Assembly: GCF_018271995.1 (NCBI RefSeq)
Contig: NZ_JAGUCO010000001.1
Span: 1 to 64,000, forward strand
DNA length: 64,000 bases
Reading direction: 5' to 3'
From: Carboxylicivirga linearis
Lineage (GTDB): Bacteria; Bacteroidota; Bacteroidia; Bacteroidales; Marinilabiliaceae
How positions within the stretch are numbered: the first letter of the stretch is position 1; each line of letters begins with the position of its first letter. The position numbers and the translations under genes were made by a program. Under the pieces are notes generated by a model. It did no database searches. It was not told where the DNA came from and saw only the letters and a program-made list of their open reading frames with translations. This document shows positions 1 through 64,000 of the stretch, in pieces.

Positions 1-149
1 AACAACACCTTAAGAGTGGTTATTAACACCTTTAGATAGTCTAACAATACCTCCAGTCTGCTTGTCAACACCTTTTGTAAGTGTGATAATATCTTTAGAT
101 AATACAATAATTTCTTAAGAGTAGATAAAAACACCTTAAGACCATTCAT
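1..149 (-). CDS. Possible partial ORF of leucine heptads (array-encoded)
   Basis: From an ATG at 149-147 the minus strand stays open to the window edge for 49 codons. The predicted peptide is a run of heptads of the form LKVLxxx (LKVFLST, LKKLLYY, LKILSHL, QKVLTSR, LEVLLDY, LKVLITT). Leucine or another aliphatic residue at heptad positions 1 and 4 would suit an amphipathic helix or coiled coil. An in-frame TAA lies upstream at 173-171 and no clear ribosome binding site is seen. The openness could be a by-product of a stop-free 21-base repeat, so coding status is uncertain. The related array at 56318-56570 carries stops in the equivalent frame, which argues for caution. Confidence 0.3.
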   Translation of the reverse strand, partial: MNGLKVFLSTLKKLLYYLKILSHLQKVLTSRLEVLLDYLKVLITTLKVL

Positions 150-158
150 CAACAAAAA
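1..158. repeat. 21-bp periodic degenerate tandem array, cut by left edge
   Basis: On the + strand a conserved AACACCTTwAGA-like half-unit starts at 4, 25, 46, 67, 88, 109, 130 and 151. All seven intervals are exactly 21 bases. The other 9-10 bases of each unit vary freely. The array appears to continue beyond the left edge. The minus strand is open in one frame and reads as leucine-rich heptads (see the partial ORF entry). The period also equals two turns of B-DNA, so a non-coding, helically phased role is an alternative. A second array with the same period but a different core lies at 56318-56570. Confidence 0.75.
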
Positions 159-561
159 AATATTATTAACTTATGTGGTTTTTCTCTTTCAGAAGGCTAT
201 AACCATACATTATTACGATAGGGTTGCTTAGTACAAAGGTGTTAATGTCTATATAATTAAGAATAATTATAAATTATATATGATATTGTATTAATTTATG
301 TAATTGATACTATTGATATTTATCTGATCGCATCCCTTTGTATCTGTTAAATAGTAAGCAATACGATAGATTTCAGTCACTATCAAATTTATTCTTAATC
401 AAACAAAATGCTGTTACTCACGCTCACTATTAGTATTCTGTTACTACATATTAATTTATTATATTCAAATAACATTTTAGCCCCCTGATCCCCGGAAATT
501 CTTTCCGCGCCTCACCGTTAACGCAACTATGTAAGATCTAATTCTTTCAAAACTTACTTTT
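150..561. other. Intergenic AT-rich spacer
   Basis: About 410 bases between the periodic array and the first gene. It is very AT-rich, apart from a short GC-rich patch near 480-525. I see no open reading frame, RNA gene or clear hairpin here, and no clear TAnnTTTG box close to the downstream start. Confidence 0.5.
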
Positions 562-1215
562 ATGAAGATTAACTTTGGATTCTCTATTGCCGAACTGCTG
601 CAACGCAACGATAAGTTACTAATAGTAATAAAACGTGATGCAGAACAATTTAAAGGTTATGGTTCGGGCAATGAATTACCAGAAAAAATGGCCACTTTGG
701 GGTCTTCCCTCAAAGAAATGCCATCTAATGATTACTACGAAGGAGAGCAAAAACTACTTACCAATCAAAAAGCAGAAATACGATTGGCACTTGAGAATGA
801 TATAAACGATTTGCGAAATCGTGTACGTCTAACCTACGGTTCTAAATCGGTAGAATATGATATTTTCCGGTTTGGTCGAATTCATCAACTAAGCGATAAC
901 GAGTTGGTACAGCACGCTTTGCACGTTGTTAAAACAGCAGAGCCTCGTTTAGACAAACTGTCGGGCCGTCAGGTTACGCAAAGCTTGCTTGATTCAATTT
1001 TAGGTAACCGAACGTTATTAGATGATATTATTGATAAGCAAAGCATTGCTATGTCCTTGCGTAGCGAAAAATCGCTTGAACGTAAAACGCTGGCAAATGA
1101 ACTATACGGCCTCATTAGTGAGGCCTGCGACATTGGAAAACTGATATGGCAAGAAAAAAAACGAAGCCTATTACACCGACTATGTCATTTATGGTTCGTC
1201 GAAATCAATAGCTGA
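562..1215 (+). CDS. Hypothetical protein, C-terminus frameshifted at an A8 run
   Basis: A 217-residue soluble protein with no signal peptide or membrane segment. It is mostly helical and rich in charged residues. I do not recognise a functional domain; the sequence resembles a Bacteroidota-specific family of uncharacterised proteins (impression only). After residue ~198 the frame changes at eight adenines (1154-1161). If one A is skipped, the reading continues as KNEAYYTDYVIYGSSKS and ends in an acidic tail at the TAA at 1247-1249, giving about 228 residues. That alternative tail looks more natural than the annotated ending (RSLLHRLCHLWFVEINS). The gene is therefore either slightly broken, affected by a homopolymer read error, or read by slippage. 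It ends just before a terminator hairpin. Confidence 0.6.
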   Translation: MKINFGFSIAELLQRNDKLLIVIKRDAEQFKGYGSGNELPEKMATLGSSLKEMPSNDYYEGEQKLLTNQKAEIRLALENDINDLRNRVRLTYGSKSVEYDIFRFGRIHQLSDNELVQHALHVVKTAEPRLDKLSGRQVTQSLLDSILGNRTLLDDIIDKQSIAMSLRSEKSLERKTLANELYGLISEACDIGKLIWQEKKRSLLHRLCHLWFVEINS

Positions 1216-1278
1216 ACAAACCGAAGATGAAAATAGCGAAGTAGCATAAATCGTCAGTATTATTTTAGGGGTTAGTTT

Positions 1279-1318
1279 AAAGGCTTTGGAGTAGCAATAT
1301 TCCGAAGCCTTTTTCTTT
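1279..1318 (+). terminator. Rho-independent terminator
   Basis: AAAGGCTTTGGA pairs with TCCGAAGCCTTT (one G-U pair) around a short loop, followed by a T-rich run. It lies 30 bases after the frame-corrected end of the preceding gene. Confidence 0.75.
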
Positions 1319-1514
1319 TAAGGTTTTTCATTTTGCTTTGAGAAGGCATTATTGTTTGGCGTATCCTTTTGTGTTTAATCTATCACAGAAATACTGTCAT
1401 AAAACAGAATCACTTTAAAAAGTTGTGGAGAATCTGAACGTTAACGTTAAACTCTATCTATATTCGAATAACTTTATGAACCAGAATCACCCTAATCGAA
1501 ACAAAGTTTCGAAC

Positions 1515-1628
1515 TTCGGATTGTCAGTGATAGTTGCGAACATGGCGGAATGGTGGCTTCGAGGAACGAGAAGTTGTACCTGAAGCCATAAGTTCGTCAA
1601 CGTTGCGTAGCAATCGCCTCAATCCGAA
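1515..1628. repeat. Inverted-repeat element in intergenic region
   Basis: TTCGGATTG at 1515-1523 is exactly inverted at 1620-1628, bounding about 114 bases with further local self-complementarity. It has no ORF. It sits in a 950-base gene-free stretch (1250-2206) that also holds a MITE-like element, an orphan terminator-type hairpin and a second inverted-repeat element. It may be a decayed small mobile repeat. Confidence 0.4.
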
Positions 1629-1755
1629 AGATTTTTGATTCCTTTTTCTATAAAAGGAATAATAGTATTCCTCGCTCAAGCTGCGTTGCTGAGGTCGGAG
1701 TGACGAGATAACAATATTTGTTAAGGCTTATCTTTTAACCTTGATGAGGTATATG

Positions 1756-1963
1756 AGGATGTCCAAAACCTAAACATCAAAAACAACGTTTGTTTCAATT
1801 GGTAATAATATATTATTCTACGTTACCCCTAATTGGCTTTGCCGATCTTCGATTCCTGAAGGGGACTTAAGCCTCCCTTTTAGGGGAGGTTTGGTGGGGT
1901 AAAATGTAAGTAAAGTTAAAATTGAAAGATTCCGTGTTTGCAAAATTACTTTTGGGACACCCT
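1756..1963. mobile_element. MITE-like non-coding element, copy 1
   Basis: About 208 bases bounded by AGGATGTCC and its imperfect inverse GGACACCCT. The terminal inverted repeats extend inward some 40 bases with mismatches. The centre contains the hairpin CCTCCCTTTTAGGGGAGG between ACCCCT and GGGGTAA flanks. A second copy with the same layout lies at 6031-6218. No transposase is present, so mobilisation in trans is inferred. Confidence 0.65.
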
Positions 1964-1972
1964 GAGGCAATG

Positions 1973-2008
1973 CAAAAGGCTATCCGAACTTAATCAGATA
2001 GCCTTTTG
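1973..2008. terminator. Terminator-type hairpin without an adjacent gene
   Basis: CAAAAGGCTAT and ATAGCCTTTTG form a perfect 11-bp stem. It is more than 700 bases from the upstream gene, which has its own terminator, and about 200 bases beyond the 3' end of the leftward LRR gene. The sequence after the right arm (CCTTTTGTGTTTAATCTATCA) is also present near 1365, suggesting a local duplication. Confidence 0.5.
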
Positions 2009-2060
2009 TGTTTAATCTATCATAAAACCCGGATTATGTATTAGAACATCGTTATGAACA

Positions 2061-2162
2061 TTGAAAGTGCCATAAAACAAGGCTTTACTGAGACGAGGCA
2101 TAGCATCGTTCTGGTAAGTTGAAGTGAAGCAGCGAAGCGTCTTGTTTTGAGGCAATTTCAAG
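2061..2162. repeat. Inverted-repeat element (~100 bp)
   Basis: TTGAAAGTGCCATAAAACAAGG at the left is matched at about 18 of 22 positions by the inverted right end near 2141-2162. The interior is non-coding. The structure is that of a small MITE or a long imperfect hairpin. Confidence 0.5.
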
Positions 2163-2206
2163 GTGTAATAGATTTTCTAATGCATATTGCGGGTTAAAGT
2201 ATTGTC

Positions 2207-3649
2207 TTAAAACTTCACTTTACAATCGGGTAAAAGCTTAGCCACTTTATCTAATTCGCTTTGAGGAAGTGGATTTCCTTTAAGAATTAAGCTTTTCAAT
2301 TCTTTTAGCTCTCCCAATTCATCAGGAATAGCAGTAATCTTATTTTTAGAAAGATCGAGTTTCTTAAGATTTTGCAGCTTCTTTATTTCGGTAGGAATGG
2401 TTTCAATATCCTGTCCTTTAAAATAAATGTAATTCAATTGAGTTAAATCACATACTTCAACCGGAAACTCACCCAGCTTCTGAAACGACATATACATCAG
2501 CATATATCCTTGAGTGGCCGACTGAGTAATCATTCCTTCATATTTATTCAACTCCCCTGAATCAACCGCTTTATCATGTGCCTCTTTAGCAGCCATTAGT
2601 TCGTTACCTTGCTGATTAGAGGCATAGGTGTTGTAATCGCTCTTGAAAGTATCAAAAGCATCCATACCTTTATTTTCAACCACTACCTTATGTTCCGATA
2701 AGTCAACCTCAGCATCTTTGTTCATCAGGTAATAAGTATTCTGCTCACGACAACGATCATTCAGAGCCTCCCACTTCATGGTGCGGTTGTTGGTTGTACC
2801 GGCATAAATATTTAATGCCTTCCGCGATTGTACAATAGCATCATCGTATTTCTGAAGATAAGCATACGCCAATGCCATATTAGCTCGTAAGGTACCGGCT
2901 ACTTTTTTATTAATTCGCGATTTACGATCGTTCAGATTGGTTTCTTCCAGTTCCTTTTCCCATGCAGCAATCGACTTTTCTAAAAGGGCTTTGCCTTCGG
3001 CATTTTCATAGTCATTATTCAATAACTCATAACCTTTGGCAGCCTGTTGGGCTACCTCTAATAGTGAATCGTAGTTATGATCTTTATTGGTTTTAGGACT
3101 GAATACTTCTACTTGCTCCGGAACGTAATGAAACATTACAGCCTGATCGATAAAATTCTGGGCTTCGGTGGTTACAGCCTTGTATTCATCTGTCGCCAGA
3201 TCCTGAGTAAAGCCTTCTTCCTGTTTTTTCCAGATATCAACTAATATTTGTTCGATAAAATAACATTCATCTTTTCCGAATAATACCTGCGAGTCATCAC
3301 CATTGGAAGTGTATTTGCTAAACAATACCTTACCCGATGCATCGTTTACCCGTAATATGGCAGCCGGTGTTTTATAATTGATGTTGTAGTAAAAGTTTTC
3401 AATTGCTTTGGCATCTTTAATGCTTGCTCCTTTGGCTTTACAAAGATTAGTGCCTTTTAGTACTTTTTTGTCGCCCAAGCTAATGCTATTGTGAGCCACT
3501 TCGGCTGTAATGCCGCTCCAATTAATATCTTTAACCGGAATACGAGGGTAGGTGAGGTATGAAGTTTCAACAGTGATGTCCTCAATTTTTTGCGAAAAAG
3601 TAGTAAAACTAATAAAGCCTACTAATAGTAATAATGCAGTTCTTTTCAT
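2207..3649 (-). CDS. Secreted leucine-rich-repeat protein
   Basis: A 480-residue protein with a clear N-terminal signal peptide (MKRTALLLLVGFISFTTFSQ). The middle, about residues 190-290, contains TPR-like helices (ALAYAYLQKYDDAIVQSRKAL). The C-terminal ~80 residues are leucine-rich repeats of the LxxLxLSxNxIxxIPxxL type. LRRs generally mediate protein-protein contacts, and export to the periplasm or beyond is predicted from the signal. It stands alone, convergent with the gene at 562 across the repeat-rich spacer. No enzyme motif is seen, so its partner and role are unknown. Confidence 0.75.
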   Translation of the reverse strand: MKRTALLLLVGFISFTTFSQKIEDITVETSYLTYPRIPVKDINWSGITAEVAHNSISLGDKKVLKGTNLCKAKGASIKDAKAIENFYYNINYKTPAAILRVNDASGKVLFSKYTSNGDDSQVLFGKDECYFIEQILVDIWKKQEEGFTQDLATDEYKAVTTEAQNFIDQAVMFHYVPEQVEVFSPKTNKDHNYDSLLEVAQQAAKGYELLNNDYENAEGKALLEKSIAAWEKELEETNLNDRKSRINKKVAGTLRANMALAYAYLQKYDDAIVQSRKALNIYAGTTNNRTMKWEALNDRCREQNTYYLMNKDAEVDLSEHKVVVENKGMDAFDTFKSDYNTYASNQQGNELMAAKEAHDKAVDSGELNKYEGMITQSATQGYMLMYMSFQKLGEFPVEVCDLTQLNYIYFKGQDIETIPTEIKKLQNLKKLDLSKNKITAIPDELGELKELKSLILKGNPLPQSELDKVAKLLPDCKVKF

Positions 3650-3925
3650 TTGTTTTCAGATTTAGTTAAAAAGGTTAACGGCTGCTTTTACTAGTATTCA
3701 CATAAAAGGTTACAAGGTGTATATTAACAGGATGTTATGAAAAAGGATGGGACTTATATTTTTAGGTAATGTATCTGAAAATTAAAATATGAAACGAATC
3801 CAGCCATGAAGTGTAAGCAGTTGTTTCATTTTAATGCTAACATAAAGTCATCTTTCGGTAATTATTTTATACCTGATTTCAACGATTTGATACTCATTAG
3901 AATTCTCATTCTCGCTTGTGATTTC
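3650..3925. other. Divergent intergenic region
   Basis: Spacer between the leftward LRR gene and the rightward small-ORF/pgi region. It is AT-rich and must carry the LRR-gene promoter, but I see no clear -7 box on the minus strand and no RNA gene. Confidence 0.4.
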
Positions 3926-3933
3926 TATATTTG
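3926..3933 (+). promoter_or_regulatory. Bacteroidota -7 box (TATATTTG)
   Basis: An exact TAnnTTTG match. With the usual spacing, transcription would start near 3940, almost at the ATG (3942) of a small ORF. No convincing -33 TTTG is present at 17-20 bases upstream. It is the best promoter candidate for pgi, which would then have a ~165-base leader. Confidence 0.5.
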
Positions 3934-3941
3934 CATTTTAA

Positions 3942-4040
3942 ATGATGAAATGTCGTTGTTTTGCTTGTATGGCCTCCGCGGCTAGAGCGGTAAGAAATCA
4001 GGTTAAAGAAAGCAATAATGAAGATTCATTTTTAGTATAA
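3942..4040 (+). CDS. Cys-rich 32-residue leader-peptide candidate upstream of pgi
   Basis: ATGATGAAATGTCGTTGTTT... encodes 32 residues beginning MMKCRCFACMASAARAVRNQ, with three cysteines in the first nine residues, then a basic and an acidic segment. It begins just after the predicted transcription start from the TATATTTG box at 3926, so it would be translated leaderless or nearly so. It ends 65 bases before pgi. A cysteine cluster near the N-terminus is the hallmark of cysteine-sensing leader peptides in other bacteria, but no such role is known to me for pgi. The ORF is too short for statistical support. Confidence 0.4.
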   Translation: MMKCRCFACMASAARAVRNQVKESNNEDSFLV

Positions 4041-4105
4041 CTGAATAGATAAAGTCAACACAACCCAATACTTATTTCCGTATACCAAGAACTAAAATAA
4101 TAAAC

Positions 4106-5755
4106 ATGTTACCAAGTATCAATCCAACTACAACTAAAGCGTGGAAAGCGCTTGAAGAGTATTATGCTGAGTTCAAAGATTCTCAGATGAAAGACTTGTT
4201 TGCTGCTGATGCAAAACGTTTCGACAAATACTCATTAATCTTTGAAGATATTCTACTGGACTTTTCGAAAAACCGAGTTGACGACAAGGTATTGAGCCTG
4301 TTGCTTCAGCTGGCTGAAGAGTGTGGTTTAAAAAGCGCTATCGAAGCTGAGTTTGGTGGAGATAAAATCAATGTAACCGAAGATCGTGCTGTATTACACG
4401 TGGCTTTGCGTAATCGCAGTAACACACCTATTATGGTGGATGGCGAAGATGTAATGCCTAAAGTGAATGCGGTATTAGATCAGATGAAAGCCTTCTCTGA
4501 GAAGATTATCTCAGGCGATTGGAAAGGATACAGCGGTAAAGCTATTACCGATATTGTAAACATTGGTATTGGTGGTTCCGACTTAGGTCCGTTGATGGTT
4601 ACTGAGGCTTTAAAACCCTACAAAAAGGAAAACATCAACCTGCATTTTGTTTCTAATGTTGATGGTACTCATATTGCTGAGACATTGAAAAATGTAAATC
4701 CTGAAACCACTCTTTTCATCATTGCTTCTAAAACATTTACTACACAGGAAACAATGACCAACGCCAACTCGGCTAAGTCGTGGTTCTTAGAAGCTGCTAA
4801 AGACGAAGCTGCTGTAGCTAAACACTTCGTTGCTTTGTCAACCAACGCTGAGGCTGTTTCTGCTTTCGGTATCGACACTGCCAATATGTTCGAATTCTGG
4901 AACTGGGTAGGTGGTCGTTACTCATTGTGGTCGGCTATTGGTTTAAGCATTGCTTGTGGTATCGGTTTCGAAAACTACCAGGCCTTGTTAGAAGGAGCTC
5001 ATGCCATGGATCAACATTTCAGCACAGCTTCATTTGATAAGAACCTTCCGGTTATTTTGGCAATGATTGGTGTTTGGTACAACAACTTTTATGGTGCTGA
5101 AACAGAAGCAATCTTACCATACGATCAATACATGCACCGTTTCTCAGCTTATTTCCAACAAGGAAACATGGAAAGTAACGGTAAGTACGTTGACCGCAAC
5201 GGCGAAAAAGTGACTTATCAAACAGGTCCAATCCTTTGGGGTGAGCCGGGAACCAATGGTCAGCATGCATTTTATCAGTTGATACACCAGGGAACGAAAT
5301 TGATTCCTTGTGATTTTATGGCAACTGCCAAAACACACAATCCATTAAGCGATCACCATCCTAAATTGTTGGCTAACTTCTTTGCACAGACCGAAGCCAT
5401 GATGGTGGGTAAAACTGAGGAGCAGGTAACAGCTGAGTTGAAAGCGGCAGGTAAATCAGATGCTGAAATCGCAGCCTTATTACCATTTAAAGTATTCTTA
5501 GGTAATATTCCTACCAACTCTATTTTGATGAAGCAGTTGGATCCTCGCACTTTGGGTGCTTTGATTGCCATGTATGAGCACAAGATTTTTGTACAAGGTG
5601 TAATCTGGAATATCTATAGCTTCGACCAATGGGGTGTTGAGCTAGGTAAACAATTAGCCAATGCTATCTTACCTGAGTTGGTAAACGATGAGAAAGTAAC
5701 TTCGCATGATGGATCGACTAATGGTTTAGTAAATGCATACAAAGCAATGAAATAA
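4106..5755 (+). CDS. pgi: Glucose-6-phosphate isomerase
   Basis: A 549-residue cytoplasmic enzyme interconverting glucose-6-phosphate and fructose-6-phosphate, the second step of glycolysis. Length and motifs match the classical bacterial PGI family: [13 protein letters not shown] in the sugar-phosphate-binding region, [17 protein letters not shown], the signature region [18 protein letters not shown], and the C-terminal signature-like [21 protein letters not shown]. The start ATG at 4106 gives the expected N-terminus ([17 protein letters not shown]). It is apparently monocistronic, preceded by the small ORF at 3942 and followed by a repeat and a terminator. Confidence 0.98.
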
Positions 5756-5764
5756 TTAGACTTA

Positions 5765-5912
5765 GTAAGAAAACTCCATTTTTTACGTTACGCTTGTTTC
5801 AAAATTGGTCATTTACGAAAGTAAACTCCTAATTTATCATCTGCGCAAGCCCTGTCTGCCGACAGGCAGGCTTAAAAATGAAGCTTTCTAATCAAAGACT
5901 CAGTTTTCTTAC
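5765..5912. repeat. Inverted-repeat element with internal hairpin
   Basis: GTAAGAAAACT at 5765-5775 is exactly inverted at 5902-5912. Inside, CCTGTCTGCCGACAGGCAGG (5851-5870) is self-complementary in two overlapping ways; this kind of sequence is a frequent dispersed repeat in Bacteroidota (general knowledge). Non-coding, about 148 bases, MITE-like. Confidence 0.5.
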
Positions 5913-5946
5913 AAGTACTAATTAATTAATTCAGAATATTTAATAG

Positions 5947-5980
5947 AAAGGCTGTCCACTGCGGATGGCCTTTTCTTTTA
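5947..5980 (+). terminator. Rho-independent terminator downstream of pgi
   Basis: AAAGGCTGTCC pairs with GGATGGCCTTTT around a five-base loop and is followed by a T-rich tract. It lies 190 bases after pgi, beyond the inverted-repeat element, so the element may have been inserted between gene and terminator. Confidence 0.65.
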
Positions 5981-6030
5981 GTTCTAAGTCCGGAGCTTGA
6001 AGTCCAAAGCTGATTATAGCATTATCGAAG

Positions 6031-6218
6031 AGGGGATCCAAAAACTAAACATCACAACAACGTTAGTTTCAATTTGTAATAAATATCACTTTATGTCACC
6101 CCTACATCCACTGAAGGGGACTTAAGCCTCCCTTTTAGGGGAGGTTTGGTGGGGTAAATGAAAGTTAAGTTACAAATTGAAAGATTGCGTATTTGCGGAA
6201 TTATTTTTTGGATACCCT
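6031..6218. mobile_element. MITE-like non-coding element, copy 2
   Basis: About 188 bases bounded by AGGGGATCC and GGATACCCT. An inner perfect 13-bp inverted repeat (TTTCAATTTGTAA / TTACAAATTGAAA) is present. The central block CTGAAGGGGACTTAAGCC and the hairpin CCTCCCTTTTAGGGGAGG are identical to those of copy 1 at 1756-1963. No coding capacity. Confidence 0.65.
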
Positions 6219-6311
6219 CTTCCCTATAACACAATATAGGACTACGGACTATTATCTTGAAAATCGGTCCGATTATTGTTATATATTTGGTCTGACTTAA
6301 TATGATGAGAT

Positions 6312-6995
6312 ATGGTGAGAATTCAATTTTTACTGCTTGTGTTTTGTATTAGTTTTATTGCTAAAGCTCAGAATGAATCCATGATTGGTATCATTGGTCA
6401 TAAGGATTCTACCCATATTTCTTACGCAGATTCTTTGTCCGATAAACGCTTTTTGTTAGGGAAACCAATTTTAGAAGATAAATTAAATAGATTTTCGTTA
6501 ACTACAGAAGTAGGAACCAGTGTAGCTGTTAATTTCGATGGAGGTTTTGGCACCAACTTGTATGTTGCACCGCAATTATGGTATGTGCCAAATGAGAAAT
6601 GGCAATTTAATGTTACGCCTGTTATCAGCCGAAGTACCTATCATGATATGCCTATCTGGATTGCACCCGGTTATGTTTCCACTTTTGATGGAACAGCAAC
6701 GCATGTTGGATTGTATGCGCAAGGTTCGTATAATGTAAATGAGAAGTTATATGTGGGAGGCTCCGTTATGGCTAATTCAACCATGTTTGAAAACGATAAT
6801 ATCAGTATGCCTGTACCTAATTTAAATAGTATAGGTACTTCCGCTTTTGTAGGGTATAAGTTTTCAGATAGCTTTAAGGTGGAAGCTGAATTTGGCGTAG
6901 GACGAAATACAAATGGAAATTTCAACACTTGGGGATCACCTATGAATCCTTTTATGATGACTCCCAGAACACGTAATCCCTACGATCGGTATTGA
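6312..6995 (+). CDS. Small predicted outer-membrane or periplasmic protein
   Basis: 227 residues with a signal peptide (MVRIQFLLLVFCISFIAKAQ). The mature part alternates aromatic and polar residues in short strands (LYVAPQLWYVPNEKWQFNVTPVIS, LYAQGSYNVNEKLYVGGSVMA), consistent with a small beta-barrel. The C-terminus (MMTPRTRNPYDRY) ends in an aromatic but not the usual Phe. I recognise no family. It is monocistronic, preceded by MITE-like copy 2 and followed by a leftward gene. Confidence 0.55.
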   Translation: MVRIQFLLLVFCISFIAKAQNESMIGIIGHKDSTHISYADSLSDKRFLLGKPILEDKLNRFSLTTEVGTSVAVNFDGGFGTNLYVAPQLWYVPNEKWQFNVTPVISRSTYHDMPIWIAPGYVSTFDGTATHVGLYAQGSYNVNEKLYVGGSVMANSTMFENDNISMPVPNLNSIGTSAFVGYKFSDSFKVEAEFGVGRNTNGNFNTWGSPMNPFMMTPRTRNPYDRY

Positions 6996-7098
6996 TTACG
7001 AATTCTTACTGATTAGCAAGAACCATTATTTATCAGCTTTTGTGTGACATTGAACCCCATTGGAGTTTTAAATATCTGAAGGACATTAACAATAATAG

Positions 7099-7117
7099 CC
7101 CTATGCGAAGCATAGGG
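7099..7117. repeat. REP-like hairpin
   Basis: CCCTATGC-GAA-GCATAGGG is a perfect 8-bp stem with a three-base loop. It sits in a block starting near 7052 (TTGAACCCCATTGG...) that resembles dispersed palindromic repeats common in Bacteroidota intergenic DNA (general knowledge). Confidence 0.45.
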
Positions 7118-7184
7118 AACAAATACACAGATATACTCCCGAAAGGTGGTTGAACATTATCGCTCTTTATCTCCGGTTTAAATT

Positions 7185-7862
7185 TTACGAATTCTTACTG
7201 ATCATCTTTAACGAATCCATATTAATAATATTGATCTGACGCCCATCTAACTTAATGATTTGATCTTTTTCAAATTCCTTTAAAAACTTAATGGTACTCT
7301 CACTGGTGATTGACGCAAAATCGGCTATATCCTGCCTCGACATATGCTCAAATACAGGAACTCCTTCCGCTTCAAAAGTAGAAAGGTAAATAAGTGTGGA
7401 TGCCAGTTTTCCACGCATCTGTTTATATGAGATATTACTGATGATTTCGAGATAACGATTTTCAATCTGATAATTACGCGATGTGATTTTTAATCCGAAC
7501 TCAGGATTGGAGACTAAAAGATCTTTCAGGGCATCTTTATCCACCATACATATAATTGAATCTTTCATGGCTACTGCAGAGTAGGGGTACACCTCTTCGC
7601 CAAAAACAGATGAGAAAGCCAAAAAATCACCCTGAGTCTTCAACTGAAGATTAATTTGTTTGGTGCCCGCTGTTTGCAGATATACACGTACCAGACCATC
7701 CACCACGAATAAAACATGGGTAGCAAAAGCACCCTGTTTCATCACATTTTCTCCTTTCAGGTATATGATACGAGCTTTTTTATCTTTTAAAATTTTAAGT
7801 TCTTCATCAGAAAGAAATTTAAAACATTCTGATGTTTCCTGAAGACTCTTCTCTTGCTCCAT
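7185..7862 (-). CDS. Crp/Fnr-family transcriptional regulator
   Basis: 225 residues. The N-terminal ~130 residues form a cyclic-nucleotide-binding-type jelly roll (GENVMKQGAFATHVLFVVDGLVRVYL; GDFLAFSSVFGEEVYPYSAVAM). The C-terminus has a winged helix (SRQDIADFASITSESTIKFLKEFEKDQIIKL). It lacks the cysteine set of oxygen-sensing FNR, so it is not an iron-sulphur sensor, and the effector cannot be read from the sequence. It stands alone on the minus strand between an outer-membrane-type gene and hppA. A -7-like box (TAATTTTG, minus strand, 7886-7893) lies about 25 bases upstream of the start. Confidence 0.85.
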   Translation of the reverse strand: MEQEKSLQETSECFKFLSDEELKILKDKKARIIYLKGENVMKQGAFATHVLFVVDGLVRVYLQTAGTKQINLQLKTQGDFLAFSSVFGEEVYPYSAVAMKDSIICMVDKDALKDLLVSNPEFGLKITSRNYQIENRYLEIISNISYKQMRGKLASTLIYLSTFEAEGVPVFEHMSRQDIADFASITSESTIKFLKEFEKDQIIKLDGRQINIINMDSLKMISKNS

Positions 7863-8069
7863 GTATTAAATAATCTAATGAAGGTCAAAATTAAGAGAAA
7901 ATACTTTTTGAGAAAGGTTAAATATAAATGACTTTTTAATATTGATAGTCGAAAATACAGTTTGATTGAAACAATGGGATAGATTATGTGTTTTACAGAA
8001 TAGAAAGAAGAAGATGTCCTATTTATTAATTTAAACCGTTTAACACACCTGTATCAACAATCAGGTAAA

Positions 8070-8100
8070 AAGAATCCCGTTGAAAGCCAACGGGATTCTT
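8070..8100 (-). terminator. Terminator of hppA
   Basis: AAGAATCCCGTTG and CAACGGGATTCTT pair perfectly around a short loop, followed on the minus strand by a T-run. It lies 20 bases beyond the hppA stop. Confidence 0.85.
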
Positions 8101-8120
8101 ACTTTATATGGTAGAATTAT

Positions 8121-10358
8121 TTATCCAAAAATCGAATAGGCAACTGTTAAACCAGCCATTACAACCGATACCATTGTCATTAATTTAATCAGGATATTCA
8201 ACGAAGGACCCGATGTATCTTTAAACGGATCACCTACAGTATCACCTGTAACACCGGCTTTATGAGCCTCACTGCCCTTACCACCATGATGTCCTTTTTC
8301 AATGTATTTTTTAGCATTGTCCCAGGCACCACCTGCATTATTTAGCATTACAGCCAAAGTAAAACCTGCTGTTAATCCGCCAGCCAATAAACCAACTACA
8401 CCGGCAACTCCTAAGATCAAGCCAATTAAGATTGGAACTATTATAGCCAGTAGCGAAGGAACAATCATTTCTCTTTGCGCACCTTTGGTTGAAATAGCCA
8501 CACATTTGGCATATTCAGGAGTAGCAGTTCCTTCCATTATTCCTGCAATTTCTCTAAACTGACGACGAACTTCTTCCACCATAGCTCCTGCCGCACGTCC
8601 AACAGCCTTCATGGTCATTGCACAGAAAACAAAAGCCATCATTGCACCTATAAATAAACCACCCAGTAGCATAGGGTTAAATAATGACAAGTCGTAATAC
8701 GAGACAAAGTCCTTGATATTTGCATCAGCAAAAGAGGTTAATCCTGTAGCTTCCAAAAAGGCTTGTCCTTTTTCGGGTACCTTGCCCAGCCATAGCCTTA
8801 TTTCTTCCATGTAAGCAGCCAATAGAGCCATGGCTGTTAAAGCAGCCGAACCAATGGCAAAACCTTTACCTGTTGCAGCGGTAGTATTACCTAACATATC
8901 CAGAGCGTCGGTACGTTCGCGTACTTCTTTTGGTAAGTGTGCCATCTCGGCATTACCACCTGCATTATCAGCAATAGGACCAAAGGCATCAGTTGCTAAG
9001 GTAATACCCAGCGTCGACAACATTCCAACGGCAGCAAATCCTATACCGTAGACACCTTGCGAGAAACTGGTAAATCCTCCTGCAAAACCAAATGCAGCAA
9101 TAATACCTGCAACAATGGTTACAACAGGTATCCAGGTACTGAACATACCCACAGCTATACCGTCAATAATGGTAGTGGCATGTCCTTGTACTGCTTGTCC
9201 GGCAATTCCTTGAGTGGGTTTGTATTCATCGGATGTGTAGTATTCTGTACCCTGACCAATAATTACACCTGCAGCCAATCCTGCGATTACTGAGCCAAAA
9301 ATACCCCATGTGATCCAATCAAAATAGGCCAATACTGCCAATGCGATTAATATTAGTACAGAACTTCCGCCGGTACCAATTAATAGGGCATTTAATAAGT
9401 TCTTTTGAGTAGCTGACTCCTTGGTTCTAACCATGAAAACACCCACTACAGAAAGTAAGATTCCAATGGCTGCCACTATCATTGGAGCCATTACAGCCTT
9501 CATCTGTATATCACCTGTCAGACCAGGAAGAGCTGCCCCCAGTGCTGCGGTTGCGAGTATCGAACCACAATAGGATTCATAAAGGTCGGCTCCCATACCC
9601 GCAACGTCTCCTACATTATCACCTACATTATCCGCAATAGTAGCCGGGTTGCGTGGGTCATCTTCCGGAATTCCGGCTTCCACCTTACCTACTAAATCAG
9701 CTCCTACATCTGCCGCTTTGGTGTAAATTCCTCCTCCAACACGTGCAAATAAAGCTTGCGTAGATGCTCCCATACCGAATGTTAGCATGGTAGCTGTAAT
9801 TTCAACCATTTTATGATGTTCGGTTGTACCAGCATGAACAAAGTCAAGGCCAAGAAAACTAAATCCGTTGACCAGATGATCAGGTGTAAAAACCACTTCA
9901 TTCAGAAAATAAAACCATAAAGCAATATCTAATAAGCCAAATCCTACAACCACCATTCCCATTACGGCGCCACTTCGGAATGCTACTTTTAATCCTCTGT
10001 TTAATGAGTTGGAAGCCCCGTTAGCAGCACGTGCCGAGGCATAGGTGGCAGTCTTCATACCCAGGTATCCACAAAGGCCTGAGAAGAAACCTCCTGTTAA
10101 GAAGGCTATGGGAACAAAAGGATTTTGTACACCCATATATGCCAATACTCCTAAAAGGACTACTAAAACAAGGAATACTTTGCCCACAACTTTATATTGA
10201 CTGGACAGATAAGCCATTGCACCTTCTCTCACATGTTGCGCAATCTCTTTCATTTTATCAGTACCCTCAGATTCTTTCATCATTGATTTGAAAAATATCC
10301 AGGCAAAACTCAAAGCTATCAGCGAAGAGATTGGGATTAACCAAAAAATTGAATTCAT
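8121..10358 (-). CDS. hppA: Membrane-bound ion-pumping pyrophosphatase, K+-dependent type
   Basis: A 745-residue integral membrane enzyme with about 16 membrane segments that hydrolyses pyrophosphate and pumps Na+ or H+ out of the cytoplasm. The family signature is complete: [40 protein letters not shown], and the C-terminal acidic motif [15 protein letters not shown]. In the loop [10 protein letters not shown] the position that is Lys in K+-independent enzymes is Ala. That marks the K+-dependent subfamily, most of whose bacterial members pump Na+ (family knowledge; ion specificity inferred). It is a single-gene unit with its own terminator. The candidate PPi-type PEP carboxykinase at 21944 would use the same metabolite. 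Confidence 0.97.
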
Positions 10359-10625
10359 AATAAAATTGGTATTTAGTTAGTAATTGATTTGACGCTAAAA
10401 AGGGGTACTAAACGACAAGTAACTATTGCGATCACCAGTTTAAAAGGGATTTTCGAACTGATGAAAACAAGTATATCTAATAAAAAAACTGAACAGTGTT
10501 GATGTTTCATAAGGATCGCTTAGTACTTAACATCTCCTATCTCCTAATCATCTGTCCCACACTACCAAGATAATAATTTTGATGAGAAAACCGAATGACA
10601 AAGCTTTATTTATTGCCTGTATAAA

Positions 10626-13600
10626 TTACCATCCGGCAAGTATATTCATACCAAACTGGCCTGATTTAAAATGGGCCTGATGAAAAGGAAAAGAATAATA
10701 TGGCTCAATAACCATAGCACCAAAAAGGTTGATGCGATATGCCAGACCACCACTAAAAATAGGTATTCTTTCATTATCTGAATTAGTGGTGAGACTTAAA
10801 ACCGGTTGACTGTGTTTATTCCAACTTACGCCACCATCTATAAAAAGTGCCAACTCGCTAAACAAAAAACCGGATGATATCATAGCAATTTCTCTGGGGC
10901 CGGTAAATGGGATACGCCACTCAATGTTAGATACTAAAAGCCTGGTGCCAATTAGTTGATTTAAACTAAGAGCATTGCCGTCATCGGTATTTGTACCATA
11001 AAATCCACCCGTGTCGTAGCCACGCACATACCAGGGCGAACCCAGAAATAGTTCAGTCATTCGATCACTGTCCGAATCAATACCATATCTTCCGTAGTGA
11101 TAAATTCTAAAGGCTAAACTATATGGTTTAATAAAGAAGTATTTTCGATAATCAATTAATAAGGTTTGCATCTTCATGTGATGCAAGTAATATTCACCCT
11201 GAATTCGTAAACGTTTCCCTTCAACAGGTGATGCCAAACCCATTTTAGCATTATCAATCACATAAGCAGCATCTAATATTGCGGTACCAAATCCTGCCGG
11301 CGCAGGAAGCTTTTCTTTGTCGGAAGCATAATATTGACTGAATGAACTCAGGTCTTTGTATTTTTCTATGCGGTAGTTATATATAGCATAAGACGCACCT
11401 AATTCAAAACGTTTTGTTTTGTTGACAGGTATAAAGGTGAATACAGATGCCTTATCTTCAAAAGTCCGTCGAAAAATATAATTCAGACTTCTGTCGGTTG
11501 TACCATCTTCATTCTCGATATAATCATAACTATAGGTTCCGTATCGGTAAGGAATGTGTGACAGGCTCAATCCTACCTTTACTCTTTTTTGCTGATTGAT
11601 ATATGCTACCTGACCTCCAAAATCATATACCTCTCCGTTTATACTTAAGGCTGTATACATCATATTCTGCCCGAGTATATCGCTAAACATAGCCTCAATA
11701 CTTCCAGCCATACCTGCACCAAATCGTCCAGCCATTACTCCACCCTGCACATTACCCAGATAATCGAGCTTGAATTTTCTTTTTATACGATCATTAAAAA
11801 AACTATCAACAGACACGGCTTGTGGCTGACGATTAAAATATAGGTTAGTCTCAATCTGCGAAGGAATGGGCGAGAAAGGGACTAATCGTGAAGCTGCCAA
11901 ATTCATTTGTCTGTCAGTAACTTCAGTCTTGTTGTGATTCATGTATGAGACATCCGTCTTAAAAATCGAAAATTCGCCCTTCCAAAGCATCGTATAATAC
12001 AACGTATTTCCGCACATAGTGAGGGCAGGAGAATATTCGGTCATGCCAATAACTCCGGTTGGGTAATTGGTTATTCGATATATTTGTTCTGATGATGTGT
12101 TAAAGAGGTACAGATTTCGTCTTCCATCATAATCCGATAGAAATAATACTTCATTATTATCACCAAAACCAATTGGATTCAGATTACGTGCTCCCTCAAA
12201 AGTGGAGAAAACCTTTTGGTTGCCTTTTAAATCGGTCTGTGCAATATTAAAAAATCCTCTTGATGAAGGAAGATGCTGTTTAGAAGGCTGATCAGTGGTA
12301 TAGAAAATAGATTGCCCATCGTCCGACCAGGATGGCTGCATGCTGGCGTAGGGGTTATTAGTAATATTCAGGAGTTCTTTCCGCTTAATATTATAGGTGT
12401 AGATATCAGACCTACCTTCTTTTAATCCACTAAAAGCAATTAAATTGCCTTTGGGTGACCAGGCCGGCCAATTGATATCATCAACCTCTTCCAATTTGAT
12501 TTCGTTCACGATCTGCTTCTTCTTAGTGTCAAATATCAAACAGGTTGATTGTCCTTTCATAAAGGCAATAAAAGCAAAATACCGGCTGTCGGGCGACCAG
12601 GTTCCTGATGTCTCGAGATAATTTAAGGCATCAATCTCATCATGACTGGTGGCTGTATATAATCGTGATTCTATTTCTCCTGTGTGCGCATCGGCCATAA
12701 AAAGGTCAATGGCGTACATATCTCGTTCTGATAAGAATACCAGGTGCTTTCCATCGGGACTGACAGCTGGGTTTAGGTTATACCTTCCGCTGTTTTTTTT
12801 CGATAATATTCTGTTGCCAACTATATTAAAGGTTGAATCAATGGATGCATTTAGTAAATGATTACGTAAGGTTTGCTCCCACAGGACAGATAGCGAATCG
12901 GTAGAAAGCATGAATATATCTCCAATAGCTTTTTCGTACCCATCGCGAGCTGTTGCTTTAAATAAACGAGGTACATATTGCTCACCATATTTATAGGCGA
13001 TAAATGCCCAAAACGAATGTCCAAAGCGATAAGGTGAATACCTGTAATCATAGGTCATCTCTTTCAGTGTGGGAAATTGATCCTGAATCAAAGCATCCCG
13101 CATCCAAAGGTTGGTTTGGCTGTTGATACTTCCAATTGATAAATATTCAGCCATACCTTCCACCATCCATAATGGAATATTACCAATGGCCATTAGACTT
13201 ATCTGGGGATCGGTTTCGAGAATATGATACTGAAAGGCATGCACTAACTCATGTCCGAGTACATGGTCTGTTTGTTGGTGACTATAAGTAACCGGTAATA
13301 CAACTCTGCGTTTCATGCCTTCGGTAACACCGCCCACACCAACATCTATTCTGCTGCTTATGGCTGTGGTTTGTTGAAAATCGGCATGATTGGAATAAAT
13401 TATTAATGGATTACGGGTAGAAAATGTATCAATCAATACCTGTTGATGATAGTAGTACCATTTTTCGGCTAGTTGACCAAGGCTTTGCACCAGTTCGGGG
13501 CTTTTAAAATAGTGGTATAGCTCGAAATGAGGTGTTTTATAAAGTTGGTAATCTAACTCTTTATAAGTCGGTTTATTCTGACCAAAATATTGTGCATAGC

Positions 13601-13652
13601 CATATATCAAAAACACAAAAAGCATTGATAATATGGTAAGCAGTCGTTTCAC
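10626..13652 (-). CDS. Secreted metallopeptidase-like / TolB-propeller / outer-membrane barrel fusion
   Basis: 1008 residues with a signal peptide (MKRLLTILSMLFVFLIYGYA). Residues ~30-230 resemble a gluzincin-type peptidase: HELVH at 134-138 and the downstream helix WMVEGMAEYL at 162-171 providing the likely third ligand. Residues ~285-580 contain TolB-like PD40 propeller blades (NPAVSPDGKHLVFLSERD, WSPDSRYFAFI, WPAWSPKGNLIAFS, QPSWSDDGQSIFYT). From ~620 to the end there are alternating strands and a TPS/BamA-type ending region (GSPWYVRGYDTGGFYG; LVSNIEWRIPF; LALFIDGGVSW), predicting an outer-membrane barrel. The substrate is unknown. It would anchor a peptidase and propeller on one face of the outer membrane. 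It is upstream of hppA in the same direction but separated by 267 bases, so probably a separate unit. Confidence 0.8.
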   Translation of the reverse strand: MKRLLTILSMLFVFLIYGYAQYFGQNKPTYKELDYQLYKTPHFELYHYFKSPELVQSLGQLAEKWYYYHQQVLIDTFSTRNPLIIYSNHADFQQTTAISSRIDVGVGGVTEGMKRRVVLPVTYSHQQTDHVLGHELVHAFQYHILETDPQISLMAIGNIPLWMVEGMAEYLSIGSINSQTNLWMRDALIQDQFPTLKEMTYDYRYSPYRFGHSFWAFIAYKYGEQYVPRLFKATARDGYEKAIGDIFMLSTDSLSVLWEQTLRNHLLNASIDSTFNIVGNRILSKKNSGRYNLNPAVSPDGKHLVFLSERDMYAIDLFMADAHTGEIESRLYTATSHDEIDALNYLETSGTWSPDSRYFAFIAFMKGQSTCLIFDTKKKQIVNEIKLEEVDDINWPAWSPKGNLIAFSGLKEGRSDIYTYNIKRKELLNITNNPYASMQPSWSDDGQSIFYTTDQPSKQHLPSSRGFFNIAQTDLKGNQKVFSTFEGARNLNPIGFGDNNEVLFLSDYDGRRNLYLFNTSSEQIYRITNYPTGVIGMTEYSPALTMCGNTLYYTMLWKGEFSIFKTDVSYMNHNKTEVTDRQMNLAASRLVPFSPIPSQIETNLYFNRQPQAVSVDSFFNDRIKRKFKLDYLGNVQGGVMAGRFGAGMAGSIEAMFSDILGQNMMYTALSINGEVYDFGGQVAYINQQKRVKVGLSLSHIPYRYGTYSYDYIENEDGTTDRSLNYIFRRTFEDKASVFTFIPVNKTKRFELGASYAIYNYRIEKYKDLSSFSQYYASDKEKLPAPAGFGTAILDAAYVIDNAKMGLASPVEGKRLRIQGEYYLHHMKMQTLLIDYRKYFFIKPYSLAFRIYHYGRYGIDSDSDRMTELFLGSPWYVRGYDTGGFYGTNTDDGNALSLNQLIGTRLLVSNIEWRIPFTGPREIAMISSGFLFSELALFIDGGVSWNKHSQPVLSLTTNSDNERIPIFSGGLAYRINLFGAMVIEPYYSFPFHQAHFKSGQFGMNILAGW

Positions 13653-13745
13653 TCAGCAGGATTTAGTCGATGACACGAAGTAATAATATACGACTATTTA
13701 GAATGAATGATACAGTATTTTATGATTTTTATCAGAAAAAAGACA

Positions 13746-13770
13746 CAAAAAAAGCGGCTTATAGCCGCTC
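13746..13770 (-). terminator. Terminator of the tig-clpP-clpX block
   Basis: AGCGGCT-TAT-AGCCGCT hairpin followed on the minus strand by seven Ts. It lies 20 bases past the clpX stop. Confidence 0.85.
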
Positions 13771-13790
13771 TTTATATTTTAAATGAACTA

Positions 13791-15005
13791 TCAACTTGCT
13801 TTTAAACGAGCAATATTGGCTTGTTCAATTTTGTTTTTGGCGTAATCAAGATCAATCACTAATTCTTTGTCTTTACCAGATGGGGCATTAAACATCGAAT
13901 CAATCATAATCGTCTCACAAATCGAACGCAATCCACGAGCTCCTAATTTATATTCAACTGCTTTATCAACAATGTAATCTAAAACTTCATCAGAGAAAAC
14001 AAGTTTGATTTTATCAATATCGAACAATTTTTCGTATTGCTTGATGATTGAATTTTTCGGCTCAGTAAGAATACGTCGTAAAATTTCGCGATTTAGTGGC
14101 TGCAAATAAGTTAATACAGGCAGACGACCAATAATCTCAGGTATTAAACCAAACGATTTTAGATCCTGCGGAGCGATGTATTGCAATAAGTTATCCTTAT
14201 CAAACTTCTCACTTGCTTTGCTGGCTGCATAACCTACTACTTTGGTGTTTAGTCGCTGACCAATTTTACGAGTGATACCGTCAAATGCACCACCACAAAC
14301 AAATAATATGTTTTTAGTGTTTACCGGAATCATTTTCTGCTCAGGATGCTTACGACCTCCTTGTGGCGGAACATTCACAACTGAACCTTCCAATAGCTTT
14401 AATAAGCCTTGCTGAACACCTTCTCCTGAAACATCACGAGTAATAGAAGGATTATCGCTTTTACGAGCAATCTTATCAATCTCGTCGATAAATACGATTC
14501 CTTTCTCTGCTGCTTCAACATTGTAATCGGCAGCTTGTAGTAATCGTGTTAAAATACTTTCAATATCCTCCCCTACATAACCTGCTTCAGTTAAAACGGT
14601 AGCATCAACGATGGTAAACGGAACATGCAACATACGGGCAATAGTACGTGCCAAAAGTGTTTTTCCGGTTCCTGTTTCACCAACTAAAATGATGTTTGAT
14701 TTTTCAATCTCCACCTCGTCGTTGGAATTTTTCTGCATCAAACGCTTATAGTGATTATATACAGCAACAGACAGGTATTTCTTGGCCTCATCCTGACCAA
14801 TGACATATTGATCAAGAAATTTTTTGATTTCAAGTGGTTTCAGAAGAGTAATTTCGTCAACATTAAACGAATTCTTCTTCTTGAATTCTTCATCCAGAAT
14901 TGAATGCGCCTGTTCGATACAATTGTCACAAATATGACCCGAAACCCCTGCAATCAGAAGGTTTGTATCTTTTCTCTCTCTACCACAAAACGAACACTTA
15001 TCCAT
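13791..15005 (-). CDS. clpX: ATP-dependent Clp protease ATP-binding subunit ClpX
   Basis: A 404-residue AAA+ unfoldase that recognises, unfolds and feeds substrates into ClpP. The N-terminal zinc-binding domain has four Cys (CSFCGRE...CDNC). Walker A is [11 protein letters not shown], Walker B is [11 protein letters not shown], the pore loop is GYVGE, and the C-terminal subdomain contains [10 protein letters not shown]. Length is normal for ClpX. It is the last gene of tig-clpP-clpX, 74 bases after clpP, and a hairpin lies in that gap. Confidence 0.98.
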
Positions 15006-15024
15006 ACAGTTATTTTATACACGA

Positions 15025-15058
15025 ATGCAGAGTCAACCAATAAAGGCTGATTCTGCAT
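15025..15058 (-). promoter_or_regulatory. Hairpin between clpP and clpX
   Basis: On the minus strand GCAGAATCAGCC pairs with GGTTGACTCTGC (two G-U pairs). There is no T-run after it, so it looks more like an mRNA processing or stability element than a terminator. It could set the relative amounts of ClpP and ClpX (inference). Confidence 0.45.
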
Positions 15059-15079
15059 CGCTATATTTTAAGTCAATAT

Positions 15080-15763
15080 TTACTTAGGATTTCGAACTAA
15101 TACTTCATCTATCATTCCGTATTCTTTCGCTTCCTCAGCTGTCATCCAATAATCACGATCAGAATCTTTTTCAACCTTTTTATAGGTATTGCCAGAATGT
15201 TCGGCAATAATGGTATACAATTCTTTCTTCAGTTTCATGATTTCCTTTGCAGTAATTTCAATATCTGAAGCTTGTCCTTGTGCACCACCCATTGGTTGGT
15301 GAATCATTACACGTGAATGTCTTAATGCTGAACGCTTACCTTTTGTTCCTGCTGTTAAAAGTACAGCTCCCATAGAAGCTGCCATACCAGTACAAATGGT
15401 TGCTACATCAGACGAAATATATTGCATGGTATCATAAATACCCAAGCCTGCATATACCGAACCTCCCGGCGAATTAAAATAGATAGAGATATCCTTTGAA
15501 GTATCTGCTGACTCTAAATATAATAACTGTGCCTGAATAACATTGGCTACGTAATCGTCGATAGGTAGGCCCAGAAAAATAATGCGGTCCATCATCAAAC
15601 GCGAGAAAACGTCCATGCTGGCCACATTTAATTGACGTTCTTCAATAATAGTTGGTGAAATATAACTATTTGAAATTGAAGTATATTTGTCTAAAGCCAG
15701 GCTGTTAATACCTAAGTGCTTAGTAGCGTATTTTCTAAAATCTTTTGGATCAATCATCTTCAA
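15080..15763 (-). CDS. clpP: ATP-dependent Clp protease proteolytic subunit ClpP
   Basis: A 227-residue serine peptidase that forms the double-heptamer chamber used with ClpX. The catalytic Ser is in [11 protein letters not shown], the His is in [12 protein letters not shown], and the Asp lies in the following helix region. The processed core begins around IIEERQL...[15 protein letters not shown]. The ~30-residue N-terminal extension before it is longer than in E. coli and is typically variable or cleaved in the family. It lies between tig (60-base gap) and clpX. Confidence 0.97.
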
Positions 15764-15823
15764 AAATTTTTATTCTAATGCTAAATTAGTAATTAAACAG
15801 CCTGAATGTATCGATGGTTCGAA

Positions 15824-17182
15824 TTATTTTTCGAATAATTTATTGAAATCGTCTCTTGAGATTTCTTTTTCTTCCACCTTCACCGACTCTTTAATCAAGT
15901 CCATTACCTTATCATTGATGGCACCTTCAGCCATCTGACGACGTTGGTCTTCCTTCTGAATCATCTCTTTAGCGTAGTTCTCAAGATGCTCATCAGGAAC
16001 ATTGTTCAAACCGTACTGCATAAATTGGATGCGAGCCGATTTTTTAGCGTATTCAACAACGTCAGCTTCTTCCACTTTAAGGTCGCTGGCTTTAATTAAT
16101 GAGTTACGAATCAACTGCCATTTCAAATCTTCAAGGAAACGTGGCATTTCATTTTCCAAAGTCTCCTCGTTCATTTGCTCATTCTCACGGTTGGTAGCAA
16201 GTAACCATCTTTTTAAGAATGCCTCAGGGAAATCAACATCTACTTTACCCATCAATTTGTCTTTAGCATCTACTGTGAAACGGTACTCAGTTTCCATGGC
16301 TAACATATTGGCAAAGTCGCTTTTTACTCTTTCCTTGAATTCTTCTTCTGTCTTTACTTCACCCTCACCAAAAGCTTTGTCAAACAAATCCTGGTTCATT
16401 TCAGGTTGCTTGAATTCTGTAACTTCAGTAATAGTGAATTGGAAATCGCTCTTTAAATCTGCAGCAACTTCTTTTTCAACACCTAACATGTAAGTGATTT
16501 CTGATTCGTTAGGGAAAGCTTTTGTAGGATTGAAAGTGATAACATCACCTGCTTTAGCACCTAACAATTTTGCTTTTTCAGCATCATCTTTAATAACATT
16601 CAATGAGATAACAGCATCTTCTTTAGTAATACCTTCTTCTACTACCTCACCTTTGTCATTTAATTCGGCAAAATTTCCTTTTACCATTGATTTTTCAGTC
16701 ACTTCATCAACCTTTTCAGTGGTTCCGAAACGACCAGTGATTGAGTCTACCTGAGTGGCAAGCATCTCGTCGGTGATTTCAATCTTATATAAAGGTAATT
16801 TTTCACGCTTAGTTAACTTCACTTCTACCTCTGGTGCCAAAGCAACATCGAAAGCAAATTCAAAGCTTTCTGCAGTATCAAAGTCAATTACTTCTTGTGA
16901 TTCAGAAGGAAGGGGCTCGCCTAACAAATCTAACTTGTTTTCAACAATGTATCCGTGAATGCTTTCTGAAACTAACTTATTAACTTCATCAGCTAACACT
17001 GCTTTACCATACATTTTTTTAACCACTCCGGCAGGTACTTTACCCGGACGGAAACCAGGCATATTTACGCGCTTACGATAATCTTTCAAGACATCGTCCA
17101 CCTTTTTTGCATAGTCATCCTTCTCAACAGTTAGTTTAATAACTGCGTTTAATGCATCAATGTTTTCCTTTGAAATGTTCAT
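15824..17182 (-). CDS. tig: Trigger factor (ribosome-associated chaperone)
   Basis: A 452-residue chaperone that binds nascent chains at the ribosome exit. The N-terminal domain carries the ribosome-docking region as NMPGFRPGKVPAGVVKKMYG (family GFRxGKxP). Next comes a divergent PPIase/FKBP-like domain (residues ~150-250), then the long helical substrate-binding arms. Divergence of the PPIase domain is usual for Bacteroidota trigger factors. It is the first gene of the tig-clpP-clpX block, which follows the tRNA-Leu gene and its terminator. Confidence 0.95.
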   Translation of the reverse strand: MNISKENIDALNAVIKLTVEKDDYAKKVDDVLKDYRKRVNMPGFRPGKVPAGVVKKMYGKAVLADEVNKLVSESIHGYIVENKLDLLGEPLPSESQEVIDFDTAESFEFAFDVALAPEVEVKLTKREKLPLYKIEITDEMLATQVDSITGRFGTTEKVDEVTEKSMVKGNFAELNDKGEVVEEGITKEDAVISLNVIKDDAEKAKLLGAKAGDVITFNPTKAFPNESEITYMLGVEKEVAADLKSDFQFTITEVTEFKQPEMNQDLFDKAFGEGEVKTEEEFKERVKSDFANMLAMETEYRFTVDAKDKLMGKVDVDFPEAFLKRWLLATNRENEQMNEETLENEMPRFLEDLKWQLIRNSLIKASDLKVEEADVVEYAKKSARIQFMQYGLNNVPDEHLENYAKEMIQKEDQRRQMAEGAINDKVMDLIKESVKVEEKEISRDDFNKLFEK

Positions 17183-17272
17183 CTGCTTTGATTTAAAGTG
17201 AACTCACCTCTTCTATAAAAGCGAATTTGTATCCGAGGGAAAGAAATATTTATAATTACAATTTGTACTAAT

Positions 17273-17324
17273 AAAAAAAAAGACCGCCTCACTATCGATG
17301 TTACTCGATTTATGAGGCGGTTTT
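17273..17324 (-). terminator. Terminator after tRNA-Leu
   Basis: ACCGCCTC and GAGGCGGT form a perfect 8-bp outer stem, with an inner ATCGA/TCGAT pairing. On the minus strand it is followed by a long T-run. It is placed between the tRNA gene and tig, ending the tRNA transcript. Confidence 0.85.
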
Positions 17325-17327
17325 CTG

Positions 17328-17409
17328 TGCGGATGAAGGGACTCGAACCCCCACGCCTCTCGGCACTAGATCCTAAGTCTAGCGCGGCTACCAATTACGC
17401 CACATCCGC
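17328..17409 (-). tRNA. tRNA-Leu (anticodon UAG)
   Basis: An 82-base cloverleaf on the minus strand. The acceptor arm is GCGGATG/CATCCGC, the anticodon stem CTAGA/TCTAG encloses loop CTTAGGA (anticodon TAG, reads CUN), the long variable arm is TGCCGAGAGGCG, and the T arm contains GGTTCGAGTCC. The long variable arm is the class II feature expected of Leu. The discriminator base is A and the 3' CCA is not encoded. Confidence 0.97.
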
Positions 17410-17428
17410 ATTTCCGTGTTTCGCGGTG

Positions 17429-17458
17429 CAAAGATAATAGCTTTTTTTTTACCGCAAA
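17429..17458 (-). promoter_or_regulatory. Promoter of tRNA-Leu
   Basis: On the minus strand TTTG (-33 type) and TATCTTTG (-7 type, 17429-17436) are about 18 bases apart, matching the Bacteroidota sigma-A consensus. The -7 box ends 19 bases before the tRNA 5' end. Confidence 0.65.
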
Positions 17459-17476
17459 ATATTTTTTTGAAAAAAA

Positions 17477-18229
17477 TTACTGGGCGAAATCCCGGCGCTT
17501 TAATTCGAAGTCATCTCCCAGGTATAAACGCTTCACATCTTCATCCAAAGCCAACTCTTCAGCGGTACCTGCCTTTAATATCTTTCCTTCAAATAATAAA
17601 TAGGCTCTGTCACAGATGGCTAGGGTTTCGTGTACGTTGTGGTCGGTTATTAAAATACCGATGTTTTTATACTTCAGTTTGGCCACAATTTCCTGAATAT
17701 CTCGCACAGCAATAGGATCTACTCCCGCAAAAGGTTCATCCAGCAAAATAAATTTAGGATTAATAGCTAAGGCGCGGGCGATCTCTGTTCTTCGTCGTTC
17801 GCCTCCGGATAATTGAATACCTAAACTCTTTCTGATATGTGTAAGACTAAACTCTTCCAGCAATTCTTCAACTCTTTGCTTTTGGTATTCCTTGCTGAAT
17901 TTAGTCATCTCCAAAACAGACTTGATGTTGTCCTCAACACTAAGTTGACGAAAAACACTGGCTTCCTGAGCTAAATAGCCAATACCTTTTTGGGCACGAC
18001 GATATACCGGATCTTCTGTGATTTCTTCGTCATTTAAAAATATTTTACCGCTATTGGGTGTTATCAAGCCCACCGTCATGTAAAACGTAGTTGTTTTTCC
18101 AGCTCCATTGGGCCCCAATAAACCAACAATTTCACCTTGTTCTACGCCAACCGAAACACCTTTTACAACGGTTCGGCTTTTATATTTTTTAATTAGAGTG
18201 TCTGTATGTAGTCTTAATTTCTCTTCCAT
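17477..18229 (-). CDS. lptB: LPS export ABC transporter ATP-binding protein LptB
   Basis: A 250-residue cytoplasmic ATPase that powers extraction of lipopolysaccharide from the inner membrane with LptFG. Walker A is [11 protein letters not shown], the signature is [15 protein letters not shown], Walker B is [13 protein letters not shown] and the switch His is in ITDHNV. FAGVDP and [11 protein letters not shown] are characteristic of LptB rather than other ABC ATPases. It follows tatC by 6 bases and is likely co-transcribed with it. Confidence 0.95.
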
Positions 18230-18235
18230 GTTGCG

Positions 18236-19054
18236 TTAAATTTTTGCTAATTGCTTTTCCCTTTTAGCCTCTATTCGTTTAGCAATTACTATTCCAGATT
18301 CATATAATATAATTAAAGGAATACAAACGAGCAATTGGCTAATTACATCAGGTGGTGTAATTATGGCGGCCAGCATAAGCGCTAAAACAATTGAATGCTT
18401 TCTGTACTTTCTTAAAAAATCAGAACTTACCAATCCTACTTTTGCAAGAAAATATATAAAAATAGGTAGTTCAAATATGACTCCTCCAGCCAAAACAATT
18501 GAAGTGATAGTTCCTATGTAAGATCCCAAATTTACTATGTTTTCTACTTTATCACTAACCTGGTATGTTCCGAGAAAATGAACAGAAAGAGGACATATAA
18601 TATAGTAGGCAAACAAAATACCCACCGAAAACAGAGTAGATGCAAAAAAGATAGCTCCCCGCGAGTGTTTAACTTCTTTGGTATAAAGTGCAGGCTTTAT
18701 AAATCTCCAAAATTCCCAGAAGACATATGGAAATGCCACTACAATACCCGCCACAAAAGAGACCCATATGTGGGTGGTAAACTGCCCTGACATTTTAATA
18801 TTCTGAAAACTTAAAGGATCCTGATTAATGCAAAGCAAGGGCATGTCCAGTACTCCTGCGAGTTTGCACAATAGCTTGTTGGTGAGAAAATCCGGATCGG
18901 AAGGTGCTAATATTACAGTGTCAAAAACGAAGTTTTTAAAAACAAAAGCAAGAACTGCAAAAACGAATATACCAGCAAAAGCTCTTACCAGATGCCATCG
19001 AAGCACTTCCAAGTGATCGAGAAATGTCATTTCGCCGGATGAATTATTAGCCAT
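18236..19054 (-). CDS. tatC: Sec-independent (Tat) translocase subunit TatC
   Basis: A 272-residue six-helix membrane protein that recognises twin-arginine signal peptides. The N-terminal MTFLDHLEVLRWHLVRAF matches the family motif (LxELRxR), followed by FVAGIVVAFPYVFWEFWRFIKPALY, the conserved TatC core with FxPAL. The C-terminus (AAIITPPDVISQLLVCIPLIILYE) includes the canonical TPPD loop. No tatA or tatB is in the window. It is the first gene of tatC-lptB. Confidence 0.96.
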   Translation of the reverse strand: MANNSSGEMTFLDHLEVLRWHLVRAFAGIFVFAVLAFVFKNFVFDTVILAPSDPDFLTNKLLCKLAGVLDMPLLCINQDPLSFQNIKMSGQFTTHIWVSFVAGIVVAFPYVFWEFWRFIKPALYTKEVKHSRGAIFFASTLFSVGILFAYYIICPLSVHFLGTYQVSDKVENIVNLGSYIGTITSIVLAGGVIFELPIFIYFLAKVGLVSSDFLRKYRKHSIVLALMLAAIITPPDVISQLLVCIPLIILYESGIVIAKRIEAKREKQLAKI

Positions 19055-19514
19055 GGTTAATTTACAATCTAATTAAATGATCAAATGCTGACAAAACTAC
19101 GTAATTGAATTGTTAAAAATATTTAAACAATATAGTCAAGTTTACTATTATTATGCGCTTTGCGAAGATAATACACCCTTTCTGTTTTGCAAACTTCTTG
19201 TTATTGAGAAAGATTATGCATAACTTCAATCTAAAAGAATTTTATTTGGTTCAGAATTAGCAGTTTAAAATTGCTCAAAAGAACCAATACTATTTTAAAA
19301 GACTTTGACAAAATGTGTTTTTAAATGTAGATGGCGGCAATTGATTTTATGACTCTTGATAAAATTTAAAAAATATTTTAAGATAGATTAAGATTTGAGC
19401 CGAGGAAAAAATACGGTTTTTACATCATTAAAAGTTATTTTTGTTATAGTCTTGAATTGAGGAAAACATTTCGGCTGGCATATTACAACCACCGGAAAGA
19501 AATTTAAAATTGTT
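19055..19514. other. Divergent promoter region between tatC and recQ
   Basis: 460 AT-rich bases without an ORF or RNA gene. On the minus strand TAGTTTTG at 19092-19099 matches the TAnnTTTG -7 box 38 bases upstream of tatC, but no -33 element is at ideal spacing. I found no clear box for recQ. Confidence 0.45.
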
Positions 19515-21692
19515 ATGGCAAAGCAGGTTGATCTAGGTGCTCATTTAAAAAGGCATTTTGGGTTTGATACCTTTAAAGGTAATCAGGAGGACGTCATTAA
19601 CAATGTATTAAAGGGAAATGATACATTTGTTTTGATGCCAACCGGAGGAGGTAAGTCATTGTGCTACCAACTACCGGCGCTCATTTTGCCCGGTACAGCA
19701 ATCATCATATCACCATTGATAGCGTTGATGAAAAACCAGGTTGATGCAATGAGAAACTTTAGCGAAGACAATGGCATCGCTCACTTTTTGAATTCTTCAC
19801 TTACAAAAACCGCAATAAATCAGGTTAAGGAAGATATTCTCGATGGTAAAACCAAGTTGCTATATGTTGCTCCGGAATCTTTAACCAAAGAAGAGAATAT
19901 TGAGTTTCTTAAGCAGGTTGATATTTCGTTTTATGCAGTTGATGAAGCGCATTGTATATCGGAATGGGGGCACGATTTTCGTCCTGAATACAGGCGCATT
20001 CGACCCATCATTAGCGAAATAGGAGAATCTCCTCTTATGGCTTTGACGGCAACAGCCACCCCTAAGGTGCAACACGATATTCAGAAAAATCTGGGTATGC
20101 TAGATGCGATGGTTTTTAAATCGTCGTTTAATAGGCCTAATTTGTTTTATGAGGTTCGCCCCAAGGTTCATCCTTCAAAAGAGATTATTAAAATCCTAAA
20201 GAACAATGTTGGTAAGTCTGGTATCATCTACTGTTTGAGTCGTAAAAAAGTAGAAGAGTTAGCCGAAACATTAGTTGTTAATGGTATAAAGGCATTGCCT
20301 TATCATGCCGGCATGGATGCTTCTACCAGGGCAAAAAATCAGGATGCCTTTCTGATGGAAGAAACAGACGTTATTGTTGCTACCATAGCGTTTGGTATGG
20401 GTATTGATAAACCGGATGTGCGAATTGTAATGCACTATGATATACCTAAAAGTCTGGAAGGATATTATCAGGAGACAGGGCGTGCAGGTCGAGATGGAGG
20501 TGAAGGAAGATGTATAGCTTTTTACAGTTACAAAGATATTCAGAAGCTCGAGAAATTCATGCAGGGTAAGCCACTTGCTGAGCAAGAAATAGGTAAACAA
20601 TTATTGCTTGAGACAGTTTCGTATGCCGAATCTTCAATTTGCCGTCGTAAAACACTGCTTCATTATTTTGGAGAAAAATACACTGAAGAGAATTGTGAAA
20701 CCTGTGATAATTGTGTGAATCCGAAGGAGGAATTTGAAGCCAAGGATAGTGTAGTAAAGGTGCTTAAAACAATTATCGAATTCAAAGAAAGATTCAAATC
20801 AGACCATATTATTAATATACTGATTGGTAATAATAACACTGCCATTAAATCATACAAACATAACGAACATCCTTTGTTTGGATCGGGTGATGAGTTTGAT
20901 GATAAGCACTGGAACGCAGTTATTCGTCAGTCGCTTGTGCGGGGTTTTATTATAAAAGATATTGAAACATACGGACTTTTGCATATAAGCAAAAAAGGAC
21001 ATGAATTTCTGAAGAAGCCAGAGTCTATCATGATGACTAAAGATCATGATTTTGACACCATAGAGGAAGATACTCATACAGGAGGAACTGCCGCTGTGGA
21101 TAATAATTTGTTCTCTATGTTGAAGGATTTAAGGAAGAATTTATCAAAGAAGCTTAACCTTCCTCCTTTTGTTATTTTCCAAGATCCTTCGTTGGAAGCC
21201 ATGTCAACCTATTATCCAATTACCATTGAAGAATTGCAAAATATTCCGGGTGTTGGAACAGGTAAAGCTAATCGCTTTGGTAAAGATTTTGTGAAATTGA
21301 TTGCTTCTCATGTTGAGGAGAATGAGATTGACCGACCAATGGATATGGTTGTTAAATCGGTGGCCAATAAATCCAAGATGAAGATTAGTATCATTCAAAG
21401 TATCGATCGACAAATGCCTCTTGATGAAATTGCTTCATCGAAAGGTATGGAGATGGATGATTTGGTGAAAGAGTTAGAATCAATTGTATACTCCGGGACT
21501 CGTGTTAACATCGATTACTATATTGATCAGGTGATGGATGAAGATATACGAGATGACATATTTTATTATTTTAAAGAAGAGGCTGAAACTGACGAAATTG
21601 GTGCAGCATTAGATGAATTAGGTGAAGATTCTTATTCAGAAGAAGACATTCGCCTGGTGAGAATTAAATTTATTTCTGAAGTAGGAAATTAA
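19515..21692 (+). CDS. recQ: ATP-dependent DNA helicase RecQ
   Basis: A 725-residue 3'-5' DNA helicase for recombination and fork repair. Motif I is TGGGKSLCYQLP, motif II is DEAHCISEWGHDFRPEY, and motif VI is QETGRAGRDG. The RQC zinc cluster is C...CETCDNC. A winged-helix RQC domain follows, then one HRDC-type domain (TYYPITIEELQNIPGVGTGKANRFG) around residues 570-640 and a C-terminal acidic extension (DELGEDSYSEEDIRLV). Somewhat longer than E. coli RecQ, as is usual in Bacteroidota. Divergent from tatC; apparently monocistronic. Confidence 0.96.
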   Translation: MAKQVDLGAHLKRHFGFDTFKGNQEDVINNVLKGNDTFVLMPTGGGKSLCYQLPALILPGTAIIISPLIALMKNQVDAMRNFSEDNGIAHFLNSSLTKTAINQVKEDILDGKTKLLYVAPESLTKEENIEFLKQVDISFYAVDEAHCISEWGHDFRPEYRRIRPIISEIGESPLMALTATATPKVQHDIQKNLGMLDAMVFKSSFNRPNLFYEVRPKVHPSKEIIKILKNNVGKSGIIYCLSRKKVEELAETLVVNGIKALPYHAGMDASTRAKNQDAFLMEETDVIVATIAFGMGIDKPDVRIVMHYDIPKSLEGYYQETGRAGRDGGEGRCIAFYSYKDIQKLEKFMQGKPLAEQEIGKQLLLETVSYAESSICRRKTLLHYFGEKYTEENCETCDNCVNPKEEFEAKDSVVKVLKTIIEFKERFKSDHIINILIGNNNTAIKSYKHNEHPLFGSGDEFDDKHWNAVIRQSLVRGFIIKDIETYGLLHISKKGHEFLKKPESIMMTKDHDFDTIEEDTHTGGTAAVDNNLFSMLKDLRKNLSKKLNLPPFVIFQDPSLEAMSTYYPITIEELQNIPGVGTGKANRFGKDFVKLIASHVEENEIDRPMDMVVKSVANKSKMKISIIQSIDRQMPLDEIASSKGMEMDDLVKELESIVYSGTRVNIDYYIDQVMDEDIRDDIFYYFKEEAETDEIGAALDELGEDSYSEEDIRLVRIKFISEVGN

Positions 21693-21875
21693 TATATTTG
21701 AAAAAAATAATCTTGTCAGTGTGATTGAATTTACTTTCAATTATGCTGACAATTTGAAATCAATCGCAATCGCTTACTGTGATTGTCTTCTGACCCGATT
21801 TGCATGTATGATTATGTAAATCTCCTATGAACTTAAGCAATAATTTAGAAACATTAACACTCTGTTTCTAACAAA

Positions 21876-21910
21876 TTGTTATTAAAAAAGGCAATATTTA
21901 TTTAAATTTG
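21876..21910 (+). promoter_or_regulatory. Promoter before the 1159-residue gene
   Basis: TAAATTTG at 21903-21910 matches TAnnTTTG. TTG at 21876-21878 may be the -33 element, although the 24-base gap is long. A transcription start near 21917 would exclude the ATG at 21908 and supports the start at 21944. Confidence 0.5.
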
Positions 21911-21943
21911 CAATTCATTCATAACTTAAATCGTGTACCAATT

Positions 21944-24900
21944 ATGAAAGACGATATGCTTATCAAGCAAACACCCAGCAAGAAGGATAGGAAGGACATG
22001 ATTCAATACATCAACCTTCAGTTGGCGTCATTGGGGCAACCTTTGTTTTACGACGAATCGGATGCGAAAACAAAATTCTCCAATGCAAAGTTTCTATCCC
22101 TTACCGAGGGGCTTATCAACAGTTTTAGAGAAAAATCACGTTTATTATCAGATCACCTTTCCCCTGTTGATACACGCATTCAGAATTTTCTTGACTCTTA
22201 TTTGGAAGATGTGGAGTTTGATAAATCATTCAAACTGCCAAATAAAACATTTGTCTTAAATCAAAAAGGGTTGGCTCGTGAAGTTAGTTTGCCACCTAAT
22301 AAAGACAAGTTTGAAAGTGAATTGGTGAAATCATACCGCGTTAAGCAAGGTATTCTTAATAACCCACTTCACGACAAACGTACCACCAAAGGAACGTTCC
22401 ATATAGTTGGAGGATCATTACCTGTACCTTTGGATAAGAAAGAAGTACCAAAAATTACATTTGCTCACTTGCTGCATTCAGCTATGAATCCTTCAGATGA
22501 GTATAATGTTTTGCCTTTTACAGCTGCACAGGAAGATAAGGCCAAAATAATGGTTTCGTTATTAATGCGTCCGGTTGTATGTCCTGAAGTAAAAGGAGTA
22601 ATCAGCGAAAAAAGCATGGAAGTGCGTTTCTTTGCTCCAGGTAGTTTGGTGAGTAATCTTGATTTTGTTGAAAATATTTTTGGCAATGCAGGTGATCACA
22701 ATCTGGCAGAGAACGACTCAGCATTAGATGTGGAGCATTGGACTGGTACAACAGGTTGTATTATTCTTGCGCCTCAATTAACAAAGCTGAAGAAAAAAGA
22801 TGTTGGTCTTCCACATTACGACGACGCTACCGAAAGACAGCGTAAAGATGGTATGTGTTGGAAGGATGCAGATGAATTATATAACGAAGGAGGAGCTTTT
22901 AAAATAACTTGTCGCGATGAGAGAGGCGTTGTTGTAACTCTTATTGCTGATAACTATTACGGATACTCTAAAAAAGAAATCAAAACACAAATTAGTTATT
23001 CAGCTAATATTTATGGTTTGGTTGAAGAAGAGCATGCTGGTGGTGCAATAGCTTTCCCTCGTGGAATTATGGGGGAAAATGTTTTTGGTGAAGTGTTTTC
23101 ATCAAAACTAGATAAGCCATATACTTTTGAAGATACAAAAACATTATTAGGAGATCGCATTGAGGTAAACACCGAAATGAATTATGCGGTTGATAAAAAG
23201 TACGCTGATATCATTTATATTCCAGAGAATGCAAATATTGACATTAACACCAATAAGGTAAGCTGGGAATATAAAGGTAAAGAGCAATTTTTGAAACTGT
23301 CTCCTGAGAAGCACTATATTCATCCATCAGGAAATAAATTCCAATTGGCTAAGCACCCTGCTCAACCATTATGGAGAATTGTTAATACAGCTCCTGAAGG
23401 AATGTTCTGTCATAAGCCTTGTACGGTTTCTGGTGGTGGTAAGTCAGAGATTTCTAAGTCGATGCAGAATGCCATTAAATATGGTACTTTCAATATTGTT
23501 GATTTAGAGGAAGACTTTAAATTGGCCGATATGATTATCGATCGCGACTATTCAACCCGTTGGAAGAATATTCGTCCTGATGCAGATGATTCACGTCCAT
23601 TCTTAAGTCCTCAGAGAACATTGGGATCTGCCGTTAAATTATTAACTCCATCAGATCAATATAACGATGAGTATAATTTATGGTTGAATAATATTCCGGA
23701 TCATATTCGTTCATTAGTTCTTTATATTAAAAGACTATATCGTAATGATAAGGAGAAAGGTAATTGGAAAGATTACATGTCGGTTGAATTTATCAACGGC
23801 CGTAAAGGAACTACCTTATTGTACAAACATAATAATGTATTAGCGAGCTATGTACGTATTGGTTTCGATCAGGAAGGACACTGGTTATTGCATAAACTAA
23901 GATCTGACTTTATTCCAAGTCATAAAATACAGATGGAGGATGATATTTCAGCATCTATTACTTTGCCATCAAATAAATTAAAAGATCTTAACGTTGAGTA
24001 CACAAACAAGAGTTTGAAAATGGTAGCCAACTGTGAGGCGCACTTATTCCAGCGTCCGGATGAGGCTATCATCAGAGGTTACGATGTTGAAGCTGAGGCT
24101 GACATTGTTCAGAAGAATACATTCCTTACAAATTATGAGCCTTTAACGCTTCAGGATGCCAAAGATTTAATTGATGATGCAATTAGCTTTGAGCAGTATA
24201 CCGAGCCGGTAAAAGAATTGATCAAAGGAATTGTTGAAGCCAATAAAGATGGTTATTTCGTGGTTCCATCACATCCACGTTTGGTTGAAGGTGAACCTAC
24301 AAAGAATCCACGTTACTTGCAGCGTAATATTTATACCAACGAAACGATGGATAGCTATATGGCTGAAATAGGTATTCGTATGCATCGTAAGATTAAAAGC
24401 GAAGATCCTGTTATTAATCCTGTAAATGCTGTTCTTCCGGGTAGAAGAAACAATCCGGCAGATCACAAAGCTGGAATTCGTCCGTTGGCTGTTTATAATC
24501 CAATTCATTACCAAGAACTTCCTGAGTTGTTTATGGATTTTATCTGTAGCTTAACAGGTAAATCGCCATCAACCACAGGTGCAGGTACTGAAGGGGCATT
24601 AACAAAAGGTCCTTTTAATATGTTGGTTCCAACATCAGACCTTAATAATGCATTGTTATCATACATTCTTACCGAATATCAGGGATTCAGTTCTGCTGCC
24701 GGTTATGTAGGTGGTGAAAACAGATTCGATCATGATATTAGTATTTTGGTTCCTGAAATATGGGCTCGCTTAGTGCCTGAGGACAGAGATCCTAAAACGC
24801 TGATTGAAAACGACTGTTTAGAGAAGCTTGAAGACTTTGAATATGAAGGTCAAAAAGTATTGGCAAGCCGTTTGGGATACCGTATCACTAAAAACTTTGC

Positions 24901-25423
24901 TTTCCGATGCATGAACCGTTTGTTTGATGAGCCTTTAGCTGTCTTTAATGAAAAAATGCTTAAGCCTGAATTACAAGGTATGGAAGATTTTGTTGACGGT
25001 ATTAACAATATTGTTGAGGCGCAACAGAAAGTGGCATTGGCTTACTTTGAGGATGGTAGTGTAGACGGAGCAGTTCCTCCATTGAAAATTCTTCTTCACA
25101 TTATGGCTTATGGTCAATATGAAGGAAAAGATATCAGTGATCCTGAATTAAGAAAGTACTTTGAGCGTGATTACGTTGTTAACAGCGATTGGTACAAAGC
25201 TCGCTTAAAACATAAGCAAGAGAAAGATGTGAAATTCCACAAAGATCAGATTGATTATTTGGAATCTTTCAAAGCCAATGAAGACAATGCTGAAATAATT
25301 GCTGAAATGGATATCGAAGGGCGTATTAAAAGAGCTAATCAGTTACTAGCTCACGCTTCGTCAGATGCTTACCTTGCTGAATTGGAAGGAACCATTGGAG
25401 CTGATATTTTGTACACGAAATAA
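21944..25423 (+). CDS. Large cytoplasmic enzyme, candidate PPi-type PEP carboxykinase
   Basis: A 1159-residue soluble protein with no signal or membrane segment. I favour the ATG at 21944 over the upstream ATG at 21908, because a -7 box overlaps the latter. Near residue 496 it has SGGGKSEISKS, placed like the PEP-carboxykinase phosphate loop, followed ~20 residues later by FNIVDLEEDF, placed like the metal-binding acidic strand. Downstream blocks are rich in R, N, G and D (PGRRNNPADHKAGIRP, STTGAGTEGALTKGPFN). The size matches the diphosphate-dependent PEP carboxykinases described in Entamoeba and Propionibacterium (about 1100-1200 residues). That assignment is from memory of family size and motif layout, not from alignment. 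If right, it makes oxaloacetate + PPi from PEP + CO2 + Pi, or the reverse. Otherwise it is a large conserved protein of unknown function. Confidence 0.5.
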   Translation: MKDDMLIKQTPSKKDRKDMIQYINLQLASLGQPLFYDESDAKTKFSNAKFLSLTEGLINSFREKSRLLSDHLSPVDTRIQNFLDSYLEDVEFDKSFKLPNKTFVLNQKGLAREVSLPPNKDKFESELVKSYRVKQGILNNPLHDKRTTKGTFHIVGGSLPVPLDKKEVPKITFAHLLHSAMNPSDEYNVLPFTAAQEDKAKIMVSLLMRPVVCPEVKGVISEKSMEVRFFAPGSLVSNLDFVENIFGNAGDHNLAENDSALDVEHWTGTTGCIILAPQLTKLKKKDVGLPHYDDATERQRKDGMCWKDADELYNEGGAFKITCRDERGVVVTLIADNYYGYSKKEIKTQISYSANIYGLVEEEHAGGAIAFPRGIMGENVFGEVFSSKLDKPYTFEDTKTLLGDRIEVNTEMNYAVDKKYADIIYIPENANIDINTNKVSWEYKGKEQFLKLSPEKHYIHPSGNKFQLAKHPAQPLWRIVNTAPEGMFCHKPCTVSGGGKSEISKSMQNAIKYGTFNIVDLEEDFKLADMIIDRDYSTRWKNIRPDADDSRPFLSPQRTLGSAVKLLTPSDQYNDEYNLWLNNIPDHIRSLVLYIKRLYRNDKEKGNWKDYMSVEFINGRKGTTLLYKHNNVLASYVRIGFDQEGHWLLHKLRSDFIPSHKIQMEDDISASITLPSNKLKDLNVEYTNKSLKMVANCEAHLFQRPDEAIIRGYDVEAEADIVQKNTFLTNYEPLTLQDAKDLIDDAISFEQYTEPVKELIKGIVEANKDGYFVVPSHPRLVEGEPTKNPRYLQRNIYTNETMDSYMAEIGIRMHRKIKSEDPVINPVNAVLPGRRNNPADHKAGIRPLAVYNPIHYQELPELFMDFICSLTGKSPSTTGAGTEGALTKGPFNMLVPTSDLNNALLSYILTEYQGFSSAAGYVGGENRFDHDISILVPEIWARLVPEDRDPKTLIENDCLEKLEDFEYEGQKVLASRLGYRITKNFAFRCMNRLFDEPLAVFNEKMLKPELQGMEDFVDGINNIVEAQQKVALAYFEDGSVDGAVPPLKILLHIMAYGQYEGKDISDPELRKYFERDYVVNSDWYKARLKHKQEKDVKFHKDQIDYLESFKANEDNAEIIAEMDIEGRIKRANQLLAHASSDAYLAELEGTIGADILYTK

Positions 25424-25442
25424 AATACACTGTTGAATAATG

Positions 25443-25476
25443 CAGAGGCTACTCTTTTTTGAGTGGCCTTTGTTTT
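25443..25476 (+). terminator. Terminator between convergent genes
   Basis: CAGAGGCTACTC and GAGTGGCCTTTG pair around T6, followed by a T-run on the + strand. It ends the 1159-residue gene and may also act on the convergent histidine kinase gene. Confidence 0.65.
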
Positions 25477-25477
25477 T

Positions 25478-27301
25478 TTATAAAGGTAGAATTATGGTAA
25501 CAGTAGTTCCTTTGCCAAGAGTCGAATCAAATAATATCTGACCTTTATGCTCTTCAATAATTTTCTGTGAAATAGATAATCCAAGTCCTGTTCCTTCACC
25601 AGAAGGTTTGGTGGTGAAAAATGGTTCTGTTAGTTTGCTCAGGTCCTCAGGTTTTATTCCCTCCCCATTATCTGTAAAGATTAACTCAGCTTTGTTATCC
25701 TTTAGTTTTGTTTGTATATTGATTTTACCTTCATTATGCATAGCCTGAATGGCATTGGTAAGTATATTTATAATTACCTGATGTAACTGGCCTTCATTTC
25801 CCGAAACGATTATATCATCACGTTGAAAATGTTTTTCAATATCAACTTTGTATTTAATTTTATTACCCAGAATGGTTAGACAATTATCAATTATTTGGTG
25901 GATGTTTACAGCATCAGTTTTTTCTTGCTTTTGTCTGCTGAATTGGTTTAAACTGGCTACGATATCAGCTGATCTGTTTACTCCTTCATTAATGGAATCT
26001 AATAAGGATTTCACATCCTCAGGAATGGTGTTGTAATGTTTTTCGAAATAGGCTTCTATGCCTAAAGCTCCTCCCTGTATATATTGTAGTGGGCTATTTA
26101 CCTCGTGTGCAATGCCAGCAGCAAGAACACCTAAGGTTGCCATTTTCTCTGATTTTAGCAATTTGTCATGGGCTTCGTTCAATTCGTTCAAAGCTATCTT
26201 TAATTCTTCTTTCTGATAATGCAAATTACCGTTTATCCTAGTAAGTTCATCATTGGCCCTATATAATGCAGCAGTTCTGTCTTGCACTAAATCTTCCAGT
26301 CTATTTCTGTACTCGTCTAGTTGAAGCTGTGTTTTTTTCTTCTCATCTATGTTCCGAACGATAGATAGTATTTTTTCTTCACCTAGAATAACAGCTGTTT
26401 TCATTGATACTTCTATCCAGAAAATATCACCATTCTTTTTCCTTGCCAAACATTCAAATACAACACTTTCATATTTCTTTGATTGTTGAAATGCTTTGCT
26501 GGCTTCTTTAAAAAAGTTTTCGTCATCTGTGCCACTGAGCTTTTCCCATGTTATATCTTTTATTTCATCTTTCGTATATCCATACATGGATAACATTGCA
26601 TCGTTAACATCTTCAATTTGGCCATTATGGTCAAGTTTAAAAATAGCATCACTCGATGAATTAAAAATTTCCCGATAACTCTGTTCGCTAAAAGCCAATT
26701 CTTTATTTTTTTGCTCCAAATCACCCACTAAAAATGTGAAAGCTTTATTGAATTGACTTAAAATAATTAGTATTGACACCGAAACAAAGGCTAAAATGAT
26801 AAGGGCCATTAGCCATGTTTGAATATGCTTATACCTATTTAAATCATGTTCTTCTAGTTTGAGATAACCTCCAATGTGTAAAGTACCCAATATAACAATA
26901 ATTAAAATGGTACTTGCAAATACAATTATTGTCTTTCTAATGTTAAAAGCAAGAATTGAAAAGAAGGGGACCATTATGATTAAAGGCATATATTCGGAAT
27001 AGATGCCTAACCAAGCCACGTGAAGGCTAACAGCTGCAATTAATGCAAAGATTAAAATAGAGGATTTTATCTTTAGATTTATTCTCTTGCGAAAAATAGC
27101 AACACTAAAAACAATTGCTAAAACAATTGAGTTGGCAATATAATTTAGCTGGTTAAAATAATTAGGCACATTGCTAAAGCTAATAGCAAAAGCAATAGCA
27201 TACATAATTGTGCCTACTTCTAAAGATATGTTGACTATCCGATCCTTCAGTGAATCAATTCCCCTATTTGATACACGCTCCCCCATATGGCATAAATCCA
27301 A
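25478..27301 (-). CDS. Membrane PAS-domain sensor histidine kinase
   Basis: 607 residues. Residues ~25-190 contain about six hydrophobic segments forming a membrane sensory domain of unknown ligand. A PAS/PAC unit follows (~210-325: IFNSSSDAIFKLDHNGQIEDVNDAML, GYTKDEI). Then comes a coiled coil, HisKA with the phosphoacceptor in AAGIAHEVNSPLQYIQGG, and HATPase_c with N box (LTNAIQAM), DNGEGI and GTGLGLSISQKI. The HEVNSPL type H box places it with NtrB-like/HPK4 kinases. No response regulator gene is adjacent, so its partner is unknown. Convergent with the upstream large gene. Confidence 0.9.
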   Translation of the reverse strand: MDLCHMGERVSNRGIDSLKDRIVNISLEVGTIMYAIAFAISFSNVPNYFNQLNYIANSIVLAIVFSVAIFRKRINLKIKSSILIFALIAAVSLHVAWLGIYSEYMPLIIMVPFFSILAFNIRKTIIVFASTILIIVILGTLHIGGYLKLEEHDLNRYKHIQTWLMALIILAFVSVSILIILSQFNKAFTFLVGDLEQKNKELAFSEQSYREIFNSSSDAIFKLDHNGQIEDVNDAMLSMYGYTKDEIKDITWEKLSGTDDENFFKEASKAFQQSKKYESVVFECLARKKNGDIFWIEVSMKTAVILGEEKILSIVRNIDEKKKTQLQLDEYRNRLEDLVQDRTAALYRANDELTRINGNLHYQKEELKIALNELNEAHDKLLKSEKMATLGVLAAGIAHEVNSPLQYIQGGALGIEAYFEKHYNTIPEDVKSLLDSINEGVNRSADIVASLNQFSRQKQEKTDAVNIHQIIDNCLTILGNKIKYKVDIEKHFQRDDIIVSGNEGQLHQVIINILTNAIQAMHNEGKINIQTKLKDNKAELIFTDNGEGIKPEDLSKLTEPFFTTKPSGEGTGLGLSISQKIIEEHKGQILFDSTLGKGTTVTIILPL

Positions 27302-27441
27302 TTAGTAACAAAAAGTAATGTTGTCCTATTAGGATGAATTAACTTAAAATACTTTTTCCCCTTACAATTAAGTACTCTTCCAAATATGGATGCAAAGGTA
27401 ACTTAAATTTTTAATAAAGGCATTTAATAACTATTTCTAAT

Positions 27442-28266
27442 TCAATTGTTAAAAAGTATTTTATCACCCCCGTTAAACTTTTTAACCTTACCTGGGAGGT
27501 ATTGTTCAAATAGTTCAATGGCATTTTGACCAGTGCAATGGTTTAAGCCCCAAGTGTCAATATTAAAGTCATTAAGCTCTTCTATAACATTTAAAACCTG
27601 GTTGTTTGATTTACCATTTAGATGTAATCCACCACCTATAAAGTTGTAACGTTTAATGCCTAGTAGCAGATTTGTCTTTTTTAAAATGGGAACTATTCCA
27701 TTATGAGCGCAACCACTTAAAAGTGCTGTTTTGTTATTTTCTTGCATTACAATTACCACCTCATCTTCGAAAGGGTCTGGAATATATTCATCTTCTTTTT
27801 TGTATACCAAGCGATCATTTAATACCTGATTACTACCTTGACCATTTAAATCTGTAATAATCCAAAAGCCTGGAAATAACTCGGTTGACCTTTCAATAAA
27901 AAGAATTCTATCTTCAAATTTCTTCCATTCTTCTCTCCACGGAATACCATTTGATTTTATCATTTTAGATGATCGCGAAAAGCGTTCTCTTAAGCCATTG
28001 GGGTGTAAAATAATCTTGGCTTTCTTGTTTATATCTATAAACGCAGGTATTCCTCCGGTATGATCGTAATGACCATGACTAAGAATTACAAAATCAATCT
28101 CATTTAAGTCAATTTTTAGAGTTTTGGCATTGTTGATGAACTTATCTGACTGGCCTACATCAAACAATACTTTTTGGTTGCCCATTTCAATATAGGTAGA
28201 CAAACCATGTTCGCATTTAATTTGATTATTAATGCTATTATTTTCTATGATATTTATTATTTTCAC
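27442..28266 (-). CDS. MBL-fold metallo-hydrolase (COG1237-like)
   Basis: 274 residues of the metallo-beta-lactamase fold. The metal motif is LSHGHYDHTGG (HxHxDH), with further ligands in LLSGCAHNG and the C-terminal LNHCTG. The layout, with GGLHL between, matches the COG1237 subgroup that includes proteins annotated as dihydropterin-ribofuranosyl-aminobenzene-phosphate synthase-like. The substrate cannot be assigned. Cytoplasmic, no signal. It is 140 bases upstream of the histidine kinase in the same direction and may share regulation, but not a tight operon. Confidence 0.85.
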   Translation of the reverse strand: MKIINIIENNSINNQIKCEHGLSTYIEMGNQKVLFDVGQSDKFINNAKTLKIDLNEIDFVILSHGHYDHTGGIPAFIDINKKAKIILHPNGLRERFSRSSKMIKSNGIPWREEWKKFEDRILFIERSTELFPGFWIITDLNGQGSNQVLNDRLVYKKEDEYIPDPFEDEVVIVMQENNKTALLSGCAHNGIVPILKKTNLLLGIKRYNFIGGGLHLNGKSNNQVLNVIEELNDFNIDTWGLNHCTGQNAIELFEQYLPGKVKKFNGGDKILFNN

Positions 28267-28307
28267 TTTCTTGCGTTGACTTTTTAATGAATTCTAAGAC
28301 CTAATTT

Positions 28308-29159
28308 ATGAAGAAAATTATTGTATCTGCTATTTTACTGTGTTTTATTAGCTTTTCTAATGCCCAAAACTCATTGCTATGGAAAGTTACCGGAAGTAAC
28401 CTTGAACATGCTTCTTATTTGTATGGAACAATCCATGTTATTTGTCCTGATGATTTCTTTTTACCTAAACAAACGCAGTCGATATTTGAAGAATGTGATC
28501 AGTTAGTGTTGGAGATGGATATATCTGATCCTGCTGTGTTGCAAACCGTGCAGAAGGGAATGGTAAATCCTCAAATGAAAAACATTAAAAGCGATCTTAC
28601 AGCAGAAGATCAAAAATTATTAAATGATGTGTTAACCCAAACTTTGGGTGTTGGTATCGATCAGTTGGGGATTATGAAACCCTGGGCGCTGTCTACTATG
28701 TTAAGTGTCAAACTTGGATTAGATTGTGATCAGCCATCGCAATATGAGACGGAATTTATAAAATTGGCCAAAGAGGCAGATATGCAAATTTCAAGTTTGG
28801 AGACAGCTACAGAGCAGATTGCAATTTTTGAAAACATTCCTTACGAAAAGCAATTGCAATTATTGATAGATGGCATTAAGAATCAGGAAGAGGATAAGAA
28901 GCTATTAATGAAAATGGTAGATACTTATAAAAATCAGGATATTAATGCGTTATATAATTTCATTTTGCAGGAAGAAGAAATGAAGGAGTTTAGTGAGTTT
29001 TTGCTCGACAACAGGAATGTAAAATGGATTCCTATTCTTAATGAGGCCATGGCAGAAAAACCAAGTTTTATTGCCTTCGGAGCTGGTCATTTGGCTGGTG
29101 ATAAGGGAGTAATAGAGCTGTTGAAAGCAGAAGGATATACAGTTGAGCCTGTAAAATAA
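28308..29159 (+). CDS. Secreted TraB/GumN-family protein
   Basis: 283 residues with a signal peptide (MKKIIVSAILLCFISFSNAQ). It begins with the family features SLLWKVTGSNLEHASYLYGTIH and later LEMDIS, QYETEFIKLAKEADMQISSLETATEQIAIF, and ends FIAFGAGHLAGDKGVIELLKAEGYTVEPV. The GTIH and GAGHL motifs hold the two conserved His of the TraB/GumN (TIKI-like) fold, distantly related to metalloproteases. Periplasmic location is predicted; the substrate is unknown. Divergent from the MBL gene with only 41 bases between starts; followed by its own terminator. Confidence 0.88.
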   Translation: MKKIIVSAILLCFISFSNAQNSLLWKVTGSNLEHASYLYGTIHVICPDDFFLPKQTQSIFEECDQLVLEMDISDPAVLQTVQKGMVNPQMKNIKSDLTAEDQKLLNDVLTQTLGVGIDQLGIMKPWALSTMLSVKLGLDCDQPSQYETEFIKLAKEADMQISSLETATEQIAIFENIPYEKQLQLLIDGIKNQEEDKKLLMKMVDTYKNQDINALYNFILQEEEMKEFSEFLLDNRNVKWIPILNEAMAEKPSFIAFGAGHLAGDKGVIELLKAEGYTVEPVK

Positions 29160-29190
29160 AAGAGAGAGGTGTATTTACCTCCCTCTTTTC
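29159..29190 (+). terminator. Terminator of the TraB/GumN gene
   Basis: AAAGAGAGAGGT pairs with ACCTCCCTCTTT (one mismatch) and a T-run follows. A second small hairpin (CTATGTT/AACATAG, 29207-29227) lies next to it at the 3' end of the convergent lipoprotein gene. Confidence 0.7.
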
Positions 29191-29232
29191 TTAAGTAATT
29201 ACAGAGCTATGTTAAGGCTCAACATAGTGTTG

Positions 29233-30525
29233 TTAATCTTCCGAAGCTGTTACCTCAATATGGCTCAACAGCTTCATGTCATTTATATTAGTATAATCGT
29301 ATTGATAAAATCCATCGTTACCTATCGTTAGAAGAACGTCACCCAATGGTATTACATCAACCGCATGTATATCATTAAATTGCTTCAGTTGATTAGATAG
29401 ACCCATCTGTTCAGGTTCTGTAGCATCAAAAACCCGAAGCCCTTCATCTCCATCGCAAATAAATAAGAAGTCTCTATCCACACCCAATCCATGTGGATTA
29501 GTTAATGCCAGTGAGTTTCTTAGTTGGGGTGATTCAATATTTTGAATATTAATTACATCTAACTGGTTGGTATTTCCTCCACAAAAATTGTTTGAGCGAA
29601 GAGTTACAAAGGCGTAGTCGTCATTTACCACAACCGGATCGCAGGCTGTAATATGGCTGTAACCCGAAATGTATTGGGGCTCAGCCGGATTGTTCAGGCT
29701 AAAGATTTGCATGCCACTTTGCCCGCCAATAAACAGAAGATCATCTTTTATGAACAGTGTTTCAGCTGTATTATTTGGGTAAAATCCATTTTGAGCCAAT
29801 GGTAATTCGGGCGTAGTTATATCATAAATAGCAATGTACCAACCTTGGTTAATTGTATATAAAAAATTATTGTATAACATAAATCTGGCCGTAGAACCGG
29901 CTATTCCCGCTGTATTAGTGCTTTGTGCTGTTACTCCTCTACTTGCTGAGTTTATAAGAGCATAATCTGCCGAATAAACCACATCGTAATAAATTGGGTA
30001 ATCATCCTCTACAACTTCTTCTTTCACCTCTTTTACATTCCAATCCAATACCACCCCTTTGGAGTAATCTATATTTCCTATGCGATAATTATTTTGAGTT
30101 TCCGGCACCGTATAGTTAAATACATTCTTTATCCGATGTTTCTCTTTGGGCTGATCGATAGAGCTTATATTAATGGCCACTAAGTCAATATAACTATCTG
30201 CATATAAGAGGTCTCCCTTTATCGCAATATCTACATTTCCGGGTATTTTTATAAAAGTTTTGTATGCCGGGGTTTCGGGATTAGTGTTGTCATACACATG
30301 TACACCTTTCATTAACTCATTTATGAAAAGGTAATTGTCTTTAAAATAAATCTTACCAGGTAGCACCAGAGGTTGTTCATCTGTTTCTTGTATGCTTGAT
30401 CTGAGATCATCATATGATAGGTAAACCGGTTCATTCACCCAGTATTCTTCGTATGTTTTATCCTGACAGCCACTTATTAGCAGCACGAGAAGAATGATGT
30501 TTAGGTAGAAATTATTCTTTTTCAT
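29233..30525 (-). CDS. LVIVD-repeat surface lipoprotein
   Basis: 430 residues with a lipoprotein signal (MKKNNFYLNIILLVLLISGCQDK, lipidated Cys about residue 20). The mature part contains repeated LVIVD-type beta units (LFINELMKGVHVYDNTNPETP; LYTINQGWYIAIYDITTPELP; LLFIGGQSGMQIFSLNNPAEP; FLFICDGDEGLRVFDATEPEQ), predicting a seven-bladed-like propeller. It has no catalytic motif. It is probably attached to the outer membrane. Stands alone between convergent TraB and divergent priA. Confidence 0.85.
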   Translation of the reverse strand: MKKNNFYLNIILLVLLISGCQDKTYEEYWVNEPVYLSYDDLRSSIQETDEQPLVLPGKIYFKDNYLFINELMKGVHVYDNTNPETPAYKTFIKIPGNVDIAIKGDLLYADSYIDLVAINISSIDQPKEKHRIKNVFNYTVPETQNNYRIGNIDYSKGVVLDWNVKEVKEEVVEDDYPIYYDVVYSADYALINSASRGVTAQSTNTAGIAGSTARFMLYNNFLYTINQGWYIAIYDITTPELPLAQNGFYPNNTAETLFIKDDLLFIGGQSGMQIFSLNNPAEPQYISGYSHITACDPVVVNDDYAFVTLRSNNFCGGNTNQLDVINIQNIESPQLRNSLALTNPHGLGVDRDFLFICDGDEGLRVFDATEPEQMGLSNQLKQFNDIHAVDVIPLGDVLLTIGNDGFYQYDYTNINDMKLLSHIEVTASED

Positions 30526-30639
30526 AGCTAGGTTTTTATTTCAGTCAACTATTTAGATGGGATTTTAACTCAAAGGTTGCTTTTCTAATCAAAATCCGTC
30601 TACTCTGTTTATCTTTACCACTTCAAATGCAATAGAAAA

Positions 30640-33111
30640 ATGAGTTCACAAAACCAATTTGTAGATATAATATTGCCCGTTCCGCTTCCCCGGTTGTTTA
30701 CTTATAGTATACCAGAAGATATGGTATCTATGGTGGAAGTGGGAAAGCGTGTAGTTGTATCGTTTGGAAAAAAGAAATCATACTCCGGAATTGTATTTAA
30801 ACTGCATAATAATAAGCCCAAAGAGTACGAAACCAAACCCATACTAAGTGTTTTGGATTCGGCTCCCATTGTAAATAATGAGCAACTTCGGTTTTGGCAA
30901 TGGCTGGCCGACTATTATCAATGTACATTGGGTGAAGTTTATAAAGCAGCACTTCCTTCAGGGTTAAAAATGGAAAGCGAAACCAATGTTATTTACAATG
31001 CTGAGTTTGTTGCTGACCATCCTTTATCGCCCAATGAAGATAAGATTCTGGATATTGTATCAGCGAAAAAAGTATGTACCATTAACGAATTGAATCAGTT
31101 GAGTGGTTTAAAAAATTGCTTGCCTGTTTTAAAGCGTCTATTGGAATACAACGCTTTATTCGTCAACGAAAAATTAAAAGAGGGATTTAAGGCCAAAACA
31201 GAAAAAGTACTTTCATTGTGTGATGAATACAAGAATGATGAAAGCATGCATGCCGCATTCGATAATTTGTCGCGTGCTCCAAAACAGCTTGAATTATTAA
31301 TGGCTTTTCTAAGCATGTGTGGTGGGGTGAATAAAGCCAATGAAGGTGTTTTTGTATCCAGGCAAGATCTGCTGAAAAAGAACAATGCTTCATCATCAAC
31401 TTTAAAGGAGCTGATTACTAAGAATATAGTATGTGAATCGGAGCGAAATATTGATCGCCTAGATTTAACCGAGAAGGAAAAGCATGAGGCTCATCCTTTA
31501 AATGAAGCACAACAAGATGCTCATCAGCAAATTCAAAATGCATTTGCTACAAAAGATGTTTGTCTGTTGCATGGAGTTACTTCAGGTGGTAAAACCGAAA
31601 TATATATTCATTTAATTGAAGAGCAATTGAAAAAAGGTAAGCAGGTATTATATCTACTTCCTGAGATTGCACTTACTACACAAATTACAACCAGGTTAAA
31701 AAAACACTTTGGCAATTTGCTGGGCATATACCATAGTAAATTTGCAGATGCTGAACGGGTGGAGGTGTGGAATAATCTTCTGGAACAAAAAACCTATAAG
31801 GTAATTTTAGGTGTTCGTTCTTCCATCTTTTTACCTTTTCAGAATCTGGGATTGATAGTTGTGGATGAAGAACATGAAAATACTTATAAACAGTTCGATC
31901 CGGCTCCACGTTATCATGCGCGAGATGCGGCCATTGTATTGGCAAATATTTTTGGAGCCAAAACTCTTTTGGGAACGGCTACCCCTTCCATCGAGTCCTA
32001 TTTTAATGCCCAACAAGGCAAATATGCTCTGATAGAATTAACTCAACGTTTTGAGGGGATTCAGATGCCGGAGATTATTGCGGTTGATACGCGCGAAGCT
32101 CGACGAAAGAAAAAGATGAATTCGCATTTTTCACCTGTGCTTTTACAGCATATGGATGAAGCTCTTGCTAATGGTGAACAGGTAATTTTATTTCAAAACC
32201 GAAGAGGATTTAGCCCTTTTATAGAATGTGGTCAGTGTGCCTGGGTTGCAAAGTGTGTTAATTGCGACGTAAGTATGACTTACCATAAGCACTTTAATCA
32301 GCTGGTTTGTCACTATTGTAATCACACCGAGAAGTTACCCGATGTTTGTCCCGCATGCCATAGCCCTGCTATTGAAACGCGTGGTTTTGGAACGGAGAAA
32401 ATTCAGGAAGAAATGTCCATTTTGTATCCTGATTACAAAGTAGCCCGGATGGATTTGGATACTACCCGAAGCAAATCCGCTTACGACAAAATAATTAGCA
32501 AATTTGAAGAAGGAAAAGTGCAGATTTTGATTGGAACACAAATGATTTCAAAGGGACTTGATTTTGAAAATGTGCGTGTGGTGGGAATTCTTAATGCTGA
32601 TAATATGCTTAATTATCCTGACTTCAGAGCTTTTGAAAGAAGTTTTCAGCTAATGACGCAGGTAAGTGGTCGTGCTGGTCGTAAACACAAGCGTGGATTA
32701 GTGATATTGCAAACTTCTAATCCGCAGCACCCTGTTATTATGGATGTTATCAATCATAATTTTGCCAACCATTACCAAGGTCAAATTGAAGAGCGTCGTG
32801 CTTTCAAGTATCCTCCCTTTCACAGATTGATATACATTACAATAAAGCACAAGGACCAACAGATTACCAATCAGGCTGCCTATTTTATTGCAAAACAATT
32901 AACCACCGTATTGGGGAATCGTGTATTAGGGCCACAAGCACCTGTCATCAACCGTATTCAAAATCAGTTTATAAAAAAAGTGCTGATAAAAGTTGAGAAA
33001 AAAGCATCGCCAGTAAAGGTAAAGCAATTAATTCAAGAGGTTATCTTCTCGCTCCAATCCCAGCAGGCTTATCGATATGTTACTTTTCAGATAGATGTTG
33101 ATCCGGCATAA
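30640..33111 (+). CDS. priA: Primosomal protein N' (replication restart helicase PriA)
   Basis: An 823-residue 3'-5' helicase that reloads the replisome at repaired forks. The N-terminal 3'BD domain begins FVDIILPVPLPRLFTYSIP. Walker A is GVTSGGKTEIY, the DEEH box is VVDEEHENTYKQ, and the two zinc clusters are CGQCAWVAKCVNCDVSMTYH and CHYCNHTEKLPDVCPAC. Motif V/VI is ILIGTQMISKGLDFENV...QVSGRAGR. Length is within the family range, the extra residues being in the N-terminal linker. Monocistronic with a strong terminator. Confidence 0.97.
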   Translation: MSSQNQFVDIILPVPLPRLFTYSIPEDMVSMVEVGKRVVVSFGKKKSYSGIVFKLHNNKPKEYETKPILSVLDSAPIVNNEQLRFWQWLADYYQCTLGEVYKAALPSGLKMESETNVIYNAEFVADHPLSPNEDKILDIVSAKKVCTINELNQLSGLKNCLPVLKRLLEYNALFVNEKLKEGFKAKTEKVLSLCDEYKNDESMHAAFDNLSRAPKQLELLMAFLSMCGGVNKANEGVFVSRQDLLKKNNASSSTLKELITKNIVCESERNIDRLDLTEKEKHEAHPLNEAQQDAHQQIQNAFATKDVCLLHGVTSGGKTEIYIHLIEEQLKKGKQVLYLLPEIALTTQITTRLKKHFGNLLGIYHSKFADAERVEVWNNLLEQKTYKVILGVRSSIFLPFQNLGLIVVDEEHENTYKQFDPAPRYHARDAAIVLANIFGAKTLLGTATPSIESYFNAQQGKYALIELTQRFEGIQMPEIIAVDTREARRKKKMNSHFSPVLLQHMDEALANGEQVILFQNRRGFSPFIECGQCAWVAKCVNCDVSMTYHKHFNQLVCHYCNHTEKLPDVCPACHSPAIETRGFGTEKIQEEMSILYPDYKVARMDLDTTRSKSAYDKIISKFEEGKVQILIGTQMISKGLDFENVRVVGILNADNMLNYPDFRAFERSFQLMTQVSGRAGRKHKRGLVILQTSNPQHPVIMDVINHNFANHYQGQIEERRAFKYPPFHRLIYITIKHKDQQITNQAAYFIAKQLTTVLGNRVLGPQAPVINRIQNQFIKKVLIKVEKKASPVKVKQLIQEVIFSLQSQQAYRYVTFQIDVDPA

Positions 33112-33115
33112 AAAT

Positions 33116-33148
33116 AAAAAAGGATGATAACCGTTGCTATCATCCTTT
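33116..33148 (+). terminator. Terminator of priA
   Basis: AAAAGGATGATA and TATCATCCTTTT form a perfect 12-bp stem with an 8-base loop; T-rich after the stem. Four bases downstream of the stop. Confidence 0.9.
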
Positions 33149-33172
33149 TCATTATTAACCTAACCCAAATCT

Positions 33173-33247
33173 ATGAAAAAAAATCTGATAGGTATATTGC
33201 AAGTGCTGTGCCAAAAACGAAGGATAAATCTTAATATTTGCTATTAA
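33173..33247 (+). other. Orphan SusC-type leader-like sequence with 24-codon ORF
   Basis: TAACCTAACCCAAATCT followed by ATGAAAAAAAATCTGATAGG resembles the 5' ends of TonB-dependent receptor (SusC-like) genes of this lineage (general knowledge). The frame stops after 24 codons and no receptor gene follows. It may be a remnant of a lost gene or a chance match. Confidence 0.25.
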
Positions 33248-33389
33248 ACTTTAGAAAATACTAAAACAGAATGCTTTTCAAGACAAACGGAGTTTACACA
33301 TTATATACAACCAAAATAAGAGCGTAACACTTTTAATATTCTGTCAGTGGCCACATTTGTTTTTTATATATTTACCAAAATTTTTTGGC

Positions 33390-34391
33390 ATGACTAGGAA
33401 GGAGTTTTCACAAGTTTTTGATGGTTTTGATAATATGAACATTTTGGTAATTGGGGATGTAATGATTGATTCATACCTGTGGGGAAATGTTTCACGTATA
33501 TCACCAGAGGCTCCGGTACCTATCATCTCAACATCTGATAGAGAAGATCGTTTAGGAGGTGCTGCCAATGTCGCTCTTAATATTCAGTCGTTAGGAGCTA
33601 CTCCAATTCTTTGTTCGGTAGTAGGTAAAGACGATGCGGGTGGTATTTTTCATCAATTACTGAAAAAGAGAAAGCTTCCTGCGGATGGCATTATCAGTTC
33701 AAGTAAGAGGCAAACAACAGTTAAAACCCGAATTATTAGTCAGAATCAACATTTGCTGCGGGTTGATGAAGAAGAGGATAAACCTCTGTCTGAAGAATTA
33801 GAACAGAAGCTGCAAGATCACATCGCAAGTTTGTTAGAAAGCTATCGGATAGATGCCATTATTTTTGAAGATTACGATAAGGGAACCTTAACTCCTTCAT
33901 CAATCAGTTATACCATTCAATTGGCCAACGAGAAAGGTATTCCAACTCTGGTAGATCCTAAAAAACGAAATTTTATGGATTATCGGGAGGTTACATTTTT
34001 CAAACCTAACTTAAAGGAATTTTTAGAAGGATGTAAATTGGAACTTAATCCCGATAATCAATCGGAGATGCTGGCTGCGGGTAAAGATTTTTTAAAACAG
34101 CAGCAGTTTAATAATTTGATGGTTACTATGGCCCGAAGGGGAGTAATGATCATTGATAAACAATCATATCATTTTATTCCGGCTGAAATAAGAAATATAG
34201 CTGATGTTTCCGGAGCCGGTGATACCGTTATAAGTGTGAGTGCCTTATGTCTTGCATCGGGTTTGCAATCAGAGTACGTGGCAGCTATAGCCAATATGGC
34301 CGGGGGGCTTGTTTGTGAACATTCAGGCGTGGTGCCTATTGATAAGCAAGAACTTATGGAGGAATGTCTGATGAAGTTGGCAAAACAATAG
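33390..34391 (+). CDS. rfaE1: Sugar kinase of the RfaE/HldE heptose-7-phosphate kinase type (PfkB fold)
   Basis: 333 residues from ATG 33390; the frame is open 33 bases further, but the added residues (FFIYLPKFFG) do not fit the family. The family signature RISPEAPVPI, GGAANVALNIQSLGA, the ATP-binding/catalytic DVSGAGDTVIS and FEDYDKGTLT identify the D-glycero-D-manno-heptose-7-phosphate kinase half of HldE. The adenylyltransferase half is absent, as is common in Bacteroidota, where the two activities are separate genes. It feeds heptose into LPS core if the pathway is complete (inference). It lies 137 bases upstream of parA. A parS-like sequence is inside the gene. Confidence 0.85.
   Translation: MTRKEFSQVFDGFDNMNILVIGDVMIDSYLWGNVSRISPEAPVPIISTSDREDRLGGAANVALNIQSLGATPILCSVVGKDDAGGIFHQLLKKRKLPADGIISSSKRQTTVKTRIISQNQHLLRVDEEEDKPLSEELEQKLQDHIASLLESYRIDAIIFEDYDKGTLTPSSISYTIQLANEKGIPTLVDPKKRNFMDYREVTFFKPNLKEFLEGCKLELNPDNQSEMLAAGKDFLKQQQFNNLMVTMARRGVMIIDKQSYHFIPAEIRNIADVSGAGDTVISVSALCLASGLQSEYVAAIANMAGGLVCEHSGVVPIDKQELMEECLMKLAKQ
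33488..33503. promoter_or_regulatory. parS-like ParB binding site candidate
   Basis: TGTTTCACGTATATCA matches 13 of 16 positions of the widely conserved parS palindrome TGTTTCACGTGAAACA, with the left half perfect. It lies 1.0 kb upstream of parA within the kinase gene; parS sites commonly sit inside genes near parAB. A chance match is possible. Confidence 0.35.
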
Positions 34392-34528
34392 ACCTTATTT
34401 TGTTCGTAACTTAATGCGAAAAATATACGTAGTCTGCCTAAATGTTTAAGAAAAGATTAACTTTGGCTTTCGGAAAAAAATTTCCATTTTGTAAGCCTTA
34501 ACTTCATCAAATAAAAACACCAAATAAT

Positions 34529-35308
34529 ATGGGTAAGATAATTGCTTTGGCAAACCAAAAAGGAGGAGTTGGAAAAACAACCACTGCTATTAACCTGGCG
34601 GCCAGTTTGGCTGTACTGGAATATAAGGTGCTGATTATTGATGCCGATCCCCAGGCCAATGCTACATCAGGATTAGGATTTGATTTAAAAGAGATTGATG
34701 ACAGCATATACGAATGTATTGTTGACGGTATTGACCCAACAAAAGCAATTTTACAAACCGAGATTGATCATTTGGCCGTAATGCCTTCGCACATTGATTT
34801 GGTTGGGGCAGAAATTGAAATGCTGAATCTTCCAAATCGCGAAAGAGTATTAAGTGGTGTGCTTGAACAATTGCGCGATCAATATGACTTTATATTAATT
34901 GACTGTTCTCCTTCATTGGGATTAATTACAGTTAATGCACTTACAGCTGCTGACTCGGTAATAATTCCTGTACAATGTGAATACTTTGCATTGGAAGGAT
35001 TGGGTAAATTATTAAATACCATTAAAATTATTCAAAGCCGACTGAATCCTGAATTGGAAATAGAAGGTTTCTTGCTTACCATGTACGATTCACGATTAAA
35101 CCTTTCAAATCAGGTTGTGGAAGAAGTTCAAAGACACTTCCAGGATATGGTTTTTGAAACGTTGGTATCGCGTAATATTAAATTAAGTGAGGCACCAAGT
35201 TATGGTAAGGCCGTTGTGATGTACGATGCCACTTCTAAAGGTGCAGTTAATTATTTAAATTTGGCAAAAGAATTGCTTAAGAAAAACAACCTGGCAATAA
35301 AGAAATAA
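34529..35308 (+). CDS. parA: Chromosome-partitioning ATPase ParA (Soj)
   Basis: A 259-residue deviant-Walker ATPase that moves ParB-parS complexes over the nucleoid. The deviant Walker A is KGGVGKTTTAINLAA, followed by LIIDADPQANATSG, the Walker B-like FILIDCSPSLGLITVNAL, and the DNA-binding region near the C-terminus. The short N-terminus, with no extra DNA-binding domain, is typical of chromosomal Soj. parB follows after 32 bases. Confidence 0.97.
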   Translation: MGKIIALANQKGGVGKTTTAINLAASLAVLEYKVLIIDADPQANATSGLGFDLKEIDDSIYECIVDGIDPTKAILQTEIDHLAVMPSHIDLVGAEIEMLNLPNRERVLSGVLEQLRDQYDFILIDCSPSLGLITVNALTAADSVIIPVQCEYFALEGLGKLLNTIKIIQSRLNPELEIEGFLLTMYDSRLNLSNQVVEEVQRHFQDMVFETLVSRNIKLSEAPSYGKAVVMYDATSKGAVNYLNLAKELLKKNNLAIKK

Positions 35309-35340
35309 GAATATAACAATTAATCAATCGGTAATTTAAG

Positions 35341-36216
35341 ATGGCAAAAAAGAGTGCTTTAGGACGTGGATTGGGAGCATTGATTGACAATGCTGATGAG
35401 GTGACGCAAAGTAAACCAGCCTCCTCTATTAATGAAATTGAAATTTCAAAAATTGAAGCCAACCCATGGCAACCACGAACTAAATTTGATGATGAGCGCT
35501 TGCAAGAGTTATCCAAGTCAATCAAAGAGATTGGTATTGTTCAGCCGTTAACACTGCGTAAGATTGGAAAAGATCGTTATCAGTTAATTGCTGGTGAACG
35601 TCGTTTCAGGGCTTCTAAATTAGCCGGATTGGAGAAAGTTCCTGCATATGTCAGAACTGCTGATGATGATACGATGTTGGAAATGGCCTTGGTTGAAAAT
35701 ATTCAACGTGAGGATCTGGATCCGATAGAGGTTGCTATTAGTTATCAACGATTGATTGAAGAATGTAAGCTAACGCAGGAAAGTATGTCGGAGCGTGTAG
35801 GAAAGAAGCGTTCTACCATTACTAATTACCTTCGTTTGTTAAAATTACCAGCAGAAGTTCAGTTAGGCCTTGTTGCAAAAGAAATAGGAATGGGGCATGC
35901 CCGTGCTATAATTAGTGTCGAGGATCCGAATGCTCAGTTACAAATTTACGAAGAGACAGTTAAAAATGATTTGTCAGTTCGTAAAGTTGAAGAGTTGGTG
36001 AGAGATCTTAACTCTGGCAAAAAAGAGAAGAAAGAAAAAAAGGCAAAAACTGAAGATCCTGAAGAGTACAAGGAGTTGAAGTCGCAGCTTTCAACATTCT
36101 TTCAAACCAATATACAATTCACCCGCACAGAAAATGGAAAAGGAAAGATTGTAATTCCTTTTACGTCTGATGATGAATTGGAAAAAATCATTGGTATATT
36201 GGATAAAGCCAAGTAG
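35341..36216 (+). CDS. parB: Chromosome-partitioning protein ParB (Spo0J)
   Basis: A 291-residue parS-binding CTPase clamp. It starts with the conserved ALGRGLGALI segment. The CTP-binding boxes are PWQPRTKFDDERLQELSKSI and the GERRFRASKLAG motif. A helix-turn-helix follows (LTQESMSERVGKKRSTITNYLRLLKLP), then a lysine-rich linker (KKEKKEKKAK) and a C-terminal dimerisation domain. Second gene of parA-parB; DUF5683 follows closely. Confidence 0.97.
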   Translation: MAKKSALGRGLGALIDNADEVTQSKPASSINEIEISKIEANPWQPRTKFDDERLQELSKSIKEIGIVQPLTLRKIGKDRYQLIAGERRFRASKLAGLEKVPAYVRTADDDTMLEMALVENIQREDLDPIEVAISYQRLIEECKLTQESMSERVGKKRSTITNYLRLLKLPAEVQLGLVAKEIGMGHARAIISVEDPNAQLQIYEETVKNDLSVRKVEELVRDLNSGKKEKKEKKAKTEDPEEYKELKSQLSTFFQTNIQFTRTENGKGKIVIPFTSDDELEKIIGILDKAK

Positions 36217-36246
36217 TAATTATAGCTTTACCAAAAATTAATAACA

Positions 36247-36903
36247 TTGACCTTAGCATTATCACATCGCAAATGGCTGATTAGCCTCGTATTTCTGCTT
36301 GGCACTTGCATCACTTCATGGGCTCAATCAGATACATTAGTATTAAATAAGGATACGGCTTTTATAGAAGGTACACAGGTTGAGTTTGTTAAAGAGAAAA
36401 AACCTCATTCGCCCCATAAAGCGTCATTTTATGCCGCTATTTTACCGGGTATGGGGCAGATCTACAATAAAAAGTACTGGAAACTCCCTATTCTGTATGG
36501 AGGAATTGGCGCTACCGGATATGCCATTCATTTCAACTCAAAGTATTATAAAAAATATAGATCAGCCTATCGCGATTTTATTATCCAAGACCCGGGTAAT
36601 AAGAGTTATCTCGAGTTTATACCTCCCGGATTGACCGAAGCAGACGTTGTGGGAGGTACCTATGAATCTTGGTTTGAAGATGCTCTGGAAAGAAAAAAAC
36701 AGTATTATAAACGATATCGCGACCTCAGCTACTTTATTATGGTAGGGGTGTACATTATTCAAATTGTAGATGCTGCAGTTGATGCTCATTTTTACAATTT
36801 TAGTATTAGTGATGATTTAAGTATGCGAGTTAATCCCACAATCATGGAATCATCGCGAGGTGATTATGGAGGAGTGGGAATTCAGTTGAATTTTAAGTTT
36901 TGA
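36247..36903 (+). CDS. DUF5683 membrane-associated protein
   Basis: 218 residues with an N-terminal hydrophobic signal (WLISLVFLLGTCITSWAQ). The DUF5683 core follows: SPHKASFYAAILPGMGQIYNKKYWKLPILYGGIGATGYAIHFN and FIMVGVYIIQIVDAAVDAHF. The start is a TTG codon at 36247; no ATG lies upstream in frame and the next Met is inside the core, so a rare start codon or an upstream non-ATG start is required. It is tightly placed between parB (30 bases) and the transglycosylase (6 bases), a conserved order in Bacteroidota. Its role is unknown; the company of parAB and a muralytic enzyme suggests cell-envelope or cell-cycle work (inference). Confidence 0.85.
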   Translation: MTLALSHRKWLISLVFLLGTCITSWAQSDTLVLNKDTAFIEGTQVEFVKEKKPHSPHKASFYAAILPGMGQIYNKKYWKLPILYGGIGATGYAIHFNSKYYKKYRSAYRDFIIQDPGNKSYLEFIPPGLTEADVVGGTYESWFEDALERKKQYYKRYRDLSYFIMVGVYIIQIVDAAVDAHFYNFSISDDLSMRVNPTIMESSRGDYGGVGIQLNFKF

Positions 36904-36909
36904 TATCAT

Positions 36910-38463
36910 ATGTGGTTAAAGAAAGGATTAGTATCGCTTTCAATAGTGATGATAGGGTTAAGTGGGAAAGGGCAAACTACAGTTATTGATACTCTTCCGG
37001 ACCCTGCTCCTGAGTATCTTGAGCAATGCTTAGATAGTCTGGTAAATCAATGGTATGTTAGTAAATCTGCTACCAATCTGGTTTTAGATAGTATACCTGA
37101 AAATGATAGTATAGCAAAGCTTTCATTGCCTGACTCTGTTTATATAAAGCGATTATCAGAGATTAGTTCTCCAATTAATTACACATTTAATTCAAAGGTT
37201 AAGGCGTATATAGAGTTGTATACCTTAAAGCGTCGTGAACAGGTACAAAGTATGCTGGGGCTATCTCAGTATTACTTCCCAATGTTTGAAGAAGTATTGG
37301 ATGCCCGTCAGATGCCTTTGGAACTAAAATATTTACCAATTATAGAGTCTGCTTTAAATCCCAGAGCATACTCCAGAGCCGGTGCATCAGGTCTGTGGCA
37401 ATTTATGTATTACACAGGAAAACAATATGGATTGAATATCAATTCATATGTAGACGAGAGACGTGATCCATATAGGTCATCAGTGGCTGCTGCTGATTTT
37501 TTGCAGGATTTATATGATATCTATAAAGATTGGTTTTTGGTAATAGCTGCTTATAACTGTGGACCAGGTAATGTTAATAAGGCAATACGCCGTTCGGGTG
37601 GACATCGGGATTTTTGGAAGATATACTATCATCTGCCTCGCGAAACAAGAGGGTATGTTCCAGCGTTTATTGCGGCTACATACACTTTTACCTATGCTAA
37701 AGAGCATAATCTTTATGCATCAGCCAATAATTTGCCTATTGTATCGGATACGATTATGGTAAATCAGCCTCTTCATCTGAAACAAGTGGCAGAAATGCTG
37801 AATGTTAAGTTAGACTATTTACGAGATTTAAATCCTCAGTACAGACGAGACGTTGTACCTGCAAATAAAGAGCCTTACCCATTAAGGTTATCTTTAAATT
37901 TATCGTCAGAGTTTGCTGCTTATGAAGACACCATTTACGCGCATAATCGAAATAACTATTTTCCGGGAGGTCAATTAGTATCCAATCCTGAATACACAAA
38001 ATACACACCATCTGTACCAAAAGGAAAAGAAACGGTTTGGTATACGGTTAAATCAGGAGATGCTGTTGGACTGATTGCTGATTGGTACGATGTTAGAACA
38101 TCCGATTTGCGCTACTGGAACAATATACGACGTAATCTTATTAAGGTAGGACAAAAACTGGCTATCTATGTGCCTAAAAATAAGGTTGAATATTATAAAA
38201 GTATAAATAGCATGTCCTATGCTGAAAAGCAACGATTAAATGGGCGTACAGCAACAGCTAGCACTTCTGTAAAAAGTAAACCTAAGCCAGTTATTGAAGA
38301 TGGTGAATACATCTATTATACTGTTCGCTCTGGCGATAATTTATGGAGTATAGCTAAAAAATACAGTGGTGTTTCTAATACCGACATTATGAGGTTGAAT
38401 AACCTTAGTAATGGTGCCAAAATATCACCGGGACAAAAATTAAAAATAAAGCCAAAAGCATAG
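36910..38463 (+). CDS. Lytic transglycosylase with two LysM domains (MltD-like)
   Basis: 517 residues with a signal sequence (MWLKKGLVSLSIVMIGLSGKGQ). It cleaves peptidoglycan between MurNAc and GlcNAc. The SLT catalytic domain covers residues ~125-250: the catalytic Glu in YLPIIESALNPRAYSRAGASG, then GLWQFM and AAYNCGPGNV. Two LysM peptidoglycan-binding repeats are at ~377-422 (YTVKSGDAVGLIADWY) and ~470-515 (YTVRSGDNLWSIAKKY). Last gene of the parA-parB-DUF5683 group and followed by a terminator. Confidence 0.93.
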   Translation: MWLKKGLVSLSIVMIGLSGKGQTTVIDTLPDPAPEYLEQCLDSLVNQWYVSKSATNLVLDSIPENDSIAKLSLPDSVYIKRLSEISSPINYTFNSKVKAYIELYTLKRREQVQSMLGLSQYYFPMFEEVLDARQMPLELKYLPIIESALNPRAYSRAGASGLWQFMYYTGKQYGLNINSYVDERRDPYRSSVAAADFLQDLYDIYKDWFLVIAAYNCGPGNVNKAIRRSGGHRDFWKIYYHLPRETRGYVPAFIAATYTFTYAKEHNLYASANNLPIVSDTIMVNQPLHLKQVAEMLNVKLDYLRDLNPQYRRDVVPANKEPYPLRLSLNLSSEFAAYEDTIYAHNRNNYFPGGQLVSNPEYTKYTPSVPKGKETVWYTVKSGDAVGLIADWYDVRTSDLRYWNNIRRNLIKVGQKLAIYVPKNKVEYYKSINSMSYAEKQRLNGRTATASTSVKSKPKPVIEDGEYIYYTVRSGDNLWSIAKKYSGVSNTDIMRLNNLSNGAKISPGQKLKIKPKA

Positions 38464-38495
38464 TTTTAGTTTACAGAAACTTATTACTTCATCAT

Positions 38496-38537
38496 AATTT
38501 CTCCCTATTTCTTTTAGTGGAGAAATTTTCTTTTTAT
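38496..38537 (+). terminator. Terminator after the lytic transglycosylase
   Basis: AATTTCTCC and GGAGAAATT pair around a 14-base loop and are followed by TTCTTTTTATTTT. Confidence 0.8.
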
Positions 38538-38556
38538 TTTGGTAAGTAAAATAGCA

Positions 38557-39984
38557 ATGAGACAAGCTCTTCGCATACTATTTATTTATCTGATCATTAT
38601 AGGTCTGGCGTATGCTATGCTATATTTTATACCTCTAAAATTCCTACCACAATCACTAAATTTCTCTAACCCCGATTTAATCACTAATCAGCAGGATAGC
38701 TTCGAAATTATTTCATTGCTTAAACAGGACAGCTTATTAATAGAGCCGGAAGATACATTAGTTGTAGCTCCCGTTAAGGAAGATACTGTAATAGTGGCCA
38801 ATTTTCTTAGTTGTCCCTCAAAGTTTCTGTCACAGCTTAAATTGTTTCATGACAAACTTAGTAATGCGCATAAACATAAGGAGGTTGTGAGAATTCTCCA
38901 TTTTGGTGATTCTCAAATTGAAGGAGATAGGATTACAGAGCATTTAAGAGAAAGGTTTCAGGAGAGATTTGGAGGTAGTGGCCCTGGTTTAAATTGTATT
39001 CTTGATCCTCAAAGGATGAATCCGTCGGTGTGGCTCGACAATAACGATAACTGGCAATTAGAATCAATTTATGATAGAAACCGAGATAAGAGTAGGAATA
39101 CCTACGGTTTACTTGGTCAATATGCTTTAATAGATACTGCGCTTGTTGGGGAATTTAAAATATCAAAATCACCCTGGGCAGAGCCTCATGCAAAAAATTA
39201 TCAAAGAATAAAGCTATTTCTAGCTCCACATAGTGATTCTGTTATTATTAAAGGATCAATTAAAAATACCGAAGTAATCAACGACACCTTGCCATTATCA
39301 TCCAATCTAACGGAGATTAACTGGTTGTTTTCGCAGGTTTCACCGTCTATATTATTTCAAATTAAAAGTAATAAAGAAGTAGCTGTTTTAGGAGTGGCTC
39401 TGGATAGTATCTCAGGAGTAGCAGTAGATAATATTGCCTTGCGTGGCCAAAGTTCACCTTTATTGCATAGAACAAATGCCGATTTATTTAAAGCAATGGG
39501 TGAACAGCTTAATATTGGAATGATTATACTCCAATATGGTACTAACATTATCCCAACGGAAACCTCCAACTATGGTTTTTACAGGAAAATATTGGCTAAA
39601 CAATTCGACCTTCTTACCGAGTATCTGCCTGATGTACCTGTTTTATTTGTTGGTGTTGCTGATGCGGCAAAAAGTATCGATGGACAGACAGAATCGTACA
39701 AGCATCTGGTTGATTTGCGAAATACTCAAAAAGAGTTAGCTCTTCAATACGACTTTGCATATTTTGATTTGTATGAAGCCATGGGAGGGGCCGGATCAAT
39801 TGTAAAATGGACTGAAGAAGAACCACCTTTAGCATTAACTGACTATGTACATTTCTCACGAAAAGGCGGTGAAAAAGCCGCTGAATATTTAGTAACAGCT
39901 TTATGGAAGCATTTTGATGATCTGTACCAGATGAATGATAGTACCTTTGTGCCACTTGATAGTTTACAATTATGGAAAAACTAA
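38557..39984 (+). CDS. SGNH/GDSL-type hydrolase for glycan O-acylation (membrane-anchored)
   Basis: 475 residues from ATG 38557; an in-frame TTG at 38539 is less likely. One N-terminal membrane anchor (ILFIYLIIIGLAYAMLYFIP). The SGNH motifs are block I HFGDSQIEGDR and the C-terminal DYVHFSRKGG (Asp and His of the triad). The catalytic domain is periplasmic. It overlaps the start of an MBOAT gene by 13 bases. Such SGNH/MBOAT pairs transfer acyl groups, usually acetyl, to exported polysaccharide or peptidoglycan. Which glycan is modified is not shown by the sequence. Confidence 0.85.
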   Translation: MRQALRILFIYLIIIGLAYAMLYFIPLKFLPQSLNFSNPDLITNQQDSFEIISLLKQDSLLIEPEDTLVVAPVKEDTVIVANFLSCPSKFLSQLKLFHDKLSNAHKHKEVVRILHFGDSQIEGDRITEHLRERFQERFGGSGPGLNCILDPQRMNPSVWLDNNDNWQLESIYDRNRDKSRNTYGLLGQYALIDTALVGEFKISKSPWAEPHAKNYQRIKLFLAPHSDSVIIKGSIKNTEVINDTLPLSSNLTEINWLFSQVSPSILFQIKSNKEVAVLGVALDSISGVAVDNIALRGQSSPLLHRTNADLFKAMGEQLNIGMIILQYGTNIIPTETSNYGFYRKILAKQFDLLTEYLPDVPVLFVGVADAAKSIDGQTESYKHLVDLRNTQKELALQYDFAYFDLYEAMGGAGSIVKWTEEEPPLALTDYVHFSRKGGEKAAEYLVTALWKHFDDLYQMNDSTFVPLDSLQLWKN

Positions 39985-41477
39985 TACAATGGTTAGAAAG
40001 TCAGTCTGATTTATTTCTGTTTACCCAAACAGGATTCTGGGCGTTTTTTGCTATTGTATTATTGGTGAATATGCTTGTTTGTAAAAACAGGATATTACGG
40101 AGTGGATTTTTATTTGTTGCCAGCTTATATTTTTATTTTAAAACCGGGGGATACTTCTTTTCCTTATTGATTTTATCAACCATTGTTGATTACTTTATTG
40201 GTCTCTTATTAGGGAAGTTTCACAAGAAAATGGTAAGGAAGCTATTGGTAATGATTAGTTTACTAGTCAATCTTTCAGTTCTTGCTTATTTTAAATATAC
40301 GTATTTTATAGCAGATGTAATATCTGCCATAAGTCACAAACCAATTGATGTGGTTGATTATCTTGCCCAATGGATTAATCAGGTTAGCGGAACTCAATTT
40401 GATATCAATTCAATTACTTTACCAGTAGGTATCTCATTTTTTACTTTTCAAACAATTAGTTATACCATTGATGTTTACAGGCGGGAACTTAAGCCGGTAA
40501 CTAACATTATTGATTTTGGTTTTTATGTTTCGTTTTTCCCCCAGTTAATTGCTGGGCCTATCGTGCGTGCCCGATCTTTTATTCCTCAAATATATAGGCG
40601 TTTTGTTTTGTCTGAGAAATGGATGTGGTGGGCTTTTCTTTTAATTTTAGGTGGATTGTTTAAGAAGATGGTCATCTCCGACTATATCTCTGTAAATTTT
40701 GTAGATCGTGTTTTTCAACATCCTATTTCTTATTCAGGATTTGAAGTTTTATTAGCGGTTTATGGATATGCACTTCAAATTTATTGTGATTTTTCGGGCT
40801 ATACAGATATTGCGTTAGGAGTAGCTCTTTTACTTGGTTTCCGTCTACCTGTTAATTTTAATCATCCATATCAGGCTGTTTCTATTCGTGATTTTTGGAG
40901 ACGATGGCATATTAGTCTTTCATCGTGGCTTCGCGATTATTTATATATCCCTTTGGGTGGAAATAAAGGAAATGCTTTACGAACAGGTTTTAACCTGATG
41001 ATAACCATGCTGCTTGGAGGATTATGGCATGGAGCTGCTTTGAAGTTTGTTGTATGGGGAGCTTTACATGGAATGGCTTTAGTTATCAATCGGGTAGTAT
41101 TGAGTGTTTGGAAAGCAAGTAGAAATAAAGTACGTCTATTTGCAGGATGGTTTATAACTTTTCATTTTGTTGTTCTTACTTGGATTGTCTTTAGGGTAGA
41201 CTCATTGGAAAATGCTGAAATATTAATTAGTCGATTATTCAGGGCTTTTTCTCCCAATAGTTTTTCAGATGTTGTTTTCTCACAGACTTATTTGTTTATC
41301 CTGATTTTACTGGGTTTCATTCTTCATTTTATTCCAGCACGTTGGCATCATCGATTTAAGTTAGTATTCATTAAGTTACCGCTAATTGTAAAAATAATTG
41401 TGGCCGCATCAATGGTATTTATTATCATTCAAATGCATCAATCTGATGTTTTACCATTTATCTACTTCCGCTTTTAA
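39972..41477 (+). CDS. MBOAT-family O-acyltransferase (AlgI-like)
   Basis: A 501-residue multi-span membrane protein that passes acyl groups across the inner membrane. Family landmarks are LPVGISFFTFQTISYTIDVY, FWRRWHISLSSWLRDYLYIP and the catalytic-His segment GGLWHGAALKFVVWGALHG. The architecture is that of AlgI/DltB/PatA. It acts with the SGNH hydrolase encoded just upstream with overlapping ends. Start ATG at 39972 is supported by the overlap. Confidence 0.95.
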   Translation: MEKLIQWLESQSDLFLFTQTGFWAFFAIVLLVNMLVCKNRILRSGFLFVASLYFYFKTGGYFFSLLILSTIVDYFIGLLLGKFHKKMVRKLLVMISLLVNLSVLAYFKYTYFIADVISAISHKPIDVVDYLAQWINQVSGTQFDINSITLPVGISFFTFQTISYTIDVYRRELKPVTNIIDFGFYVSFFPQLIAGPIVRARSFIPQIYRRFVLSEKWMWWAFLLILGGLFKKMVISDYISVNFVDRVFQHPISYSGFEVLLAVYGYALQIYCDFSGYTDIALGVALLLGFRLPVNFNHPYQAVSIRDFWRRWHISLSSWLRDYLYIPLGGNKGNALRTGFNLMITMLLGGLWHGAALKFVVWGALHGMALVINRVVLSVWKASRNKVRLFAGWFITFHFVVLTWIVFRVDSLENAEILISRLFRAFSPNSFSDVVFSQTYLFILILLGFILHFIPARWHHRFKLVFIKLPLIVKIIVAASMVFIIIQMHQSDVLPFIYFRF

Positions 41478-41567
41478 TTAAATATTTGTGAAATGCATTT
41501 TTTCATATGTATTGAGGCTTGTTAAGGTTTAGCGAAAAGGTTATATTTATCGTGTAATTATCAACCC

Positions 41568-44500
41568 ATGAGAAAATACATGCTATCAACCATTGTAACG
41601 ATATGGTTGAGCTTACAATTTGTTAGTGGACAACACTATCATTTTAAACAATACTCCCTTGAAGAAGGTCTTCCCCAGTCCGAAATCTACGGTCTGACAG
41701 AAGATCAATTTGGATATCTATGGGTTGGAACTAACGGAGGCGGCTTGTGTCGGTTCAATGGGATGAGTTTTGAGGTTTTTACACGGAAAGATGGATTGAT
41801 GGATAATATCATTCTCGGGCTCCATCACGATGAAAACTATAACCTGTGGATTGGTACCCCTAAAGGGCTCCAAAAGTTTGATGGCAATGGATTCACGAAT
41901 GTTCTTCAGTCAGATTCAGCCATATTTGCCGATCAGCTTGCGTTTTGTGAAATTGGAGAAAACAACCTCTGGTGTCTGACACGAAATAATACAGGTGCAC
42001 AAACTTTATTTAAAATTGAAAATGATAGTTTAATAAACTATTCTGAAAAGTTCAATAATCAATTGGGTGATGATAATACTATTCTCAGGATTGTAGCCGA
42101 TCGTGAGGATAAGTTGTTGATATCCACCATTCATGATTTATACCGATTTGATGGGCAAACCCTTGAGGTGGTTGAAACCTCAGAAATGGGAATTGATGAT
42201 AGCGCCATTAAATATCCATTGTTTGTTGATAGAAGTAATAAAATGTGGTGTTTATTATTCTATCGGGAAGGTAATAGTCAGCTGGTTGCTCATACTCCCG
42301 GAGGTAAAGTAAAAACAATTACCGTTCCGGAGAAAGTGAAAGGTAAAACCATCTTTAATGGGTTTGAAGATCGTAGTGGTTCACTTTGGTTTTTAATTGA
42401 GAATGGTGGAGTCTTAAACTATGGCAAAAAAGGATGGCGCTTATTTGATAAAAGCAATGGATTACCGATTGAAATGGTATATAGGATTCATGAGGATGCT
42501 GAAGGTAATATTTGGATGGGAACTATTGGTGGTGGACTGGTACGATACAGTGGTGATCTTTTTACTTCGCTCAATCAAACCAATGGACTCACTGATGATA
42601 TGACCAGAGCGATCTTTCAGGATTCAAGAGGTAAATATTATTTTGCTGATGGAGATGGTGGCTTTACAACCCTTAAGAATGGAACTCTAAAACAATATCC
42701 AGAGAGGTCGATTGGTGATTTTGGGGGCATCAGTGATTTCAAAGAATTACCAGACGGTAATATTTTGCTTTGCACGCGCAATGGGCTATTTGAATTTAAT
42801 GGTACAAATGCCAGTTCGTTAAATACCCAATATGGTTGGAGGAGTAAGATTCCTATCAAAGGAATTACTCAACTAAAAGACACAACCTTCTTTGCCACTA
42901 TAGGCTTTGGATTGATTAAAAGTGTGAACGGAAAGGCAGAGTTCTTCAATTCGTACAATTCTAAATTGCTTGATAATAATATCACCGATTTATTTCTTGA
43001 TAGTAAGGATCGACTTTGGATTTCTTCCACTAGGGGAATTACTTTGTATGAAAAGGGTAAACTAACAAATTTCAGCCAACAAAAAGCGTTATCCTCATCC
43101 TATATTTTGCAGGCAGCTGAGGATAGAGCTGGTCATATTTGGTTTGCAAGCTATACAAAGGGCCTTATTATTTATAACAATAACAACTGGACTACTTTTG
43201 ATACTTCTAACGGAATCTCATCAGATAATATTTACTCAATTATTTCAGATGAAAAAGGAAATATATGGGCAGGAGCTCAAAATGGAGTTGATAAGATTGT
43301 AATTAGCAATACCGGAGAAGTAAAAGGAATAGAATATTTCGACCGTCATGATGGTTTTGTTGGAATAGAAAATAATAGTGGAGCCAACTTCAAAGATAGA
43401 AATGGAAATTTATGGTTTGGTACAGTAAAAGGTGTTATGCGATATAATCCTAGTGAGAGAAAAATTAATTATTTACCTCCGCCGGTTTATATCAGAGACA
43501 TTGAATTATCATACAAAAAACCAGCTTGGGACAGTGAAGAATATGCAAGCAGATACGATTCCTTGGTTCCTTGGTTTGGAATACCTAACCAATTAACCTT
43601 GCCTAAAGAGCAGAATAATATATCGTTTACCTTTGATGCGTTGTGCTACACCATTCCTGAAAAGATACAATACAGGTGGAGGCTTGAACCAATAGAAAGT
43701 GAATGGATAATGGGTAAAAATAATGAAGTGGCTTACCCATCGTTACCACCGGGAGATTATACCTTTAGAGTTACGGCAGCTAATAATAATGGAGTATGGA
43801 ATGAAGAAGGGGCAATTTATAACTTTAGTATACACCCGGCATGGTATCAAACGCTTGGATTTAAGCTTGTAATAGCGGCCTTTATTATTACGATTCTTTT
43901 AGTCGTTATCTTTTTGTGGAATAAAAATATTAAAAAGCTCCGCTTTGAGATGGAAACACTCGTGGTAGCTAAAACAAAGGAAATTACTAAACAAAAGGCA
44001 CAAATTGAATCTAAAAATACGGAACTTGAGAAGCAAAAAGAACAAATAACCCGTCAGGCACAATCGATCTCTTCGTCGTTTAACGACTTGGAAAAATTGA
44101 CAGAAATAGGAAAAACGCTCACTGCCAACTTGTCAATTTCACGAATTTTTGAGCTTCTATATAAAGCAACCAGTGAGATTATGGATACGTATCTGTTTGG
44201 TTTCGGCCTTTATAATCAGGAAACCAATTCTCTGGATTTTCAACATATTATTCTTCAGGGTGAGCAAACTCCATTTTTAACATTCTCGCTTGATGATACA
44301 GAAAGGCTTTCAATTCATTGCTTGCTCAATGACAAGGAAATATACATTCATGATTTCGATAATGAATATAAGAATTACGTGAATGAGATAAGGCCTGTGC
44401 CGGGTGACATTAACAGTAAATCAATCATATATATTCCTATTAAAGTTAATGAAGCCCCATTCGGGGTTATTACTGTGCAAAGTGCTGAGGTTAATGCGTA

Positions 44501-45353
44501 CTCCAGCTATCATCTTAATTTTATGCGTAATATTGGGATCTACACCAGTATTGCTCTTGAAAATGCAAGTACGTTTCAACAATTAAAATCTCAGCAGAAA
44601 GATCTGGAGGTGGCTAATCAAACAGCCATCAGTCAAAAAGAGCAAATGCAAAAACAACGCGATGATTTGGATCGCTTATATGCCGAAAATAATCACCTAA
44701 TAAGGTTGTTTACTACTGAATTAGAAAGGCCTATTACTTCCTCTCTTTCCATCGCCAATGCATTGCAAGGCGAAAAAGAAGTGGGAATTGAAGAAATGAA
44801 TAATGCCTTGGTTAAGATCTTAGAATCCCTTTGGCAGATAAAAGATATGCTCAATCAAGTCAGTGAGATTAAACGTCTGGAGCAAGATGAATTCCGAATT
44901 CATAAAAGCAAAGTACCGTTATCTTCATTACTCAGGGAAGTAGCCGGGCAATATGAAGAATATCTGCAGAATAAAAAGATAGAGGTGGTTTGGGATTTAA
45001 GCGATACGGTTGTTGAATCGGATTATACCTTACTGGAAAAAATACTCTCCAATCTACTTTCTAATGCAATAAAATTCTCTGAACCAGAGACAAATATTAC
45101 TATCAATTGCTACGAAGATGATGAGCGGGTAACCATTGGTGTGCGTGATGAAGGTCCGGGCATGTCAGAAGAAGATCAAAAGCGATTATTTACCAAATTT
45201 AATAAGCTTAGTAATCAAACTGCCAATAATGAAGTTTCATCCGGACTTGGCCTATACATTGTAAAAAGATACATTGATGGACTGGGTGGAGAGATTAGCT
45301 GCAATAGTCATTTAGGTATTGGAACAACCTTTTATGTGCGTCTGCCAAAATAA
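41568..45353 (+). CDS. Giant propeller sensor protein with a degenerate histidine-kinase core
   Basis: 1261 residues. Signal peptide (MRKYMLSTIVTIWLSLQFVSG), then two-component-regulator (Reg_prop) propeller blades to ~630 (EDQFGYLWVGTNGGGLCRFNG; EDAEGNIWMGTIGGGLVRY). A Y_Y_Y domain follows (~680-745: YRWRLEPIESEWIMG), one membrane span (~762-785), a coiled coil, a GAF domain (~850-1000), a second coil, a HisKA-like region and HATPase_c (SNLLSNAIKF, DEGPGMS, GLGLYIVKRYI). In the H box the sequence is TTELERPI: the position of the phosphoacceptor His is Thr1050. No receiver or HTH domain is fused. The ATPase is intact, so it may bind ATP and act as a pseudokinase or in a heterodimer (inference). 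No adjacent regulator. Confidence 0.88.
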   Translation: MRKYMLSTIVTIWLSLQFVSGQHYHFKQYSLEEGLPQSEIYGLTEDQFGYLWVGTNGGGLCRFNGMSFEVFTRKDGLMDNIILGLHHDENYNLWIGTPKGLQKFDGNGFTNVLQSDSAIFADQLAFCEIGENNLWCLTRNNTGAQTLFKIENDSLINYSEKFNNQLGDDNTILRIVADREDKLLISTIHDLYRFDGQTLEVVETSEMGIDDSAIKYPLFVDRSNKMWCLLFYREGNSQLVAHTPGGKVKTITVPEKVKGKTIFNGFEDRSGSLWFLIENGGVLNYGKKGWRLFDKSNGLPIEMVYRIHEDAEGNIWMGTIGGGLVRYSGDLFTSLNQTNGLTDDMTRAIFQDSRGKYYFADGDGGFTTLKNGTLKQYPERSIGDFGGISDFKELPDGNILLCTRNGLFEFNGTNASSLNTQYGWRSKIPIKGITQLKDTTFFATIGFGLIKSVNGKAEFFNSYNSKLLDNNITDLFLDSKDRLWISSTRGITLYEKGKLTNFSQQKALSSSYILQAAEDRAGHIWFASYTKGLIIYNNNNWTTFDTSNGISSDNIYSIISDEKGNIWAGAQNGVDKIVISNTGEVKGIEYFDRHDGFVGIENNSGANFKDRNGNLWFGTVKGVMRYNPSERKINYLPPPVYIRDIELSYKKPAWDSEEYASRYDSLVPWFGIPNQLTLPKEQNNISFTFDALCYTIPEKIQYRWRLEPIESEWIMGKNNEVAYPSLPPGDYTFRVTAANNNGVWNEEGAIYNFSIHPAWYQTLGFKLVIAAFIITILLVVIFLWNKNIKKLRFEMETLVVAKTKEITKQKAQIESKNTELEKQKEQITRQAQSISSSFNDLEKLTEIGKTLTANLSISRIFELLYKATSEIMDTYLFGFGLYNQETNSLDFQHIILQGEQTPFLTFSLDDTERLSIHCLLNDKEIYIHDFDNEYKNYVNEIRPVPGDINSKSIIYIPIKVNEAPFGVITVQSAEVNAYSSYHLNFMRNIGIYTSIALENASTFQQLKSQQKDLEVANQTAISQKEQMQKQRDDLDRLYAENNHLIRLFTTELERPITSSLSIANALQGEKEVGIEEMNNALVKILESLWQIKDMLNQVSEIKRLEQDEFRIHKSKVPLSSLLREVAGQYEEYLQNKKIEVVWDLSDTVVESDYTLLEKILSNLLSNAIKFSEPETNITINCYEDDERVTIGVRDEGPGMSEEDQKRLFTKFNKLSNQTANNEVSSGLGLYIVKRYIDGLGGEISCNSHLGIGTTFYVRLPK

Positions 45354-45406
45354 AAATTGGCAAACTATTTGTTATCACAAATAGCAAACAATTAAATTTT
45401 ACAGCT

Positions 45407-46111
45407 ATGTACGCAAGTCCATTATTATTTATATTTCTTTTTTTCTTAATTGTAAGTTGGATTGTTAGCTCTAAATTGAAAAGCAAATTTAAAGCTTACT
45501 CTAAAGTACCTATTAACTATGGTATGACAGGTGCTGAAGTAGCCCAAAAGATGTTAAGAGATAATGGTCTGATGAATATTCAGATTAATGCTGTTCAGGG
45601 TTCGTTAAGTGATCATTATAACCCAACCGACAGAACTATTAATTTAAGTCCGGATGTTTACCATGGTCGAAGTGTTGCTGCTGCAGCTGTGGCAGCCCAC
45701 GAAACAGGTCACGCCATTCAGCATGCTAATAGCTATAGCTTACTTGAGTTTCGTTCTGCTTTGGTTCCTTTGCAAAATGTAAGTGCTAAATTGTTGAATA
45801 TTATATTTATAGCTATGTTTTTCGGAGCGTTTGCGTTACCCGGACTATTAAGCTTTGATTTAGCATTACAGATTATTATTGCCTGTTATGGAATATTTAC
45901 ACTGGCTGCATTTGTTACTTTACCGGTAGAAATAGATGCCAGTCGCAGAGCTTTAGTTTGGTTAAAAACGGCAGGTATAACATCGCACGATACATATGGA
46001 AAAGCTAAAGATGCCTTAAAATGGGCTGCTTACACTTATGTAGTGGCTGCCTTATCTGCTTTAGCAACATTACTTTATTATGTAATGATATTTTTAGGAA
46101 ACAGAGATTAA
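45407..46111 (+). CDS. Membrane zinc metallopeptidase of the YugP family
   Basis: 234 residues. A short N-terminal membrane span (LLFIFLFFLIVSWIVSS) is followed by a cytoplasmic or periplasmic peptidase domain with the zinc motif AAHETGHAIQHA (HExxH). Two or three further spans lie after it (IIFIAMFFGAFALPGLL; LIIACYGIFTLAAFVTLPVEIDASRRA). The layout is that of the neutral zinc metallopeptidase family PF04298 (Bacillus YugP). The substrate is unknown. A terminator follows. Confidence 0.92.
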   Translation: MYASPLLFIFLFFLIVSWIVSSKLKSKFKAYSKVPINYGMTGAEVAQKMLRDNGLMNIQINAVQGSLSDHYNPTDRTINLSPDVYHGRSVAAAAVAAHETGHAIQHANSYSLLEFRSALVPLQNVSAKLLNIIFIAMFFGAFALPGLLSFDLALQIIIACYGIFTLAAFVTLPVEIDASRRALVWLKTAGITSHDTYGKAKDALKWAAYTYVVAALSALATLLYYVMIFLGNRD

Positions 46112-46131
46112 TAAAAAACAAGATAGGTATT

Positions 46132-46158
46132 AAAGGGTGGCTTTGAGCTACCCTTTTT
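46132..46158 (+). terminator. Terminator between convergent yugP-like and RDD genes
   Basis: AAAGGGTGGC and GCTACCCTTT pair (one G-U) around TTTGA and a T-run follows. Confidence 0.8.
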
Positions 46159-46880
46159 TATTGGTTGTAATAGTTATAGTCTTTTAGAATAGTATTTAAA
46201 AATTCAATTGCCGGCTGTTTACTTTCTATGTTCATTTTCTTTAATACCACCTCTTTTGTTTTTAATGCCAAGGGGTGAGGGGCTCCTATGCTATTGTATG
46301 AATTGTCTTTATTAGCTAAATTCAATACTTCTTTAACGGTTTGCATATCTTTTTCATGAAGCTTTATGACTTCGGGATATTTAGGAGAATATCCTTCTTC
46401 AACTTCAACGTATGCTGTATCGTTTAAATCACCTTTGGCATCAATCTTTAATACGGCTGTGCCAGCTGCCAGATCACCAATACGCTTCCCTTTTCCATTA
46501 ATTATGACGGTTAATAGCGCTCCTAGCCCATAGGTTAAATGGAAATCTACAATCCTAAAAATCCAACGAATAAAACAAGCTCCAAAGTTAAGTTCACCGC
46601 CATCCAATTTTACAACTCTCATTTTCATAATCATCTTTCCAAAGGTTTGTCCATTTAAAAACAAATCACAAAGAAGATTATAAAATACTATTGGTAATCC
46701 AAGTAAGCTAAACCACCAGTTGGGGACCTCAATTATATTAAAAATAATGATTCCCAGAATCACACCATAACTGATTTTAATAAAGCCATCAATTAGATGT
46801 CCTAACAGGCGATCTCCAACACTAGCCAATTGAAAATCTATATCAACATTTTGAGTAGTTGAAATTTGTAAATGTTCCAT
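46158..46880 (-). CDS. RDD-family membrane protein
   Basis: 240 residues. The RDD domain (~15-150) has the N-terminal conserved R-LLGHLIDGFI motif (family R-DD; VGDRLLGHLIDGFIK) and about three membrane spans, with IRWIFRIVD and GKRIGDLAAGTAVL near its end. A soluble C-terminal tail follows. In Bacteroidota an RDD protein usually lies next to the SpoIIM/DUF4129/MoxR/DUF58 cluster, and here it is divergent from it with a 105-base shared promoter region. Function unknown. Confidence 0.9.
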   Translation of the reverse strand: MEHLQISTTQNVDIDFQLASVGDRLLGHLIDGFIKISYGVILGIIIFNIIEVPNWWFSLLGLPIVFYNLLCDLFLNGQTFGKMIMKMRVVKLDGGELNFGACFIRWIFRIVDFHLTYGLGALLTVIINGKGKRIGDLAAGTAVLKIDAKGDLNDTAYVEVEEGYSPKYPEVIKLHEKDMQTVKEVLNLANKDNSYNSIGAPHPLALKTKEVVLKKMNIESKQPAIEFLNTILKDYNYYNQ

Positions 46881-46985
46881 CGAGGTTTAGGAAATTGAAT
46901 GATGTATTAAGTGTATAAAAGTAGCAAAATAAATTTTTTATGTGTGAAATTTTAAGTTTATTCGTACTACTCATAGCCAGACCCT

Positions 46986-47966
46986 ATGAAAGAGATAACA
47001 TTTATCAACCGTAATAAAAAAAGATGGGAGAGATTTGAATCTCAGTTGCAAAATGCTTCTGTGATGACTCCTGACGAGCTAGCTGATCAGTTTATTCAAT
47101 TAACAGATGATTTAGCGTTTGCGCGTACTTATTATCCTAAAACCCGTACACTAAGTTATCTCAATAGCCTTTCGCAAAAAACGCATCAGGAAATTTACAG
47201 GAATAAAAGAGAAAAAGGTAGCAGAATACCAAAGTTTATAGCTGTTGAACTTCCGCTTATTCTTAATTCTGCACGTCCGTATTTTCTATTATCCTTGCTG
47301 ATATTTATGGCTGCCTGGGCTCTTGGAGCCGTATCTGCTTATGTTGATGATGATTTTTTAAGAGTTATTGCAGGTGATCAATATGTGAATATGACATTGG
47401 ATAACATCGAAAAGGGAGATCCAATGGCAGTTTATTCAACAATGGAAGAAATGCCCATGTTTTTGGGAATTACCTTCAATAATGTTTTTGTATCCTTTTA
47501 TGTGTACATCATGGGTTTGCTTACACCATTAGGAACTATCTTTCAGATATTCAGAAACGGAATAATGGTAGGTGCATTTCAGGCTTTCTTCTATCATAAA
47601 AACCTATTAGGAGTATCTACATTTGCTATTATGATACATGGTACTTTAGAGTTATCAGCTATTGTGTTAGCAGGTGGAGCAGGTATTATAATGGGTAAGT
47701 ACCTGCTATTTCCAGGCACTTATCCTCGCAAAGACTCTTTTGTTTATGGAGTTAAAAAAAGCATAAAAATAATGATTGGACTAGTTCCGGTTTTTATAAT
47801 AGCAGGCTTTTTAGAAGGTTTCGTAACCCGATTTTATAATAGTATGGAAACATGGGTTAATATTTCAATAATTGCCCTTTCATTAACCTTTATTGTTTGG
47901 TACTTTTTTCTTTATCCTGTAACAGTATACAAACGATATATTCAACAAATAGCAAAGAATGATTAA
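46986..47966 (+). CDS. SpoIIM-family (stage II sporulation protein M-like) membrane protein
   Basis: 326 residues. A soluble N-terminal ~95 residues (FINRNKKRWERFESQL...DLAFARTYYP) is followed by about six membrane helices. The family core is NNVFVSFYVYIMGLLTPLGTIFQIFRNGIMVGAF and MIHGTLELSAIVLAGGAG. The organism is not a spore-former by any other evidence in the window; the family is widespread in non-sporulating bacteria. It starts the rightward cluster SpoIIM-membrane-DUF4129-DUF4350-MoxR-DUF58 and overlaps the next gene by 8 bases. Confidence 0.92.
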   Translation: MKEITFINRNKKRWERFESQLQNASVMTPDELADQFIQLTDDLAFARTYYPKTRTLSYLNSLSQKTHQEIYRNKREKGSRIPKFIAVELPLILNSARPYFLLSLLIFMAAWALGAVSAYVDDDFLRVIAGDQYVNMTLDNIEKGDPMAVYSTMEEMPMFLGITFNNVFVSFYVYIMGLLTPLGTIFQIFRNGIMVGAFQAFFYHKNLLGVSTFAIMIHGTLELSAIVLAGGAGIIMGKYLLFPGTYPRKDSFVYGVKKSIKIMIGLVPVFIIAGFLEGFVTRFYNSMETWVNISIIALSLTFIVWYFFLYPVTVYKRYIQQIAKND

Positions 47967-48837
47967 TACGGACGTTGATTTTAATCAGAAGCGTGACTTC
48001 AGTGATATTATAAATGTTACTTTTAGTTTTATAAAACAAGAGTTTAAAGAGCTTTTCAGCACAATAGCTATATATACTTTTATACCGCTGCTTGGGGTAG
48101 CAATAATAAGTGTTTTCTATACTTCGGATATTTGGGGAACCTATATACAAGGAATTGTTAGCCGATCGCCTGCAGTGGAAGCACCCAATTTAACCTACTT
48201 ACTTCTTTTAATAGTACTTTCAATTGTTGGTAATATAATGGTTATGGGAATTACTTTTGAATACGTAAACCTTTATAACATCAAAGGGAAAGGTAATTTT
48301 ACAAGAGCCGATGTAGCAAATGCATTTGCGAAAGACTTTTTAAAGATTCTTGGATATAATCTGGTGATTTTTATAGTTATCTTTTTTGCCTTTTTATTTT
48401 TCATTATTCCCGGAATATATCTATCTGTTCCTTTAGCATTTGTAACACTAGTTTTAATTGCTGAAAAAACAGGCTTTTCGAAATCGTGGAGTCGATGCTT
48501 TGAGTTTATTAGAGATAATTGGTGGATTACCTTTGCTCTGATATTAATTACCTATATAATAATTGGGATTATGTCTTTGGTATTTAGTATTCCAATGAGC
48601 ATTTATGGTGGAATACAAGGTTATACAGCTGCCAGTGTAGGAGAGTTTGATATGAATTTTGGGATATTAACCATTTTCTCAATCATATCAACCTTAGGAA
48701 GTGCCTGGTTATATGTAATCATGTATATCATGCTGGGAGCGCAATACTATAGCTTAAATTCCAACAAGAGTAAGGCCAGTTCTATTTTAGATCGCATTAA
48801 TGAAATTGAAGATCGACCTGTTGAAGATTCTTTTTAA
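47959..48837 (+). CDS. Multi-span membrane protein of the MoxR cluster
   Basis: 292 residues, six predicted helices (e.g. TIAIYTFIPLLGVAIISVFY; VIFIVIFFAFLFFIIPGIY; GSAWLYVIMYIMLGAQYYSL). The block FIIPGIYLSVPLAFVTLVLI...FSKSWSRCFEFIRDNWW resembles the membrane domain shared with DUF975/GlpQ-N-type proteins. No catalytic motif. ATG overlaps the SpoIIM gene stop and the next gene starts inside its 3' end, so it is translationally coupled on both sides. Confidence 0.75.
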   Translation: MINTDVDFNQKRDFSDIINVTFSFIKQEFKELFSTIAIYTFIPLLGVAIISVFYTSDIWGTYIQGIVSRSPAVEAPNLTYLLLLIVLSIVGNIMVMGITFEYVNLYNIKGKGNFTRADVANAFAKDFLKILGYNLVIFIVIFFAFLFFIIPGIYLSVPLAFVTLVLIAEKTGFSKSWSRCFEFIRDNWWITFALILITYIIIGIMSLVFSIPMSIYGGIQGYTAASVGEFDMNFGILTIFSIISTLGSAWLYVIMYIMLGAQYYSLNSNKSKASSILDRINEIEDRPVEDSF

Positions 48838-49555
48838 ACATATACTGGTTTTAGCATTTCTTTTAATCGGTTTTCAGATAAAAGCCGAGACGGAAGTTAA
48901 TGTCTCAACAGATTCAATTGAAGCCTGGGATAATAGCTTTGTTGACTATCGGCATGCTTCGGCAGATACCATTGCCTATTACAAGCAACTTCCGGAGTAT
49001 GATTATAATGAAGTAAAGCAAACTGAAAGTTTACTTGATAAGTTTTTAAAGTGGTTAGCATCATTACTTTTTAGTGGTAATGGAGCATCCTGGACTGGCT
49101 GGATATTAATTGTGTTGGCTGTATTTGCTTTGCTGGCCATCATCATTCGACTTTTTGGGATCCCTATTAAAGGATTATTTGTTTTTTCACGTTCCACAAA
49201 AGTTACAGAGCTTAACTTTAGTACAGGTAGTGGAGACTTAGAAAATGAGAATCTTGATAAATTACTTAAAGGCTTTATTGAAGGGCAGGCATATAGAGAG
49301 GCGACAAGAACACTGTTTTTAATGACTTTACGTCAACTAAACCGGAATCAACTGATTAAATGGAGTATATGGAAAACAGATAGAGAGTATTACTATGAGT
49401 TAAAGGATGAAAAACTAAAAGCTGAGTTCTTAAAAGCAATTAGGCAATATGAATACATATGGTATGGAAAATTCACACCTGAAAAAGAATATTTTGAAAA
49501 AGTCAGATTACAGTTTTCAGAATTGAAACAATCAATAGCAGCGGTTAAAAATTAA
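48800..49555 (+). CDS. DUF4129-domain membrane protein
   Basis: 251 residues: a signal/anchor (LVLAFLLIGFQIKA), a short extracytoplasmic part, a membrane span (GWILIVLAVFALLAIIIRLFGI) and a cytoplasmic C-terminal DUF4129-like helical domain (EGQAYREATRTLFLMTLRQLNRNQLIKW...YEYIWYGKFTPEKEYFEKV). It begins 38 bases inside the previous gene. In other species DUF4129 proteins accompany MoxR/DUF58 and sometimes transglutaminase-like proteins. Role unknown. Confidence 0.85.
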   Translation: MKLKIDLLKILFKHILVLAFLLIGFQIKAETEVNVSTDSIEAWDNSFVDYRHASADTIAYYKQLPEYDYNEVKQTESLLDKFLKWLASLLFSGNGASWTGWILIVLAVFALLAIIIRLFGIPIKGLFVFSRSTKVTELNFSTGSGDLENENLDKLLKGFIEGQAYREATRTLFLMTLRQLNRNQLIKWSIWKTDREYYYELKDEKLKAEFLKAIRQYEYIWYGKFTPEKEYFEKVRLQFSELKQSIAAVKN

Positions 49556-49559
49556 TTAC

Positions 49560-50759
49560 ATGAATAAGCAAAAGTCAAATAATATATTACTCTTTGGGAT
49601 TCCTTCTTTGATTCTCATTTTGGCTTTTGTTATTACTTATGCTCCTAAACCAATTGATTGGCGTTTAAGCTATTCTAAGAAAGATTCTAAACCATTTGGG
49701 AATAAAATATTGTTTGAATTATTACCTGTGTTAATGGGAGACAATTCAATTAGTACCTCTCATAGTGATTTATCTTTTTTTGTAGGTGATGAGCTTCCGG
49801 AAGGAGAAAACTTTATTTTAATTAACAACCAAATTTTATTTGAGAACAATGATTCAGAGACAATAGATGATTTGTTGCTTAAAGGGAATAATGTATTTAT
49901 TGCAGCTGAGAAGTACGATGAAGGTTTTTTAGACTCCTTAAATATAAAGATAGAGTTAAGTCAGATACAACAATTACCGTTCGGAAGCAAAGATTCAACC
50001 AGCTTAAACCTGGCAAATCGCCAACTTAAATCGGCATTTGGTTATGGGTATTCTAAGGGAATAAACAATAATTTCTTTACGTCATATGATACTTTGCATA
50101 CGTCTGTTTTGGGTATAAATAGTAAAGGAAAAACAAACTTCATTAGGGTTAAAAAAGGTAGTGGTTGGCTTTATTTGCATTTAAATCCGATTGCATTTAC
50201 CAATTACAGCCTGCTTGATAACGACAATGCAGACTATGCTTTTAAATGTTTATCCTACCTGCCAAGAGCAAAAACAATATGGGATGAACATTACAAAGTT
50301 GGAATGCATCGTCAGAAAACACCGTTAAGTTATATTTTTGAGAATCCACCGCTACGTTTGGCTTACTACCTGATGCTGATAGGTGCCATACTGTTTTTGA
50401 TATTCGAATCAGCTCGTCGACAACGAATGATACCTATTGTTAAACCGCTGGATAATAGCACAGTTAATTTTGTAGAAACCATTGGGCGCTTATACTTTAG
50501 TAAGAAAAATCATTTAGATATAGCTACCAAGAAATTTACTTATTTCAAAGAGTTTGTGCGATCTAAGTATTATGTCCGTACATCACCTCTTACCGATGAA
50601 ATGTATACGCAGTTGGCTGAGAAGTCACAAATTCCAATTCGAAGTATTCGCCAATTATTTGAGATGGGCGAGAGCTTAAGAAAGATAAAAAAGCTGTCGG
50701 AAGCTGATCTGGAACAGTTTAATCGCAAGATTGAATACTTTTATGAAAATTGCCAATAA
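49560..50759 (+). CDS. DUF4350-domain protein
   Basis: 399 residues: N-terminal span (NILLFGIPSLILILAFVITYAP), a periplasmic alpha/beta domain resembling the DUF4350/GldG-like fold (PFGNKILFELLPVLMG...LLKGNNVFIAAEKYD), a second span (LRLAYYLMLIGAILFLIFES) and a cytoplasmic tail. It sits between DUF4129 and MoxR, a conserved position. It follows DUF4129 by 4 bases and runs to 11 bases before the MoxR start. Confidence 0.88.
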   Translation: MNKQKSNNILLFGIPSLILILAFVITYAPKPIDWRLSYSKKDSKPFGNKILFELLPVLMGDNSISTSHSDLSFFVGDELPEGENFILINNQILFENNDSETIDDLLLKGNNVFIAAEKYDEGFLDSLNIKIELSQIQQLPFGSKDSTSLNLANRQLKSAFGYGYSKGINNNFFTSYDTLHTSVLGINSKGKTNFIRVKKGSGWLYLHLNPIAFTNYSLLDNDNADYAFKCLSYLPRAKTIWDEHYKVGMHRQKTPLSYIFENPPLRLAYYLMLIGAILFLIFESARRQRMIPIVKPLDNSTVNFVETIGRLYFSKKNHLDIATKKFTYFKEFVRSKYYVRTSPLTDEMYTQLAEKSQIPIRSIRQLFEMGESLRKIKKLSEADLEQFNRKIEYFYENCQ

Positions 50760-50770
50760 AAAATAACGAT

Positions 50771-51754
50771 ATGATTGAAGAAAACACTCCATTTGAAAAC
50801 AGATTACCGCTTGATCAGCTGAATCATGCGGCATATCGTATCCGAAACGAAATAAACAAAGTAATTGTAGGGCAAGAAAAGGTTCTGGATCTGTTATTAA
50901 CAGCCGTTATTGCTAATGGTCATGTGCTAATTGAGGGTGTGCCTGGGATTGCCAAAACCATGATGGCAAAATTAATCTCAAAATCAGTGGCTGCTGACTT
51001 TTCACGAATTCAGTTTACACCGGATTTAATGCCAACGGATGTGTTGGGCACAATGGTGTTTAATGCAGGTAATTCAAAATTTGAATTTAATAAAGGACCG
51101 GTTTTCTCTAACCTTGTTTTGATAGATGAGATAAACCGTGCACCGGCTAAAACACAATCAGCTCTTTTTGAAGTAATGGAAGAGAGGCAAGTAACTATTG
51201 ATGGAGTAACACGTGAAATGGAAAGTCCATTTCTGGTGTTTGCTACTCAAAATCCGGTGGAGCATGAGGGAACGTATCGTTTACCAGAAGCTCAGCTTGA
51301 CCGTTTTTTGTTTAAAATTCAAATTGATTATCCTACTCTCGATCAGGAAGTAAATATACTAAGCAATGCCCAGCAACGCGAAAATAAAGACCCTCTTGAG
51401 TTGATTACTGCTGTGATAAGTAAAGACGAATTAATTCAATACCAGCAGATGGCAGCTAAAGTTGTTGTGGAGGATGATTTACTTCGATACATCGCTCAAA
51501 TAGTTGATAAAACCCGAAATAGTAACTCATTCTATTTAGGGGGAAGTCCACGGGCATCATTGGCTATCTTAAATGCTTCAAAAGCCTTTGCCGCTCTTGA
51601 AGGTCGTGATTTTGTGACTCCTGATGATATTAAGATGGTTTTGATACCAGTATTGTGCCATCGAGTAATACTTACCCCGGAAAAAGAAATGGAGGGGATT
51701 AAACCTGAATTAATAATTCAACAAATTATTGATACAGTAGAGGTCCCACGTTAA
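50771..51754 (+). CDS. MoxR-family AAA+ ATPase
   Basis: 327 residues from ATG 50771; the frame is open to a TTG at 50750, overlapping the previous gene. AAA+ motifs: Walker A-like GVPGIAKTMMAK, Walker B LVLIDEINRAPAKTQSALFEVMEE, ATQNPVEHEGTYRLPEAQLDRFLFKI and GGSPRASLAI (sensor 2). MoxR ATPases act as chaperones that mature a partner containing a VWA-type domain. The adjacent DUF58 protein is the expected partner. Confidence 0.96.
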   Translation: MIEENTPFENRLPLDQLNHAAYRIRNEINKVIVGQEKVLDLLLTAVIANGHVLIEGVPGIAKTMMAKLISKSVAADFSRIQFTPDLMPTDVLGTMVFNAGNSKFEFNKGPVFSNLVLIDEINRAPAKTQSALFEVMEERQVTIDGVTREMESPFLVFATQNPVEHEGTYRLPEAQLDRFLFKIQIDYPTLDQEVNILSNAQQRENKDPLELITAVISKDELIQYQQMAAKVVVEDDLLRYIAQIVDKTRNSNSFYLGGSPRASLAILNASKAFAALEGRDFVTPDDIKMVLIPVLCHRVILTPEKEMEGIKPELIIQQIIDTVEVPR

Positions 51755-51765
51755 TTAAGTAGTTA

Positions 51766-53109
51766 ATGGCTAAACTCAAAATCAGAGGTCGTATATTCTT
51801 TTCCGGGCTTTTTTATTATTGTCTGGCAGCAATTATTTTAACTATTGCTCTTGGGCAATTTGCCAGCCTGTTTTATATACTCGGAACCATCGGTCTTGGA
51901 TTATTAGGTGCAGTTATTTTACTGGATCTTATTCTACTTTTTTACGTTCAACAAGATGCCATTGAGGCAGATCGGATAATTGATGAAAAATTTTCGAATG
52001 GCGATCTCAATACCGTTCAATTATTTTTTAGAAGTAATTATCGTTTTCCAACGTATTTAAAAGTAATTGATGAAATTCCGGTTCAGTTTCAGGAACGGAA
52101 TTTTCAGCTTAACCTTAATTTAAAATCTGGCCAGTCAGAGACTATTAATTATGATCTTCGCCCTACAGAAAGAGGAGAATATCTTTTTGGAACCTTAAAT
52201 ATATTAGTACAGTCGCCCCTTAGAATGCTTGTCAGAAGGTGGAGTAAAGCAGATAACCAAATGGCTAAGGTTTATCCCTCATTCAAAGAAATGAAACAGT
52301 TTGAAATGATGGCTATCTCTAATCGCTTAACCGAGTTTGGGATAAAGAAAGTTCGCAAACTTGGCCATCAAATGGAATTTGATCAGATAAGGGATTACAT
52401 CAAAGGGGATGATATCAGAACTATCAACTGGAAAGCTACAGCCCGGCGAAATCACCTGATGGTTAATCAGTATCGGGAAGAAAAATCACAACAAGTACTT
52501 TCTATAATTGATTTAGGGCGCTCGATGAAAATGCCGTTTGAAGGTATGACATTGCTTGATTATGCGATAAACACTTCTTTAGTAATGTCAAAGATTGCTA
52601 TGCTTAAGGAGGATAAGGCTGGTTTGATAACTTTTAATAATGAGATTCGCACCATCGTTTCACCACAGCGAAGTGGTAAGCAAATGCAGGTTATTATGGA
52701 AGCTCTGTATAATCAAAAAACGGGTTTTCAGGAGCAAAATATAAGAGCGTTATATACAACTATAAAGCGGCAAATTCACCATAGAAGCTTATTGATTATA
52801 TATACCAATTTTGAAAGCTTAAGCTCGGCTAAACGTCAAATACCAATGCTTCAGAAATTGGCGAAGGAACATTTGGTTATGGTGATATTTTTCGAAAATA
52901 CCGAGTTAAGAAAGTTGACTGAAAATAAGGCAACTGATATGGAAGGTATATACATCAAAACTATTGCAGAAAAATTTGCTTACGATAAAAAGCTCATTGT
53001 GTCTGAATTAGAGAGGCATGGAGTTCATACTATATTAACAGAGCCTGGAAAGCTTACCATTGAAACGATTAATAAGTATCTTGAGCTTAAGGCTCGTGGG
53101 TTGATTTAG
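51766..53109 (+). CDS. DUF58-domain protein, MoxR partner
   Basis: 447 residues. Two N-terminal spans (~15-65) are followed by a beta-rich domain and the DUF58/VWA-like domain with the signature GDDIRTINWKATARRNHLMVNQYREE around residues 210-235 and the MIDAS-like start LSIIDLGRSMKMPF. Classic neighbour of MoxR, 11 bases downstream. Last gene of the cluster. The pathway is not known. Confidence 0.94.
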   Translation: MAKLKIRGRIFFSGLFYYCLAAIILTIALGQFASLFYILGTIGLGLLGAVILLDLILLFYVQQDAIEADRIIDEKFSNGDLNTVQLFFRSNYRFPTYLKVIDEIPVQFQERNFQLNLNLKSGQSETINYDLRPTERGEYLFGTLNILVQSPLRMLVRRWSKADNQMAKVYPSFKEMKQFEMMAISNRLTEFGIKKVRKLGHQMEFDQIRDYIKGDDIRTINWKATARRNHLMVNQYREEKSQQVLSIIDLGRSMKMPFEGMTLLDYAINTSLVMSKIAMLKEDKAGLITFNNEIRTIVSPQRSGKQMQVIMEALYNQKTGFQEQNIRALYTTIKRQIHHRSLLIIYTNFESLSSAKRQIPMLQKLAKEHLVMVIFFENTELRKLTENKATDMEGIYIKTIAEKFAYDKKLIVSELERHGVHTILTEPGKLTIETINKYLELKARGLI

Positions 53110-53444
53110 AAATTACACCATTATTACAATTCTGGTAGATTACCCCCTTTTCTTTAATTTTTTCTGAATTGATTCGGCAAATCTATCCGTTTTTACCCCT
53201 TGTTATCTGTGTGATTTGATGAAAAATCAAGTTTTATTGACTGTGGTACCCCTTTTGAGGACTTAAAAAAGGTGAATTTTAACTTTTTTACAAAAATATT
53301 CCGTTTCTTGAATACGTGATAAGCAGCTAACGATTGTCTAAGTAATGAAAGATTAACAATAGCCTAAACTGAAATTAATTTATTTGAAATCCCGTTAATT
53401 TAGTTTTGTATTGAAAAAGTATTAACCGTTTAAAGTGTTGTTGC
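53110..53444. other. Intergenic region before the PhnW-like gene
   Basis: 335 AT-rich bases with no gene. TAGTTTTG at 53401-53408 matches the TAnnTTTG -7 box about 37 bases before the next start, with TTTG at 53383-53386 as a closely spaced possible -33 element. Confidence 0.5.
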
Positions 53445-54116
53445 ATGATGACCTTATCCAATTTTCCAGAAAAAATAGAGTTAGACGATGTTTTCGATTG
53501 TGGGTTAATATCATTAATGACGAAATCGTTAGTAACTCCTGAGAGTTTTTATTTAACGGGTTATGAAACAATAAGCTTTAAGCGCACCCGTGAGTTTGCG
53601 CTTGAAACTGTATTAGCTTCTGTCATTCCTTTCGAAAAGGACTTATTAATTGTAAGCAACAACATTGATGATCTTCGATTGCAACGTTTATGTACTTACC
53701 ATGGAGTAAGCAGTAGTATTATTAAAAAACCACAAACTCTTGAAGACTGGGAAGAGTTTAAACAAAAAGCGGCTAATTACAGACTTTATTCTCATGTATT
53801 AGTTTCGTGTGATGTAAACGATGCTGGAGACATGGAACAACTTATGGAAATAACAACATTGGTTGATAACATGAAAATTGGTTTAATAGTACACTGTCGC
53901 CGTAAACCAATGGCACTTAAGCAGGTTAGTAACTTAAATGTTGATTATATGATATGCAATGGAACTAATTCAGATATTAGTTCGGTTGTATTGGCACGAA
54001 GAAGTCGTTTGGTGCAAACTGAAGGTAATGCACGCGATTCAAGAATGGATTTGTACAACTACTGGCAAAGCACTCTATACGGTAGAAATTCTTACATAGA
54101 ACCAATGGCTATATAA
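53445..54116 (+). CDS. Truncated, catalytically degenerate PhnW-like (AEP aminotransferase) protein
   Basis: 223 residues, cytoplasmic. By eye it follows the large domain of class V 2-aminoethylphosphonate transaminases: FALETVLASVIPFEKDLLIV (family GTAAVEAxLSSVIP), YSHVLVSCDVNDAG (family THVAVVHxETTTG), DYMICNGTN (family DFLISSANK) and ARDSRMDLYNYW (family ARSxSLDLYDQW). Key residues are changed: the PLP-binding Asp position (IVDAM in the family) is His150 (IVHCR), and the Schiff-base Lys position is in NGTN, with no Lys. The C-terminal ~130 residues of the ~360-residue family are absent, and the protein ends with a short tail. No frameshift is needed, so it is a stable pseudoenzyme rather than a fresh break (inference). 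Followed by a terminator, so likely monocistronic. Confidence 0.6.
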   Translation: MMTLSNFPEKIELDDVFDCGLISLMTKSLVTPESFYLTGYETISFKRTREFALETVLASVIPFEKDLLIVSNNIDDLRLQRLCTYHGVSSSIIKKPQTLEDWEEFKQKAANYRLYSHVLVSCDVNDAGDMEQLMEITTLVDNMKIGLIVHCRRKPMALKQVSNLNVDYMICNGTNSDISSVVLARRSRLVQTEGNARDSRMDLYNYWQSTLYGRNSYIEPMAI

Positions 54117-54142
54117 CCAAGCTGTAAATATATCAATTTTTA

Positions 54143-54196
54143 AACCCAATATGTCGTTGAAATATAATTGTTCAGCGGATATTGGGTTAACTTTTT
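54143..54196 (+). terminator. Strong terminator after the PhnW-like gene
   Basis: AACCCAATAT and ATATTGGGTT, with an inner CGTTGAA/TTCAGCG extension, form a long stem followed by a T-run. Confidence 0.8.
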
Positions 54197-54292
54197 CTTA
54201 ACCTTCCTCACTAATTATAAATTACTTAGCACGTCCTTAATATTTACTTTCCATTTCTCGTCTATACTTGTAATGTATTATTATTTGACTAG

Positions 54293-55162
54293 ATGAGTAA
54301 AGAGAACACAATTGTAAAAAAGGAAATTGAAGCTTTAGTAATTTCAGATACGCACCTGGGAACCTATGGTGCCAAAGCAAAGGAATTAGTAAGCTACTTA
54401 AAAACGGTCAATCCAAAAACCATCGTTTTAAATGGTGATATCATTGACGTTTGGCAATTTACAACTAATTATTTCCCAAAAACACACACTAAAGTAATTC
54501 GTCAACTTATAAAGATGATGGAAAATGGTAGTGAGATTGTATATCTGGCTGGAAATCACGATGAATATCTTCGCCGCTTTGTAGGCATGTCAGTCGGAAA
54601 TTTTAGAATAGCCAACAAATTGGTTTTGGAATTAAACGGCACCAAATCATGGATCTTTCATGGTGATGTGTTTGATGTAGTAATGCATCATTCAAAATGG
54701 TTGGCAAAGCTGGGAGCCAAGGCCTATGGTTTTCTAACTATCACCAATAAAATGGTTAATGGATTACTTTCTGTTTTTGGTAAACGTCGTATCTCTCTTT
54801 CGCGTGATGTTAAGAAAGCAATCAAGGGAAAGAAGAAGAATCAAATAACCAGTCGTTTCGAATTAACGGTAGCAGAGTTAGCTATAACTAAACAATACGA
54901 TTATGTCATCTGCGGTCATATTCACTGGCCAGAAAAAAAGGTGATTACCAATGATGAAGGATCAGTAGTATATCTTAATAGTGGAGACTGGGTTGAAAAC
55001 AATACAGCGCTTGAGTTTTATAATGGCGATTGGCATTTGGTACACTTTAAGCAGCAAGTATCCATAAAAAGTTCATCCAATTATCTTTCATCAGATGATA
55101 TTCTGATACCTAATGAGAAGGTGTTATTTAGAGCAATGCTTAACGATGTTTTAAGTAGTTGA
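54293..55162 (+). CDS. LpxH-like metallophosphoesterase
   Basis: 289 residues of the calcineurin-like phosphoesterase fold with all motifs: ISDTHLG, NGDIIDVW, GNHDEY, IFHGDVFD and CGHIHWPE. The sequence resembles the UDP-2,3-diacylglucosamine hydrolase/LpxH2 group, which cleaves a nucleotide-linked lipid A precursor; this substrate is inferred. No signal peptide. The glycosyltransferase starts 25 bases later, suggesting a two-gene unit on envelope lipids. A -7-like TATACTTG is at 54263-54270. Confidence 0.85.
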   Translation: MSKENTIVKKEIEALVISDTHLGTYGAKAKELVSYLKTVNPKTIVLNGDIIDVWQFTTNYFPKTHTKVIRQLIKMMENGSEIVYLAGNHDEYLRRFVGMSVGNFRIANKLVLELNGTKSWIFHGDVFDVVMHHSKWLAKLGAKAYGFLTITNKMVNGLLSVFGKRRISLSRDVKKAIKGKKKNQITSRFELTVAELAITKQYDYVICGHIHWPEKKVITNDEGSVVYLNSGDWVENNTALEFYNGDWHLVHFKQQVSIKSSSNYLSSDDILIPNEKVLFRAMLNDVLSS

Positions 55163-55187
55163 TTAATCATCAAACCCCGACATCACA

Positions 55188-56222
55188 ATGAAAATATTAT
55201 ACGCAATACAAGGAACAGGAAATGGTCACATGGCTCGCGCCTATGAAGTTATTCCTGAGTTAAAAAAATATGGTGAAGTTGATATACTGGTTAGTGGTAC
55301 ACAAACCGACATTGAATTGCCATGGCCTGTAAAATACAGATATCATGGTATGGGTTTTATTTTTGGAAAAAATGGAGGTGTCGATTTAAGAGAATCGATA
55401 AAGAAAACCCGTCTTTTCACTTTCTTGAAAGAAGTATTTTCAGTACCCATACACCGGTATAACCTGGTTATAAATGATTTTGAACCTGTATCGGCATGGG
55501 CTTGTAAACTAAGAGGTAAAAGATGTATTGGTTTAAGCCACCAAAGTGCGGTTCTTCATGCTGATGCCCCCAAACCTATTGAAAAAGATAATATAGGTAA
55601 GAACATTCTTAAGTATTATGCACCGGCAAATTTTAATTATGGATTTCATTTTAATAGTATAGCTGATAACATTTCAACTCCGGTTATAAGGAGTGATATT
55701 AGAATTGCAGTTAAAAAGAACCTTGGTCATTATACTGTGTACTTACCTTCCTATTCTGATGAAAAAATTATTGCTGTGTTATCAAAAGTACCCTATATAA
55801 AATGGCATGTATTTTCGAAGCATAATACACAACCAAAAGAAATTGGAAACATTACGATTCAACCTGTAAACAAAGCCAAATTTACAGAGAGTTTTTTAAC
55901 ATGTACCGGAATATTATGCAATGCCGGATTTGAAACACCTGCTGAAGCGTTATATATGGGAAAAAAGCTTTGTGTTATTCCTATGAAAGGTCAGTATGAG
56001 CAACAATGTAATTCTGCCTTTTTGGGTAGCATGGGAATTAAAACATTGACTGATTTTGAATCTGGAATTGAAGGAATAAACGAATGGGTGTTTTTTGAGA
56101 ATGCCGTTTCTGTTCATTATCCAAATAATTTGCCTGGAGTAATTGATGATTTAATGGCTCGATTTACAACACAATACGAACCTATGCCAGAAATGGCGAT
56201 TAGTAGTCAGTTTAAAATTTAA
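55188..56222 (+). CDS. GT28-like/MJ1255-type glycosyltransferase
   Basis: 344 residues. N-terminal MKILYAIQGTGNGHMARAYEVI is the glycine-rich donor-site loop of MurG-like (GT-B) transferases. CRISPR-unrelated motif blocks include VINDFEPVSAWACKLRGKR, GLSHQSAVL and the C-terminal sugar-nucleotide region CNAGFETPAEALYMGKKLCVIPMKGQYEQQCNS. The family (sometimes called MJ1255/VC2487) has an unknown acceptor. Second gene after the metallophosphoesterase; probably acts on a membrane lipid or an exported glycan. Confidence 0.85.
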   Translation: MKILYAIQGTGNGHMARAYEVIPELKKYGEVDILVSGTQTDIELPWPVKYRYHGMGFIFGKNGGVDLRESIKKTRLFTFLKEVFSVPIHRYNLVINDFEPVSAWACKLRGKRCIGLSHQSAVLHADAPKPIEKDNIGKNILKYYAPANFNYGFHFNSIADNISTPVIRSDIRIAVKKNLGHYTVYLPSYSDEKIIAVLSKVPYIKWHVFSKHNTQPKEIGNITIQPVNKAKFTESFLTCTGILCNAGFETPAEALYMGKKLCVIPMKGQYEQQCNSAFLGSMGIKTLTDFESGIEGINEWVFFENAVSVHYPNNLPGVIDDLMARFTTQYEPMPEMAISSQFKI

Positions 56223-56317
56223 TCTGTATGCTTATCTCAGATTGGAGTTTAATGTGTGTGGGCACCTCTGTTGAATTATAGGTACTTAAAGTATAGAATT
56301 CTAATAAGTCATCTTAT

Positions 56318-56570
56318 CAATTAATGTTGTGTGTCCTACAATTGATTCTGTTTATGTCGCAGTTAATGATAGTAGACGAATAGTTATAATAATATTTAAA
56401 AGTTAATTTTGTTGATCATACAATAGATTTGATTACATCAACAATTAATATTAACAGTTCCACAATAAGTTTTACTGTTTGATCAATTATTCATACCTGC
56501 TCCACAATAAATAGTACGATATCCGCAATTAATGTTATTCATTAATCAATTACATCTGTTTAAAATCTGA
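56318..56570. repeat. Second 21-bp periodic degenerate tandem array
   Basis: A CAATT(A)AT-like core starts at 56318, 56339, 56360, 56381, ~56400, 56421, 56442, 56463, 56484, 56505, 56526 and 56547. All but one or two intervals are exactly 21 bases. The rest of each unit varies. On the minus strand one frame reads as short aliphatic heptads (LIVELLI, LIVDVIK) but is broken by stop codons. It lies in the 418-base gap between convergent genes. The same period but a different core is found at 1-158. Bases 56600-56641 hold a separate ~10-base TCTAAT repeat. Confidence 0.75.
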
Positions 56571-56640
56571 ATCAATAGTTTGATTTTAAGGATTGAAAAT
56601 TAGTCTGATGGTCTAATGATCTACTAATCTATAAGTCTAA

Positions 56641-57150
56641 TTACACGCAATCGAATCGACCTGCACTTTTTAGATTCACATATGAAAAAGTAAAGCCGGA
56701 TTTCTCATCATGTAAATTATCTTCTCTATGAGTTTCTTTCCATCCTAAGCCTTTATATTCAGGAAAGAACACATCAACATTATCAAAGGTATGATGAATT
56801 TGAGTGATGTAAAGTTCATCGGCTTCTGGCAGAAATGCTTTGTAAACTTCACCCCCACCAATTACAAACACCTTCTGGTCATCACTACAAATGGCTATTG
56901 CCTCACCTATCGATTTTACCACTTCTGCTCCAGGTGCCTTGTAGTCTTTCTGATGTGTAATAACGATGTTTCTACGCTTAGGCAACGCACCTTTTGGGAG
57001 TGCTTCAAAGGTTTTTCTACCCATTAAAATGGTGTGACCTGTTGTTAACTCTTTAAATCTTTTTAGATCTGAAGAGATATAAGCTAGTTGATCACCGTCT
57101 TTCCCAATACCGTTCTGTTCATCAACGGCAACAATCATTGCTAAAATCAT
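56641..57150 (-). CDS. folA: Dihydrofolate reductase
   Basis: 169 residues, NADPH-dependent reduction of dihydrofolate to tetrahydrofolate. Motifs: [20 protein letters not shown] (family start), [35 protein letters not shown] and the C-terminal [12 protein letters not shown]. In the substrate-binding region the usual W of LPWxxP is replaced by [12 protein letters not shown]. Its ATG overlaps the thyA stop by 4 bases (ATGA), so it is translationally coupled. It supplies cofactor for thymidylate synthase. Confidence 0.96.
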
Positions 57151-57941
57151 ACTGAAATGGCTCCTTTAATATGTGGGTGAGATTCGTAGTTTTCTAATTT
57201 AAAATCCTCGAAAATAAATTCATCAATGTTTTTACGATCGGGATTAATAATCATCTGAGGAAGTGATTTCGGTTCTCTTGTTAATTGCAATTTCACCTGT
57301 TCAATATGATTCAGATAAATATGTGCATCACCCAATGTGTGTACAAATGTTCCCGGTTTTAATCCACAAACCTGAGCCACCATCATGGTTAATATCGCAT
57401 AGGATGCAATGTTAAACGGCACTCCTAAAAAGATATCAGCGCTACGTTGATAAAGCTGACAGCTTAACTTTCCATCAGCCACATAAAACTGGAACAAGAT
57501 GTGACAAGGTGGAAGTTGCATATCATCAATGGCACCCACGTTCCAGGCACTTACAATATGTCGGCGTGAATTCGGATTATTTTTAATACTCTCAATTACT
57601 TCTTTTATCTGGTCAATATTACCACCCTTGTAATCGGGCCACGACCTCCATTGATAACCATAAATGGGTCCCAACTCACCATCTTCTTTTGCCCACTCAT
57701 TCCATATGCGAACACCATTTTCCTGAAGATACTTAACATTGGTACTTCCTTTTAGAAACCAAAGCAATTCATGAATGATGGATTTTAAATGCAGCTTTTT
57801 AGTTGTTAGCAAAGGAAATCCTTCACTTAAATCGAATCGCATCTGATGCCCAAACACACTAATGGTGCCAGTTCCCGTGCGATCATCTTTAGTAGCACCT
57901 TCGTCGAGTACCCTCTGCAGTAAATCCAGATATTGCTTCAT
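57147..57941 (-). CDS. thyA: Thymidylate synthase
   Basis: 264 residues from ATG 57941 ([15 protein letters not shown]), the same length as E. coli ThyA; the frame is open 81 bases further, but this would run into the preceding gene without family similarity. Converts dUMP to dTMP with methylene-tetrahydrofolate. Motifs: [19 protein letters not shown], the catalytic Cys in [31 protein letters not shown] and [10 protein letters not shown]. First of thyA-folA. Confidence 0.98.
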
Positions 57942-57975
57942 TATAAGAAATTTTAGGCCAAAAATAGTCTTTTTT

Positions 57976-58272
57976 TTATTGCTGTCTAAATACTTTAAAG
58001 TAGTCTTCAATTGCATCGACATACTTTGTATATGCCTTAATACCTACTGAGGTAATTTTACAAATTGTTAAGGGGTAGTTGCCCTTGTTGGTCTTTGTAA
58101 TATCAACATATCCGGCAGCTTTTAGTTTGGTAAGCTGAAAACTCAAATTGCCTTTTGTGGCTTTGGTACTTTCTAATAGAAATGCAAATTCTGCTGATTC
58201 AACACTAATTAATACCGACATAATAGCCAGACGCACCTGAGAATGCAAAACCGGATCCAGATCTTTAAACAT
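57976..58272 (-). CDS. Winged-helix regulator paired with membrane protein
   Basis: 98 residues from ATG 58272 ([21 protein letters not shown]); the longer frame begins inside the upstream gene. A MarR/ArsR-like winged helix (PF13601 type): [32 protein letters not shown] is the recognition helix and wing. The start lies 1 base past the stop of the upstream membrane-protein gene, so the two are coupled. The pattern of a small HTH with a multi-span partner is common; such regulators often control their own unit. Ligand unknown. Confidence 0.85.
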
Positions 58273-58273
58273 A

Positions 58274-58888
58274 CTATTTTTCCCGTTGTGAATACATAAC
58301 GTGACCTGGTATAACAAAAGCGACTAACCAACCTAAGGCCTCAATCATTAACTGTTTATCTATTGGGTAAAGGGACGCAACATAAGCAAGGAGGCCGAAA
58401 AAAACGCCTCCATAAATAATAACGTTATATCGAAGAATTCCTCCTGTAATGACTATTGCAAATGCAATAATTGCCATAAAAATAGGATGCTGTAATTCAA
58501 AGTGAATTTGATGTAAAACATTAAACTGTATTAAGTTGATGAGTACCATGCACGCTAGTAGACCAATCCATACGTAGCGAAGTGAGATGCTAATAAAGGT
58601 TTTTACTTTTTTTCGGGATTGATACATATAATAAATGGTGTATGCAATACCTCCGAGTGGAAGAATTAGACGAAGTGCATGAACCACTTTCATGAGGTGA
58701 TAGGTTGGAGTATATATGTCAACCAGGTAGTTAAGAACAAAGTAATTAATAACCGCAATCCATCCCCAAAGGATAAATAGAATTCCGTCATTCTTAAGTT
58801 TCTGTTGCGAAACTTCTATCATTTGTCTGATTACCAGTAACGATTGTTCTTCATTTAATTCATTACCCAGATCTTCATCTAAATTCAT
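58274..58888 (-). CDS. Membrane protein, HTH partner
   Basis: 204 residues. After an acidic N-terminus (NLDEDLGNELNEEQSLLVIRQMIEVSQQKL) there are about six hydrophobic segments. I do not recognise a named family. It is translationally linked to the downstream winged-helix gene, which suggests a sensor/regulator or regulated-target relation (inference). Confidence 0.7.
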   Translation of the reverse strand: MNLDEDLGNELNEEQSLLVIRQMIEVSQQKLKNDGILFILWGWIAVINYFVLNYLVDIYTPTYHLMKVVHALRLILPLGGIAYTIYYMYQSRKKVKTFISISLRYVWIGLLACMVLINLIQFNVLHQIHFELQHPIFMAIIAFAIVITGGILRYNVIIYGGVFFGLLAYVASLYPIDKQLMIEALGWLVAFVIPGHVMYSQREK

Positions 58889-58983
58889 AGTTCTTCAATT
58901 TAGTTTGTATTACAAACTTAATGAGAATTAATGTAGATGTCAAGTTAGTTATGTTGTTTAATCAGTTGAAATTCAGAAGTAAA

Positions 58984-60102
58984 TTAGGTGGAGGCAGTGT
59001 TCTTATCCTGAAGATTAATGGTTGTCATAATGGGGAAATGGTCGGAATAATTCACATTAAGTTTTTTAAATCCATATGAATTAAAACGATTATCATGAAA
59101 TATAAAATCAATACGAAAAGACGGTAGGTTTCCATTATATGTTCCACCAAAGCCTCTTCCTGATTCAACAAAGGCATCCTTTAAATCACCTTTCATTTTG
59201 CGGTACACATACGAAACGGGAGTGTCATTAAAATCACCACATACAATAGCCGGAAAGGGCGCGTTGCTAATGTGTTTGCCAATTCGTTCAGCCTGATCAG
59301 CCCTGTGTTGAAATGCCAACTTTAACTTACCGCTAATCTCCTTCATTCCTTCGCGGCGTTCTTTATCATTTTTATAGTTGAGACTGTCTAAGAAATTAAG
59401 GTGTTTGGATGAAAATCGAATGGATTCCAGATGATTATTAAACACTCTAACTCTTTGACCATGAGCTTCGATATCTGAATGGATGCTAAAATTACTGGTG
59501 TGCTCAAATCTTAATGTCCCCTTTTCAACGATCGGATATTTACTAAAAGTGACTAATCCAAAATTTCGTTGTCCTCTTTTGCCCGAATGATATTCAATAT
59601 GTTTGTATTTGTATTGGTTCAGTCTTGAGAGGATGTAGTTTTCATTAAAAGATCCTTTTTTGGTGGTACTATAAAATTCCTGTATACAAATTACATCAGG
59701 ATTTTCTTTTCGTATCAAATCAAATATCTTCTCATGTACATCTTTTTCGTTCGTCCAGTTATATAAATCAAATAAACGGACATTAAAACTCATTACGGAT
59801 AAAGGACTTTCCAATACTTGATCTTCAGGTAGGCTTTGACCTTTCCATTGAAAAGTATGATTCCAATGACTCCATGTTATTAACAAGGCTATTACGGGAA
59901 ACAAGAATTGCCACCTGCGTTTCACAGCCCAAAGAACAGCTAAAAGTAGGTTTGCTATCCATAATATTGGGAACCCGAAGCCCAGAAATGCTAATATCCA
60001 GGTATGAGCAGGGCTGATATATGCAGTTATAACAGAAAGCAATAATGCTAATGCTGCAAAAAATGAGAATAGGGTGATTATGGATTTAAAAAAGCGTTTC
60101 AA
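58984..60102 (-). CDS. Endonuclease/exonuclease/phosphatase-family protein, membrane-anchored
   Basis: 372 residues. Two or three N-terminal spans (~8-85) precede the EEP domain: MSFNVRLFDLY, DVICIQEFYS (catalytic Glu), NNHLESIRFS, VCGDFNDTPVS and the C-terminal YSDHFPIMT (Asp-His). All catalytic blocks are present. The topology places the EEP domain outside the cytoplasm; the substrate could be a phospholipid, sugar phosphate or nucleic acid. Follows the second rhomboid by 5 bases, a conserved order in Bacteroidota. Confidence 0.88.
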   Translation of the reverse strand: MKRFFKSIITLFSFFAALALLLSVITAYISPAHTWILAFLGFGFPILWIANLLLAVLWAVKRRWQFLFPVIALLITWSHWNHTFQWKGQSLPEDQVLESPLSVMSFNVRLFDLYNWTNEKDVHEKIFDLIRKENPDVICIQEFYSTTKKGSFNENYILSRLNQYKYKHIEYHSGKRGQRNFGLVTFSKYPIVEKGTLRFEHTSNFSIHSDIEAHGQRVRVFNNHLESIRFSSKHLNFLDSLNYKNDKERREGMKEISGKLKLAFQHRADQAERIGKHISNAPFPAIVCGDFNDTPVSYVYRKMKGDLKDAFVESGRGFGGTYNGNLPSFRIDFIFHDNRFNSYGFKKLNVNYSDHFPIMTTINLQDKNTAST

Positions 60103-60107
60103 AAAGT

Positions 60108-60989
60108 TTACTTTTTACTGGCGTCAAATAATGTTTTTTTCTCAGTAGCTGTCAGGCTATCGTAACCGCTGGATTTAATCTTTTCCAAGATACGATCTAC
60201 TTCGTGCTGTTTTGTATTTTTTCTTTGATTATACTCCATATCTGTCAATGGACGTCGGTGTGTAACCTTCATCTTCGATTTTTTGGAGAACGCAGTTGCT
60301 ATAGAATCCATCACACGATTAAAACGTATGGTTACATCTTTTCCTTGCCCAAGCCATCCGGCATAAAGATACCCAAATAACGCACCGCCTATATGTGCCA
60401 GGTGACCACCTGTATTCGATAGTGCAGATATGTTTATTAAATCTAAAGCAAGAGAACCTATTGCCAGATATTTTAAAGGAACGCCACCAAAAAAAAGAAG
60501 GTAAATTTTATGGTTTCCGCGTAAACGAGCCATGGTAAAAAGTAATGCCATAACTGATGCAGAGGCTCCCAATAAAATAGAATTAGGCTGAAATTGATAC
60601 AGTCCGGGCAATAAGTTATAGGCTATCAAATAAACAACAGCACCTGTTATTCCACCTAAAAAATAAACTCCTAACAGCTGACGAGGATTCAGAAACTCAA
60701 GAAATATTTTACCAAACCAATACAACCAAAGCATATTAAAAAGAATATGCAGAAAGTCGTAGTGGACAAACATATAGGTTATAATTGTCCAGGGTTTGAA
60801 TAATAATTCCAATGGATCGGACGGTACAGAAACCCATTGTAGCAAAGGGTAGTCTAACGATCCTGTTGAAAGGGTGAGAAATGCCTGTAATAATCTTATA
60901 ACTATAAATACACCAATATTGATGTATATAAGTTTAATTAAAGCCCCGCCTTGCTTGTATGATTGTTTTATTTCGTCAACTATACTCAT
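60108..60989 (-). CDS. Rhomboid-family intramembrane protease 2
   Basis: 293 residues, six membrane helices. Catalytic Ser in LLGASASVMALLF (GxSx) and His in TGGHLAHIGGALFGYLYAGW. The usual FGxHxxxN block is present as HILFNMLWLYWFG. A charged C-terminal tail (KKSKMKVTHRRPLTDMEYNQRKN...LTATEKKTLFDASKK) is like that of other Bacteroidota rhomboids. Separated from rhomboid 1 by 3 bases; both look active. Confidence 0.92.
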   Translation of the reverse strand: MSIVDEIKQSYKQGGALIKLIYINIGVFIVIRLLQAFLTLSTGSLDYPLLQWVSVPSDPLELLFKPWTIITYMFVHYDFLHILFNMLWLYWFGKIFLEFLNPRQLLGVYFLGGITGAVVYLIAYNLLPGLYQFQPNSILLGASASVMALLFTMARLRGNHKIYLLFFGGVPLKYLAIGSLALDLINISALSNTGGHLAHIGGALFGYLYAGWLGQGKDVTIRFNRVMDSIATAFSKKSKMKVTHRRPLTDMEYNQRKNTKQHEVDRILEKIKSSGYDSLTATEKKTLFDASKK

Positions 60990-60992
60990 TGG

Positions 60993-61730
60993 TTAAACAC
61001 CTTTTTTCTGCCAATACTTTATTAAGATAAAACCAAAGGCCATTCCGCCTAAATGAGCAAAGTGTGCTACATTATCGAATGAAAAATTAGCAACACCCAT
61101 AAATAGCTCAACTACACCGTAAATTATAACAAAATACTTAGCTTTTAAAGGAATTGGAGGAAATAATAACATCAATTCTGTATTTGGGAATAACATTCCA
61201 AATGCCAATAGAATACCAAATACTGCACCGGAAGCTCCAACGGTTGGACCGTTTAATATCTTATTGAATTTACCCATTAAAGGGTCTGTGAAATTCTGGT
61301 AATTTCTCATAGCTTCTGCTCCTTTCTCCATTACTATCTGATATTGTTGATCAGATAATTGTGAAAGCGTTGAGAAATAGTCAATATAGTTGGCTCCAAT
61401 ATTAATGGCAGCAGCACCAATTCCGGTTATAATATAAAAAGTAAAAAACTTCTTTGGTCCCCAATACACTTCCAGAACCCTACCAAACATGAAAACTGCA
61501 AACATGTTAAAGAATAAGTGCATAAAACCGCCATGCATAAACATGTAGGTACCTAACTGAGCTGGATTAAAAAGCTCAGAACTGGGTAAATGCAATCCTA
61601 AATATGTATTCAAATTGATGCCAAAAGTGTTTTCTGCTACCCAGGTAGCTAATAAAAAGATGGCATTTATTATTAATAAATTCTTTGTTACCGGAGGTAA
61701 ACCTGCAAACGGTGACGGACGATAGTTCAT
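60993..61730 (-). CDS. Rhomboid-family intramembrane protease 1
   Basis: 245 residues. Catalytic Ser in GASGAVFGILLAFG and His in NVAHFAHLGGMAFGFILIKYW; MHGGFMHLFFNMFAVFMFGRVLE is the conserved H-xx-N region. A ~45-residue loop with charged residues lies between the fourth and fifth blocks. First of the pair of rhomboid genes downstream of mutL, 151 bases after it. Cleaves transmembrane substrates; which ones is unknown. Confidence 0.94.
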   Translation of the reverse strand: MNYRPSPFAGLPPVTKNLLIINAIFLLATWVAENTFGINLNTYLGLHLPSSELFNPAQLGTYMFMHGGFMHLFFNMFAVFMFGRVLEVYWGPKKFFTFYIITGIGAAAINIGANYIDYFSTLSQLSDQQYQIVMEKGAEAMRNYQNFTDPLMGKFNKILNGPTVGASGAVFGILLAFGMLFPNTELMLLFPPIPLKAKYFVIIYGVVELFMGVANFSFDNVAHFAHLGGMAFGFILIKYWQKKGV

Positions 61731-61881
61731 ATTTGAAATTTAAAATTCACAGTGAGCATTAAATGAACAACATCAGTGCCACACTTTAAAAAATAACTAA
61801 ATTAATGTAGTTGAATAGATTTATAACAAATTATGTCGGGAAGCAGTTCATTAACCCAACTAAATCTGTCATTGTGTCATA

Positions 61882-63777
61882 TTAACTAAATCGTTTAGTA
61901 AGCTCATCGTTGTCTAAAATAGATATGATGGGCTTACCTGATGGCGAAAAGTTAGGAATGCTACATGCAAATAACTGATCGAACAATTCACTCATTTCCA
62001 TCTGACTTAAACCTTTATTGTATGGAATGGCCGCTCTTTTAGCCATTGATGATGCTATTTGCTCACAAACTTCTTTATCCACATCCACTTCACCATCTTT
62101 AAAATCGGTTAAAATGCCATCAACCAGTTGTGCAGCAGAAATATTTTCCAATCCGGCAGGGGTTGATAGTACTAAAAAGGTTTCGTCATCCTTTTGTTCC
62201 AGTTCTAATCCCAATGTCAATAAATCTTCCTTCAACTCGTTAATCATGCCCACTTCATGAGGACCATATGGAAGCTCTTCCGGGAATAACATTTTTTGCG
62301 ACAAAGAAGCACCTCTGCTTAATGCCTGCATAAAACCCTCGAAAATAATTCGTTCATGGGCTCTTCGCTGATCAATCATCATTAACCCCGATTTAACGGA
62401 CGTAAGAATATATCTATTCTTTAGCTGAAAGAAATGATTGTTTGATGCTGAGCTTTCCTCGCCACCTGATGATAAAATAGTTTGTTGTACCGGCTGCTGT
62501 TCCTGTTCCGATTCAAAACTCATTTCACTTTCTGAAGGTTCAAAATCAGATGGAGATGGGTTGGTACTAAATCCATCATACAAGTTTTCCCACCCTTCGG
62601 TTTTAGGAGTAGCTGAAAATGATCCTCCTGATGATCCTCCATATGAGGTTACAGCTCTTTTCTTTTCTTCTTCAAAAGGATTGTAAAATGGATTTACCTC
62701 TACGTTTGGAGCCTGTGGAACAAAATCTTTTTGCGGAACAGGAATCTCAATCTGGTCAGCTGTATCAAAATCGATGGATGGCATTAGGTTAAACTTACCC
62801 AAGCTTTCGCGAATGGATGCATTTAATATTTGCCAAATGGCACGTTCATTTTCAAACTTTATCTCCGTTTTGGTTGGATGAATGTTAACATCCACTATTT
62901 CAGGATCTACTTCGAGGAAGATAAAATAGGCCGGAATGGTTTCTGGCATTAAAATATTATCGTAAGCATCCATTAATGCCTTATGCAAATAAGGATGACG
63001 CATGTAACGATTGTTGACAAAGAAGAACTGATCGCCCAGAGTTTTTCGTGCCGATTCAGGTTTTCCTACGTAACCAGAAATCTTAATCATAGACGTATCG
63101 GTTTCGATAGGTATCAGTTGATTTCCCATCTGCTTACCCATCATATTAACGATGCGTTGCTTAATATTTCCAACAGGTAAATTAAAAAGAGGAACACTGT
63201 TATGAATCAGGCTCATTGCCACACCCGGATTAGCTAGGGCAACCCTTTGGAATTCATTTATGATGTGACGTAGCTCTGTTGAGTTCTTCTTAAGGAACCT
63301 CCGGCGTGCAGGAACATTGTAAAACAGGTTTTTAATGATAAACTGACTTCCAGTCGCACATTGAACAGGCTCTTGAGATTCAACCTCGGAGCCTGATATA
63401 CAGATATGAACTCCCAGCTCATCTTCTTTGCGACGGGTTTTTAGCTCAACCTGAGCAATAGCTGCTATAGAGGCTAATGCCTCGCCACGAAAACCCATTG
63501 TAGTCAGTTCGAAAAGGTCCTTGGCTTCTCTTATTTTGGATGTGGCATGACGTTCAAAAGCCATACGGGCATCCGTTTCGGCCATTCCCGAACCATTATC
63601 AACTACTTGTATAAGGTTCTTCCCTGCTTCTGATGTAACAACTTGAATTTCGGTAGCACCTGCATCCACAGCATTTTCCATCAACTCTTTTATAACTGAT
63701 GCAGGTCGTTGTATTACCTCCCCGGCTGCAATCTGATTAGCAACCGAATCGGGCAATAACTGAATAATATTTGACAT
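61882..63777 (-). CDS. mutL: DNA mismatch repair protein MutL
   Basis: 631 residues. The N-terminal GHKL ATPase is intact: LPDSVANQIAAGEVIQRPAS, NAVDAGA, DNGSGM, GFRGEAL. A Ser/Pro/Glu-rich linker covers ~340-440. The C-terminal dimerisation domain has lost or altered the endonuclease motifs known from MutH-less bacteria: DQHAxxE is DQRRAHE (469-475), ACR is AKR (~580) and CPHGRP is SPSGKP (~612). Nicking activity is therefore doubtful (inference). It is the first complete gene of the mutL-rhomboid-rhomboid-EEP block. Confidence 0.97.
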   Translation of the reverse strand: MSNIIQLLPDSVANQIAAGEVIQRPASVIKELMENAVDAGATEIQVVTSEAGKNLIQVVDNGSGMAETDARMAFERHATSKIREAKDLFELTTMGFRGEALASIAAIAQVELKTRRKEDELGVHICISGSEVESQEPVQCATGSQFIIKNLFYNVPARRRFLKKNSTELRHIINEFQRVALANPGVAMSLIHNSVPLFNLPVGNIKQRIVNMMGKQMGNQLIPIETDTSMIKISGYVGKPESARKTLGDQFFFVNNRYMRHPYLHKALMDAYDNILMPETIPAYFIFLEVDPEIVDVNIHPTKTEIKFENERAIWQILNASIRESLGKFNLMPSIDFDTADQIEIPVPQKDFVPQAPNVEVNPFYNPFEEEKKRAVTSYGGSSGGSFSATPKTEGWENLYDGFSTNPSPSDFEPSESEMSFESEQEQQPVQQTILSSGGEESSASNNHFFQLKNRYILTSVKSGLMMIDQRRAHERIIFEGFMQALSRGASLSQKMLFPEELPYGPHEVGMINELKEDLLTLGLELEQKDDETFLVLSTPAGLENISAAQLVDGILTDFKDGEVDVDKEVCEQIASSMAKRAAIPYNKGLSQMEMSELFDQLFACSIPNFSPSGKPIISILDNDELTKRFS

Positions 63778-63810
63778 TTGTTCCTTTCTCCTACTAGCGT
63801 TTCAAAAAAA

Positions 63811-64000
63811 TTATTCTCCCAGATAGGTATGCATCCAGTCCAGGCCTGATTCGATCAGATAAAATCCAATAATCATTAAAACAATTAATATCAGAATCAG
63901 TCTTAGATTAGATTTGCGTTTGGCACTACGCGTAACTTCATAATGCGATTTGAGTCTGCGACGCATGCCTCCTTTAATCCGGTCAGCATAACCTTTTTCT
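63811..64000 (-). CDS. C-terminal part of a small membrane protein, cut by right edge
   Basis: The minus strand is open from the window edge to TAA at 63811-63813: about 62 residues with a strongly basic segment (GGMRRRLKSHYEVTRSAKRKS) followed by one membrane helix (LRLILILIVLMIIGFYLI). It ends 33 bases upstream of the mutL start and is probably co-transcribed with it. No family recognised; the N-terminus is outside the window. Confidence 0.55.
   Translation of the reverse strand, partial: EKGYADRIKGGMRRRLKSHYEVTRSAKRKSNLRLILILIVLMIIGFYLIESGLDWMHTYLGE

Follow-up and report, generated by a model that had tools for sequence, protein, structure and literature searches.

A dispersed class of 21-bp repeat arrays in Carboxylicivirga linearis and its possible link to PQLLE-family genes

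Plasmid iterons, which work with Rep proteins, and partition arrays, which work with ParR, consist of direct repeats about two helical turns apart. The protein that binds these repeats is encoded downstream of them, and the two diverge together. Direct repeats of the LytTR type are 9-bp boxes placed 21 bp apart from center to center. Bacteroidales, to which Carboxylicivirga linearis belongs, also include Porphyromonas gingivalis. In P. gingivalis the BrickBuilt elements are described (PMC4596501) as always intergenic, present in many copies, and built of imperfect direct repeats; the unit is 23 nt long, and the copies form one sequence family with a leader, a tail, and inverted-repeat ends. 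BldC of Streptomyces is a small MerR-like protein. It is reported (PMC5859096) to bind cooperatively, head to tail, to direct repeats that vary in number, with AATT in the half-site and sites one helical turn apart. The SPADE survey mentions, in general terms, many unexplained interspaced periodic repeats in prokaryotes (PMC6344855).

The DNA analyzed here, referred to as the window, is a stretch of 64,000 nucleotides at the start of a 780-kb contig in the 6.05-Mb genome of the marine bacterium C. linearis (G000). Its two arrays of 21-bp repeats, arrays 1 and 2, are listed in Table 1. BrickBuilt is the nearest described element found for them. Like BrickBuilt, the arrays are intergenic, exist in multiple copies as families, and have both conserved and non-conserved sites in the unit. 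Unlike BrickBuilt, they have a unit of 21 bp, many unrelated cores, and a link to a protein family, and no inverted ends were found. Like iterons and ParR sites, the arrays are direct repeats two helical turns apart and lie upstream of one gene family (at 9 of 9 PQLLE-like genes), although array 2 itself does not. They differ from iterons and ParR sites in being chromosomal, in having many copies without a gene, and in that the partner protein matches neither Rep, ParR, nor any other replication or partition family in Pfam or NCBIfam. BldC resembles the binding proposed below in its cooperative direct-repeat mode, but its sites are one turn apart and those of the arrays are two. LytTR boxes were rejected as an identity for the cores, which fit the LytTR consensus no better than column-permuted arrays do in 17 of 18 arrays (p = 0.48 for array 2). 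LytTR genes number 23 in G000 and 10-28 in the genus, and they are equally many in relatives without these array families.

Table 1. Features of the two array loci in the window
Feature	Position	Strand	Remarks
Array 1	1..168	+	Core AACACCTTWAGA; seven clear 21-bp units (1-147), then a weak eighth; the contig begins inside the array
PQLLE-superfamily gene (217 aa)	562..1215	+	Downstream of array 1; family membership comes only from the profile built here; without an above-cut-off match in Pfam or NCBIfam
Glycosyltransferase gene (PF13528)	55188..56222	+	Left neighbor of array 2; family match
Acyltransferase gene, first codons (probable remnant)	56228..56252	+	G001 and G006 carry an acyltransferase gene after the glycosyltransferase gene
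Array 2	56309..56572	+	Twelve degenerate 21-bp units; core consensus ACAATTAAT; cores about 12 bp apart; one 19-bp step
Dihydrofolate reductase gene folA (PF00186)	56641..57150	-	Right neighbor of array 2; convergent with the glycosyltransferase gene

A preliminary description of array 2 counted twelve AATT-centered cores, nearly all of them 21 bases apart. Both the number of units and the spacing hold. The C of the core is found at 56318, 56339, 56360, 56381, 56400, 56421, 56442, 56463, 56484, 56505, 56526, and 56547; ten of the eleven steps are exactly 21 bp and the remaining one is 19 bp. The motif is looser than claimed, however, with a literal AATT in only 6 of the 12 units, AGTT in three, and AATA in three; one A column and one T column of the core are unchanged in all twelve. 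At unit separations of 1 to 7, identity is 0.57-0.70 in the core and 0.31-0.45 in the spacer, where 0.30 is expected. The column identity of array 2 at period 21 (0.366) lies above all 1000 dinucleotide shuffles (0.308 +/- 0.012, maximum 0.348), so that the proposed comparison with shuffled sequence favors a real array; at all other periods from 15 to 30, column identity is 0.28-0.325. Each of the six frames of array 2 contains 6-12 stops, including the frame equivalent to that of array 1, for which stops had been claimed. It had also been argued that the period is kept without coding, and array 2 is indeed non-coding with its period retained. Tandem Repeats Finder (minimum score 30) reports neither array 1 nor array 2. 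Relatives of array 2 in 13 other genomes of the genus do not go beyond short, chance-like matches (best E 0.014 over 30 bp), and no second copy of it was found.

The placement of array 2 between convergent genes agrees with what had been noted. In G006 and G002, the glycosyltransferase gene is followed by an acyltransferase gene and then by folA, as judged from the start of the acyltransferase gene and its distance to folA. In G001, which represents a related species, folA is about 50 kb away, and the acyltransferase has Acyltransf_2 and GNAT domains. In the window, array 2 occupies the gap between the putative first codons of the acyltransferase gene and folA, and the profile described below recognizes no PQLLE-family gene beside it. 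With only the apparent start of the acyltransferase gene left, the gap filled by the array, and no family gene recognized next to it, array 2 is thus an orphan that marks a site of deletion or rearrangement.

Array 1 has a copy at the end of another contig, C148. Through the array the two differ only by a single 21-nt deletion, C148 being the shorter, and their divergence starts about 40 bp past the last clear unit. With near-identical copies at two contig ends (window 1-188 and the final 217 bases of C148), this repeated element is probably where the assembly was interrupted. A run of A is found at 1154-1161, near the end of the gene at 562, and family-like C-terminal sequence may continue out of frame beyond it.

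The preliminary description suggested that elements of one period but with unrelated cores recur in this genome, and proposed autocorrelation at lag 21 as the way to find them. In 1.36 Mb of G000, lags from 7 to 63 were scanned and loci were counted at a fixed cut-off. Lag 21 gave 14 loci (2 within the window and 12 outside), lags 42 and 63 gave 11 and 6, and lags that are not multiples of 21 gave 0-3 each. The cores of the 14 loci differ, as suggested. If the sample is fair, the density of about 10 per Mb corresponds to roughly 62 arrays per G000 genome. The lag scan misses short arrays; in 200 kb of G004, a genome of the same genus, it found no lag-21 array at a cut-off of 0.43, yet one exists at L253:10366-10545. 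In G021, of the same family, no lag-21 array was found in the 200 kb scanned. By simple ORF calls, the arrays are intergenic, in convergent, tandem, and divergent gaps (6 of 13 are in convergent or divergent gaps). The exceptions are two arrays that overlap short ORFs (73 and 95 aa) and L099, which touches the start of its neighbor; the left neighbor of array 1 is off the contig.

Core sequences vary from array to array, and several recur at two to six places across G000 and G001. Among 71 genomes of the family, the L083-type array was found in two, G000 and G001. The arrays range in age from young, such as L316 with 27 units and a mean pairwise identity of 0.80, to old (0.36-0.5), and block duplications of several units are visible in L015 and L279. 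Arrays L018 and L098 are better conserved than their flanks; L092, L099, and L100 lie in regions conserved throughout, which weakens the idea that the arrays are exceptionally conserved. Outside the arrays, the cores are not clearly enriched as single sites. Three of ten families are just above the largest of 12 permuted controls (24 vs 21, 148 vs 147, and 4 vs 3), and in this they are unlike an ordinary regulon. The Bacteroidetes promoter consensus has no match in the 14 arrays (0.27 expected). The arrays, being degenerate 21-bp units, also lack the identical repeats and longer unique spacers of CRISPR. No relatives of the L316 array or the L333 protein were found in plasmids or phages, and no Rfam match was found in L015.

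Several other repeats were seen during the survey. Among 80 loci scanned, nine gave lag-21 hits, of which six were viewed and one, L194, is a clear 21-bp array; the other three also score at lag 7. In L160, L163, and L145, the lag-21 signal accompanies lag 7 and represents heptamer repeats, a separate class. Stretches with a 22-bp period are found at L009:13464, L028:1617, and L010:1058, the L028 stretch having several near-exact 22-bp units. At L074:7730-7960 and L194:13764-14050, the core changes strand midway, making the array symmetrical. L316, L320, and L322 (G001, 2.84-2.92 Mb) are three young, near-identical arrays with common flanks, and a different array of 42-bp units (core TCAGGATAG) at L322:2855-3259 is preceded by a leader similar to theirs. 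Parts of L015 (2384-3924 and 15951-20000) are 96-99% identical to L226, where the aligned DNA of this species pair averages 78%.

The array period is better kept than the array sequence. Between G000 and G001, the alignments of six orthologous arrays, seven stretches in all, cover 1427 bases with 126 mismatches and 5 gaps. Three of the five gaps are exactly 21 nt and two are 1 nt. The 63 other intergenic regions compared have 2051 mismatches and 316 gaps. Gaps that are not whole units are thus 2 in the arrays, against 19.4 expected (Poisson 8e-7). As the G000 arrays were selected for regularity, the calculation was repeated with half of the mismatches counted, giving 0.0035. Core columns change somewhat less than spacer columns (32/448 vs 86/728, p = 0.009) when the core is defined from the other units of the array; a simpler test gives 22/478 vs 95/696 and is partly circular. 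Within single arrays, the column contrast reaches p <= 0.02 against a coalescent null in 3 of 21. Several orthologous arrays also hold their position between the two species.

Some arrays lie just upstream of genes for one protein family. The NCBIfam model NF052641 ("PQLLE family protein") matches the proteins of L327, L332, and L333, whose arrays represent two families, with E 3.5e-47 to 5.3e-69 and above its curated cut-off of 80 bits. The L253 protein of G004 (E 3.5e-10, 39.9 bits) and the protein next to the L194 array in a Bacteroidales MAG (E 5.2e-4, 19.8 bits) match the same model under this cut-off. The G004 gene was first noticed by protein similarity and the 21-bp array was then found upstream of it, with a signal of 0.464 against a 99th percentile of 0.42 in random G004 windows. 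A first profile was built from these five seeds and searched against 4954 ORFs from the loci. Its best three non-seed matches are array-flanked genes at L015, at array 1 of the window (as the identical copy L062), and at L226, beside the G001 ortholog of the L015 array, with E 4e-4 to 1e-3; the next match has E 0.11. In leave-one-out profiles, the left-out seed always ranks first and the three non-seed genes rank 2-4 in four of five runs; without L194, the genes at L015, 562, and L226 have E 0.27-1.1 and rank 5, 4, and 10. Since one of three shuffled-seed controls reached E 0.009, the rank order weighs more than single E-values. A profile of eight sequences adds L337 (E 9e-4), which is also beside an array. 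Note that the genes at window 562, L015, L226, and L337 belong to the family only via the profiles built here. Two-sequence BLASTP does not join the 562 protein to that of L194 (E 31), and the comparison of profiles of the two small protein groups gives a weak result.

In eight of these genes, the array signal is 0.49-0.81 upstream and 0.34-0.40 downstream (reference of 983 ORFs: 95th percentile 0.405, 99th 0.495). For all nine PQLLE-like genes, which come from three Carboxylicivirga genomes and one other Bacteroidales MAG, the strongest upstream lag among 15-31 is 21 (0.51-0.86); four of them (L327, L332, L333, and L337) were fetched by array similarity, four (L015, L226, window array 1, and L194) came via the lag scan, and L253 alone is free of array-based selection. 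The core sequence differs between divergent PQLLE-like proteins. In G000, 2 of the 14 arrays (L015 and array 1) have a PQLLE gene beside them. Two other arrays, L099 and L070, follow genes for different proteins (221 and 158 aa), which are not picked up by the profile (E 5.4 and 69). It had been asked whether the arrays sit near genes like the one at 562. That gene belongs to the array-linked family, but array 2 has no recognized family gene.

Eight array-side proteins gave no Pfam match above cut-off, and therefore no known DNA-binding domain is seen in them. Matches in PHROGs, PADLOC, and PDB sequences are weak and none is convincing, and neither the PQLLE-type proteins nor the L070 protein has relatives in viral contigs. 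The predicted structures of two family proteins contain helices only, with a mean pLDDT (36.5 and 39.5) too low for use; that the family is helical is a guess from these models.

The reading we prefer is that array 2 belongs, as an orphan, to a class of phased arrays found genome-wide, that these arrays are rows of putative binding sites, and that a PQLLE-type protein is the candidate binder; we give it a probability of roughly 0.48. With sites spaced by two turns, many copies of a DNA-binding protein would line up along the same face of the helix. A row of this kind would need its two-turn spacing to be protected, its cores to change slowly, and its spacers to be freer, as observed. PQLLE-superfamily proteins would be the best candidates for the binder because their genes are just downstream of arrays, each divergent protein has its own core, and gene-less arrays are scattered in the genome; both the binding and the identity of the binder are what we infer from this arrangement. 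The complex may serve in autoregulation of the gene, or in marking and tethering sites of the chromosome. Several results speak against this reading: the absence of a recognized DNA-binding domain in the eight array-side proteins, a PQLLE gene beside only 2 of 14 G000 arrays, the placement of L099 and L070 by other proteins, near-control counts of single cores, a mostly non-significant column contrast within single arrays, and borderline E-values for some family members.

The evidence has to be weighed against other accounts of the arrays. They might be neutral minisatellites without any use, with units that are copied by slippage or unequal exchange and later decay. The age range from L316 to the oldest arrays, the multi-unit duplications in L015 and L279, and the whole-unit gains and losses are all expected of minisatellites. 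A single period, the strong depletion of off-register gaps, cores slower than spacers, and a fixed place 5' of one protein family are not, and this account appears rather unlikely. A non-autonomous mobile element of the MITE or BrickBuilt type that carries a minisatellite would explain the dispersed array families and the common array and tail of about 40 bp, followed by divergence, in array 1 and its C148 copy, and the 23-nt, multi-copy, intergenic BrickBuilt of P. gingivalis (PMC4596501) offers a precedent. Yet terminal inverted repeats reach p < 0.05 in 0 of 16 arrays, the unrelated cores are many, and several orthologous arrays stay put between species, which makes such an element improbable. 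An equally doubtful account places the function in RNA: the PQLLE transcript would begin with a repetitive leader made of the array, bound or processed every 21 nt. In 9 of 9 genes the array is on the 5' side, which would fit this account; however, RNA does not require a strict 21-base register, 6 of 13 arrays are in convergent or divergent gaps, and folding goes beyond z -3 relative to column-permuted copies in 2 of 15 arrays only (the palindromic L074 and L098).

The two remaining accounts are weaker still. The preliminary description predicted intrinsically curved DNA from AATT tracts phased every two turns. While 21 bp does equal two helical turns and 6 of 17 arrays reach the 90th percentile of predicted bend or more, the class averages percentile 0.52 against the genome, with a wide spread, and 0.43 against column-permuted arrays (n = 17; dinucleotide wedge model). 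Ranked among genome windows of similar GC, array 2 itself comes at the 16th percentile and L023 and L316 at the bottom, and the prediction is not supported; curvature is a very unlikely basis for the class. That the arrays are decayed coding repeats, or a decayed gene ortholog, is scarcely credible. The divisibility of 21 by 3, one open frame in 7 of 21 arrays, a sum of best-frame stops of 52 against 68 in shuffles, and the likely start of a lost acyltransferase gene before array 2 speak for it, but the stops in every frame of array 2 refute it there, and past the first codons array 2 has no convincing alignment to the acyltransferase regions of G001, G006, and G002. A decayed ortholog of a known gene, which had been named as a possible account of array 2, is thus not what the array is; the putative acyltransferase codons precede it.

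Beyond the binding-site reading preferred for array 2, it may tentatively be proposed that the arrays and the PQLLE genes form one undescribed two-part system of Bacteroidota, in which a fast-diverging protein and its co-diverging, two-turn-locked sites would be paired and the sites would also spread as gene-less arrays such as array 2. In the open-license literature, searched by title or the start of the abstract, no account of such arrays or of a PQLLE-array link was found, and this is weak evidence of absence. The arrays represent a class of intergenic DNA that Tandem Repeats Finder misses. A spacing that stays constant as the bases change is a direct sign that helix geometry matters. Through its pairing with arrays, the PQLLE family, so far named by a motif alone, would gain a first role open to testing, and the joint change of protein and site could be read from many independent protein-array pairs.
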